35,435 nt of DNA, from IMG/VR virus record IMGVR_UViG_3300043313_000637, positions 1 through 35,435 of that record; one strand, 5' to 3'. The position numbers were made by a program, and so were the translations under genes. The notes beneath the pieces are model-generated. The model saw only the letters and a program-made list of their open reading frames with translations. It was not told where the DNA came from and did not search any database. Every line of letters begins with the position of its first letter. Within the stretch, counting starts at the first letter, position 1. The DNA is from a virus. Shown one piece after another: positions 1 to 35,435 of this stretch.

Positions 1-1
1 C

Positions 2-328
2 GAGGAGTATTGGGCGATCTACGATGCCCAGGGAGGGCGATGCGCGTTCCGATGCCGGGCAACCGGGAAGACGAAGAGGCTCGCGGTCGATCACGATCAC
101 GGCGGGATCGGATCGTCTCGGTACCAGAAGAAGATGGATCTGATGCCGGCTCCCGAGGCGATGCGTTTACACGTCCGAGGCTTGCTCTGCGGACCTCATA
201 ACCAGTTCCTCGCCGAGATCGGGGACGATCCGGAAGTGTTCGAGGAGATCGCGGCTTACCTCAGGAACAAGCCAGCACAGGCCATCCTTGCCAGTATGGA
301 TGCCATACGTGTACCTTCTCCATCATGA
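2..328 (+). CDS. Recombination endonuclease VII-like HNH nuclease, 5' truncated by window edge
   Basis: The frame is open from base 2 to TGA 326-328, so the N-terminus lies outside the window. The visible part carries the endonuclease VII layout: Y-x-x-Q-G-G-R-C, then VDHDHG (HNH metal-binding core), then VRGLLC followed by HNQFL. Family members resolve branched DNA or nick DNA during packaging and recombination. Typical members have a CxxC...CxxCN zinc knuckle. Here the first pair is CAFRC and the last position reads CGPHN, so one cysteine is replaced by histidine, which could still bind zinc. A forward ORF in another frame (10-201) is a shadow. A copy of the dispersed CGTTTACACG site lies inside the gene at 164-173. 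Confidence 0.85.
   Translation, partial: EEYWAIYDAQGGRCAFRCRATGKTKRLAVDHDHGGIGSSRYQKKMDLMPAPEAMRLHVRGLLCGPHNQFLAEIGDDPEVFEEIAAYLRNKPAQAILASMDAIRVPSPS
288..317 (+). promoter_or_regulatory. Candidate leaderless promoter for the 325-612 gene
   Basis: TTGCCA (288-293) is followed after 18 bp by TACCTT (312-317). The ATG of the next gene starts 7 nt after the -10 box, so transcription would begin at or next to the A of ATG. The segment TGCCATACGTGTAC is nearly repeated at the 609-637 promoter. It lies inside the 3' end of the endonuclease gene. Confidence 0.5.
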
Positions 329-612
329 CCATCACGCAGTACGATCCCAACCGGATCTCCCGACTGACCCAGGCCATCGGCGCTCACGTCGTGGTCGGAT
401 GGGCCGTCGAGACTCAGACCGACACCATGGCGGTTCTCAAGTCCGGCTCCAAGCCGAACCACGTCCTTCATCTTCTTCTGACGCTCGCCACCTGTGGCCT
501 CTGGGCCATCGTGTGGCTTCCTCTGGGACTGACCCAGAAGGAGAGGCGTCTGACCCTGACCCTGAACCCGGACGGCTCCGTGTCCTCCTCGGGGGCCGTT
601 GCCTCCTCTTGA
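325..612 (+). CDS. Small membrane protein of unknown function
   Basis: This is a 95-residue protein whose ATG overlaps the upstream TGA (ATGA). A polar N-terminal half is followed by a hydrophobic stretch at about residues 47-70 (HLLLTLATCGLWAIVWLPLG), which looks like one membrane span with a short polar tail. The HLLLTLATCGLW pattern reminds me of small actinobacterial and actinophage membrane proteins without assigned function. A candidate leaderless promoter ends 7 nt before the start, so it may be expressed independently of the nuclease gene. A role at the host membrane, such as exclusion of other phages, would be speculation. Confidence 0.7.
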   Translation: MTITQYDPNRISRLTQAIGAHVVVGWAVETQTDTMAVLKSGSKPNHVLHLLLTLATCGLWAIVWLPLGLTQKERRLTLTLNPDGSVSSSGAVASS

Positions 613-637
613 TCCTTGTATGCCGTACGTGTACGAT
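609..637 (+). promoter_or_regulatory. Sigma-70-like leaderless promoter for the 644-1050 operon
   Basis: TTGATC (609-614), a 17-bp spacer and TACGAT (632-637) match a housekeeping actinobacterial promoter well. The ATG at 644 begins 6 nt after the -10 box, predicting a leaderless transcript. The -10 box overlaps CGTGTAC, a half-site of the dispersed 10-bp motif. Confidence 0.6.
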
Positions 638-643
638 GGTCAC

Positions 644-760
644 ATGAGAAGGCAGAGTCGGTATCGGGTCGGTCCCCTCGTGTTCACGGGGTCAGGTAAG
701 TACGTGACTTATCTCGTGATCGGGATCGGTCTTGGTCTGGTCTGGCTTCTGTTCTTCTAG
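644..760 (+). CDS. 38-residue single-span membrane peptide
   Basis: The ORF runs ATG 644 to TAG 758-760. The first 23 residues are basic and polar (MRRQSRYR...), and the rest is hydrophobic (YLVIGIGLGLVWLLFF), so it is probably a small membrane peptide with its N-terminus in the cytoplasm. Support for a real gene comes from position: a good promoter ends 6 nt upstream, and the stop codon abuts the GGAGG ribosome-binding site of the next gene, so the two would be translated in sequence. Function unknown. Confidence 0.6.
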   Translation: MRRQSRYRVGPLVFTGSGKYVTYLVIGIGLGLVWLLFF

Positions 761-768
761 GAGGAGTC

Positions 769-1050
769 ATGGCAGTTTCCACGATCAAGGTCGCGTCCCT
801 CGCGGGCGTGGCCGAGATCGCCGATCTGTTCCGGATCGGCCGTACAACCGTCAGCAATTGGGATTCACGTCGGGATCGCAACGGCTTCCCGGAACGGGTG
901 AAGTCGCTCGCGTCCGGACCGTTGTACGACGTTGAGGAGGTCGTGGCGTGGTACATCACGTACGAGCCCTCCAAGGGAGGTCGGCCCGGAACCGTTCCGG
1001 TCCGAGGCAAGGACGGTCGGTTCAAACCGGCTCCGAGATCTACTACATGA
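769..1050 (+). CDS. Helix-turn-helix DNA-binding protein (excisionase/AlpA/MerR-like)
   Basis: This 93-residue protein starts at ATG 769 after GGAGGAG. Residues about 8-35 (VASLAGVAEIADLFRIGRTT followed by VSNW) form a winged-helix type HTH that chooses a partner by 'IADLFRIGRTTVSNW', then FPERV and a YDVEEVVAWY segment typical of MerR/AlpA/Xis-like proteins. The C-terminus is basic and low in structure. It probably binds DNA as a regulator or excisionase-like factor. Two inverted repeats (ACTAC-N5-GTAGT) start at its stop codon and lead into the next gene, so they are natural candidate operators for it. No integrase is visible in this window. Confidence 0.75.
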   Translation: MAVSTIKVASLAGVAEIADLFRIGRTTVSNWDSRRDRNGFPERVKSLASGPLYDVEEVVAWYITYEPSKGGRPGTVPVRGKDGRFKPAPRSTT

Positions 1051-1093
1051 CGTAGTGGTACGTCGCTACATGAAACCTACTACGCGGCGTAGT
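1042..1093. promoter_or_regulatory. Pair of ACTAC-N5-GTAGT inverted repeats (candidate operators)
   Basis: ACTAC-ATGAC-GTAGT at 1042-1056 and ACTAC-GCGGC-GTAGT at 1079-1093 have identical arms and a centre-to-centre distance of 37 bp. The second is a near-perfect 15-bp palindrome. They fill the gap between the HTH gene and the 1161-1379 gene, 70-120 bp before the latter's start. They probably bind a dimeric regulator, most simply the HTH protein encoded just upstream. Confidence 0.5.
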
Positions 1094-1120
1094 ACGACAC
1101 GAGGTAGTGACTAGCAAGGT

Positions 1121-1130
1121 CGTTTACACG
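1121..1130 (+). promoter_or_regulatory. Dispersed 10-bp site, CGTTTACACG
   Basis: Exact copy in the 110-bp gap before the 1161 gene, directly after the two inverted repeats, so this short interval holds two kinds of operator-like site. Confidence 0.5.
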
Positions 1131-1160
1131 CGCGTATGTGATCCAGGGGGAAAGGTTAAA

Positions 1161-1379
1161 ATGGCAGAAAAGATCGTCGTCATCTTCGATGTCGAGGAGT
1201 CGACCAAGAACACGCGGCGCTATGGCGAACTGGGCAATACCGTTCCTGGCCTGGACGCTGCCATCGGTCGCCTCTATGTCCAGAAACGCGGCCTCGCCAC
1301 GATCGGGAATCCGCGCACCATCACCGTTACGATCGAACCCGGCGTGACGGACGAAGCGAAAGAGGCGATGAAGCCGTGA
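1161..1379 (+). CDS. Conserved-looking small phage protein, unknown function
   Basis: A 72-residue protein. I chose ATG 1161 because it follows GGGGGAAAGG at good spacing; an in-frame GTG at 1107 would place the 10-bp site inside the gene. The sequence alternates beta-type strands (KIVVIFDVEE, PRTITVTIEPG) with a GRLYVQKRGL segment, so it is probably a small mixed alpha/beta cytoplasmic protein. I recall similar 'FDVE..TKNTxRY...LYVQK' proteins in other actinophages, all unassigned. It heads a run of five genes joined by 4-8 bp overlaps. Confidence 0.75.
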   Translation: MAEKIVVIFDVEESTKNTRRYGELGNTVPGLDAAIGRLYVQKRGLATIGNPRTITVTIEPGVTDEAKEAMKP

Positions 1380-1777
1380 GCGGATCGAGCGAGGCTCGCG
1401 TCCAGGGTGCCATCGCGGCGGCCAGGGAGCGCGCACAGCGGACGGGCGAGCCCTGCCCGTCCGACTCCATGGTCCGGGCCATCGTGGACGCTTACGAGCC
1501 CGTGGGGATCGTGGCGGCCCTCGGCCACATCGCGGCCGGCTCCATGTCCGAGATCAACGCGGCGGCGATGAAGCGGGCGATCGACTCCTTCCGCTCGACT
1601 CACCGGACGCTCTCGGCCGTGGGCCTGAACCCGGCGAGCGCGGAGGAGATCGTGGCGGACTCCGGCCTTCTGGGTGCGACCCAGGTCGGTATCCATTCGG
1701 GCGTGTGGGCCTGCCTGGATGTCCTCGCCAAGGCGTGTACGGCTCCGGCGGCCGAACTCGTGCGGGAGGGTGAATGA
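1376..1777 (+). CDS. Unknown phage protein, mostly helical
   Basis: A 133-residue protein starting with GTG in a GTGA overlap with the previous stop. It is alanine-rich and predicted helical, without transmembrane segments or recognisable motifs. Translational coupling puts it in the same operon as the 1161 and 1774 genes. I do not recognise a family. Confidence 0.7.
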   Translation: MSGSSEARVQGAIAAARERAQRTGEPCPSDSMVRAIVDAYEPVGIVAALGHIAAGSMSEINAAAMKRAIDSFRSTHRTLSAVGLNPASAEEIVADSGLLGATQVGIHSGVWACLDVLAKACTAPAAELVREGE

Positions 1778-2154
1778 ACGTCTACGGCTCGCATCGGCCC
1801 GGTTGCCGTGGCTGCTACCCGTATCGTGTAAACGTCTCTCCCGCGTGGGAAGAGGTCGATCCTATGAACGTTCATCGGGTGACCGTGCATCCTGCCGTTA
1901 CGCGGGTCGTCAACGTGAAGACTCCGCACGCCAAGGCTCCCGGCATTTTCGATAACCGCCATCAGCCGGGCCGCAAGTTCGGGCCGGCTCCGAAGCCTCG
2001 GCCGAAGGTGCGTGAGTTTCAGTCCGCTCCCGTGTCCATGCATCCCGCGAAGCGTCTTCGGGCCTACCTCGCGGTTCCAGCAATCAACCGTCAGCCGTCC
2101 GGCATGACCGGTCCTCAGCAGAAGCGGGCCAAGAAGAAGGCGAGGGTCCTGTGA
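1774..2154 (+). CDS. Unknown basic protein, with alternative start at 1864
   Basis: A 126-residue protein starting in an ATGA overlap. It is rich in Arg, Lys, Pro and His and ends in a lysine cluster (KRAKKKARVL), which suggests nucleic-acid binding or an unfolded tail. A second in-frame ATG at 1864 follows AGAGG and begins with the same ATGAACGT bases as the first start. The first 30 codons contain a CRGC pair and also cover a copy of the CGTGTAAACG site (1825-1834). Either start is possible: coupling favours 1774. Confidence 0.6.
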   Translation: MNVYGSHRPGCRGCYPYRVNVSPAWEEVDPMNVHRVTVHPAVTRVVNVKTPHAKAPGIFDNRHQPGRKFGPAPKPRPKVREFQSAPVSMHPAKRLRAYLAVPAINRQPSGMTGPQQKRAKKKARVL

Positions 2155-2477
2155 GCGCGACCGAAGCCGAAGCGCTCTCGGCGGCCCAGGAACGGCTAGA
2201 CGCGGCGGTTGCGGACTTCCTTGTCGTGTCCGGCTGGCACGCGGTTGACGCCATGGTCATGTCCCATGTGTACGTGATCTCCGTGGACTCGACGGGCCTC
2301 GACGCCGAAGGGAACGCGCTCCATCAGCATCCCTTGATCGTCGGGCCGGAAGGCCGAATCAATCCGTCTCTGGCCGTGGGGATGCTCTCGATCACGAGTG
2401 ACATCGTGAAGACCAAGATCATGATGGGCATCATGGCGAACGAGGTTCGGGGGGATGAGGGGATGAACGATGGGTGA
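2151..2477 (+). CDS. Unknown phage protein
   Basis: A 108-residue protein starting at GTG in a GTGA overlap. An N-terminal helix (ATEAEALSAAQERLDAAVADFL) is followed by a beta-type stretch (SHVYVISVDSTGLD, HPLIVGPEGR). No catalytic motif or membrane span is visible. It is coupled to genes on both sides, which suggests a shared role, but I do not recognise a family. Confidence 0.7.
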   Translation: MSATEAEALSAAQERLDAAVADFLVVSGWHAVDAMVMSHVYVISVDSTGLDAEGNALHQHPLIVGPEGRINPSLAVGMLSITSDIVKTKIMMGIMANEVRGDEGMNDG

Positions 2478-2889
2478 GCGCTTCGTTCTGATGGGTTTCC
2501 CGACTGTCCATACGTGCGTCGAGGGATGCGAGGAGGATTCTCATCTGGCCTCGGTCGCGACGGAGATCGATCTCGGGGCCAGCGAAGAGGGGATCATGGT
2601 GGGCATCTTCGCCTACCATCCCGGGGCCGGGATCGTGAAGTACGCGAGCCTTCGGGCCTCGACGTTCGGCGATCTCGCGTCAGGCGTCCCCGTGGCGACG
2701 ATGGCGCGAGTCTTCGGCACGCTGAAGACGGAGGTCGAGAAGCGGGCCAAGACGTCCGCTCTCGGCGTGATGGATCCGACCTTGGCTCCTCCGGCGGCCA
2801 GCAACGGCGGCCCCATCGTGCCCGGTCAACGGCCCTCGGGCCTGGTGATCCCCGACGTACGGCCGGTCCGGAAGCGCGACCAGAACTGA
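2470..2889 (+). CDS. Unknown phage protein
   Basis: A 139-residue protein whose ATG overlaps the previous gene by 8 bp. The N-terminal half looks like a compact globular domain with a CVEGC pair; the last 40 residues are proline-rich and basic (PIVPGQRPSGLVIPDVRPVRKR), probably unstructured. Its stop codon lies inside a 7-bp hairpin (2887-2904) that ends the five-gene run. Function unknown. Confidence 0.7.
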   Translation: MGERFVLMGFPTVHTCVEGCEEDSHLASVATEIDLGASEEGIMVGIFAYHPGAGIVKYASLRASTFGDLASGVPVATMARVFGTLKTEVEKRAKTSALGVMDPTLAPPAASNGGPIVPGQRPSGLVIPDVRPVRKRDQN

Positions 2890-2938
2890 CAACTCAGGTT
2901 GTCATCAGAATCCACGGGGTACCTTCCTGGTGCCGTGG
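2887..2938 (+). terminator. Two adjacent hairpins between gene run and secreted-protein gene
   Basis: TGACAAC-TCAG-GTTGTCA (2887-2904) includes the upstream stop codon. A second stem, CCACGG...CCGTGG (2912-2938), can extend through TACC/GGTG with a 2-nt bulge. Neither has a clear U-tract, so they may attenuate or separate the transcripts rather than fully stop them. Confidence 0.35.
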
Positions 2939-2959
2939 GAACCAACCGAAGGAGACAGA

Positions 2960-3646
2960 ATGTCCATTCGTAGGCGTTTGATCGCCTCGATCAGTACCGC
3001 GATCCTCGGATGTGCGGCCCTCGTGGCGCTCGCTTCCCCTGCCCAGGCGGTAGCGGTCACGAACCTCGTGAACAATGCGGAGGCCGGTCAGAACGCGTTC
3101 GACACGTCAAGCAACGCGGCCACGGGCGCGGCGTACGGTCTCGTCTCGCCGAACGGCTGGCATGTGGCAGGGTCGGCGGCGACGTCGTACCTGAACTGGT
3201 CCACGGCGTCCCTGGAGCAGAACCACGAGTACGCGTCCTTTGCCTTCGTCGTACGGGTCAACTCCCATGCGGTCGGCGAGTCCGTGGACCTGTTCAGCCT
3301 GAAGCACACGGCTTCCGTGAACCACTTCGATTTCTTCCTGACGGCCGGCAACGATTTCATGTGGGACCTGAAGTCGACCGATTTCGACACCTACACGGGC
3401 GTCACCCTCGGGCGCTGGTACCTCGTGAAGGGGAAGGTCTTCTTCGGCGCGACGACCTACACGGCCGAGGTCGAGATTGACGGCGTGAACCAGGGCTCCA
3501 TCGCCTCGACGTCCCAGACCGTGGAAGCGGTCAAGTCCGTGTGGCTTGGCAACGCCGTGGCGAAGACGTCCGATCGCGACTATGACGCCATCCGCGTCCA
3601 GGTCGGCGAGACCGATCCCGGTTGGGTCGCGGGCGGTACCCTGTAG
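2960..3646 (+). CDS. Sec-secreted concanavalin/LamG-like protein
   Basis: A 228-residue protein; ATG 2960 is chosen because it follows AAGGAGA and begins a classic signal peptide: MSIRRR, a hydrophobic core (STAILGCAALVALA) and a likely cleavage after SPAQA near residue 30. The mature part is beta-rich with aromatic strands (HEYASFAFVVRV, HFDFFLTAGNDFMWDL, GRWYLVKGKVFFG), consistent with a jelly-roll fold that often binds sugars. No active-site residues stand out. It has its own ribosome-binding site and is closed by hairpins, so it behaves as a single-gene unit. An exported, non-virion protein made in the infected cell could act at the cell wall or on superinfecting phage; that is inference. 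Confidence 0.75.
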   Translation: MSIRRRLIASISTAILGCAALVALASPAQAVAVTNLVNNAEAGQNAFDTSSNAATGAAYGLVSPNGWHVAGSAATSYLNWSTASLEQNHEYASFAFVVRVNSHAVGESVDLFSLKHTASVNHFDFFLTAGNDFMWDLKSTDFDTYTGVTLGRWYLVKGKVFFGATTYTAEVEIDGVNQGSIASTSQTVEAVKSVWLGNAVAKTSDRDYDAIRVQVGETDPGWVAGGTL

Positions 3647-3654
3647 TCACGGGT

Positions 3655-3709
3655 CGGATCCGGGCGTTCCGGATCCCGAGAAGGCCGGTCCGGTGCGGGG
3701 CCGGCCTTC
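3655..3709. terminator. Tandem hairpin terminator between convergent genes
   Basis: A first hairpin is GGATCCGG-GCGTT-CCGGATCC (3656-3676). The second, GAAGGCCGG-TCC / GGG-CCGGCCTTC (3680-3709), has a 12-bp stem counting two plain and one wobble pair at its top, followed by TTCGTG. It sits between the rightward secreted-protein gene and the leftward 3717-3947 gene and could serve both. Confidence 0.75.
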
Positions 3710-3716
3710 TTCGTGC

Positions 3717-3947
3717 CTAGCTCTCGCGGTCGGCGGTTTCCGTGCGGATCCGGTCCATGAGTGCGGACATTGCGTCGATGCTGGCAAGACGCATGAACAT
3801 GTCGATCATGCCCTGGAGGAAGCGGTCCTTCTCGCCGATCATGTGGCGGTCGAACTGGGTCGGACGACGCTTCGAGCGGAGTTCTCGGAGTTCTTCCATC
3901 TTCTCGGAGATTACGGCGAGCGCGGCGGTTTCGTGCGAGGTCATCAT
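3717..3947 (-). CDS. Small coiled-coil protein, unknown function
   Basis: A 76-residue, highly charged helical protein (SEKMEELRELRSKRR...) probably forming a coiled coil. I chose the ATG at 3947 because a -10 box (TACGAT on the minus strand) ends 6 nt before it; an upstream in-frame GTG at 3992 would overlap the CGTGTACACG palindrome and lacks a ribosome-binding site. It is the only leftward gene in the left third of the window and is divergent from the 4009 gene. Function unknown; a small regulator is possible. Confidence 0.6.
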   Translation of the reverse strand: MMTSHETAALAVISEKMEELRELRSKRRPTQFDRHMIGEKDRFLQGMIDMFMRLASIDAMSALMDRIRTETADRES

Positions 3948-3953
3948 ATGGAC

Positions 3954-3983
3954 ATCGTACACGCTGCTATGGATGGCGTCCAA
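3954..3983 (-). promoter_or_regulatory. Leaderless promoter for the leftward 3717-3947 gene
   Basis: On the minus strand TTGGAC (3983-3978), an 18-bp spacer and TACGAT (3959-3954) precede ATG 3947 by 6 nt, predicting a leaderless mRNA. The -10 again overlaps GTGTAC. Confidence 0.5.
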
Positions 3984-3993
3984 CGTGTACACG
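3984..3993. promoter_or_regulatory. Dispersed 10-bp site, perfect palindrome CGTGTACACG, between divergent promoters
   Basis: The palindrome touches the minus-strand -35 box (3978-3983) and lies just 3 bp from the plus-strand -10 box (3997-4002). A bound protein here would block both divergent leaderless promoters at once. Confidence 0.6.
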
Positions 3994-3996
3994 GCT

Positions 3997-4002
3997 TATC
4001 CT
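3997..4002 (+). promoter_or_regulatory. Candidate -10 box of a leaderless promoter for 4009-4188
   Basis: TATCCT is followed after 6 nt by ATG 4009. The best -35 at 17 bp (TGGCGT, 3974-3979) is poor, so this promoter may be weak or activator-dependent. Confidence 0.4.
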
Positions 4003-4008
4003 TGAGGT

Positions 4009-4188
4009 ATGCCATCTCGACAGAGGAAACACGGCGGCGGGAAGTTCAAGAGTGAGCGTCAGCGGCGGTTCATGTGGGCCGTCGTGCCCCGGGCCGCGAA
4101 GAAGTGGGCACACAACCGCAAGACTCGGAAAGCCGACTGGGCCGGAGCCAAGGTCCGGCGGAACCCGCTGAAGCGTCGGCGGGCCTAG
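4009..4188 (+). CDS. 59-residue strongly basic protein
   Basis: ATG 4009 to TAG 4186-4188. More than a third of the residues are Arg or Lys, with clusters at the start (PSRQRKHGGGKFK) and end (RRNPLKRRRA), and a tryptophan-containing middle (FMWAVVPRAAKKWAH). This suggests binding to DNA or RNA. It lacks a ribosome-binding site but has a -10 box 6 nt upstream, in keeping with a leaderless mRNA. It sits just before the terminase genes. Function unknown. Confidence 0.6.
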   Translation: MPSRQRKHGGGKFKSERQRRFMWAVVPRAAKKWAHNRKTRKADWAGAKVRRNPLKRRRA

Positions 4189-4208
4189 GTCGTATACACC
4201 CTCTCCGC

Positions 4209-4214
4209 TAAGAT
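4209..4214 (+). promoter_or_regulatory. Candidate -10 box (TAAGAT) before the packaging operon
   Basis: TAAGATC recurs upstream of three late transcription units (4209, 8820, 21884). Here it follows CGTATACACC, a two-mismatch relative of the dispersed 10-bp site at 4191-4200, and no standard -35 is present. A GGCGGC-AAGG-GCCGCC hairpin (4223-4238) lies in the leader before TerS. Confidence 0.4.
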
Positions 4215-4262
4215 CCGACTCAGGCGGCAAGGGCCGCCCGTGCAAGTGCGCGAGGAGTCACC

Positions 4263-4862
4263 ATGCTTGACGAAGAGAAGCCGGAACCGAAGCGCGTCCG
4301 AGGTCCGCTCTCCGATGCCGAGAAGGCACGGATCGAGCAACTTCACGCAGACGACTACGGCCGGAACCAGATTGCCGAACTCATGGGCCGCCCGTGGGCG
4401 ACCATCACGAAGTATTGCCAGCGGGCCGGCCTCACCTTCGCCCGTCACGATGCGGCGATCGGCGTCGAGAAGCAACGGATCGAGGGTGCGCAGCGACGCG
4501 CCACGCTCGTTCTCGAAATGCTGGATGACGCGGAGCGACTCCGGGAGCGGATGTTCGCCCCGACGAAGTACCTCGCGAAGTTCAACGGAGACTCTGACAA
4601 GATCCTTCCTCAGCCCATCCCACAGGATCAGGCGAACCTCGCCAAGGCCGTTACGACTCTGATCGATTCCACGCTGAAGATCGAGGCGTACGACCGGGCC
4701 AACTCGACGGCGGACGTCGCGCGCTCCATGCTTGGTCGTCTCGGCGATCTCATCACGGCGAACGCGTCCGGGCCGTACGTGCCTCGGATGCCTGACGATC
4801 CGTTCGCGAACGAGGGTCCGGTTCCCGGCGAAGAGGATCAGGGCAAGGGCGAGACAGCATGA
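4263..4862 (+). CDS. terS: Terminase small subunit (TerS-like, HTH)
   Basis: A 199-residue protein after GAGGAG. Residues about 18-50 (LSDAEKARIEQLHADDYGRN, then QIAELMGRPWATITKYCQRAG) form a resolvase-type helix-turn-helix. A long helical middle (residues 60-150) would oligomerise, and the C-terminus is acidic (DDPFANEGPVPGEEDQGKGE), which could contact the large subunit. TerS proteins recognise the packaging start on phage DNA. The call rests on the HTH plus helical layout, the length and an immediate 4-bp overlap with TerL. Confidence 0.8.
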   Translation: MLDEEKPEPKRVRGPLSDAEKARIEQLHADDYGRNQIAELMGRPWATITKYCQRAGLTFARHDAAIGVEKQRIEGAQRRATLVLEMLDDAERLRERMFAPTKYLAKFNGDSDKILPQPIPQDQANLAKAVTTLIDSTLKIEAYDRANSTADVARSMLGRLGDLITANASGPYVPRMPDDPFANEGPVPGEEDQGKGETA

Positions 4863-6139
4863 CCGGCCCGGCGACAACCCATCCGGTCATGCTCCCGGAC
4901 CTCCTCCATCAGCGACAGATCGACTCCATCGCCTGGAGTACGGAGAAGGTCAACATCTGGGAAGGTTCGATCCGTGCCGGGAAGACGGTCGCTTCCCTGA
5001 TCCGGTTCCTGATGTTCCTCGCCGACGCGCCCGAACAAGGCGAACTCCTCGTGGTTGGGAAGACGCTCCAGTCTGTGTTCCGGAACCTCTTCGCGCCGTT
5101 GTACGACCCAGAGTTGTTCGGCTTCCTCTCGCGCTCGATCGACTACACCCAGGGCTCTCCTCTTGCCCAGATCATGGGTAGGCGTGTACACGTCCTAGGT
5201 GCGAACGATGCCAAGGCAGAGAGCAAGCTTCGAGGGATGACGCTCGCGGGCGCGTACGTGGATGAACTCACCCTCCTTCCCCGTGACTTCTTCATGACGC
5301 TCCAGGGACGCGCATCCGTACCAGGATCGAAGATCTTCGCCACGACCAACCCAGACACTCCGGCGCACTGGGTCCGGAAGGACATCCTCCTATCCGGTTC
5401 CCCGAACGTGCGGAACTTCCACTTCCGGATCGATGACAATACGTTCTTGGATCCGGAGTACGTCCGCTGGATCAAGGCCACCTATCGGGGGCTCTACTAC
5501 CGGAGGAACATCCTCGGGCAATGGGTCGTCGCGGAAGGTGCCGTTTACGACATGTGGGATCCACGTCGCCACGTCGTGGACATCATGCCAGCGATTCAGG
5601 AATGGCTCGCGGTCACGATCGACTATGGCACGATGAACCCGTTCCACGCGCTACTGATCGGGATCGGTGCGGACAAGAACCTTTACGTCGCGGCCGAGTG
5701 GCGTTACGACGGACGCGGCTCCATGGCGCAAATGACGGACGGACAGTACGCGGACGCGCTTCTCCGTTGGCTTGACAAGCTTCGGAAGTCCGGCGGTCGG
5801 TTCGCCACGATGGACCAGCCTCGGTTCTGGATCGTGGACCCATCGGCGGCCTCGTTCCGAACCGAACTCCGCTCGCGTGGGATGATCCAGGCCCAGGCGA
5901 ACAATGACGTTCTCGACGGGATCCGGTTGACGTCGGACCTCATCGCCCGGGGCAAACTGAAGATTCACCGGTCGTGCCATTGGCTGATAGACGAGATCAC
6001 GGGATACTCGTGGGACGATAAGGCGGCCCTCCTCGGAGAGGACAAGCCGGTTAAGGTAGACGACCACGGGCCGGACGCGCTTCGGTACGGGATCCGCACG
6101 ACACAGAATCTCTGGACACCCTTCGTAGAGGCGGCGTGA
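4859..6139 (+). CDS. terL: Terminase large subunit (ATPase and nuclease)
   Basis: A 426-residue packaging motor, starting in an ATGA overlap with TerS. Visible motifs: Walker A GSIRAGKT (residues 36-43), Walker B LAGAYVDEL with D135-E136, coupling motif ATTNP (161-165). The RNase H-like nuclease domain shows AVTIDYG with D255 and a C-terminal DDHGPDALRYG (D401, D402, D406) as metal ligands. It pumps DNA into the prohead through the portal and cuts the concatemer. A copy of the palindrome CGTGTACACG lies in the coding sequence at 5183-5192. Confidence 0.95.
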   Translation: MTGPATTHPVMLPDLLHQRQIDSIAWSTEKVNIWEGSIRAGKTVASLIRFLMFLADAPEQGELLVVGKTLQSVFRNLFAPLYDPELFGFLSRSIDYTQGSPLAQIMGRRVHVLGANDAKAESKLRGMTLAGAYVDELTLLPRDFFMTLQGRASVPGSKIFATTNPDTPAHWVRKDILLSGSPNVRNFHFRIDDNTFLDPEYVRWIKATYRGLYYRRNILGQWVVAEGAVYDMWDPRRHVVDIMPAIQEWLAVTIDYGTMNPFHALLIGIGADKNLYVAAEWRYDGRGSMAQMTDGQYADALLRWLDKLRKSGGRFATMDQPRFWIVDPSAASFRTELRSRGMIQAQANNDVLDGIRLTSDLIARGKLKIHRSCHWLIDEITGYSWDDKAALLGEDKPVKVDDHGPDALRYGIRTTQNLWTPFVEAA

Positions 6140-7779
6140 TGGCACTCCCGACACAGAACACGGCGTGGCCTCCGAAGGTCCTAACGGCCAAGGTTCTGCC
6201 CTACCTGGAGAAGTGGTCCGCTTGGTACTCCGGTAACCCGGACGCGCTCACGCGCGCGTACGGCGGCGGCGGGACGTACCTCATGAACGGCCCCGCTGTG
6301 TGGCAGGAACGGCCGGCCCAGTTCGCGGGCGGCCTCGTGGGCACGATGGCTCGGATGATCTGGGGAAAGCCGTCAACCGGAACGACCGGAGAGATCCGGC
6401 TCCATGTTCCTCTCGGCGGCGACATCGCGAGCATGTCCGCCGATCTTCTTTTCGGCGAGCCTCCGGCGATCACGTTCGACACGGAGAACGCGGCGGCGGA
6501 TGAGGCCGTGGCGAACTACGAGGAAGACGGGATGATGGCCCGTCTTCGTGAGGGCTCCGAGATTCAGGCGGCCCTCGGCGGCGTCTACTTCCGTGCCGTG
6601 TGGGACAAGGAGGTTCGTCCCCGTCCGTGGGTCATGGCTGTGCATCCCGATCAGGCGATCCCGGAATGGACGTTCGACCAACTCAAGGCGGTTACGTTCT
6701 GGGAAGAGGTCTGGCGCGAGGGGAACACGGTCTGGCGTCACCTGGAGCGCCACGAACGCGGCTTCATTCTCCATGGCGTCTACCGTGGAACTCCCGTCGA
6801 ACTTGGCGAGAAGGTCTCTATCTCGGACATCCCCGAGAATGACTCCATGGTTCCTCTGATCGAAGTCGAGGGCCAGGAACCCGGCGTCATTCCGACCGGC
6901 ATCGAAAAGCTAACGGCGTGGTACGTCCCGAACATGCTCCCTAACCGGATCTGGCGGAACGTGCCCTCCGTGGCGAACTGGGGCCGTTCCGATTACTCCG
7001 GCGTGGAGGACGTCATGGCCTCCCTGGACGAGGCGTGGACGTCGTGGATGCGGGACATCCGTCTCGGTAAGTCGCGCGTCCTCATGGATCAGGCGGCCAC
7101 GACGTCTCTCGGCCCAGGGAAGGGGATCCTCTCGGATCTCGATCAGGAGTTGTTCGTGGGCCTGAACCTCGGCCTCAACCTGGACAAGGCCCCAATCGAG
7201 CAAGTCCAGTTCGCGATCCGTGTCGAGGAACACGAGCGGACGTGTGCGGCCCTGATGGAGCAAGCCGTTTCCGGGGCCGGCTATTCGATGATTACGTTCA
7301 ACGGCGCGACCGAGGGCACGGCAGTCACGGCGACGGAGATCGCGAACAAGGCGAAGCGAACCCTGATGACCCAGGACAAGAAGCGGGGGTATTGGACGAC
7401 TCAACTCGCGTCCATGTACGAGACTCTGTTCCTCCTGGAGAACCAGATCTTCGGCGGTTCCGTCACGGTGGAGATCCCTCGCATCGAATGGCCCGAGGCG
7501 ATCCAGCCGGGCCGGCTCGAAGTGGCACAGACCATCCAGATCCTCGACGCGGCCAAGGCCATCTCCACGGAGACCAAGGTTGCGATGGCGAATCCCGGCT
7601 GGGACAAGAAGCAAATCGAGGAAGAGGTTCAGGCTATCGCGGGCCTGGAGCGTGCGGCCCAGATGGCGGACGCGGTGGCGCGCTTCGGTGCGGCCTCACA
7701 ACTCGGAGAGATCGATGACACGACCCGATCGAACTTCCAACGGCGTGTAAACGGCGGACCGAGTGAGTCGGCTAACTGA
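6139..7779 (+). CDS. Portal protein
   Basis: A 546-residue protein directly after TerL. ATG 6139 overlaps the TerL stop by one base; a GTG at 6136 is in frame one codon earlier. It has the SPP1/HK97-type portal look: tryptophan-rich N-terminal region (WPPK...YLEKWSAWYSGN), acidic wing region, a long central domain and a helical C-terminus. Portals form the dodecameric ring at one capsid vertex through which DNA passes and to which TerL docks. Gene order TerL-portal-MuF supports the call. The last codons contain CGTGTAAACG (7744-7753), just before the next start. Confidence 0.9.
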   Translation: MALPTQNTAWPPKVLTAKVLPYLEKWSAWYSGNPDALTRAYGGGGTYLMNGPAVWQERPAQFAGGLVGTMARMIWGKPSTGTTGEIRLHVPLGGDIASMSADLLFGEPPAITFDTENAAADEAVANYEEDGMMARLREGSEIQAALGGVYFRAVWDKEVRPRPWVMAVHPDQAIPEWTFDQLKAVTFWEEVWREGNTVWRHLERHERGFILHGVYRGTPVELGEKVSISDIPENDSMVPLIEVEGQEPGVIPTGIEKLTAWYVPNMLPNRIWRNVPSVANWGRSDYSGVEDVMASLDEAWTSWMRDIRLGKSRVLMDQAATTSLGPGKGILSDLDQELFVGLNLGLNLDKAPIEQVQFAIRVEEHERTCAALMEQAVSGAGYSMITFNGATEGTAVTATEIANKAKRTLMTQDKKRGYWTTQLASMYETLFLLENQIFGGSVTVEIPRIEWPEAIQPGRLEVAQTIQILDAAKAISTETKVAMANPGWDKKQIEEEVQAIAGLERAAQMADAVARFGAASQLGEIDDTTRSNFQRRVNGGPSESAN

Positions 7780-8791
7780 TTACCTCGCGCTCCTGGAGGA
7801 ACAGGCGGAATCCGTCATCCTCCAGGAGGATGCCGTGGCCGAGTCGATGACCGCTCGAATCCGTGCCCTCGTGGACGCGTTCGTGCGCGAGTTCCTGGCG
7901 CGCTGGCACGCGATCGTCGGGCCGAAGGATGTTGAACCGAACGACGATCAGGCGAAGCGTCTCCGCTCCATGATCGCGGCGTTCGTGTCCCGGCTCCGTG
8001 AACTGATCGGTCTCATTGACCCGTTGCCCGTGGCGTCGGCGGCCCTGTCCAACGGCGTTCTTGACGCGGCGGCGGCGGCCCGTATCTTCGAGGAGAGCGT
8101 TACCGTTCCGCGCGTGTCGGCGAAGCGGTTCCCTCGCGAACTGCGGGCGAAGATGGACGCGATCCAACCGGCGGCGTTCAAGCGGGCGAAGGAGATCGTC
8201 GTCTTCTCCGGCGGCGAACTGAATCAGGATCGCGTCATCCAGATCTCGGCAATGGCGCGTGCCGTAACCGGCTCCGTCGAGTCGGGCGTTCGGATCATCG
8301 TCAATCGTGGGAACTCGGCCGGGATCGACATGACGGCGAAGGCGAACGGCTGGGAATCGGTCTGGCGGCCGGAACGCGATGCGTGCCTGGATTGCCTCGC
8401 GCTCGCGGGTCTCGCGTCCCGTGGCGGCCACTTCCCGATCGGACGTACGTTCCGGGCCAACGGCAAGGCGTACGCGCGCCCGAAGCCTCCGCTCCTTGGA
8501 CCTCCGCTCCATCCGAACTGTCGGTGCGGTACGGCGGCCTGGAATCCCGACTGGGCGACCGGACGGCCGGCGGCCACCTTCCCGTACGGCGGCGACCTAC
8601 AAGAGGCCCTGAAGCGCGAAGCGAAGCGATCCGTCGTTAAGGGATGGGCTCTCCCGTCCGAGTCGGATCGAGCGCGGCGAGACGCGGCGATCAAGCTTTT
8701 GGGCTCCGACCCGAACCTTCCTCCCACGGTGCTCTCGGGCGCGCGTGCGCGAACGAAGCGGAAGGCACCATTCGCGACCCGTATCCCGTAG
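7763..8791 (+). CDS. MuF-like minor head protein
   Basis: A 342-residue protein starting at GTG 7763, overlapping the portal by 17 bp. The N-terminal two thirds are helical. The C-terminal domain has the MuF signature: ERDACLDCLALAG followed by a glycine-rich turn and GPPLHPNCRCG, where the cysteines and histidine probably bind a metal. MuF proteins sit inside the head near the portal and may be injected or aid assembly. No toxin-type extension is visible at the C-terminus; after NCRC there are only about 90 basic residues. Confidence 0.9.
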   Translation: MSRLTDYLALLEEQAESVILQEDAVAESMTARIRALVDAFVREFLARWHAIVGPKDVEPNDDQAKRLRSMIAAFVSRLRELIGLIDPLPVASAALSNGVLDAAAAARIFEESVTVPRVSAKRFPRELRAKMDAIQPAAFKRAKEIVVFSGGELNQDRVIQISAMARAVTGSVESGVRIIVNRGNSAGIDMTAKANGWESVWRPERDACLDCLALAGLASRGGHFPIGRTFRANGKAYARPKPPLLGPPLHPNCRCGTAAWNPDWATGRPAATFPYGGDLQEALKREAKRSVVKGWALPSESDRARRDAAIKLLGSDPNLPPTVLSGARARTKRKAPFATRIP

Positions 8792-8799
8792 GCTGTACC

Positions 8800-8809
8800 T
8801 GTTTACACG
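8800..8809 (+). promoter_or_regulatory. Near-copy (TGTTTACACG) of the dispersed 10-bp site
   Basis: One mismatch from the consensus, located 10 bp before the TAAGAT box in the gap between the MuF and scaffold genes. Confidence 0.4.
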
Positions 8810-8819
8810 ACCGATCAGC

Positions 8820-8825
8820 TAAGAT
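8820..8825 (+). promoter_or_regulatory. Candidate -10 box (TAAGAT) for the capsid genes
   Basis: GCTAAGATC matches the box before TerS exactly over nine bases. There is no good -35; TTTACA lies 12 bp upstream, too close for normal sigma-70 spacing, so either an activator or a different spacing rule applies. The scaffold start is 57 bp downstream. Confidence 0.4.
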
Positions 8826-8882
8826 CGGCATGACGTCCGTGGCAGGCCCGGACAAGACTCGTACTCCAAGGGGAGACACGCC

Positions 8883-9629
8883 ATGTTCCGAACCCAGTTC
8901 CGCATCCTCTCGACGCTTCTCACCCTGACGGCCCTCGGCCTGATGGACACTCCGACCGGTACCCCCTCGGCGGGCGGAACCGGTTCGTCCGGCGGTACGG
9001 GCGGCGAGGGTGACGGTAGCGGCGGGAACAACTCCGGCGGCGACAATGCCGGCTCCGGCGACGGAACAGGGTGGACGGGAACGTTCGACGCGGAACGCGC
9101 ACAGCGGGCTATCACAGCCGCGCGCGAGGACGCGAAGAAGGCCAAGGCCGAGAAGGGCACCATCGCACAGCAACTCGCGGGCGTCCTCTCTGCTCTCGGC
9201 CTGAAGCCGGATGGTTCACAGGATCCGGCCGAACTCCTGAAGGCGGCCACGGCGGAACGGGACGCGGAGCGCGAGAAGGCTCGCGCCACGGCGACCGAAC
9301 TCGCTGTGTTCAAGATCGCTTCGAAGCCGGAGATCGGCGCGAATGCGGCGGCCCTTCTGGACTCTCGGGGATTCATGGCGAAGATCGCGGAACTCGATCA
9401 CAACTCGGACAAGTTCGCCGAGAAGGTGGAGAGCGCGGTCAAGAAGGCGATCGAGGAAGACGCGGCGAAGTTCAAGGCAAACGGGACCCCCGTTCCGCCG
9501 AAGACTCCTCCGGCGTCAACCGGTGCAGGATCGTTCAACGGCGGGGCCGCAACGGCTCCCGGCGAGCCTCGTACGGCCCACGAACGGCTGACGCGCGCCT
9601 ACGCGGCGTCGGCCCAAAACCAAACGTAA
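8883..9629 (+). CDS. Capsid scaffolding protein
   Basis: A 248-residue protein after AGGGGAG. A Gly/Ser-rich segment (residues about 24-60) is followed by a long charged helical region (residues 65-215; AREDAKKAKAEKG, AERDAEREKARATATEL) and a flexible C-terminus (PPKTPPASTG). Such scaffolds direct assembly of the major capsid protein and then leave. Position just before the major capsid gene supports this. The first 20 residues (RTQFRILSTLLTLTALGL) are unusually hydrophobic for a scaffold; an internal ATG at 8943 would remove them but has a poorer ribosome-binding site. Confidence 0.85.
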   Translation: MFRTQFRILSTLLTLTALGLMDTPTGTPSAGGTGSSGGTGGEGDGSGGNNSGGDNAGSGDGTGWTGTFDAERAQRAITAAREDAKKAKAEKGTIAQQLAGVLSALGLKPDGSQDPAELLKAATAERDAEREKARATATELAVFKIASKPEIGANAAALLDSRGFMAKIAELDHNSDKFAEKVESAVKKAIEEDAAKFKANGTPVPPKTPPASTGAGSFNGGAATAPGEPRTAHERLTRAYAASAQNQT

Positions 9630-9641
9630 AGGAGAACGGCC

Positions 9642-10604
9642 ATGGCCGTTACCCTGGCACAGGCGGCGGTCCTGTCCCAGAACGACCTTCAGCGCGGCGT
9701 GCTGGAGATGTTCGTCCAGGAGTCCCCGGTTCTCGACCGACTCCCCCTTCTGGAGATCCAAGGCAACGCGTACGCGTACAACGCGGAGAGCGCACTCCCC
9801 GGCGTGGCCTTCCGTAACGTGAACGAGGCGTACACGGAGTCGACCGGCGTCGTCGTGCAACTCACCGAAGCGCTCGTGATCCTCGGCGGCGACGCGGACG
9901 TGGACCGGTTCATCGTCCAGACTCGCGGCAACGTCAACGACCAGCGCGCCGTGCAGACGGCGATGAAGGTCAAGGCGGCCTCGTACCGATTCCAGGACGC
10001 GTTTTTCAACAACGACGTTGCGGCCGGCGGCGAAGCGGCGAAGGGCTTCGACGGTCTGAAGAAGCGTCTGACCGGCGGCCAGGTCATCTCCACCGGTACC
10101 AACGGTGCGGCCCTGATGACCGACGCGACCACGATGAACGCCTTCTTCGATAACCTGGACCGGCTGATCGCAGCGGTTCCGGGGATCAACGCGGGCAACG
10201 GCGCGCTCTACGCGAACGCGGCCATCCTCTCCAAGGTCCGTTCCATCGGTCGTCGTCTCGGCGGCGTGGACATCATCCAGGAGGACATCACGCGGAAGCG
10301 GATCCTCACCTGGAACGGCATCCCCTTCCTTGACCCGGGCCAGAACCTCGCGGGGACGGACATCCTCCCGCAGACCGAGACCCAGGGTGCAAGCTCCATC
10401 GCGTCCTCGATCTACGCCGTGAAGTTCGGTCAGGACGAGTCGGACCGTGGCGTGACCGGTCTGACGAACGGCGGCGTTCAGGTGGACGACATGGGCATGT
10501 TGGACGTGATGCCCGTCCTCCGTACCCGGATCGAGTTCTACTGCGGTCTGGCGACGTTCGGTGGCAAGGCTGCCGCGCGCATGACCGGCGTCCTCAACTC
10601 CTGA
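9642..10604 (+). CDS. Major capsid protein (HK97 fold)
   Basis: A 320-residue protein after AAAGGAG. It shows features of the smaller HK97-fold actinophage capsid proteins: N-terminal helix (LAQAAVLSQNDLQRGVLEMF), a long conserved P-domain middle with ALVILGGDADVDRFI, the YANAAILSKVRSIGR helix, and FLDPGQNL and IEFYCGLATFGGKAAARM near the C-terminus. No delta-domain protease extension is visible, consistent with the separate scaffold gene. Hundreds of copies form the icosahedral shell. Confidence 0.9.
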   Translation: MAVTLAQAAVLSQNDLQRGVLEMFVQESPVLDRLPLLEIQGNAYAYNAESALPGVAFRNVNEAYTESTGVVVQLTEALVILGGDADVDRFIVQTRGNVNDQRAVQTAMKVKAASYRFQDAFFNNDVAAGGEAAKGFDGLKKRLTGGQVISTGTNGAALMTDATTMNAFFDNLDRLIAAVPGINAGNGALYANAAILSKVRSIGRRLGGVDIIQEDITRKRILTWNGIPFLDPGQNLAGTDILPQTETQGASSIASSIYAVKFGQDESDRGVTGLTNGGVQVDDMGMLDVMPVLRTRIEFYCGLATFGGKAAARMTGVLNS

Positions 10605-10610
10605 CGATTC

Positions 10611-10626
10611 GGTTTCCTAGGAAACC
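10611..10626. terminator. Perfect 16-bp palindrome after the capsid gene
   Basis: GGTTTCCTAGGAAACC can form a 6-bp stem with a CTAG loop 7 bp after the capsid stop. It lacks a U-tract and may be a partial terminator or an mRNA-stabilising hairpin that sets high capsid expression. Its core TCCTAGGA is shared with the 17-mer repeats at 24818, 26329 and 26959. Confidence 0.4.
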
Positions 10627-10648
10627 AGGAAGGTAAAGGGTCTCCGAA

Positions 10649-11164
10649 ATGGCGACTGCGGCGAAGGCCACTTCCGCGAAGGCGGACGAGAACAAGACGG
10701 ACGAGGCGGCCTCTGCTCCGGCTCCGATCGTCAATGACACGAACACGGGTCCGACTGCGGCCGAGGCCGTGGCCGAGGCCGAGAAGGACGGTCACGTTAC
10801 GGGCGAGGCCCCGGGCGTGACTCGCGCCGAAGGCGAGGTTCCCGGGACCGTGGGTCACACGGCCCCCGGCGACGCTCCGCACGACACGACCGATCCGGCC
10901 GAGCGAGTTTCCACGGCTCCTCCGTCCGGCAAGGAGATGGCCGAGGCGGCGAAGGCCGGCCTCGGTTCCGTCGTGGCCTACGTCAAGACGGGCGAGGTCG
11001 GCGGATCGAACGAGCGCGACGCGGACGCGGCGGCCGAACGGACCGAGCGTTACCCCGTGACCGTCAACGCCATCACGGGCGAGACCGTGATGGTGGAGCG
11101 GAACATGGACACGGGCGTCTCGAAGCGCGTCGAGGGCGAAGCGGATCAGGGTCCGAACTCCTGA
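10649..11164 (+). CDS. Low-complexity Ala/Glu-rich protein, probable virion or assembly component
   Basis: A 171-residue protein after GGTAAAGGG. It is rich in Ala, Glu, Thr, Gly and Pro, with little predicted structure until a short ordered C-terminus (ERYPVTVNAITGETVMVERN). It has no cysteine and no membrane segment. Its place between the major capsid gene and the first connector suggests a head-related role, for example an accessory capsid protein, but I do not recognise a family. Confidence 0.65.
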   Translation: MATAAKATSAKADENKTDEAASAPAPIVNDTNTGPTAAEAVAEAEKDGHVTGEAPGVTRAEGEVPGTVGHTAPGDAPHDTTDPAERVSTAPPSGKEMAEAAKAGLGSVVAYVKTGEVGGSNERDADAAAERTERYPVTVNAITGETVMVERNMDTGVSKRVEGEADQGPNS

Positions 11165-11165
11165 C

Positions 11166-11175
11166 CGTGTACACG
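11166..11175. promoter_or_regulatory. Dispersed 10-bp site, perfect palindrome CGTGTACACG
   Basis: Located 2 bp after the stop codon of the 10649 gene in a 41-bp gap. There is no convincing promoter here, which fits a site acting on passing transcription rather than on initiation. Confidence 0.45.
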
Positions 11176-11205
11176 TTCTAGCGGCCCGGTTCAGAAGGAG
11201 TTGAG

Positions 11206-11601
11206 ATGGCATACGCAACGGTCGATGACCTAGAGGACTTCCTCGAAAACGACCCGATGCCGAACCATCCCGAACGTCTTCTGGACCGGGCCTCGGAACG
11301 CGTGGACGAGATGATGACCGGCTTCGTGTACGAGACGTCCGATGCCGGTCTTCCGACAGACGCTAGCGTCATCGATCTTCTGAAGAATCTCACGATCCTT
11401 CAGGCCCAGTACATGGGAGACGTCGGAGACGAAACGGGATCGCGGTCAGGTTTCACGTCGATGTCCACAGGTGGTGTCTCGTGGAGTCGTGCGGTCGGTC
11501 AGGGAAACGGTAGACCGATCAATGACCGATACGCGCCGAACGCGGTCACGTATCTCCGAACCAAATCGTCCACCATTCGATGGGGGATCTTCGCGCTATG
11601 A
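11206..11601 (+). CDS. Head-tail connector (HK97 gp6 / adaptor type)
   Basis: A 131-residue protein after AGAAGGAG. The start AYATVDDLEDFLENDP and the helix pattern RLLDRASERVDEMMTGFVYE are typical of adaptor proteins that bind the portal ring. It is the first of four short neck genes in the canonical siphovirus order. In the virion it would form the ring under the portal through which DNA leaves. Confidence 0.8.
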   Translation: MAYATVDDLEDFLENDPMPNHPERLLDRASERVDEMMTGFVYETSDAGLPTDASVIDLLKNLTILQAQYMGDVGDETGSRSGFTSMSTGGVSWSRAVGQGNGRPINDRYAPNAVTYLRTKSSTIRWGIFAL

Positions 11602-11954
11602 TGTTCTCCGTTCCGTCCGAGACCTTGACGTTCACGGATCCGTCCGTGGCGGCGAGGACGGATGCGTTCGGGAACGTGATCCCGGGGCGTCCCGGAGGAA
11701 CCTCTCCGGTTACGTGCCGTGGCGTCGTAATGCCGGGGGCCTCGCAAGAGTCGAGAGATGCCGGACGAACCCGGGACCAAGTGGTCACGGGGTATCAGGC
11801 TTATCTCGAAGGTGAAGTTCCCATCTCGTCCTCGGCTCGCCTGGTATGGCGCGGCCTGGATCTCGAAGTCGTCGGTAACCCGAGTTACCATCCGGATCCC
11901 GCAAACGGGCGGACGCACCATACGGAGTGCGCGCTCATCACGGCGAGCGGTTGA
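11598..11954 (+). CDS. Head-tail stopper / head closure protein
   Basis: A 118-residue protein; ATG 11598 overlaps the upstream TGA and follows GGGGGA. Beta-rich sequence (TFTDPSVAARTDAFGNVIPG, LVWRGLDLEVVGNPSYH) fits the small beta-barrel stoppers (HK97 gp7 / SPP1 gp16 type) that close the connector channel after packaging. The call relies on order and fold impression, since these proteins diverge strongly. Confidence 0.7.
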   Translation: MMFSVPSETLTFTDPSVAARTDAFGNVIPGRPGGTSPVTCRGVVMPGASQESRDAGRTRDQVVTGYQAYLEGEVPISSSARLVWRGLDLEVVGNPSYHPDPANGRTHHTECALITASG

Positions 11955-11964
11955 GGCAAGTCCG

Positions 11965-12270
11965 GTGAAGGGCGAACTCTACCCGAACTGGCGCGATGAC
12001 GTCGGAGACGCGGCGGACGGCAAGATCTACGCGAAGGCATGGAAGGTCTACGAGTGGGCCGTAAGGACGGCCCCGGTTGGCCATGAAGGGCACTACGGTT
12101 TCGGCGAGGGTCAACGGCTTCATTACTTCGAGGACATCCACGTCTTCGCCTGGAACGGCGGATATCGGATCGCGGCCCTTCAGCCGCACTCGATCTTCCT
12201 AGAGTTCGGCACTCGGTACATGCGGGCGTATCACACGCTAGGGATCGCGCTCGACGCGGCGAAGGGATAG
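11965..12270 (+). CDS. Tail completion / neck protein (HK97 gp10-like)
   Basis: A 101-residue protein; GTG 11965 follows TTGAGG. Sequence signs of the gp10 family include AYHTLGIALDAAKG at the C-terminus and SIFLEFGTRYM, a near match to the 'LEFGT...P.RPF' motif of these proteins. It probably acts at the head-tail joint together with the tail terminator. Confidence 0.7.
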   Translation: MKGELYPNWRDDVGDAADGKIYAKAWKVYEWAVRTAPVGHEGHYGFGEGQRLHYFEDIHVFAWNGGYRIAALQPHSIFLEFGTRYMRAYHTLGIALDAAKG

Positions 12271-12272
12271 AG

Positions 12273-12479
12273 ATGGCGCATCACGGTTACGACACGGAGA
12301 CCCTTCGGGGGGTCGTCGCGTTCCCGTTCCTCCTTCCGGACGGCGAAGGCGAGCGCGCGGTTCCCGGAACCGTGATCGAGGGTGAGACGAACTGGATCCT
12401 TCGGAAGGTGAAGGACGGTCACGTCAACCTCAAACTTCCCGAGGACGTTCCTCAGGTCTCCGCGAACCAGAGCAAGTAA
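12273..12479 (+). CDS. Small neck-region protein, unknown
   Basis: A 68-residue protein beginning 2 nt after the previous stop. It is beta-rich (GVVAFPFLLPD, NWILRKVKDGHVNLKL) with no motif that I recognise. Small unassigned genes are common at this place between the gp10-like and terminator genes. It is probably part of the same translationally coupled set. Confidence 0.6.
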   Translation: MAHHGYDTETLRGVVAFPFLLPDGEGERAVPGTVIEGETNWILRKVKDGHVNLKLPEDVPQVSANQSK

Positions 12480-12485
12480 CGTCCG

Positions 12486-12920
12486 ATGGCGATCCTTCCT
12501 CCGACCGCGTACACGATGGGCGAACCCATCGTGGATCTCTCACTGCCCCGGATCACGGTCGTGGTGGGCGAGTACCTTCGCGATTGGATGGAGCCTCGCG
12601 GGGCGTACGTGTACCCGGCTCTCCCGGCTCTCCCGATCTGGCCTGCCATCCGACCCGTTCGGATCGGTGGCGTAATGCGGGACCGACTCGCTCAACTAGA
12701 CGAGGCGATCATAGACGTTGACGTTTGGACGGAAGATGATTCAGCCGAGGCTCTGGCGACAGAGGCTCGCGCGTATCTCCTCCAGATGAAAGGCGTCATG
12801 CATCGGGGCATCGTCGTAACGCACACGTTCGATTCGGCCGGGCCGGCTCCGCGTGTGGAAGAAGATAAGAACCTGGAGAGGTTCGGCTTCGCGGTCGGTC
12901 TCCTCTTCCATCCGGCATAG
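12486..12920 (+). CDS. Tail terminator protein
   Basis: A 144-residue protein. It lies immediately before the major tail protein and has the alpha/beta pattern of terminators (ALPIWPAIRPVRIGG, EAIIDVDVWTEDDSAEALAT, ARAYLLQMKGVMHRG), resembling actinophage terminators in which 'ID(V)WA....A...A..vr..L' recurs. It would cap the tail tube and join it to the neck. Confidence 0.75.
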   Translation: MAILPPTAYTMGEPIVDLSLPRITVVVGEYLRDWMEPRGAYVYPALPALPIWPAIRPVRIGGVMRDRLAQLDEAIIDVDVWTEDDSAEALATEARAYLLQMKGVMHRGIVVTHTFDSAGPAPRVEEDKNLERFGFAVGLLFHPA

Positions 12921-12936
12921 ATCAAGGAGTACAGCC

Positions 12937-13506
12937 ATGGCTGACGCTGAAGAGGTCCGGATTGGCTATGCCGGTCTGGCCTACGAGGGTCAGGTTGGGA
13001 CCGTCGCTCCCGTTGGACTCACCACGTCGTGGGGTACGGGATGGCACGATCTCGGCCTGATGAGCGAGGACGGTCTGACGGAGGGATCCGATCAGGACCG
13101 GACCGAGGTTCGTGCGTGGGGATACGACTCCCCCGTCCGGACCCAGATCTCCCGGAAGGTCACGACGTTCTCCGTCGTCTTCCTGGAGACGAACGCGTAC
13201 GTCCTCTCCCTGTACCACGCCGTTCCGCTCTCGGACATGTCCTCGACCGGTGCGGGCGATACCCAGTTCCTCGGCTTCATCCAGGGCCAGAACACGGCCC
13301 CGGACGAACGAGCCCTCGGCCTCGACATCATCGACGGGGCACGGCGCTTCCGGTTCATTGTCCCGCGTTGCGAGGTCACGGACCGGGGCGAGATCGTCTA
13401 CAAGGGAGACGAGCCCGTGGGTTACGAAGTGACCTTCACGGCGCTGCTCTCCTCGGACGGGACGACCATGCAGCGCATGTACGGCGGCGTAGCGCTTCCC
13501 GCGTAA
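12937..13506 (+). CDS. Major tail tube protein
   Basis: A 189-residue protein; ATG 12937 follows AAGGAG. Beta-rich sequence with the typical series GYAGLAYEGQVGTVAP, LGLMSEDGLTEGSDQD, VRTQISRKVTTFSVVFLETN and a C-terminal YEVTFTALLSSDG matches actinophage major tail proteins. Hexamer rings of it stack into the tail tube. A strong hairpin follows directly, so this highly expressed gene has its own termination point before the chaperones. Confidence 0.85.
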   Translation: MADAEEVRIGYAGLAYEGQVGTVAPVGLTTSWGTGWHDLGLMSEDGLTEGSDQDRTEVRAWGYDSPVRTQISRKVTTFSVVFLETNAYVLSLYHAVPLSDMSSTGAGDTQFLGFIQGQNTAPDERALGLDIIDGARRFRFIVPRCEVTDRGEIVYKGDEPVGYEVTFTALLSSDGTTMQRMYGGVALPA

Positions 13507-13514
13507 CGTAACGG

Positions 13515-13536
13515 GGCCGGCCCAATCGGGCCGGCC
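13515..13536 (+). terminator. Hairpin terminator after the major tail protein
   Basis: GGCCGGCCC-AATC-GGGCCGGCC is a perfect 9-bp stem with a 4-nt loop, 9 bp after the stop codon. No U-tract follows, so partial read-through into the tail genes is expected. Confidence 0.65.
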
Positions 13537-13568
13537 TCAAACCCTTCCCACGCCAAGGGGATTCCATA

Positions 13569-14012
13569 GTGACAAGCGACGACCTTCGCAAGAACCAGAC
13601 GATCGGGGCGGACCTTCCGGAGGACATGGATCCTTCGCTTGCGTTCGATCTCGACGCATTCGACAGAGACGACGCGCTTCGGGCCGAGAGCGAGCGCAAG
13701 CCGATCCCGGTCAAGATGGGCGGGAAGTGGATCGCGTTCCCGCAGACGTCGGATTGGCCGTACGAGGCGACGGACCTTCTTGACGGCGGCGACATGATCG
13801 GCGCGCTTCGGATCGTGTTCGATCCGTCCGAGGCACGGAACGAGGAGGAGAAGAAGGATCGTCGCGAGACGTTAGTTCTCCTGGAGGAACTGGCCGATAA
13901 GCGGATGTCCGTGATCTCGGCCCTCTTCGAACACCTTTCGGAGAAGTCGGGTGTGGGCCTGGGGGAATCCAATCGGTCCACGCGGCGCTCGCGGAGTTCC
14001 CGGAGGAGATAG
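13569..14012 (+). CDS. Tail assembly chaperone, short form (gpG-like)
   Basis: A 147-residue protein starting at GTG 13569 after AAGGGG. The product ends in an Arg/Ser-rich tail (STRRSRSSRRR) that is really out-of-frame reading of the downstream chaperone domain. Near its end lies G-GGG-GAA (13961-13967) in the right frame for -1 slippage. It has no virion role; it holds the tape measure during tube assembly. Confidence 0.85.
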   Translation: MTSDDLRKNQTIGADLPEDMDPSLAFDLDAFDRDDALRAESERKPIPVKMGGKWIAFPQTSDWPYEATDLLDGGDMIGALRIVFDPSEARNEEEKKDRRETLVLLEELADKRMSVISALFEHLSEKSGVGLGESNRSTRRSRSSRRR

Positions 14013-14653
14013 AGGCGGACCTTCTCGATCGGGGACTGGACGTCAGGGAGTTCTATACCGGCAAGATGACGGCGAGGCGTTTACACGTCGTACTGAAAGG
14101 GCTCCCGCCGGAGTCACGGTATAAGGCGAGGCTTTCCGGTCAGCGTGGCGGATTCCGTTGGTCCTCGACGGACTTCCTCCTAGCGGATCTGAACGATCAG
14201 ATCCAGGCCCTACGGCTTACGGTCATCGCTACTCGGCCGAATAGGAAGAGGGGAAGTCGTGTTCCTAAGTTCGTGGCTTACCCTCGGCCAACCGATCGGG
14301 ACAAGCTCGATAAGGATGAGCAGAAGAATTCTCTCGCCTACTCGTACCTCATCCAGCTTCGGCCCGGCGGTCCGGTTTCTCGTGGCCATCGGATCCGGGG
14401 ACCTCTCCAAGCCGTGGCGGAACCTCTGCGGAACACCCTCCCGCGAGCCTCGGCGACTACGCCGAAGACTCCTACGGGGATGCCGTCCCGGCTCCCGCCG
14501 GTACTGTCTCCAGAACAACGCGCGGAGGCCCTGATGCGGCTCCAGGGGGCCGACAGACCAAGGCCGAAGAAGGTATCGCCGACCGGCCCTCCGACGTGGG
14601 AGGATGTGCCTAGTACCTTGATCGACAGGACGAAGGGAGAGGACGGGGCATGA
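13569..14653 (+). CDS. Tail assembly chaperone, frameshift fusion (gpGT-like)
   Basis: A -1 shift at 13961-13967 joins 13569-13967 to 13967-14653, giving about 361 residues. The sequence just after the shift is the tell-tale part: VHAALAEFPEEIEADLLDRG, then LDVREFYTGKMTARRLHVVL and FRWSSTDFLLADL, which match the T domain of actinophage chaperones. The downstream frame has no start codon with a ribosome-binding site before this domain, so frameshifting is required. The long basic C-terminus (residues about 250-361) is less conserved in my memory. A CGTTTACACG site lies at 14078-14087. Confidence 0.85.
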
Positions 14654-17040
14654 CCTCTCCCGTGGGGGCGGCGAAGGCGGCGGCCGGCACTAGTGCTGGG
14701 GCCGTCTACGTCGATGTTCTTCCCGACTTCGATAAGTTCGCTCCCCGTTTCCGTGCGCGCGTGCGAGCCCTCGCAAAGGGCCAGGACTCTATCCCCGTGG
14801 ACCTGGACGCGAAGGACGGAATCAAGAGGGTCACGACCCAGCTTCGTAACGCGAAAGGCCGTTTCCGTAAGGCTGGAGAGACAGTCGGAGACGAGTTCGA
14901 GCGCGGAACGGATCGAGGCTTTCGGCGCTTCTTCCTATCGTCCTCGTGGAAGAAGCGTGGGGATCAGGCGATTAAGGGATTCGCGACCTCCTTCGCTACG
15001 TCGTTCAAGGACTCGGCGATTGGGGCCGTGACCCTCCTGCCGAAGTTGATCGGGCCGGCCCTCATCCTGGCGGGCGTGGCCATAGCGGCGACCTTGGCCC
15101 CATTGATCGCGGGCGCGCTCGCGTCCGGGATCCTCCTCGCTCTCGGCGGCGGACTTATCGCGGTTGGCATCGCTTCGGCGATCGATCACCCGAAGGTCCA
15201 AAAGGCATGGGCCAAGCTGGAAAAGCAAGGTAAGAAGACTTTCGACCGAATGGGGATCGCGTTCGTTAATCCCCTTGCTCGCGCGATGGAGACGTTCCAG
15301 AAGGCGATCAAGAAGGCCGAACCGACTCTCGTCAGGATCTCTCAGATCCTTGGCCCCGTCATCGACAAGCTAGCTCCGGCGATGGCGTCCTTTGCGTTGA
15401 ACATTCTCCCGGGGATCGAGAAGGCCCTGAAGGGAATGCAACCGCTTTGGGATGTCCTTGCCGAAATGCTTCCGCAACTCGGAACGGCTATCGGCGACTT
15501 CTTCGCCACCATCTCCGAGGACGGTCCGGCGCTGGCTATCGTCCTGAAGGACATCCTGAAGGGGATCATCTGGTTCATCGGTTTCCTAGCGGACTCGATT
15601 AACGAACTGGTTTTCAAGTACATCACGGTTCGTAAGGCGACGATCGCGACGGTTAACTGGATCAAGATGGCGTGGGGCGTACTCGTCAATTGGTGGCAGA
15701 ATACGATTGTTCCGTCCTGGGAGAAGTCGGTCGGTCAGGTCGTGGCCTTCTTCCATCATCTCGGCGACTCGATCAATAAGGCCAAGGATCAGGCTCGCGC
15801 GGCGTGGCAATGGCTCACGAATTGGTGGACGGGAACTATCGTCCCCTCATGGAAGAAGTCGGTCGGTCAGGTTCAAACGTTCTTCTCGAACCTCGGCCGT
15901 TGGTTCTCTGAGACGATGCCCAACTTCTTTAAGCAAGGTGCGGCCAAGTTCGGTAGCGCGCTCGATTCAATGCGCGACTACGCGAAGAAGCCAATCATCG
16001 CGGTTGTCGGCTTTATCAATAAGGGCCTGATCGGTCCCTGGAACTGGATCGTTGACAAGCTGGGAATCGGCAAGCCGATCGGCGAGTTCCATCCGGCAGG
16101 GTTCCGCGATGGTGGTCCGATCCCTGGACGTCGGGGCCTGACCCGTAAGGACAATCGACTCGCTAACGTCCAGTCCGGCGAGTTCGTGATGCCGGTCGAT
16201 AAGACGCGCGCGTACCTCCCCGTCCTCGAAGCGATGCGACGCGGCAACCTCCCCGGCTTCGCCGATGGTGGCATCGTCGGTCTCGTGACCAACCCAGTGG
16301 GCACGATCGGGAACATGGTCGGCGGCCCGTTCCGGGATCTGTCGAACGCCGTTGGTAACTCTCCGGCGGGCCAGATCATGAAGGGGGTCGCGAACAAGGG
16401 CAAGGAAGGTCTGATCGCCAAGGGCAAGGCCCTAATCACGATGCTTCTCGGCGGCGAGTCGCTATCGGGCGTCGGGTCCGCGATCGGGAACATCTTCTCC
16501 GGCGGCGTCGGCTATGGGCTCCTTCAGCCTGCCATCCTCGGGGCCGTCCTCCAGGCGAAGAAACTCTTCGGCGCTCCCTTGATCTCCGGTTTCCGGGCCG
16601 GCTCGCGGACGCTCTCGGGGAATCTCTCGTACCACGCGTCCGGGCGCGCGGGCGACTTCCCGGCGATCCGGGCCTTGGCCCTGTTCTTCCGGGCGGTCTA
16701 CGGCTCGAAGATTAAGGAACTGATTTCTCCCTGGAACGATATCAACATGTGGAACGGACGGCCCCACGCGTACTCAGGGGACGTCTTTGCGCAGCACGCG
16801 GGGACCGGTCGGTTCCGGGGAAACGCTCACGTCCACTTGGCACTCGCAGACGGCGGCCTCGTCGGCGGGAACGACTACTCGACGCTCACCGGTCTTCGGT
16901 CGGATTCTCACTGGGACCGTGTAAACGAGAACGGACCGCGTACGGCGATCGAGAACGTGAACGTCTCGTACGCGCCCAACGTCCCAACCGAAGAGGCGTT
17001 GTTCCGGACCATGCAAAAGCTAGAACTCCTCTACGGATAG
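14650..17040 (+). CDS. Tape measure protein with C-terminal M15-like peptidase domain
   Basis: A 796-residue protein in an ATGA overlap with the chaperone. Layout: basic helical N-terminus, a hydrophobic block at about residues 122-177, and two tandem 44-residue tryptophan repeats (NWW...TIVPSW.KSVGQV..FF) starting at residues 346 and 390. Near residues 655-735 it has a zinc-peptidase-like domain: YHASGRAGD (H662, D669) and NAHVHLAL (H727, H729), the ligand spacing of M15-type peptidases. The protein sets tail length; the peptidase would open peptidoglycan during DNA entry. It is short for its class, implying a tail of roughly 110-120 nm if 1.5 angstrom per residue holds. Confidence 0.9.
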   Translation: MTSPVGAAKAAAGTSAGAVYVDVLPDFDKFAPRFRARVRALAKGQDSIPVDLDAKDGIKRVTTQLRNAKGRFRKAGETVGDEFERGTDRGFRRFFLSSSWKKRGDQAIKGFATSFATSFKDSAIGAVTLLPKLIGPALILAGVAIAATLAPLIAGALASGILLALGGGLIAVGIASAIDHPKVQKAWAKLEKQGKKTFDRMGIAFVNPLARAMETFQKAIKKAEPTLVRISQILGPVIDKLAPAMASFALNILPGIEKALKGMQPLWDVLAEMLPQLGTAIGDFFATISEDGPALAIVLKDILKGIIWFIGFLADSINELVFKYITVRKATIATVNWIKMAWGVLVNWWQNTIVPSWEKSVGQVVAFFHHLGDSINKAKDQARAAWQWLTNWWTGTIVPSWKKSVGQVQTFFSNLGRWFSETMPNFFKQGAAKFGSALDSMRDYAKKPIIAVVGFINKGLIGPWNWIVDKLGIGKPIGEFHPAGFRDGGPIPGRRGLTRKDNRLANVQSGEFVMPVDKTRAYLPVLEAMRRGNLPGFADGGIVGLVTNPVGTIGNMVGGPFRDLSNAVGNSPAGQIMKGVANKGKEGLIAKGKALITMLLGGESLSGVGSAIGNIFSGGVGYGLLQPAILGAVLQAKKLFGAPLISGFRAGSRTLSGNLSYHASGRAGDFPAIRALALFFRAVYGSKIKELISPWNDINMWNGRPHAYSGDVFAQHAGTGRFRGNAHVHLALADGGLVGGNDYSTLTGLRSDSHWDRVNENGPRTAIENVNVSYAPNVPTEEALFRTMQKLELLYG

Positions 17041-17049
17041 GACCACGCC

Positions 17050-18000
17050 ATGCCTATTCTCGTCGCGCCATTCCGGCCCCCGGTCATTCCCATTCCGCCA
17101 TCCGTGGCGACGGATCTCTTCTGGACGTCCGCTCCCACGACCGGATTCCCCACGGGCCGCCGGACCCAGCTTACGAACTGGCAGAGTTTCGACGCGGGAA
17201 TTCTCGTTCGTCCGGGCGTGATGGGTCTCCTCATGCCACCGTGGGACTTCTTCGCGGACAAGTCCCCGGCGATCGACGGCGAGACGATCCGGGGCGTGCG
17301 TGCGGCTCCCCGTGAGATCACCATTCCGCTCTACATCTGGGCGCGGAACCGGGACGCTTGTCTCGCGATCTTTAACGACATGATCCACGATCTGAATCCG
17401 CAACTCGGCGAGGGGATCCTAGAGGTTCGCGAGCCTGCCGGACAGGTCCGTACCATCGGGGCCTACTACGCGAACGGTTTTGAGGGAGTGGACGACGACG
17501 ACGCACAGGGGCGGACGTGGCTTTCCGCGCTCCTCGTGTTCCGTGCGCCGCGCCCATTCTGGGAAGGCGCGCAATGGACGAAGACATGGGGCGTCGGTGC
17601 GTCTCCCGGGAACTTCTTCCCCTTCCTCCCGCTGAAGGTCAAGGAGTCTCAGGTTATTGGCGCGCTCACGGTTCCCAACGTGGGCAACGTACGAGCCTTC
17701 CCCGTCTGGACTCTCCTCGGTCCGTTCTCATCCTTCACGGCGACGAACAACCGGACCGGTAAGACGTTTACACTGAACGTTGCCGTAGCAGGTGGCGATA
17801 CGGTCGTGATCGACGCGCGCGAGGGGAAGAAGTCGGCCCTCAAGAATGGCACCGTGAATATGTGGGAGTTCATCACGAACTCCTCGGAGCTTTGGGGAAT
17901 CGAGCCTGACGATAACGAAGTAACGTTCTCGGCTCCGGCGGCGACCTTGGCGACTCGGGTCACGATGTCCTACAAGCCTCGGTACCTGGCGGCCTACTGA
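17050..18000 (+). CDS. Distal tail / minor tail protein
   Basis: A 316-residue protein that follows the tape measure, the standard place for the distal tail protein. The core resembles Dit-type proteins: PWDFFADKSPAIDGETIRGV, then REITIPLYIWARNRDACLAI and a GTWLSALLVFRAPRPFWEG-like segment, with a C-terminal galectin-like beta domain (SFTATNNRTGKTFTLNVAV). It would form the hexameric hub joining the tail tube to the tip. It starts after the sequence GGATAGGACCACGCC, shared exactly with the 20207 gene. Confidence 0.8.
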   Translation: MPILVAPFRPPVIPIPPSVATDLFWTSAPTTGFPTGRRTQLTNWQSFDAGILVRPGVMGLLMPPWDFFADKSPAIDGETIRGVRAAPREITIPLYIWARNRDACLAIFNDMIHDLNPQLGEGILEVREPAGQVRTIGAYYANGFEGVDDDDAQGRTWLSALLVFRAPRPFWEGAQWTKTWGVGASPGNFFPFLPLKVKESQVIGALTVPNVGNVRAFPVWTLLGPFSSFTATNNRTGKTFTLNVAVAGGDTVVIDAREGKKSALKNGTVNMWEFITNSSELWGIEPDDNEVTFSAPAATLATRVTMSYKPRYLAAY

Positions 18001-19280
18001 TGGCTATTCGACCCAAGAACGTACGCGTCTTTATCCGGGGATCGGACCTGAAGCTTCGTGGACAGATTGACGATTTCACGACGCTTACCATGGTGCCCCG
18101 GTACAACCGCGTAGGTACGTGGGTCCTGGAACTGAACGCCGCGAACGAGAAGGCGAACCTTCTCGACGCGAAGGCCGGATCGGATAACCCTGGCGGCGGG
18201 ATCGTCGTCTTCGCGGAAGACTCGCAACCTGGAGACGAACCGCTTCTCTCCGGCCCGATCACTTCGTTTAATTGGGCGCGTGCAGGCTCCGAGGATTCGA
18301 CCGGTCAGCTAACGATCGGTGGCGTCGATGACAACGTGTACCTCTCCCGTTGGCTGACGTGGCCTGTCCCGACTCAGCCGATCACGAACCAGACCGCTCC
18401 CTTCCGCATCGTCTCCGGCGCGTCAACGCCCGTCGAGACGCTGATTCGGACCTTGGTCTCTGAGAACGGTGGGCCGACCAACCACGCGAGCCGAGGGGAC
18501 ATCCCTCACCTTGTGCTCCCGGCCTCGGCCGGCCTCGGTACGGCCACGGCCTACCGTGGTAACTTCCGTTTCCAGCCACTTATCGAGGCCATGGCCGAGG
18601 TAGCGGACGCGGCGGTTACGGGCCTGACGGCCCCCGCAAATCGGGGGGGCATAGGGTTCAGGCTTGTACAAATCGGGACAACTCTGGAACTGCGGATCTT
18701 CGAGACCATGGACCGCGTGGCCACGGCGAAATTCTCCTTCGAACTGGGTAACCTGACGGACGCTAACTACGGAGTGACCGCGCCGAACACAACCCTCGCG
18801 ATCCTCGGGGCCGGACGGGATGCGGCCTTTACGGACGGACCGCAAGTGGCGAAGAACCTCGTCCAGTACGCGCGCACGGATGCCTGGTTCCCGGACGTCT
18901 ACTCGGAGACCTTCGTGGACGTCGGCGAGATCGATCCGGCGGCGGCGGATCTGGCGACTCAACTCCAGTCGGCGGCGGATGACCACTTTGATTCGAACGC
19001 GGGTCAGGTGGGCCTTTCCATTACTCCAGTCGATACGGACTCGCTCCGCTTCTGGAATGACTGGAACGTGGGCGATTTCGTGACGGTACTTCTCCCGTTC
19101 ATTACGCTCCAGGAACGCGTGCGAGAGGCTACTATTACGTACGGGTCGGAGGACATCCTTCGGGCAGAGGCAGTCGTCGGGACCGTCGATGGTGTGTACG
19201 CGCGACGGACTCCGGCGACTTTGTACCAACGGCTAACAGATCTGAAGAAACTTCTTCAGCGAAAGGAGACGACGGTCTGA
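18000..19280 (+). CDS. Siphovirus ReqiPepy6 Gp37-like tail protein
   Basis: A 426-residue protein in a TGATG overlap. The start (VRVFIRGSDLKLRGQIDDF, VPRYNRVGTWVLELNA) is the signature of the Gp37-like family named after Rhodococcus phage ReqiPepy6, a tail-tip component corresponding to the hub (Tal-like) protein. The C-terminal domain (WNVGDFVTVLLPF, EATITYGSEDILRAEAVVGT) is also typical. It should form the central part of the tail tip. Confidence 0.85.
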   Translation: MAIRPKNVRVFIRGSDLKLRGQIDDFTTLTMVPRYNRVGTWVLELNAANEKANLLDAKAGSDNPGGGIVVFAEDSQPGDEPLLSGPITSFNWARAGSEDSTGQLTIGGVDDNVYLSRWLTWPVPTQPITNQTAPFRIVSGASTPVETLIRTLVSENGGPTNHASRGDIPHLVLPASAGLGTATAYRGNFRFQPLIEAMAEVADAAVTGLTAPANRGGIGFRLVQIGTTLELRIFETMDRVATAKFSFELGNLTDANYGVTAPNTTLAILGAGRDAAFTDGPQVAKNLVQYARTDAWFPDVYSETFVDVGEIDPAAADLATQLQSAADDHFDSNAGQVGLSITPVDTDSLRFWNDWNVGDFVTVLLPFITLQERVREATITYGSEDILRAEAVVGTVDGVYARRTPATLYQRLTDLKKLLQRKETTV

Positions 19281-20197
19281 TGGCTGAGACCTCTTACCCG
19301 TTCGGAACGTCGGACGTTACGACGGAACTCGAATGGTCCCGCATGGCTCGCCTCTGGCAGATGGATGGAGTCGTCACTGACGACCCAACCGCCTCGGACC
19401 TGAAGGTGACCATTGCCGGAAGCAACATCAGCATTGCTGCCGGAGAAGCATGGATCAACGGCTTCTATTACAAGAACTCGGCGACGAAGACAATCGCCAT
19501 CACGAACAATGCCGGCGGCGTAACCCGGAACGATCGTGTCGTTCTCCGATCGGACCAGTCCGGCAACGTCGTCACGGCGGTCTACGTCACGGGCGGGGCC
19601 TCCCCTCCGGTCCTCTCTGTGGACGAGGCGGGCGTGTATGAGTTCTCCTTGGCGAAGTTCGGGATCGGTGCCGGAACCAACACGCTCTCCTCGGGCACGT
19701 TGGTAGACGAACGGCCCCTGATCGGTAAGGACGTCGCGATCAACGCGAAGGCGTCCGGGCGGAACCCACGTCGAGGGATGCTGACCGTCGAGGGGACGGC
19801 GGCCTTCCCGGAGATCTGGATGGGGACCGGCTCCGGCTGGGTCCAGATCCATCCCTTTGCGCGTCCCGCGTGGAATAATGTCGTCTTCTCCTCTGGGTGG
19901 ACGAACTATGATGGCAGCACGTACGTTCCCTGTCAGTGGGCGCGATTCGAGGGGAATCTGATCGTTCTCCAGGGCCTCGCGAAATGCACGGTTGCCAAGG
20001 ACGATTTCTCCGTGATCGGGACTCTTCCGGTTGGGGCGCGTCCCCTGAAGCGACACATCTTCACGACGGACACAAGTGCGAACGTCCGTCCGCGCGTGGA
20101 CATCACGGCGGCCGGTCAGATCCTCATGGGTCCATACAATCAGGCGGCCGGAGCCTACCTGTCCCTCTCTGGCATCACGTACATCGCGGAAGGATAG
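19280..20197 (+). CDS. Baseplate/minor tail protein
   Basis: A 305-residue protein in a TGATG overlap. The N-terminal 150 residues (ISIAAGEAWINGFYYKNSA, NDRVVLRSDQSGNVVTAVYV, YEFSLAKFGIGAG) resemble the BppU-like N-terminal domain that docks receptor-binding proteins to a tail tip. The C-terminal half (WNNVVFSSGWTNYDGSTY, PRVDITAAGQILMG) looks like a small beta-sandwich of the kind found on fibre tips. It may be an adaptor or a receptor-binding protein. Confidence 0.75.
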   Translation: MAETSYPFGTSDVTTELEWSRMARLWQMDGVVTDDPTASDLKVTIAGSNISIAAGEAWINGFYYKNSATKTIAITNNAGGVTRNDRVVLRSDQSGNVVTAVYVTGGASPPVLSVDEAGVYEFSLAKFGIGAGTNTLSSGTLVDERPLIGKDVAINAKASGRNPRRGMLTVEGTAAFPEIWMGTGSGWVQIHPFARPAWNNVVFSSGWTNYDGSTYVPCQWARFEGNLIVLQGLAKCTVAKDDFSVIGTLPVGARPLKRHIFTTDTSANVRPRVDITAAGQILMGPYNQAAGAYLSLSGITYIAEG

Positions 20198-20206
20198 GAC
20201 CACGCC

Positions 20207-21853
20207 ATGGCCCGTCATCTCTTCGGCCAGTCTCCGGCGGACGTCGCCATGGAGAAGGTCGGAAACACGCTCGAACTTCGGCCGGGAGCCGAGGGCATCG
20301 TTTACGACGTCCCCGGCGGAACGGCCCTGACCGATCTTCTGGATTCGACCGCTACGCCTGTCTCATCCGTCATCGCGGACGCGGACGGTCGCGTCGGCTT
20401 CTATGGGCCTGACGGCGATCCCGACGGGCCTACGCATGTCTGGGTGGACTTCGGGTACGGGGCGTGGAGTTTCACGGCCACGGACATCGGGGACGCGGTT
20501 GCCGGAAAGGTGGATCGCAACGGCGACGACTTCACCGGACCCGTGACAATGCCGGCCCTCGGCGTGACCGGGGCGGCGAACGTGACGGGCCGGCTCGACG
20601 TCGGCGGCGGGATCTACTCGGCCGGAACCCTGCTCACTCCGGGCGGCGGCGGTGGGGGCGGCGGAACGGCCTTTTCCCTCGGCGGTCCGACCCACATCGT
20701 GTACCAGTCCGGCGGACGGACGATCGCGAAGCGTGTAGACGGGACGTCCCTCTCGGACCTTCCGACCACGGCGGCGAACAATCTCACCGTGATCCAGGCG
20801 GCGATCAATGACGCGAACACGGGCATCGGCGTTCCCGCGTTCAATCACTACCCAGGCGGTCACGTCTACATCGATCGCGGCGTGTACGACATCCCGGCCT
20901 CGTCCTCGATCGTGGCGAAGTACGGTGTCGCGCTCTCCGGTTCCTTCGGTTCCTATTACGATAACTGGAACAACGCGGGGACCTTCGGGACAATGATCCG
21001 GGCGAACGGTGCCGGTACGGCTCCGCTGATCGTTGCCGGAGTTCTGGCGTCCGGCTCCCGTGTGGCGACCAACCCTCACGGCCTCTGGATCCAGAGTCTC
21101 ATCCTTCAGGGCAACGCACGCGCGGGCGAAGGCATCCAGGTAAACGACACTGCCTTTACCCGGTTCCGGGACCTGTACATCCGGGACACCCTGATCGGGA
21201 TGAACTTCCGTGGCGCTATCGACGGAGTGTTCTCGGGGACGATGGACCCGGGTATCCAGGGATGCATTTTCAAGAATAACGCGATGTGCATCGATCAGAA
21301 CGTTGTCGCTCCGGGAACGTTCACCGGTACAGACGCCATTGTCTCGGACTGTCGATTCATGTCCTCGACAGGAACCCAGGTCCGGATCAAGTACGGCGGA
21401 TGGCAAGTCGCGAACTGTCACTTCACGCACGGGACCGGCGTTCTCCACCTGGACGTCGATGGCGCGGACGTGGTCCAGATCAATAACAACTACTTCGATT
21501 CCGGGAACACGACCCTCGTGAACCTGAAGTGTTCGTCCGCTTCCTCGTTCATCGGGAACCTTCTGATTATCGAGAACAACATTGCGCACGCGTCGGGCGC
21601 GGCAGTCGAACTCCCGTGGGGACGCGTTACCGCGATCGGCAATTTCCTTCGGCCCTCCTCCACGTATAACAACCTGAAGGGTTTCATCGCCACGGGCACT
21701 CCGTCCCAGGGCGTCATCTTCGGGAACATCACTCTCCGGCGGACCGGCAAGACCGGATGGGTAAACGACGTGGTTTCTTTGACCGGCGTCTCCGTCGCGA
21801 ACCGCGACGACGGCGGAAGCTACATCGGCGGGAACAAGAACTGGGTCGTCTGA
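20207..21853 (+). CDS. Tailspike with right-handed beta-helix (pectate-lyase-like)
   Basis: A 548-residue protein. An N-terminal attachment domain (residues 1-140) ends in a (Gly)8 linker at about residues 146-153. The rest has short repeated strands typical of a parallel beta-helix: VIQAAINDA, GGHVYIDRGVYDIPASSSIV, FRDLYIRDTLIGMNFRG, IVSDCRFMS, VANCHFTHG, VVQINNNYFDSGNTT, LLIIENNIAHASG, VTAIGNFLR. Such spikes bind and often cut cell-surface polysaccharide. I cannot pick out catalytic acids. It should determine part of the host range. Confidence 0.85.
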   Translation: MARHLFGQSPADVAMEKVGNTLELRPGAEGIVYDVPGGTALTDLLDSTATPVSSVIADADGRVGFYGPDGDPDGPTHVWVDFGYGAWSFTATDIGDAVAGKVDRNGDDFTGPVTMPALGVTGAANVTGRLDVGGGIYSAGTLLTPGGGGGGGGTAFSLGGPTHIVYQSGGRTIAKRVDGTSLSDLPTTAANNLTVIQAAINDANTGIGVPAFNHYPGGHVYIDRGVYDIPASSSIVAKYGVALSGSFGSYYDNWNNAGTFGTMIRANGAGTAPLIVAGVLASGSRVATNPHGLWIQSLILQGNARAGEGIQVNDTAFTRFRDLYIRDTLIGMNFRGAIDGVFSGTMDPGIQGCIFKNNAMCIDQNVVAPGTFTGTDAIVSDCRFMSSTGTQVRIKYGGWQVANCHFTHGTGVLHLDVDGADVVQINNNYFDSGNTTLVNLKCSSASSFIGNLLIIENNIAHASGAAVELPWGRVTAIGNFLRPSSTYNNLKGFIATGTPSQGVIFGNITLRRTGKTGWVNDVVSLTGVSVANRDDGGSYIGGNKNWVV

Positions 21854-21883
21854 CCCGCAGTCCCGTTGATCTTCGCTAGCACG

Positions 21884-21889
21884 TAAGAT
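21884..21889 (+). promoter_or_regulatory. Candidate -10 box (TAAGAT) before the 21931 gene
   Basis: TTGATC (21865-21870) lies 13 bp upstream, shorter than the usual spacing. A CGTTTACACG site follows 11 bp after the box, where it would cover the transcription start. Confidence 0.4.
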
Positions 21890-21900
21890 CCAGGCAAAGC

Positions 21901-21910
21901 CGTTTACACG
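21901..21910 (+). promoter_or_regulatory. Dispersed 10-bp site, CGTTTACACG
   Basis: Exact copy between the TAAGAT box and the ribosome-binding site (AAGGAGG) of the 21931 gene, at the expected start of transcription. Confidence 0.55.
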
Positions 21911-21930
21911 AAACGTAAGGAGGTCGCCCG

Positions 21931-22458
21931 ATGGCGATCGTTGCGGCAGACATTCAGTACCGGTTCTCCGTGGCGGCGGCCACAGGCGACTCCACGGCGG
22001 GAACCGCGCCAACGTCCCTCGGGGATCAGGTCTCGACAACCCAGATCACGGACGCGACCCTGAACAACCTCTGGGATGACGTCTCGGGCGCGGAGAGCGC
22101 GGCGGGCGACACGGAGTACCGGGGCATCTTCGTCCTGAACAACCACGCGACCTTGACCCTCCAGAACGCCACCATCGCGCTCCAGTCGGAAACGGCCGGC
22201 GGCGGGGCGATCACGATCGCGACGGACAACATCGCGGTCTCGGCCAAGGGTTCCGGTTCGGCCCAGATGGGCACGATCGCGAACGAGTCCTCGGCTCCGG
22301 GCGCGGCGAGCGCATTCGGGGCCGGTCCTCTCGCTCTCGGCGACATCGGTCCCGGTCAGGTCAAGGGCGTGTGGGTCAAGCGCGTTGTCGCTCCGGGCGC
22401 GTCGGCCCTGAACCCCGATGGCGCGATCCTCCGCGTGACCGGCGACACCCTCCCGTAA
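21931..22458 (+). CDS. Virion structural protein, probable tail component
   Basis: A 175-residue protein after AAGGAGG. It is beta-rich, with low-complexity Ala/Ser/Thr/Gly content: YRFSVAAATGDSTAGTAPTS, TEYRGIFVLNNHATLTLQNA, VWVKRVVAPGASALNPDGAI. The pattern is familiar to me from actinophage tail regions, where such proteins are called minor tail proteins. It has its own promoter and operator-like site, so it may be expressed at a different level from the upstream tail genes. Confidence 0.7.
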   Translation: MAIVAADIQYRFSVAAATGDSTAGTAPTSLGDQVSTTQITDATLNNLWDDVSGAESAAGDTEYRGIFVLNNHATLTLQNATIALQSETAGGGAITIATDNIAVSAKGSGSAQMGTIANESSAPGAASAFGAGPLALGDIGPGQVKGVWVKRVVAPGASALNPDGAILRVTGDTLP

Positions 22459-22503
22459 GTCCTACCCTTCCCGTTCTAGCCGACACAAGAGGAGGTCCCG
22501 TCC

Positions 22504-24207
22504 GTGGCGTTCACGATCGTAAACGGCTTGGAAAACACGGACGGGACCGTCTTCTCCAATACGAACTCAGACGATGTTGTCGTAACCGATACCCTCGTTA
22601 CTTCACAGGGTGCGGGGGCAGGATCGGCCAAGGTCTACGAATCGACCGGCGCTCTCTTCGGCGCGACGTCGCTTTACCTGACGACTCCCGCAACCGCGAC
22701 AACATGCTGGGTCGGTTGGTCCGGCGGCCAAGTCGGAAGTGCGAACGCGGCCTCGGTCCGTCGCGACGCGCGTCTGTACGCCAGACTGGACGCACTTCCG
22801 CCGGACGCGAACGGAACGCGTATCGCGGTATTCACAGACTCCGTGGGCGCGTTCTGTGCGGAATGGCGGATCAATAACCTAGGCAAGTTCGAAGTCCGTA
22901 CCGGTGGCGGAACCGTTCTCGCCACGTCCACCACGGCGATTACGGCGGGCCAATGGTTCCGCGTGGAGATCGGGATCTCCGTCTTCTCCGCAACCGTAGG
23001 CCGGATCTTCGGCTCCCTCTTCACGAATCCGCACTCGGCCAGTGTCACGGCCGGCGGCGACGCGATGACTCCCGCCACGAACTCGAACACGGTTCAGGGT
23101 GGCGGAAACCTCATCATCGGTTTCGGTATCTGTCGGACGCTCGCTTCCGGCGGAATGATGATCGATGGTCTCGGGGCGACCGATACCGGTTCCGCGATGG
23201 GACCGATCGCCACGCTTGCTCCCATCGCGTCGCCTAAGGATCTGGACATCCGGTGGAAGGTGTCCGTTCCCGTCTCCAAGGATCTGGACATCCGGTGGGC
23301 CGTTGGCGGCCAGGTCTCCAAAGATCTGGATCTCCGATGGACTTCCTTCCAAGCCGTCGTCTCCGACTGCAATCTTCAGTGGGCCGTACTCTCGTCCCTG
23401 AATAAGGATCTGGACATTCGGTGGCGGGTCTCGGCGGCGATAGCGGCCCCGAAGGATCTGGACATCCGGTGGCGCTCGTTCGCGACGATCGCGTCCCCGA
23501 AGGATCTGGACATCCGGTGGCGGGATTACGCTCTCCTGGCGTCCCCGAAGGATCTGGACATCCGGTGGGCCGTTGCCGGCGGCGTATTCAAGGATCTTGA
23601 CATCCGGTGGAAGGTCACGGGCGTTGTCTCCAAGGACCTTGATCTCCGGTGGCGTTCGTTCAACGGGATGGCCACTCCGGCGGACCTCGATCTCCGGTGG
23701 GGCGTGGCGAACGCGCTCGCGTCCCCGAAGGATCTCGACATCCGTTGGCGCGTGTACACGCCGCTAGCGGCCCCGAAGGATCTCGACGTCCGGTGGAAGG
23801 TCTTCGCGCCGGTTGCTCCGAAGGATCTCGACGTCCGGTGGCGTGTGTTCCAGGAGATGGAGTTCCCTCGGGACATCTCCCTCATGTGGGGAATCCGGAA
23901 CGAACTTCACAGAGATCTCTCCATCCCGTGGCGCGTTTACACGAACATGGGAGTTCGGGATCTCACGCTCCGGTGGGCCGTCACGGGCGGCGTTACCAAG
24001 GATCTGGATATCCGATGGATCCTCTACGGGCAGGCGGCCCACAACCTGGACATGCGGTGGGCGACCGGCGGCCGGATCTCGCGGATCATCCAACTCTCAT
24101 GGAGAGTCCAGGCGGTTCCGTACCACGACGTGGACGTCCAACTCGGTGGACTTCTAGACGAGATTCTTCTCTCCGGCCTCGTGGCCGAAGTGATCGTTCA
24201 GGACTAA
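22504..24207 (+). CDS. Tail protein with LamG-like head and about 21 'KDLDIRW' repeats
   Basis: A 567-residue protein starting at GTG 22504 after AGAGGAGG. Residues 1-240 look like a concanavalin/LamG-type jelly roll (LYARLDALPPDANGTRIAVF, EWRINNLGKFEVRTGGGT, WFRVEIGISVF). Residues 245 to about 550 consist of about 21 short repeats with the core K-D-L-D-I-R-W followed by a variable hydrophobic stretch. The unit length is 14 residues, or 16 when an Ala-Ser-Pro type insert is present (15 twice). The middle units are nearly identical in DNA; the outer units are more diverged. I would guess a beta-solenoid or string of beta-hairpins forming a fibre or receptor surface. Repeat number may vary by recombination. 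Confidence 0.8.
   Translation: MAFTIVNGLENTDGTVFSNTNSDDVVVTDTLVTSQGAGAGSAKVYESTGALFGATSLYLTTPATATTCWVGWSGGQVGSANAASVRRDARLYARLDALPPDANGTRIAVFTDSVGAFCAEWRINNLGKFEVRTGGGTVLATSTTAITAGQWFRVEIGISVFSATVGRIFGSLFTNPHSASVTAGGDAMTPATNSNTVQGGGNLIIGFGICRTLASGGMMIDGLGATDTGSAMGPIATLAPIASPKDLDIRWKVSVPVSKDLDIRWAVGGQVSKDLDLRWTSFQAVVSDCNLQWAVLSSLNKDLDIRWRVSAAIAAPKDLDIRWRSFATIASPKDLDIRWRDYALLASPKDLDIRWAVAGGVFKDLDIRWKVTGVVSKDLDLRWRSFNGMATPADLDLRWGVANALASPKDLDIRWRVYTPLAAPKDLDVRWKVFAPVAPKDLDVRWRVFQEMEFPRDISLMWGIRNELHRDLSIPWRVYTNMGVRDLTLRWAVTGGVTKDLDIRWILYGQAAHNLDMRWATGGRISRIIQLSWRVQAVPYHDVDVQLGGLLDEILLSGLVAEVIVQD
23236..24145 (+). repeat. In-frame tandem repeat array encoding KDLDIRW units
   Basis: Unit starts (first base of the K-equivalent codon) are 23236, 23278, 23320, 23362, 23404, 23452, 23500, 23548, 23590, 23632, 23680, 23728, 23776, 23821, 23869, 23911, 23956, 23998, 24040, 24082 and 24124. 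Spacings are 42, 45 or 48 bp, always a multiple of three. The conserved DNA core is AAGGATCTGGACATCCGGTG or close variants, most uniform from 23404 to 23590. Confidence 0.9.
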
Positions 24208-24216
24208 GGAGATCCC

Positions 24217-24525
24217 ATGACCCTCGGACCCTTCACGGTCGGCGACCTTCCTCCCGGCCTGATCCGGCTCACCGTCACGCGGCCACAGGCGGCGGACCCG
24301 TTCGACGGATTCGACGCGGCGGCGATCGAACTCCTCGATCCGGCCGATGACGTCCAGACCATCTCTCCCGCCACGATGTCCGGAGGGATGGTGCTGGGTG
24401 CGTTCCCGGCTCCGCTCGACATGGTGGGCCAGTGGCGGGCGCGTGCGGTCCTCTACGGCCCCGGGGCGGTCGAGGAGCGGTCCACCTGGACGTCATTCCG
24501 CGTGCGCGCGGACGCGGGCGCGTAG
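24217..24525 (+). CDS. Small structural-looking protein at the end of the tail operon
   Basis: A 102-residue protein after AAGGAG. It appears to be a single beta-sandwich (LIRLTVTRPQAADPFDGFDA, LDPADDVQTISPATMSG, GQWRARAVLYGPGAVEERST), with a pattern like bacteriophage Ig-like or fibre-tip domains. As the last gene before a strong terminator it belongs to the tail operon. A specific function cannot be stated. Confidence 0.7.
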   Translation: MTLGPFTVGDLPPGLIRLTVTRPQAADPFDGFDAAAIELLDPADDVQTISPATMSGGMVLGAFPAPLDMVGQWRARAVLYGPGAVEERSTWTSFRVRADAGA

Positions 24526-24537
24526 AGGCCCAGAACG

Positions 24538-24591
24538 GCCGAGGCCGGCCCCTCCCATGTTGGCGTGGCGTGGGAGGCGGCCGGCTTCGGC
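24538..24591. terminator. Large bidirectional hairpin terminator
   Basis: GCCGAGGCCGGCC (24538-24550) pairs with GGCCGGCTTCGGC (24579-24591), with further pairing CTCCCA/TGGGAG inside. It separates the rightward tail operon from the leftward 24601-24795 gene. Confidence 0.8.
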
Positions 24592-24600
24592 GTGCGCGAC

Positions 24601-24795
24601 CTAGGCCGGCTGAGAGGCCGGCTCCGGGCCGTCCTCGTCGTCGGCGGCGTTCGGGTCCTCGTCCGGTTCGGTGTAGGCGGCGGGCGACTCCACGGCGGCC
24701 CGGTTCATCGCGTCGATCTCCTCGGGCGTGTGGCCACCCTCGGCCGACCGGTCGCGGTACTCCTGTGCTCTGGCGGCGTCCTCGGGGTTTGTCAT
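24601..24795 (-). CDS. Small acidic protein, unknown function
   Basis: A 64-residue protein; ATG 24795 follows AAAGGAG. A helical N-terminal half (PEDAARAQEYRDRSAEGGHT) is followed by a very acidic, proline-rich tail (PDEDPNAADDEDGPEPA). Acidic small proteins can mimic DNA or bind basic proteins, but nothing specific indicates this here. A 17-mer repeat (24818-24834) sits 22 bp upstream of its start. Confidence 0.65.
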   Translation of the reverse strand: MTNPEDAARAQEYRDRSAEGGHTPEEIDAMNRAAVESPAAYTEPDEDPNAADDEDGPEPASQPA

Positions 24796-24817
24796 GATCC
24801 ACTCCTTTTCCGAAGCA

Positions 24818-24834
24818 TCCTAGGAAGCTAGGAC
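24818..24834 (-). repeat. 17-mer repeat copy 1, GTCCTAGCTTCCTAGGA
   Basis: Identical, on the minus strand, to the copy at 26959-26975. It lies directly before the leftward 24795 start, with the opposite orientation from the other two copies. Confidence 0.6.
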
Positions 24835-24861
24835 GGTTCGCTAGCCTCCCGCAAGATCCAC

Positions 24862-25065
24862 TCAGGATCCCGACTCGCCATCCACCGTACCCGATTCCAC
24901 GCGCTCGTATGCCAGAACCCAGACATCGGGGCCGGTCCGATCGGAAGGCGGATGATTCGGCGAGTTCGTGATGGTCATGATCGTTCCGCCTTCGTCGGAG
25001 TTGATCCACAGGAAGCCGATCTTTCCTGTGGCATCCAAGATCCGGAGCGGTCGCCAACTTACCAT
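24862..25065 (-). CDS. Small protein of unknown function
   Basis: A 67-residue protein; ATG 25065 follows GGAAGGA and begins 2 nt after the stop of the leftward HTH gene, so the two are coupled. Sequence features are a compact beta-rich N-terminus (WRPLRILDATGKIGFLWINS) and a DVWVLAYERVES segment. No motif recognised. Confidence 0.65.
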   Translation of the reverse strand: MVSWRPLRILDATGKIGFLWINSDEGGTIMTITNSPNHPPSDRTGPDVWVLAYERVESGTVDGESGS

Positions 25066-25067
25066 GG

Positions 25068-25382
25068 TTACGATCCTTCCTTCTCGGGCGCGCTCGCGCG
25101 GGCCTTGGTCTCGAACTCGCGCCACTTCTTCATCGCGCCTTGGCGGGTCATCGGCCGGCCCGTGTGCGAGGGCACGCGCGCGGCGATCTCGTCCCAGGAG
25201 TAACCCTCGATCCGGAGGCGGCCCACGGCCTCGCCGATGAACTCTTCAGCGGCGGCCATGACCTCGTATGCCTGACCCAGGCTCTCCGAGTCCTCGACGT
25301 TGTGACCCATGGTCCGCATCATGCGGATATAGTCCAATTTGCCGGGCCTCTCCCCCGGATGCTTCTTGCGGTCCTCCCACAT
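25068..25382 (-). CDS. HTH DNA-binding protein, probably autoregulated
   Basis: A 104-residue protein; ATG 25382 follows GGGGGAG. The C-terminal third (GYSWDEIAARVPSHTGRPMT followed by RQGAMKKWREF) is a helix-turn-helix of the sigma-70 region 4 / terminase type. The N-terminal part is helical (SLGQAYEVMAAAEEFIGEAV). A perfect 7-bp inverted repeat overlaps its own promoter about 45 bp upstream, so it most likely binds there and controls itself. It heads a two-gene leftward operon. Confidence 0.7.
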   Translation of the reverse strand: MWEDRKKHPGERPGKLDYIRMMRTMGHNVEDSESLGQAYEVMAAAEEFIGEAVGRLRIEGYSWDEIAARVPSHTGRPMTRQGAMKKWREFETKARASAPEKEGS

Positions 25383-25424
25383 GACGCTCCCCCTCTATGC
25401 GGCCTCGGTCTCCCGTGCAGTTTA

Positions 25425-25454
25425 ATGGTAACATCAGTTACCACTCTGAAGCAA
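25425..25454 (-). promoter_or_regulatory. Promoter with overlapping inverted-repeat operator for the HTH gene
   Basis: On the minus strand TTGCTT (25454-25449), an 18-bp spacer and TACCAT (25430-25425). The inverted repeat TGGTAAC-ATCA-GTTACCA (25426-25443) covers the -10 box and part of the spacer, a classic repression geometry. Confidence 0.6.
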
Positions 25455-25474
25455 GCTTTCCGGGGAGACGGAAT

Positions 25475-25500
25475 GGGACCGGCCCTTCCGGGCCGGTCCC
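25475..25500 (-). terminator. Hairpin terminator after the SprT-like gene
   Basis: GGGACCGGCCC-TTCC-GGGCCGGTCCC is a perfect 11-bp stem, 16 bp after the leftward stop at 25517. Confidence 0.8.
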
Positions 25501-25516
25501 TCTGGGAACCTCTCGC

Positions 25517-26212
25517 TCACTCCTCCATGTCGTGACCGGCAGGGCACTTCGGGGCACCGATGGCCAGCATCGCCCGAGAGAGCCGAACCGCGTAGCGCTT
25601 CCCGTTCAGGTGGGCCGGGCACTCGTCCTGGACGCACTCCACGCGGATCTGACGGTTCGTCTGGATCCGGGGACCGGAGGACCAGCGCGGGGCCGGGATG
25701 AAGATCCCGTCCGGGCCGACCGGAACCTGAGGAGTGGAGAAGATCTTGGTGACGTCCACCTTCGCGCCCGGGTAGGGGCCGAGTTCCGATGCCATCACGG
25801 CGAACTCGAAGCCGAGGGCAACGGTGGGGGTCGTGGCGGTCATGGGGCCTTCGAGACCCAGGCGAACGGCGGCCTCGGCGAAGTCGCCACGGTGACCGGA
25901 TTGGTTGTCGTCGGCGGCGTGGATGAGTTCGTGGACCAGCGTCGCGAGCATCGACACGGTGTCCGCGTCTTCCGGGGAAATCCAGATCTCATTCACGCCA
26001 TCGGCGGCGAGCGAGGAGTGGAGGGTCACGCCGAGGATCGTCGCGTTCTCCTTGCGCGCTCCCGTGGGGCCGAAGCCGACCGCGATCCGGACCTTGGCCA
26101 GATCCAAGGGCATCCCGACTTCCTCGAAGCGCGGGGCCAGCATCGCGGCGGCCCGGTTCAACCAAGCCTCGCGGGTATCGGTCAGGGTCTCGGAGTTCTG
26201 AGTGGCGGTCAT
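25517..26212 (-). CDS. SprT-like zinc metallopeptidase
   Basis: A 231-residue protein; ATG 26212 follows GAGGAGG. The active-site helix is LVHELIHAADD with HELIH at residues 94-98 and a third likely ligand at H107 (SGHRGDF). The C-terminus has a zinc-ribbon-like set, C193, C198, C223 and H227. SprT/Spartan proteins cut proteins crosslinked to or bound on DNA; phage versions are common but their targets are not known. The upstream 5' region carries one of the two duplicated regulatory cassettes. Confidence 0.8.
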   Translation of the reverse strand: MTATQNSETLTDTREAWLNRAAAMLAPRFEEVGMPLDLAKVRIAVGFGPTGARKENATILGVTLHSSLAADGVNEIWISPEDADTVSMLATLVHELIHAADDNQSGHRGDFAEAAVRLGLEGPMTATTPTVALGFEFAVMASELGPYPGAKVDVTKIFSTPQVPVGPDGIFIPAPRWSSGPRIQTNRQIRVECVQDECPAHLNGKRYAVRLSRAMLAIGAPKCPAGHDMEE

Positions 26213-26273
26213 GGGATCCTCCTCGGTTCGGTTGGGGCGTTTCCCCCTTGCCTTATGTGTATAGCTTACACGG

Positions 26274-26283
26274 CGTGTACACG
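26274..26283. promoter_or_regulatory. Dispersed 10-bp site, perfect palindrome CGTGTACACG
   Basis: Located 62 bp upstream of the leftward SprT-like start. A partial second copy (CTTACACGG) abuts it at 26266-26274, and TATACA follows on the minus strand 12 bp downstream. Confidence 0.55.
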
Positions 26284-26287
26284 TAAT

Positions 26288-26316
26288 GGAAGACATCCAC
26301 AGACTTTCTTTCAAGA
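26288..26316 (-). repeat. 29-bp block, copy A (upstream of SprT-like gene)
   Basis: On the minus strand it runs TCTTGA...GTCTTCC and is 22/29 identical, without gaps, to the block at 26889-26917. It lies 4 bp from the CGTGTACACG site. Confidence 0.6.
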
Positions 26317-26328
26317 TCTTTTAGGAAC

Positions 26329-26345
26329 GTCCTAGCGTCCTAGGA
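26329..26345 (+). repeat. 17-mer repeat copy 2, GTCCTAGCGTCCTAGGA
   Basis: One mismatch from the other two copies. It lies between the 29-bp block A and the terminator of the 26404 gene. Confidence 0.6.
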
Positions 26346-26366
26346 TGCCCGTCGTGAGCAGCAAAA

Positions 26367-26395
26367 AGCCGGGCCGCCTCATACGCGGTCCGGCT
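26367..26395 (-). terminator. Rho-independent terminator for the 26404-26718 gene
   Basis: On the minus strand AGCCGGACCGC-GTATGAG-GCGGCCCGGCT is followed by TTTTT (26363-26367 on the plus strand reads AAAAA). It is the only terminator here with a full U-tract. Confidence 0.85.
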
Positions 26396-26403
26396 CCTCG
26401 CGC

Positions 26404-26718
26404 CTAGCTGATGAACATCAGGCCCAGTTCCCCCCACGCCGTGTCCTCGGATGCGAACTCGTACCAGTCGGAACGTCCGCGCGAGAGGTCCCGGACGGCC
26501 CAGGTCCCGCAACCGCAACGGCATCCGCCGATCTCGGCCACGAGGCCGTAACCCGGCATGAGGACGTCCGCCATGCGGCCCGGCATCGGAAGACGCGTCA
26601 CGATCAGGCGGTCCCCCTTGCCTTCCCTCGTAACCTGGACCATGCCCGGGGCCTGCTGACCCACGCGCACTCCGGGAACGGCCTTGGTCGGAGTCTGGGG
26701 CGAGAGTCGAACGGACAT
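26404..26718 (-). CDS. Unknown protein with a cysteine cluster
   Basis: A 104-residue protein; ATG 26718 follows AGGAGGATCCC, the same ribosome-binding context as the SprT-like gene. A beta-type N-terminal half (GMVQVTREGKGDRLIVTRLP) precedes GGCRCGCGTW, three closely spaced cysteines that may bind a metal, and a final acidic segment. It has an unusually long, foldable leader and a strong own terminator, so it is a one-gene unit under dedicated control. Family not recognised. Confidence 0.65.
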   Translation of the reverse strand: MSVRLSPQTPTKAVPGVRVGQQAPGMVQVTREGKGDRLIVTRLPMPGRMADVLMPGYGLVAEIGGCRCGCGTWAVRDLSRGRSDWYEFASEDTAWGELGLMFIS

Positions 26719-26749
26719 GGGATCCTCCTAGAGAGAGAGTTTGTGTGGC

Positions 26750-26844
26750 GGAGTTCGGAGATCAGGCAACCGGTCCGGACCGGTCCCTCCCCACGGGGTC
26801 CCACCTCCCGGGATGCCACTCCCGGTTCGGTACCTCCGAACTCC
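26750..26844 (-). other. Structured 5' leader, candidate cis-regulatory RNA
   Basis: On the minus-strand RNA an 11-bp closing stem, GGAGTTCGGAG (26844-26834) with CTCCGAACTCC (26760-26750), encloses a CCGGGA/TCCCGG hairpin (26825-26808), a small CCCC/GGGG hairpin (26798-26789) and the perfect palindrome ACCGGTCCGGACCGGT (26784-26769). This is a closed multi-branch layout 30-125 nt before the 26718 start. It matches no riboswitch class that I know. Confidence 0.45.
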
Positions 26845-26872
26845 TCTGTTGTTTTGTATGTACAACGTACCA

Positions 26873-26882
26873 CGTGTAAACG
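26873..26882 (-). promoter_or_regulatory. Dispersed 10-bp site, CGTTTACACG on the minus strand
   Basis: It precedes the folded leader of the 26718 gene. On the minus strand TTTACA is followed after 16 bp by TACAAA or after 12 bp by TACATA, so it may coincide with a -35 box. Confidence 0.55.
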
Positions 26883-26888
26883 CTCTGC

Positions 26889-26917
26889 GGAAGACGTACG
26901 CACACCTTTTCTCAAGA
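26889..26917 (-). repeat. 29-bp block, copy B
   Basis: Ungapped 22/29 match to copy A at 26288-26316, with the same order relative to the 10-bp site (6 bp away) and the 17-mer. Confidence 0.6.
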
Positions 26918-26958
26918 TTCTTTCGAGGGTAGGACGCTACTTCGGGAGAGCGCTCTCC

Positions 26959-26975
26959 GTCCTAGCTTCCTAGGA
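26959..26975 (+). repeat. 17-mer repeat copy 3, GTCCTAGCTTCCTAGGA
   Basis: Preceded directly by the 15-bp palindrome GGGAGAGCGCTCTCC. It may serve the leftward 26718 gene, the rightward lysis cassette, or both. Confidence 0.6.
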
Positions 26976-27044
26976 CGCTTCGGTCCCGGCGACCGGACCG
27001 TTTGGCCAAGGTCATGTCGCCACTGTCCGTATATCCTAGAGACC

Positions 27045-27575
27045 ATGAAGCAAGGAATCGGCGTCGATGCCGAAGGAGGCCCGGTCATCGACCCGACTCA
27101 GAACGTTCTCGATCTGGTCAAGGCGGCGATCCAACGGCAGGACGACCTTCGGGAGATGGAGGCCCGTCACGTACGGGAACTCCTGGCGATTCGCGGGGAA
27201 CACACTCGCGACATGAGGAAGGCAGAGACGGACCGGATCGACGCGATCCGGGCCGTTGACGTTGGGGCCGTAAACCGGGCGGCCGAGGTCTCGACTCAAC
27301 AGGCACTCACGCTCGCGAACCAAGTCGCTGTGTCGGCTGAGACGTTGCGCACACAGGTAGCGGCGGCGGCCTCGGCGGCGACGGTCGCACTCGCGGCGGC
27401 CCTGGAGCCGATCCAGAAGGACATCGCCGATCTCCGGCGCGCACAGTACGAGGCCCAGGGGGTGAAGGCGAACGTAGCCACGTCCGGCGAGGGCCGGCAA
27501 GGGCTCTATGCCCTGATCGGCCTAGGGCTCCTCGCGGTCTCGGTCCTGATAGCCGCATTCGTGGCGCTACGGTGA
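27045..27575 (+). CDS. Coiled-coil protein with C-terminal membrane anchor
   Basis: A 176-residue protein starting at ATG 27045. Residues about 20-145 are continuous charged or alanine-rich helix (IQRQDDLREMEARHVRELLA, TLRTQVAAAASAATVALAAA) fitting a long coiled coil. Residues about 152-175 (LYALIGLGLLAVSVLIAAFV) are one transmembrane segment at the C-terminus. As first gene of the lysis cassette it may anchor or time lysis; some actinophages carry a similar protein near the endolysin, function unproven. The upstream ribosome-binding site is weak. Confidence 0.75.
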   Translation: MKQGIGVDAEGGPVIDPTQNVLDLVKAAIQRQDDLREMEARHVRELLAIRGEHTRDMRKAETDRIDAIRAVDVGAVNRAAEVSTQQALTLANQVAVSAETLRTQVAAAASAATVALAAALEPIQKDIADLRRAQYEAQGVKANVATSGEGRQGLYALIGLGLLAVSVLIAAFVALR

Positions 27576-27595
27576 CTGTCGGACCCTACCGGTAG

Positions 27596-27605
27596 CGTGT
27601 AAACG
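27596..27605 (+). promoter_or_regulatory. Dispersed 10-bp site, CGTGTAAACG, in lysis cassette gap 1
   Basis: The context CCGGTAGCGTGTA is repeated at 29706-29718. A possible -10 box TAGCGT (27593-27598) overlaps the site. Confidence 0.5.
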
Positions 27606-27663
27606 TGCGAGCATGACACCATGGCGTCACGAAGCCTAGGTCGGCGGGAGGCGGTACGGGTGA

Positions 27664-27938
27664 GTGAACGAGGAACGCTTGCGACGACTCCTGTTCAACT
27701 TCGGCTCGCTTACCCTCGGGTTTGGGATCATCATCCATCAGGCGTTCATCCTGGATCCGGCGGACGCGTCACCGGTCCTTCTCGGAACGGCCCTCGGACT
27801 GCTAGCGGGACCGGCGGGCGTGGGGGCCGTCTCAGCGTTAAGGAACGGCGGTCGCTCAACGTCGGGTCCATCATCCTCGGATCAACCGCCTTCGCCTCCG
27901 GCCTTACCGCAATCGCCATCCGCGTCCTCGGGAGTTGA
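27664..27938 (+). CDS. Small membrane protein, probably read through a -1 frameshift
   Basis: GTG 27664 opens a frame with two hydrophobic segments (LLFNFGSLTLGFGIIIHQAF; PVLLGTALGLLAGPAGVGAV). Continuing in that frame to TGA 27948 gives a Pro/Ser/Gln-rich tail with poor codon usage. The -1 frame from about 27825 to TGA 27938 instead encodes a third hydrophobic segment (NVGSIILGSTAFASGLTAIA) with better codon usage (26 of 33 third bases G/C against 17 of 30). The switch would fall at a G5 run, GTG-GGG-GCC (27820-27828), giving about 91 residues. A programmed shift or a base-call error would both explain it. A holin-type role fits position and topology. Confidence 0.55.
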
Positions 27939-27944
27939 GGCGGC

Positions 27945-28352
27945 GTGACCGAGGAACAGCACGCGGAAGAACTCGATCACGAAACCAAGAGTAAGAACAT
28001 CGCGATCCGTTTCGCGATTGCTGCTCTCCTCTTCGCGCTCGTGGCCTCGATCGTGAACATCGTCTTCTCGGCGCGCGTGGCCGATAGCGCTCGCGCTGAT
28101 GCGGTTGCGGTCTCCGTGGCGAATGAGCAAAAGCTATGCGAGACGTTCTCTCTTCTCGTGGACATCTACACCGATCCCGACGTTCCCAAGACGTACACGG
28201 TCGCGCGGCTGACGCGCGCCTTCGTTGGTCTCCTGAACTCGCTCGACTGTCGGGACGCTGCGGGCCGCGTGCGGCCGGACCTTCCCCTCCCTCCGCTCCC
28301 GGATCCCTCGGTCACGGTCTCCCCTCGTCCGAGGCCATCTCCGACCTCGTGA
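27945..28352 (+). CDS. Single-span membrane protein of the lysis cassette
   Basis: A 135-residue protein starting at GTG 27945. A charged N-terminus (TEEQHAEELDHETKSK) is followed by one membrane span (RFAIAALLFALVASIVNIVF, residues about 22-42). The outer part is helical with two cysteines and ends in a proline-rich tail (PDLPLPPLPDPSVTVSPRPR). This layout (span plus periplasmic helix plus Pro-rich end) recalls spanin-type or holin-associated proteins, but Gram-positive hosts lack an outer membrane, so I leave it unassigned. Confidence 0.7.
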   Translation: MTEEQHAEELDHETKSKNIAIRFAIAALLFALVASIVNIVFSARVADSARADAVAVSVANEQKLCETFSLLVDIYTDPDVPKTYTVARLTRAFVGLLNSLDCRDAAGRVRPDLPLPPLPDPSVTVSPRPRPSPTS

Positions 28353-28377
28353 CTCTTGACCGTGGACGCTGTATCGT
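28349..28377 (+). promoter_or_regulatory. Candidate promoter for the endolysin gene
   Basis: GTGACT (28349-28354), 17-bp spacer and TATCGT (28372-28377). An alternative reading is TTGACC (28356-28361), 17 bp, TAAACG (28379-28384). Either -10 overlaps the CGTGTAAACG site, so binding would block the endolysin. Confidence 0.45.
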
Positions 28378-28384
28378 GTAAACG
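28375..28384 (+). promoter_or_regulatory. Dispersed 10-bp site, CGTGTAAACG, at the endolysin promoter
   Basis: Overlaps either candidate -10 box; 31 bp before the ATG of the endolysin gene. Confidence 0.55.
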
Positions 28385-28415
28385 GACTGACGTCTAGGGA
28401 GAGGATCGCCACGCC

Positions 28416-29312
28416 ATGGCGGTAGCGAAGATGAACCTCGAACGGCCCGTTTTCGACGTGGACGTTCCGAAGCCAGCGAACGCCAACATCCTGTTCTCGA
28501 TCTGGTGGCTTTGGAGGATGCTCGACACTCTCCACCCTCCAGGTCTTCTGGGCGGGATCTACGCGAACAAGTCGGGTTTCCACAACCGAGGCAACGCGAA
28601 CATCGATCACGGCGTGGGGAAGTCCACCACGAACTACTCCATCCGAGACGCGATCAACCGAAGCGGTCCGGGATGGAACGCGGCCTCGGCCCTGGACTGG
28701 ACGTTCCCGAACGCGCAGTCCGGTAACTACTCCTCGATCAAGGTCTTCACGCTCCGGCTCTGGAACGCGGCTCACAACGCGGCCGATCCTCGCCTGGACA
28801 TGGGCCTCTTCGAGTTCTTCGGCCAGATGGACGATGACCGGACGGTGGAGGGATACAACGAGTACAAAGAGGCGAACGAGACCTCGGACTCGTCCCATCT
28901 CTGGCACCTTCACCTTTCGTTCATCCGCTCCAAGGTCGGCGACATGTGGGCCATGTGGGCGATCTACACGGTTCTTGCGGGATGGTCCGTGGCCAAGTGG
29001 AAGGCATCCCTTCCCGAGGCTCCGAAGCCTCCGGTCACTCCTCCCGTGAAGCCTTCGGCGATTCCCGTTCACAAGCCGGGATCGCGCGTGATCCGGTACA
29101 CCACGAGTCCCTACACGACCGGAACGGATGTGCTCTACGTCCAGACGTTCATCGGTCGGTGGCGGGATGCGAACGGGAACTGGATCGCCATCACGCGAGA
29201 CGGGACGTTCAACCGGAACACTCACTTTGCCGTCGTCTGGTACCAGAAGATGAGGGGCCTCACGGCTGACGGGATCGTGGGACCAAAGACGTGGGCCGCG
29301 CTGCTTTCGTGA
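28416..29312 (+). CDS. Endolysin, M15-like peptidase with C-terminal peptidoglycan-binding domain
   Basis: A 298-residue protein after GGGAGAGG. Residues about 25-185 form an M15-type (D-Ala-D-Ala carboxypeptidase/VanY-like) domain: HNRGNANIDHG, SALDWTF with D94, and HLWHLHLSF with H161, H164 and H166 as likely zinc ligands. A Pro-rich linker (residues 200-220) leads to a PG_binding_1-like domain (residues about 225-296; VLYVQTFIG, FAVVWYQKMRGLTADGIVGP, KTWAALL). It would cut cell-wall peptide bonds at the end of infection. It has no signal peptide and so needs a holin. Confidence 0.85.
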   Translation: MAVAKMNLERPVFDVDVPKPANANILFSIWWLWRMLDTLHPPGLLGGIYANKSGFHNRGNANIDHGVGKSTTNYSIRDAINRSGPGWNAASALDWTFPNAQSGNYSSIKVFTLRLWNAAHNAADPRLDMGLFEFFGQMDDDRTVEGYNEYKEANETSDSSHLWHLHLSFIRSKVGDMWAMWAIYTVLAGWSVAKWKASLPEAPKPPVTPPVKPSAIPVHKPGSRVIRYTTSPYTTGTDVLYVQTFIGRWRDANGNWIAITRDGTFNRNTHFAVVWYQKMRGLTADGIVGPKTWAALLS

Positions 29313-29342
29313 AGCCGGTCCCGAACACGCCAGGAGGCGTAA

Positions 29343-29711
29343 GTGAAGATTTTCGGTAGGGAACCGACCCTGATCCTCCAGGGCCTCACGGCCCTGCTCA
29401 CGTTCCTCGTGACGTTCGGATGGGACGGACTCTCGACGGATCAGGCGGCGGTCATCGTGGCCGTGGTCGCTGCGGTCCTGACGGCTGTCAACGCGTTGCT
29501 CGTGCGACCGGTTCCGCCCACGGTCTGGACCGGCGTCATCACGGCCGGAGCGTCCTTGCTCGCGGCGTACGGCCTGGACTTCTCACAGGAGCGCGTCGGG
29601 ACCTTGGTCATGGCCGTAACCGCGATCATGGCGGTACTCCTCCGGCAGTCCGTCACGCCCGAGGGCTCCCCGTCGAATGCGACCGTAGATCCGGCGGTCC
29701 CCGTCCGGTAG
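29343..29711 (+). CDS. Holin-like membrane protein
   Basis: A 122-residue protein starting at GTG 29343 after AGGAGG. It has four hydrophobic segments: LILQGLTALLTFLVTFGW, AAVIVAVVAAVLTAVNALLV, VWTGVITAGASLLAAYGL and VGTLVMAVTAIMAVLL, with short polar turns and a polar C-terminal tail. Size, topology and position next to the endolysin are typical of actinophage holins. The 27664 product could be a second holin or antiholin. Confidence 0.75.
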   Translation: MKIFGREPTLILQGLTALLTFLVTFGWDGLSTDQAAVIVAVVAAVLTAVNALLVRPVPPTVWTGVITAGASLLAAYGLDFSQERVGTLVMAVTAIMAVLLRQSVTPEGSPSNATVDPAVPVR

Positions 29712-29721
29712 CGTGTACACG
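29712..29721. promoter_or_regulatory. Dispersed 10-bp site, perfect palindrome CGTGTACACG, just before the lysis-cassette terminator
   Basis: It begins at the first base after the holin-like stop codon (TAG 29709-29711). The only downstream element on this strand is the terminator, so it cannot control initiation of a rightward gene; this is the clearest case for a transcription-stopping or roadblock role. Confidence 0.55.
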
Positions 29722-29755
29722 GACGGCCCAGTGATTGTTCCCCCTGGAACCGGAG

Positions 29756-29783
29756 AAGGCCCGGACCGCAAGGTCCGGGCCTT
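29756..29783. terminator. Bidirectional terminator between convergent blocks
   Basis: AAGGCCCGGACC-GCAA-GGTCCGGGCCTT is a perfect 12-bp stem with a GNRA tetraloop. It ends the rightward lysis cassette and the leftward early operon. Confidence 0.85.
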
Positions 29784-29793
29784 CCTCGTCTCC

Positions 29794-29955
29794 TCAGGCG
29801 TTGTCGTTATGGATCTCGCCAGGGAACATGTTCCTCATCTCCTGGCGGGTCTCCTGGCGGTCCTTCGTCCAGAGTCCCAGGGTCGCGACTCCGAGACTGA
29901 AGATCGTAACGTTCGTGAGAATCCCGACGATCACGATCGCGAGCCCAGTGCTCAC
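29794..29955 (-). CDS. 53-residue single-span membrane protein
   Basis: GTG 29955 lies in a GTGA overlap with the previous leftward gene. Residues 4-29 (GLAIVIVGILTNVTIFSLGV) are hydrophobic and are followed by a charged C-terminus (WTKDRQETRQEMRNMFPGEI). It is the last gene of the leftward operon, ending 11 bp before the bidirectional terminator. Overlap and terminator position support a real gene. Function unknown. Confidence 0.65.
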   Translation of the reverse strand: MSTGLAIVIVGILTNVTIFSLGVATLGLWTKDRQETRQEMRNMFPGEIHNDNA

Positions 29956-30233
29956 CCTCGAACCGCCGACTCCTGAGTCTCCCGGCGGGTGGCCAACGCG
30001 TCCTCCTCGGCCATGCGACGCGCGGCGTCCTCCTCGAAAGAGTCCGTGAACCGGGCGATCGTGTCGGCGACGAACTTCGCGGGGCCGGAGAATGACGCGT
30101 GGTACGTCTGGTCCTGGTTCGGCCCCTGAACGTGAACCTCGGCGGCGAAGCGGTCCGGCGTCCGGTAGTACGTCGGGTACGCGTCCGTCTGGTCCGCGCC
30201 CGTGGGCGCGGACACGTCCATGTGATCGGTCAT
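29952..30233 (-). CDS. Unknown small protein
   Basis: A 93-residue protein; ATG 30233 is in an ATGA overlap with the gene before it. A longer reading frame extends upstream but runs antiparallel to no real signal and through the 30230 gene, so it is rejected. The N-terminal part is polar, then beta-type (RFAAEVHVQGPNQDQTYHAS), and the C-terminus is a charged helix (DSFEEDAARRMAEEDALATR). No family recognised. Confidence 0.7.
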   Translation of the reverse strand: MTDHMDVSAPTGADQTDAYPTYYRTPDRFAAEVHVQGPNQDQTYHASFSGPAKFVADTIARFTDSFEEDAARRMAEEDALATRRETQESAVRG

Positions 30234-31309
30234 GCGGCGGATGCCTCCGAGTTCTGGTCCTCGGTCGCGGCGGCGGTCGGATCGTTGTCGGGCGTCTCGT
30301 CGGCGGTCAGGGTCTCCCACGCGGACGCGCGCTCGACTCGGACGACCTCGGCGCGCGTCTCCCCGAGGAAGATCTCCCGAAGGGCCTCGCTCGTGATGAC
30401 CTTGCGGTAGTCCTGGCGCGCGGTCGTGTACCACTGGTCCGGGCCGATCTTGAGACCGATCGTGGTGTACTCCGGCCGAGGATCGACCTCGGTACGAGGA
30501 CGCTCCGGGTAGACGACGGTCCATCGGAGGACGGTCCCGATCTCCATCTCTTCGGGATCCGGCGTCTCGTCCAGGCGGGCGAGAGCCTGTGCCGTGACCT
30601 GAAGCATCCGCTCCAGTTCTCGACGGTTGCCTCTGCTCATTGCGATCTCCTCTGCTGATACGGGAAGGTTCGTCTTCTTCGTTGAGTGTACGTCGTCCAC
30701 GCTGTATCTGGCAAGCGCGATCGGCGTTCGGTTGTGATAGCTCATCGCGATGTGCGCGTGAGTGTCGTGAGGGTTGTGACCGAGATCCATGCTGTCCTGA
30801 AGGTACTTCCGCGCGGCCTTGCGGATCATCGCCAGTTCGTACCCGGCTTGCGCCTTCGCGCCGAACCCCGGGCCGCCGGACCGTTGTCGCGAGGCTCCGT
30901 CCCGTTTCGGAGATGACCGGACAGGGGCGACGGAGATCGTTCCCCCGTCCGACGTGTACCCGGCGTTCTGGAACTCGTTCAGTTCCAGATCCGTCGCGAG
31001 GAAGGAGATCGAGTTGATCGGCTCCGGCCGATCCAGTCGACCCCGACTCCTCCGGAAGACGACGAACGCGTTCTCCATCGCTCCGACCCGATGCCATCCT
31101 GACATCTCCAGGAGACGACCGAGGATCGCGGCCGGAACGTTGATTCCGTCGATCTCGAACCTCGTCGGCTCGTTCGGCGCGACGTGGACCACGAGTTCCC
31201 GTTCGTCCCCCGGACGGATCGTCTCGCGCGTCGTCTCGTTCGTCAGACAGTCCTCGCTCTCGGACCAGAGATACTGGTACGGATCCGAGGGAACGGTGTA
31301 GTACCTCAC
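30230..31309 (-). CDS. Unknown two-part protein with an internal in-frame start
   Basis: A 359-residue frame. I chose GTG 31309, which sits in a GTGA overlap and follows GGAGGAACAA; an ATG at 31321 contains that ribosome-binding site and is less likely. The N-terminal 220 residues include beta-type segments (DERELVVHVAPNEPTRFEID) and a basic linker. At 30640 an in-frame ATG follows AGAGGAGATCGCA, an excellent ribosome-binding site, so the C-terminal 136 residues (MSRGNRRELERMLQVTAQAL...) may also be made alone. The C-terminus is acidic (DETPDNDPTAAATEDQNSEA). No family recognised. Confidence 0.65.
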   Translation of the reverse strand: MRYYTVPSDPYQYLWSESEDCLTNETTRETIRPGDERELVVHVAPNEPTRFEIDGINVPAAILGRLLEMSGWHRVGAMENAFVVFRRSRGRLDRPEPINSISFLATDLELNEFQNAGYTSDGGTISVAPVRSSPKRDGASRQRSGGPGFGAKAQAGYELAMIRKAARKYLQDSMDLGHNPHDTHAHIAMSYHNRTPIALARYSVDDVHSTKKTNLPVSAEEIAMSRGNRRELERMLQVTAQALARLDETPDPEEMEIGTVLRWTVVYPERPRTEVDPRPEYTTIGLKIGPDQWYTTARQDYRKVITSEALREIFLGETRAEVVRVERASAWETLTADETPDNDPTAAATEDQNSEASAA

Positions 31310-31725
31310 TTGTTCCTCCATAGCTCCGTGTACGAACGAAAGCCGATCGCGTCTCTCAACGCTAGGACCTCCGTCCTTGAGAGTCCGCCATGCTTGATCG
31401 ATCGCGTTACGGCCTCGGAGAGGATCCTGTCCACCCTGATTCGTTCGTCTCGCTCGACGTCCGCCCGGTCCTTCTGGAACGCGAGACGTCGCATGTCCGC
31501 GCTCGCGCGGAGTTGCGCCAGGACGGCCCAGACTATCGCGATGATGAACGCACACGCCAGGTAACCGTACGGGTGACCGGTGGCGATGGCGAACACTATA
31601 TCCATGACGATGATCCCGGGGAGCGCAAGCCACACGCGGCCGGACATGATCTCCAGGCCAAGCAACGCCAGACGGCGACCTAGGCTCGCGAACGGTGCGA
31701 CGACAGGACGGACAACGTTCTCCAT
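31306..31725 (-). CDS. Two-span membrane protein with cytoplasmic helical tail
   Basis: A 139-residue protein; ATG 31725 follows GAAGGG. Two hydrophobic segments (VWLALPGIIVMDIVFAIATG; YGYLACAFIIAIVWAVLAQL) lie at about residues 31-74, followed by a charged helix (DRADVERDERIRVDRILSEA). This implies a membrane hairpin with both ends in the cytoplasm. It is the first gene of a four-gene coupled leftward operon and follows (ATTCG)n repeats and a 10-bp site. Function unknown. Confidence 0.7.
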   Translation of the reverse strand: MENVVRPVVAPFASLGRRLALLGLEIMSGRVWLALPGIIVMDIVFAIATGHPYGYLACAFIIAIVWAVLAQLRASADMRRLAFQKDRADVERDERIRVDRILSEAVTRSIKHGGLSRTEVLALRDAIGFRSYTELWRNK

Positions 31726-31737
31726 GATCTAAACCCT

Positions 31738-31763
31738 TCGATTCGATTCGATTCGTGTAAACG
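31738..31763 (-). promoter_or_regulatory. 10-bp site (31754-31763) next to ATTCG tandem repeats
   Basis: CGTTTACACG (minus strand) is followed by AATCGAATCGAATCGAAGGG leading into the 31725 start. The AATCGAATCGAAGGG part recurs before the 32833 start, so these two leftward genes share a leader segment that ends in the ribosome-binding site. Confidence 0.5.
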
Positions 31764-31766
31764 GGG

Positions 31767-31810
31767 GAGGGCCGGTCGGTTGGGTCCTGGTACCCGTCCG
31801 GCCGGCCCTC
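31767..31810 (-). terminator. Hairpin terminator after the 31866-32204 gene
   Basis: GAGGGCCGG (31767-31775) pairs with CCGGCCCTC (31802-31810), and GGGT/ACCC can pair inside the loop. Confidence 0.65.
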
Positions 31811-31865
31811 GTGCGCGGTACCCGTCTGGGGCGGGTCGCGCGTGGTAACGCTTGTTACCGCGAAC

Positions 31866-32204
31866 TCAGACCTTGGTCACCGGAGTACCGGCGTCCTCGG
31901 CCTCGGAGCCGTCCTCGGCGTCCGCGTCGGCGGCCGGAGCGTCCTCGGCGAACGGGTCGCTCGTGTCGGCGGCCACGGGGGCGTCGGAGACGGGGGCGTT
32001 CTTCCACCACTCCACGCTCTCGCGGTCGGCGGTCAGGCCGGCCTCGTCCTCGCGGATCTGGGTCGAGAGCGCGTTCAGGATCCCCGCGAACTTCTCGCGC
32101 TTCTCCTTCAGGGCCGCCGTGTTGGCCTCCAGCCGGGCCTCGCGCTTGGCGAGACGCTTCGTCACGGCTTCGAGTTCGCGTTCGATGGTCTTCGTGGTGG
32201 GCAT
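31866..32204 (-). CDS. Coiled-coil protein with acidic C-terminal tail
   Basis: A 112-residue protein; ATG 32204 follows GAGGAG. Residues 1-65 are a charged coiled coil (TIERELEAVTKRLAKREARL, TAALKEKREKFAGILNALST), then a DRESVEWWKNAP motif and a strongly acidic tail (DPFAEDAPAADADAEDGSEA). Acidic tails containing D-P-F occur in single-strand binding proteins and their partners, and the neighbouring 32420 gene also ends in DPFGDQ. A replication-related scaffold is possible but unproven. Confidence 0.7.
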   Translation of the reverse strand: MPTTKTIERELEAVTKRLAKREARLEANTAALKEKREKFAGILNALSTQIREDEAGLTADRESVEWWKNAPVSDAPVAADTSDPFAEDAPAADADAEDGSEAEDAGTPVTKV

Positions 32205-32245
32205 CGGATCTCCTCGGTTTACTGGCGTGGAATGGTCTAGCTCTG

Positions 32246-32251
32246 ATTGTA
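32246..32251 (-). promoter_or_regulatory. Candidate -10 box (TACAAT) for the 31866-32204 gene
   Basis: Minus-strand ATGTACAATC is a strong -10 with TG directly before it, 41 nt upstream of the ATG. No good -35 is visible at 16-18 bp. Confidence 0.4.
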
Positions 32252-32353
32252 CATCATCCAGGAACGGATCCGGAAGGCCGTTTTATCTCCTACACGAGTC
32301 CGAGTTGACATCGTGCACGCGAGCCCTAGAGGCCGGCCCATTCCGGATCCGGG

Positions 32354-32415
32354 CGAGGGGGCCGCATCACGTAGATTCGCGATGGCCGAGGCCGGTTTGA
32401 CCCACGGCCCCCTCG
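32354..32415 (-). terminator. Long-stem hairpin terminator after the 32420-32833 gene
   Basis: CGAGGGGGCCG (32354-32364) pairs perfectly with CGGCCCCCTCG (32405-32415) across a 40-nt loop, 4 bp after the leftward stop. Confidence 0.7.
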
Positions 32416-32419
32416 GGTC

Positions 32420-32833
32420 TTACTGGTCCCCGAACGGGTCAGCGGTCGCCTGTGCGGCGATCCATTTCCGCGCGAGTTCCTTGTCCGCGTCGGTCGGCGG
32501 GTCCAGGACCACGACGTCCGACTGTCCGCCCTTCTTGTTCGGGATCTCCTTGACGCGGCCCAAATGCATGGGCTTGGCCTTGCCGATCCGGACCTTGAGT
32601 TCGGACACGACGGGGCCGTTGATTACCAGCATCCCATCGATGGCCTCGGCCTCGGCGATCGGGTCGGCGGCCTCCGTGTCGAAGAAAACGGCGTCGGTCA
32701 TGACGCCATCGACCATCCCGAACTTGCCGTTCACGGCGTTGGGCTTGAACTCCAGAGGAGTGAACAGGACCAACTTCCCCACGAAACCGCGAAGCTGGGA
32801 TCCACCGGACGATGAACTGAACGGATCGGTCAC
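32420..32833 (-). CDS. Probable DNA-metabolism protein, SSB-like tail
   Basis: A 137-residue protein starting at GTG 32833, 10-13 nt after AGGGAAG. The N-terminus is low complexity (TDPFSSSSGGSQ), then beta-type strands (GFVGKLVLFTPLEFKPNAVN, DGMLVINGPVVSELKVRIGK) that could form an OB-like barrel, and the end is ATADPFGDQ, reminiscent of the acidic D-P-F tail of single-strand DNA-binding proteins. It lies beside a RecB/Cas4-like nuclease, which supports a role in DNA replication or recombination. The SSB idea is inference only. Confidence 0.55.
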   Translation of the reverse strand: MTDPFSSSSGGSQLRGFVGKLVLFTPLEFKPNAVNGKFGMVDGVMTDAVFFDTEAADPIAEAEAIDGMLVINGPVVSELKVRIGKAKPMHLGRVKEIPNKKGGQSDVVVLDPPTDADKELARKWIAAQATADPFGDQ

Positions 32834-33290
32834 GATCGGTTCACTTCCCTTCGATTCGATTCTTCCTCCGGCTCGTGCCGGAAGCTACCCGGGGATTCAG
32901 AGAACCTTGGTCCCTCCCGAAGGGGACGCACGCGGCCCGGTCCGCGCTTCTGCTGAGGCCGGGAGACATTCGGGCGTTGACCGCATTCGAGAGGTCTCCC
33001 GACACTCCGCAGACGTCCGGGGCGTGGACAGTCTGAGAACCCCGGACGCTCTCGGCCGTTGCACTAGAGGAGACCCGAAGACCGGTCTCGCCTCGTGTGT
33101 GGAGGCCCCGAGGCCACGAGGGACCGAAGTCAGAGGGTGACCGGTTACGCGGGCCGAGAGTTTGGTTCCGAGAGATCCGGCCCGTGGATCGCACACTTCC
33201 CCATGCACGTTCCCCGGATCCCCCGGAAGTCTCATGTAGTTGTCAGGTTGTTCTCGTTCATCTTACACAGACGAAGGCGACCCGCAAGGG
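32834..33290 (-). other. 457-bp gene-free region rich in hairpins, candidate structured RNA
   Basis: No convincing ORF is present (a 117-codon leftward frame at 32841-33194 has no ribosome-binding site and unlikely composition). At least seven stems stand out: 32867-32882 (TCCGGC), 32910-32927 (GTCCC), 32960-33001 (CGGGAGAC, 8 bp), 33014-33048 (CGTCCGGGG, 9 bp), 33070-33089 (GAGACC), 33091-33121 (CCTCGTG, 7 bp, with inner GGCC pair) and 33148-33186 (9 bp with one wobble). They are evenly placed over 320 bases and lead towards the 32833 start. Candidate long leader or independent noncoding RNA. Confidence 0.45.
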
Positions 33291-34373
33291 CTAGTTGCCG
33301 AGTGTCTTCGCCTTTTCTTGACCGAGAGCCTTCAGTTCCGACGTCCAGGCTCCGGCGGCGGTCGCCTCCCGCCAGATGGCGGAAAGATCGGCCTTGCTCG
33401 TGGCCATCAGGATCCGCTCGATCCAGGTAGGCGCGTGGACGTCTGTGGCGGTCTCTGTAGCCTCCACGATGCCAACCGGTACGGCGAAGCCTCGGCGGGA
33501 GCGCCACGCCCGTACGGCCTCGCACAGGGCCGCACCGTCCCATCCCGCTTCGAGGTCCACGAAGTACAGTGTCGCGTCCCCCTGATCCCCTTGCGCCACG
33601 GCAGGAACGTGCATGACGATCCCGACGTCCTTCCGCACGGGCGGGAAGGGAACGGCGATCTCGCGCTCCCGGTCCCAGGATCCCGACGCGTTCGCGTAGA
33701 TCGAGAGTTGGACGGCGATCTCTCCCCATCCGTACTGAAGATCCTTGCCCGTCTTCAGGTCGGCGATCACGAGTTGCCCGGGGAGGAGGTACTTCGTTGC
33801 CTGCCCGGGGAATGAGACTTTCAGCGGCTTCGTGATCCGAACGATCCGGTCGTACTTCCCCGCGACGTGATAGTCCAGGCAGAAGATGACCTGTTCCATC
33901 CACTCCACGACGATCTCCAGGCCGGCGACGTCCATCGACTTCCGGTAGGCGGCCATGGCCAGATCCCACGGAGCCGGGATGTACGGGTCCTCTCCTCGGT
34001 CAACTTGCTCCGAGAAGGCATGGAGCGCGGTCCCGAGGTTCGCTCCCGCACGCGCGGCGGCGGCGTCGGCGGCCTCTTCGGCGATCTTGTTCAGACGGTC
34101 GCGATCCTTGGTCACGTCGCACGCGGCAGCGGCCAGAACCAGATCGGGCCGGAGCGTGAGGCCCTTCGCGGTCATCCGGCGGCCCCACAAGTTCAAGGCG
34201 TACGTGTCGGCGGCGGCCTTCGCGAAGGTGGTAGCGCGTGTAAACGCTTCCTCCTTGCCGGTTGCCGGATTGACGATCAAGTATCGGCCGTATCCGTCGC
34301 GCCAGATCCCCTCTTCGTCCTGGATCCGGTTGCGGAACTTGCCTTGCGCAGACTCGAACGGATCACTACTCAT
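33291..34373 (-). CDS. RecB/Cas4-like PD-(D/E)XK exonuclease
   Basis: A 360-residue protein; ATG 34373 follows AGGGGAGAAGCG. Family motifs are clear: GTALHAF (H118), GKYDRIV (D175), LVIADLKTGK (D205, K207) and VQLSIYANAS (Q222, Y226), which form the metal-binding and DNA-binding core. Only C85 and C165 occur in the first 230 residues, so the four-cysteine iron-sulphur cluster of true Cas4 proteins is absent. Phage members are thought to act in recombination and replication, often with an annealing or binding protein. A CGTGTAAACG site lies inside at 34237-34246. Confidence 0.85.
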   Translation of the reverse strand: MSSDPFESAQGKFRNRIQDEEGIWRDGYGRYLIVNPATGKEEAFTRATTFAKAAADTYALNLWGRRMTAKGLTLRPDLVLAAAACDVTKDRDRLNKIAEEAADAAAARAGANLGTALHAFSEQVDRGEDPYIPAPWDLAMAAYRKSMDVAGLEIVVEWMEQVIFCLDYHVAGKYDRIVRITKPLKVSFPGQATKYLLPGQLVIADLKTGKDLQYGWGEIAVQLSIYANASGSWDREREIAVPFPPVRKDVGIVMHVPAVAQGDQGDATLYFVDLEAGWDGAALCEAVRAWRSRRGFAVPVGIVEATETATDVHAPTWIERILMATSKADLSAIWREATAAGAWTSELKALGQEKAKTLGN

Positions 34374-34411
34374 TCGCTTCTCCCCTGGAATCTCAATGAC
34401 AGACCGACAGT

Positions 34412-34633
34412 CTATCGGCCGGAGTGGTCCGTCGTAAGGTGCCAACCGGATCCATGTGCGTTGTACGTGCGCCACGTCAGGCCGGACGTACGGGCCAGCG
34501 TGAGACAGGCCATCAGTGCGGCGGACGAGTTCGGATAGACGACCTTCCCGCAGTCGGGGCAACGTCCCCGCGTCCTCTTCGGACGCTTCGGGCGTGGCTT
34601 CCTGTGGCCTTGGTCGTTCCTCCGCTTAGCCAC
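34412..34633 (-). CDS. Small zinc-finger-like basic protein
   Basis: A 73-residue protein; GTG 34633 overlaps the previous gene by 8 bp and so needs no strong ribosome-binding site of its own. A very basic start (AKRRNDQGHRKPRPKRPKRT) leads to CPDCGK, one half of a zinc finger, and a later segment with C43 and two histidines. Likely nucleic-acid binding. Function unknown. Confidence 0.6.
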   Translation of the reverse strand: MAKRRNDQGHRKPRPKRPKRTRGRCPDCGKVVYPNSSAALMACLTLARTSGLTWRTYNAHGSGWHLTTDHSGR

Positions 34634-35066
34634 TGCATAGACGGCAACCGGCGAAACCGCACGGGAGCCCATCGTTGTGATTGTCCAACGCGTTGGGATC
34701 CAGCGCTTCCACGAGTTCCGTCGTCATCGGCACGGCGTGAAGGAGCGTCGTCACCTTGCGGGCCAACGCTTCGAGGTCATGCCGGAGGGAGCCGATCTCG
34801 CGGGCCTGATCCGTGATGCGTTGTTCTAGCTGGGTCAGCCGCAACCGATCTCGCGCGGCGGCGTTCTCGTTCACGGGAGTCTCCTTAGCGCGTTGCCTAC
34901 GCGCACACACGCCAGCATCGAAACACTTCCACAGCATGTTCGATCCCACGGTGGAGATGGGGATCAGGGTGATACCCGGTTCCGTGATCGTGTTATCGGT
35001 CTCTGAGATCTCGGCAGCAACCAAGGCTGTCCCGGATTTCCCGCAGTACATGCACACTAAACTCAT
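34626..35066 (-). CDS. Zinc-finger plus coiled-coil protein, possible internal start
   Basis: A 146-residue protein; ATG 35066 is in an ATGA overlap. The start CMYCG and a later CFDAGVC form a likely zinc-binding unit (residues 5-54). A coiled coil follows (RLRLTQLEQRITDQAREIGS), and the C-terminus carries CGFAGCRLC, a second cysteine group. In the middle, in-frame GTG 34875 follows AAGGAGACTCCC, a good ribosome-binding site, so the coiled-coil half may be made separately, as in the 30230 gene. Function unknown. Confidence 0.6.
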   Translation of the reverse strand: MSLVCMYCGKSGTALVAAEISETDNTITEPGITLIPISTVGSNMLWKCFDAGVCARRQRAKETPVNENAAARDRLRLTQLEQRITDQAREIGSLRHDLEALARKVTTLLHAVPMTTELVEALDPNALDNHNDGLPCGFAGCRLCSG

Positions 35067-35398
35067 CGATACTCCTCCTCTGTGTACGTGTGTCCATTCC
35101 GGACACGAACGATAGTTCGGATCGTCACGCCGTAGCGTTCGGCGTACGTGCGGGCCGTCTCATTGCCGGTACGGATCTCGCGAACGGCTAGCTCCGAGAG
35201 GGGTCGAGGCCCCTTGAGTTTCGGCGGTTCGGGGGTCTCGCGATCGAGCCAACGGGATCCATCGTGGATCGCGCAGAGGGGGGAGAACCGGCACTCTCCC
35301 CCATCCACGATCACCACGAGCGAGATTCGAGGGCACGGTGTAAACGGGTCCGTACCATCGTTCCGATCTGAGGAGCGTGATCCTCGCACGCCTTCCAC
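35063..35398 (-). CDS. HTH-containing protein, start uncertain
   Basis: A 111-residue frame from GTG 35398. The C-terminal 45 residues (LSELAVREIRTGNETARTYA, then ERYGVTIRTIVRVRNGHTY) form a helix-turn-helix of the type attached to HNH/GIY-YIG endonucleases and to small phage regulators. The N-terminal part has ECRFSPLCAIHDG, a possible metal site. The gene lacks a clear ribosome-binding site and could begin further upstream outside this window or at a later GTG. A near-copy of the 10-bp site (GGTGTAAACG, 35337-35346) lies within it. Confidence 0.5.
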   Translation of the reverse strand: MEGVRGSRSSDRNDGTDPFTPCPRISLVVIVDGGECRFSPLCAIHDGSRWLDRETPEPPKLKGPRPLSELAVREIRTGNETARTYAERYGVTIRTIVRVRNGHTYTEEEYR

Positions 35399-35435
35399 TC
35401 GATCCGCCGGAGGCCGAAGAGAGCTTGACCTAGGC

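Follow-up and report, generated by a model that had tools for sequence, protein, structure and literature searches.

The window analysed here is the whole virus record of 35,435 bases. The genes for portal, terminase and tape measure have matches in tailed-phage families, and the matches of its exonuclease and SSB-like genes are phages of Streptomyces, Mycobacterium, Gordonia and Tsukamurella. Based on these two sets of matches, we regard the record as an actinophage-type siphovirus; it is a soil phage that probably has actinobacteria as hosts. The region of interest, positions 32834-33290, is one complete intergenic gap, since 33290 lies directly after the stop codon of an exonuclease gene (33291-33293, minus strand) and 32834 directly before the GTG start of an SSB-like gene. 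The Cas4/RecB-type exonuclease gene (33291..34373, minus strand) matches phrog_466 (E=5.7e-73); its frame is open from a TTG at 34562, and the ATG at 34373 is the likely start. The SSB-like (OB-fold) gene (32420..32833, minus strand) matches phrog_870 (E=4.2e-20), a family annotated in PHROGs as of unknown function. The AlphaFold model of its product (pLDDT 84) is OB-like, and the best PDB match of this model is the PRD1 SSB P12 (prob 0.94, E 0.022), with several SSBs next. DPF motifs are present at both the N- and the C-terminus of the protein, and SSB tails likewise carry DPF-type motifs. We therefore consider the label "SSB-like" reasonable, short of proof.

The earlier note on this DNA had seen no credible reading frame in the gap, and the coding statistics agree. 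Codon-usage log-odds are negative in six of six frames (-0.14 to -0.38), compared with +0.31 to +0.45 for the two flanking genes read in their true frames, and the long ORFs overlapping the region have no match in Pfam; a protein gene was ruled out by the six-frame codon score and the lack of a family match. A known RNA family was likewise ruled out, as a cmscan with the Rfam 15 covariance models gave nothing at the gathering threshold, nor at E<=10 on 32200-33400, which bears out the statement that no match to GOLLD or ROOL could be seen. ARAGORN found neither tRNA nor tmRNA in the window, and the gap RNA contains no tRNA-like part, so both were rejected. Finally, a cluster of intrinsic terminators was rejected, since terminator-like sites (a GC hairpin followed by a T run) are absent from both strands of 32834-33290.

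We then examined the predicted fold of the minus strand, which is the coding strand of both neighbouring genes. Over the full 457 nt, the minimum free energy (MFE) is -212.4 kcal/mol (z -2.86), none of 100 dinucleotide shuffles was as good, and the centroid and MFE structures agree, while the fold of the plus strand is ordinary (z -1.2). When 170 equal genome windows were ranked with both strands counted, the region was the fourth most extreme, with a higher energy excess in the plus-strand windows at 10921 and 421 and the minus-strand window at 25201. The 220-nt windows inside the region are not strong outliers, and the signal appears only at full length. By fold energy, the region stands out moderately but not extremely. 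The helices are more distinctive: five of at least 8 bp have a pairing probability of at least 0.9, compared with a shuffle mean of 1.2, and five or more such helices occurred in one of 200 shuffles. Among 338 genome windows, the region itself and one other have five. Eight helices reach a probability of at least 0.95 (15, 7, 9, 10, 5, 10, 6 and 8 bp), and those of 15, 9, 10, 10 and 8 bp reach at least 0.97. The description of at least seven stems of 5-9 bp placed end to end was right and even understated.

From the fold statistics and the absence of a coding signal, the gap contains a predicted structured RNA or 5' leader of about 416 nt (32834..33249, minus strand, with a putative transcription start). 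In domain 1 (33166..33228), a 15-bp helix (33228-33214/33180-33166) surrounds helices of 3 and 7 bp (p 0.97-0.99). Domain 2 (33049..33160) is closed by a 9-bp helix (33160-33152/33057-33049) and has a long imperfect inner arm of lower pairing probability (0.70-0.89). Domain 3 (33014..33048) is a 10-bp hairpin (p 0.99) whose arms were also listed as an inverted repeat, and domain 4 (32949..33013) is a long hairpin of 5+3+10+3+3 bp (p 0.97-1.0). Domains 2, 3 and 4 adjoin without one linker base. Domain 5 (32930..32947) is a 6-bp hairpin, GCGCGG/CCGCGT (p 0.95), and domain 6 (32910..32927) is a hairpin GTCCC..GGGAC of about 0.6 probability, with a rival pairing CCCTTC:GAAGGG over the Shine-Dalgarno sequence (p about 0.2). 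Domain 7 (32865..32884) is an 8-bp hairpin (p 1.0) just 5' of the ribosome-entry tract; its counterpart in the relative L106 has the same shape (p 0.99) and one compensatory change. All seven domains are on the minus strand.

Some other gaps of this genome also caught our attention. The gap on the far side of the SSB-like gene (32205-32419) is hairpin-rich on the minus strand too (z -3.9 for 32231-32450); it contains perfect 11-bp inverted repeats at 32354-32364/32405-32415 and 32265-32275/32341-32351 and an extended -10-like TGATGTACAAT. A palindrome, GGTAACATCAGTTACC (25425-25441), lies in a gap that has one of the most highly structured minus strands of this genome (25201-25657, z -3.6). 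Two gene-poor gaps contain one copy each of GTCCTAGC[GT]TCCTAGGA (26325-26345 and 26960-26982), each preceded by a similar TCAAGAT..TTT stretch, which looks like a repeated regulatory element.

In the search for relatives, single-protein scans of viral_contigs with each flanking gene found nothing, and a broad alignment of exonucleases had diverged too far to serve as a query. Exonuclease profiles built from narrower alignments gave about 160 viral loci and two bacterial-genome loci. The closest relative is L106 (exonuclease 57% identical, SSB-like protein 53%). Most relatives that have an SSB-like gene retain the arrangement exonuclease, gap, SSB-like gene, and the gap ranges from 12 to more than 900 nt. 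For comparison, we used the 32 loci with a gap of at least 95 nt and no intervening gene. The mean z of their leader folds is -1.97 versus -0.46 in 96 same-locus controls (p=1.2e-6, loci not all independent); the excess over the opposite strand is weak when all leaders are taken together (p=0.06). Insertions are found at the same point, namely an HNH endonuclease gene in L115 (L115:5110-5394, between the exonuclease and the SSB-like gene), a peptidase gene in TP1604 and a tRNA in L116. Several further features were seen in these relatives. L123 (5051-5555, 505 nt) and L201 (3533-4482, ~950 nt) have gene-free leaders with many hairpins at this locus; short segments are common to both by eye, and they may represent a second large RNA family. 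Two tRNA genes, at L106:6182-6273 and L201:5087-5178, have anticodon-arm inserts of 25 and 33 nt, which are intron-like or non-canonical. In L104, the exonuclease homologue (1229-3010) carries a Pro/Ala/Gln-rich insert of ~300 aa, and the next gene, SSB-like and of phrog_1911, has a long tail of repeats.

Both ends of the predicted leader carry expression signals. A promoter-like sequence, TTGCGG-N16-TAAGAT, lies directly after the exonuclease stop (33260..33287, minus strand), and its score, calculated with weights that approximate the sigma-70 consensus, is in the top 1.1% of control segments. Similar pairs occupy the same position in L106 (TTGCGC-16-TATTCT) and L112 (TTGACC-17-TAAGAT), and across the 32 long-leader loci the -35/-10-like pair at the exonuclease stop scores above same-locus random segments (MWU p=1e-19). 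Among the five relatives with gaps below 90 nt (L107, L108, L109, L118 and L124), four do not exceed the control scores and the remaining one is marginal, so that promoter and long leader tend to co-occur. At the other end, an A-rich tract (A 0.40; 32834..32868, minus strand) with the Shine-Dalgarno-like GAAGGGAAG precedes the GTG start. In the long-leader loci, the 35 nt leading up to the SSB start contain more A than those at control starts (0.37 versus 0.25, p=5e-10) and are more often unpaired (0.55 versus 0.41, p=1e-8). The tract of the studied phage does not fit its relatives in the latter respect, with a predicted unpaired fraction of only 0.30.

No conserved counterpart of the RNA sequence itself was found. 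In phages, blastn of the gap RNA gave one 33-nt chance match, and comparison with 50 related viral records and the nine closest records gave only matches of 14-25 nt. A scan with the SSB-like pair of the studied phage and L106 found only L106 again, and direct alignment with the L106 leader gave no convincing homology except for the 8-bp hairpin before the ribosome-binding site. With no alignable homologue found, the fold proposed here is a prediction for a single sequence, based on energy statistics and position.

Evidence for selection on structure was obtained from other relatives at the same locus. First, nine leaders of ~415-457 nt (L193, L194, L195, L198, L208, L284, L309, L312 and L273), which we aligned as A6, are mutually homologous RNAs of ~430 nt (e.g. 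L193:3638-4056 and L195:3683-4139). They contain a tRNA-like structure with a GCGCGG acceptor, a D-like arm and a TTCGA T arm, and its "anticodon" arm has changed almost fully in sequence with pairing kept; a GGCGGCCGTAAAACGCTGG motif is strongly kept 5' of this structure. Both sides have changed in 11 of 86 consensus pairs, a count that none of 500 shuffles reached, and sliding the partner by 1-3 columns gave at most five. Five members searched against Rfam had no match in the RNA, and nhmmer with a five-member model gave no match in the window at E<=10. A6 looks like a new phage RNA family with a tRNA-like structure. One copy of A6 is in a Streptomyces sp. NRRL S-455 contig (L265). Second, L127 and L128 were compared as a pair because the four L121-type leaders are too divergent for RNAalifold. 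In a 65-nt hairpin domain, six of the seven differences between them form three compensatory pair changes, a pattern reached by random placement in two of 20,000 trials; the next gene in both is of the phrog_870 type, like the SSB-like gene at 32420..32833. In L128 (5123-5346), there are two successive GGNGGGCC..GGCCCNCC hairpins versus one in L127, an apparent gain of a second domain. Third, the L116 leader contains a tRNA-Arg by ARAGORN, that of L204 has an Rfam tRNA match (39.8 bits), and tRNA or tRNA-like sequence was recognized by eye in the leaders of L203, L211, L217, L145 and L119. From the covariation and the tRNA-like leaders, we conclude that in relatives this locus makes a structured RNA under selection. 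Finally, the promoter and a 64-nt RNA core of identical predicted fold are shared by L122 and L134, although their SSB-like genes belong to different families (phrog_870 and phrog_1911); the 3' ribosome-binding tract goes with the SSB-like gene.

Beyond what is observed (lack of coding, strand-specific structure, a promoter-like sequence, conserved position, and covariation in relatives), we infer three steps, namely transcription, a link to the SSB-like gene, and autoregulation. The minus-strand transcript would start at the promoter by the exonuclease stop, at about 33249-33253. Its first ~415 nt would remain untranslated and form about seven mostly abutting hairpin domains, and it would run on into the SSB-like gene, making the folded RNA the 5' leader of that gene. 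Such a leader may control, once transcribed, how much SSB-like protein is made and when, and it would also be the stable folded RNA that this locus makes in many actinophages. Our preferred reading, to which we give an even chance, is that the RNA of 32834-33290 is a promoter-driven structured leader or noncoding RNA cotranscribed with the SSB-like gene. The earlier suggestion that the gap encodes a structured RNA, which could be a long leader for the SSB-like gene, is supported by the strand-specific fold above chance, the promoter-like sequence at its 5' end, the SSB-like gene next to it and the structured RNAs, some with significant covariation, at the same point in relatives.

As the specific form of control, SSB autoregulation by an operator of the T4 gene 32 type is the likeliest candidate, a tentative proposal that we hold at a clearly lower level. 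In T4 and RB69, a 5' folded element nucleates binding of the gene 32 protein, which then covers a less structured ribosome-binding tract of >40 nt; the operators have diverged in sequence with function kept, and a homing endonuclease can occupy the gap (PMC535899). By analogy, the A-rich ribosome-entry tract following the folded RNA would here be covered by the SSB-like protein as soon as single-stranded DNA is saturated. Both systems have an untranslated folded element, predicted in our case, and then the ribosome-binding tract of an SSB or SSB-like gene, at an intergenic point adjoining DNA-metabolism genes, with a layout that stays while the sequence varies and with a homing endonuclease at that point (segG in T4, HNH in L115). 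They differ in that the element is ~415 nt here and ~70 there and has its own promoter at the exonuclease stop; it is predicted from sequence, without a shown pseudoknot or UUAAA repeats, and the RNA in relatives of the studied phage survives a change of SSB family. A folded element 5' of the ribosome-binding tract is predicted here (the 32884-32865 hairpin and domains 1-5), whereas an unstructured tract of ~40 nt is seen on average in relatives and not at 32834..32868. Since L122 and L134 share promoter and core across SSB families, an operator tuned to one SSB is argued against; the sharing points to an RNA that has its own function, or to an operator recognized by any SSB. A leader of 415 nt, with tRNA-like versions elsewhere, is also more than an SSB operator needs.

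The RNA may instead act in trans as an independent, stable and abundant noncoding RNA, perhaps processed from the SSB transcript, with the SSB-like gene adjacent only as a matter of promoter site. We regard this as possible, though doubtful. The tRNA or tRNA-like leaders of L204, L116, L211, L217, L203, L145, L119 and A6 are likely RNase P substrates, the core and promoter of L122/L134 are kept across an SSB family swap, and other actinophages make very abundant noncoding RNAs, i.e. D29/L5 (PMC5712189) and WC1 (PMC10986025). However, the gap RNA has no tRNA-like part and no terminator-like site separates it from the SSB-like gene, and the leader is closely linked to the A-rich tract and the following gene. 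Neutral filler, or a decayed insertion (a gene, tRNA or homing endonuclease) with hairpins that merely reflect GC-rich sequence, would agree with the HNH, peptidase and tRNA insertions at this point and with a sequence unconserved even in L106; we consider it improbable in view of structure beyond dinucleotide shuffles on one strand only, the absence of any remnant of coding in 32834-33290, and the compensatory changes and kept promoter at the same locus in relatives. A DNA-level element, either a replication origin (hairpin or R-loop type) or a packaging site, as the earlier note had also proposed, is very improbable: recombination and replication genes adjoin and a promoter with a structured transcript could prime replication, but neither AT-rich sequence nor a turn in GC skew nor an array of iterons was seen at 32834-33290, the structure is biased toward the RNA of one strand, and the terminase gene (4859-6139) is about 28 kb away.

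Compared with the A6 RNA, the gap RNA has the same position between exonuclease and SSB-like gene, the same strand, a promoter at the exonuclease stop, a similar length and a compact multi-hairpin fold. It differs in the absence of sequence homology, in the tRNA-like structure present only in A6, and in the next gene (phrog_1911 in A6, tested for L195, and phrog_870 here). GOLLD and ROOL, known from other phages (PMC12286853), are likewise structured noncoding RNAs of large size encoded by phages and prophages, but the gap RNA is shorter, without an Rfam match at E<=10 and without a tRNA island. The abundant RNAs of unknown function of the mycobacteriophages D29/L5/StarStuff (PMC5712189) and Rhodococcus phage WC1 (PMC10986025) are also intergenic noncoding RNAs of actinophages, the Pleft RNA being ~500 nt long; they differ in genome position, and the gap RNA is predicted from sequence. 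In D29, there is no such gap downstream of exonuclease gene 69.

Phages are already known to make structured leaders and noncoding RNAs. For a position-conserved locus that carries unrelated structured and tRNA-like RNAs, absent from Rfam, in many actinophages, we found no description in the literature searched, which covered few subscription journals and is weak evidence of novelty. A more speculative reading, which we think rather unlikely, is that actinophages keep the gap between exonuclease and SSB genes as a locus dedicated to RNA. Each lineage would have its own, often unrelated, promoter-driven structured RNA (hairpin, multi-domain or tRNA-like), and 32834-33290 would hold a 415-nt member. 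Such RNAs would be kept when the SSB gene is replaced and so would act by themselves, with host translation, RNA decay or defence among the possible targets. A fixed genome address of unrelated structured RNAs absent from Rfam would allow phage RNAs to be found by position when sequence fails, and the locus would offer a test case for the control of SSB-like genes in the many phages that do not belong to the T4 group. Should the RNA function independently, it would define a new class of noncoding phage RNAs with tRNA-like forms among its members.
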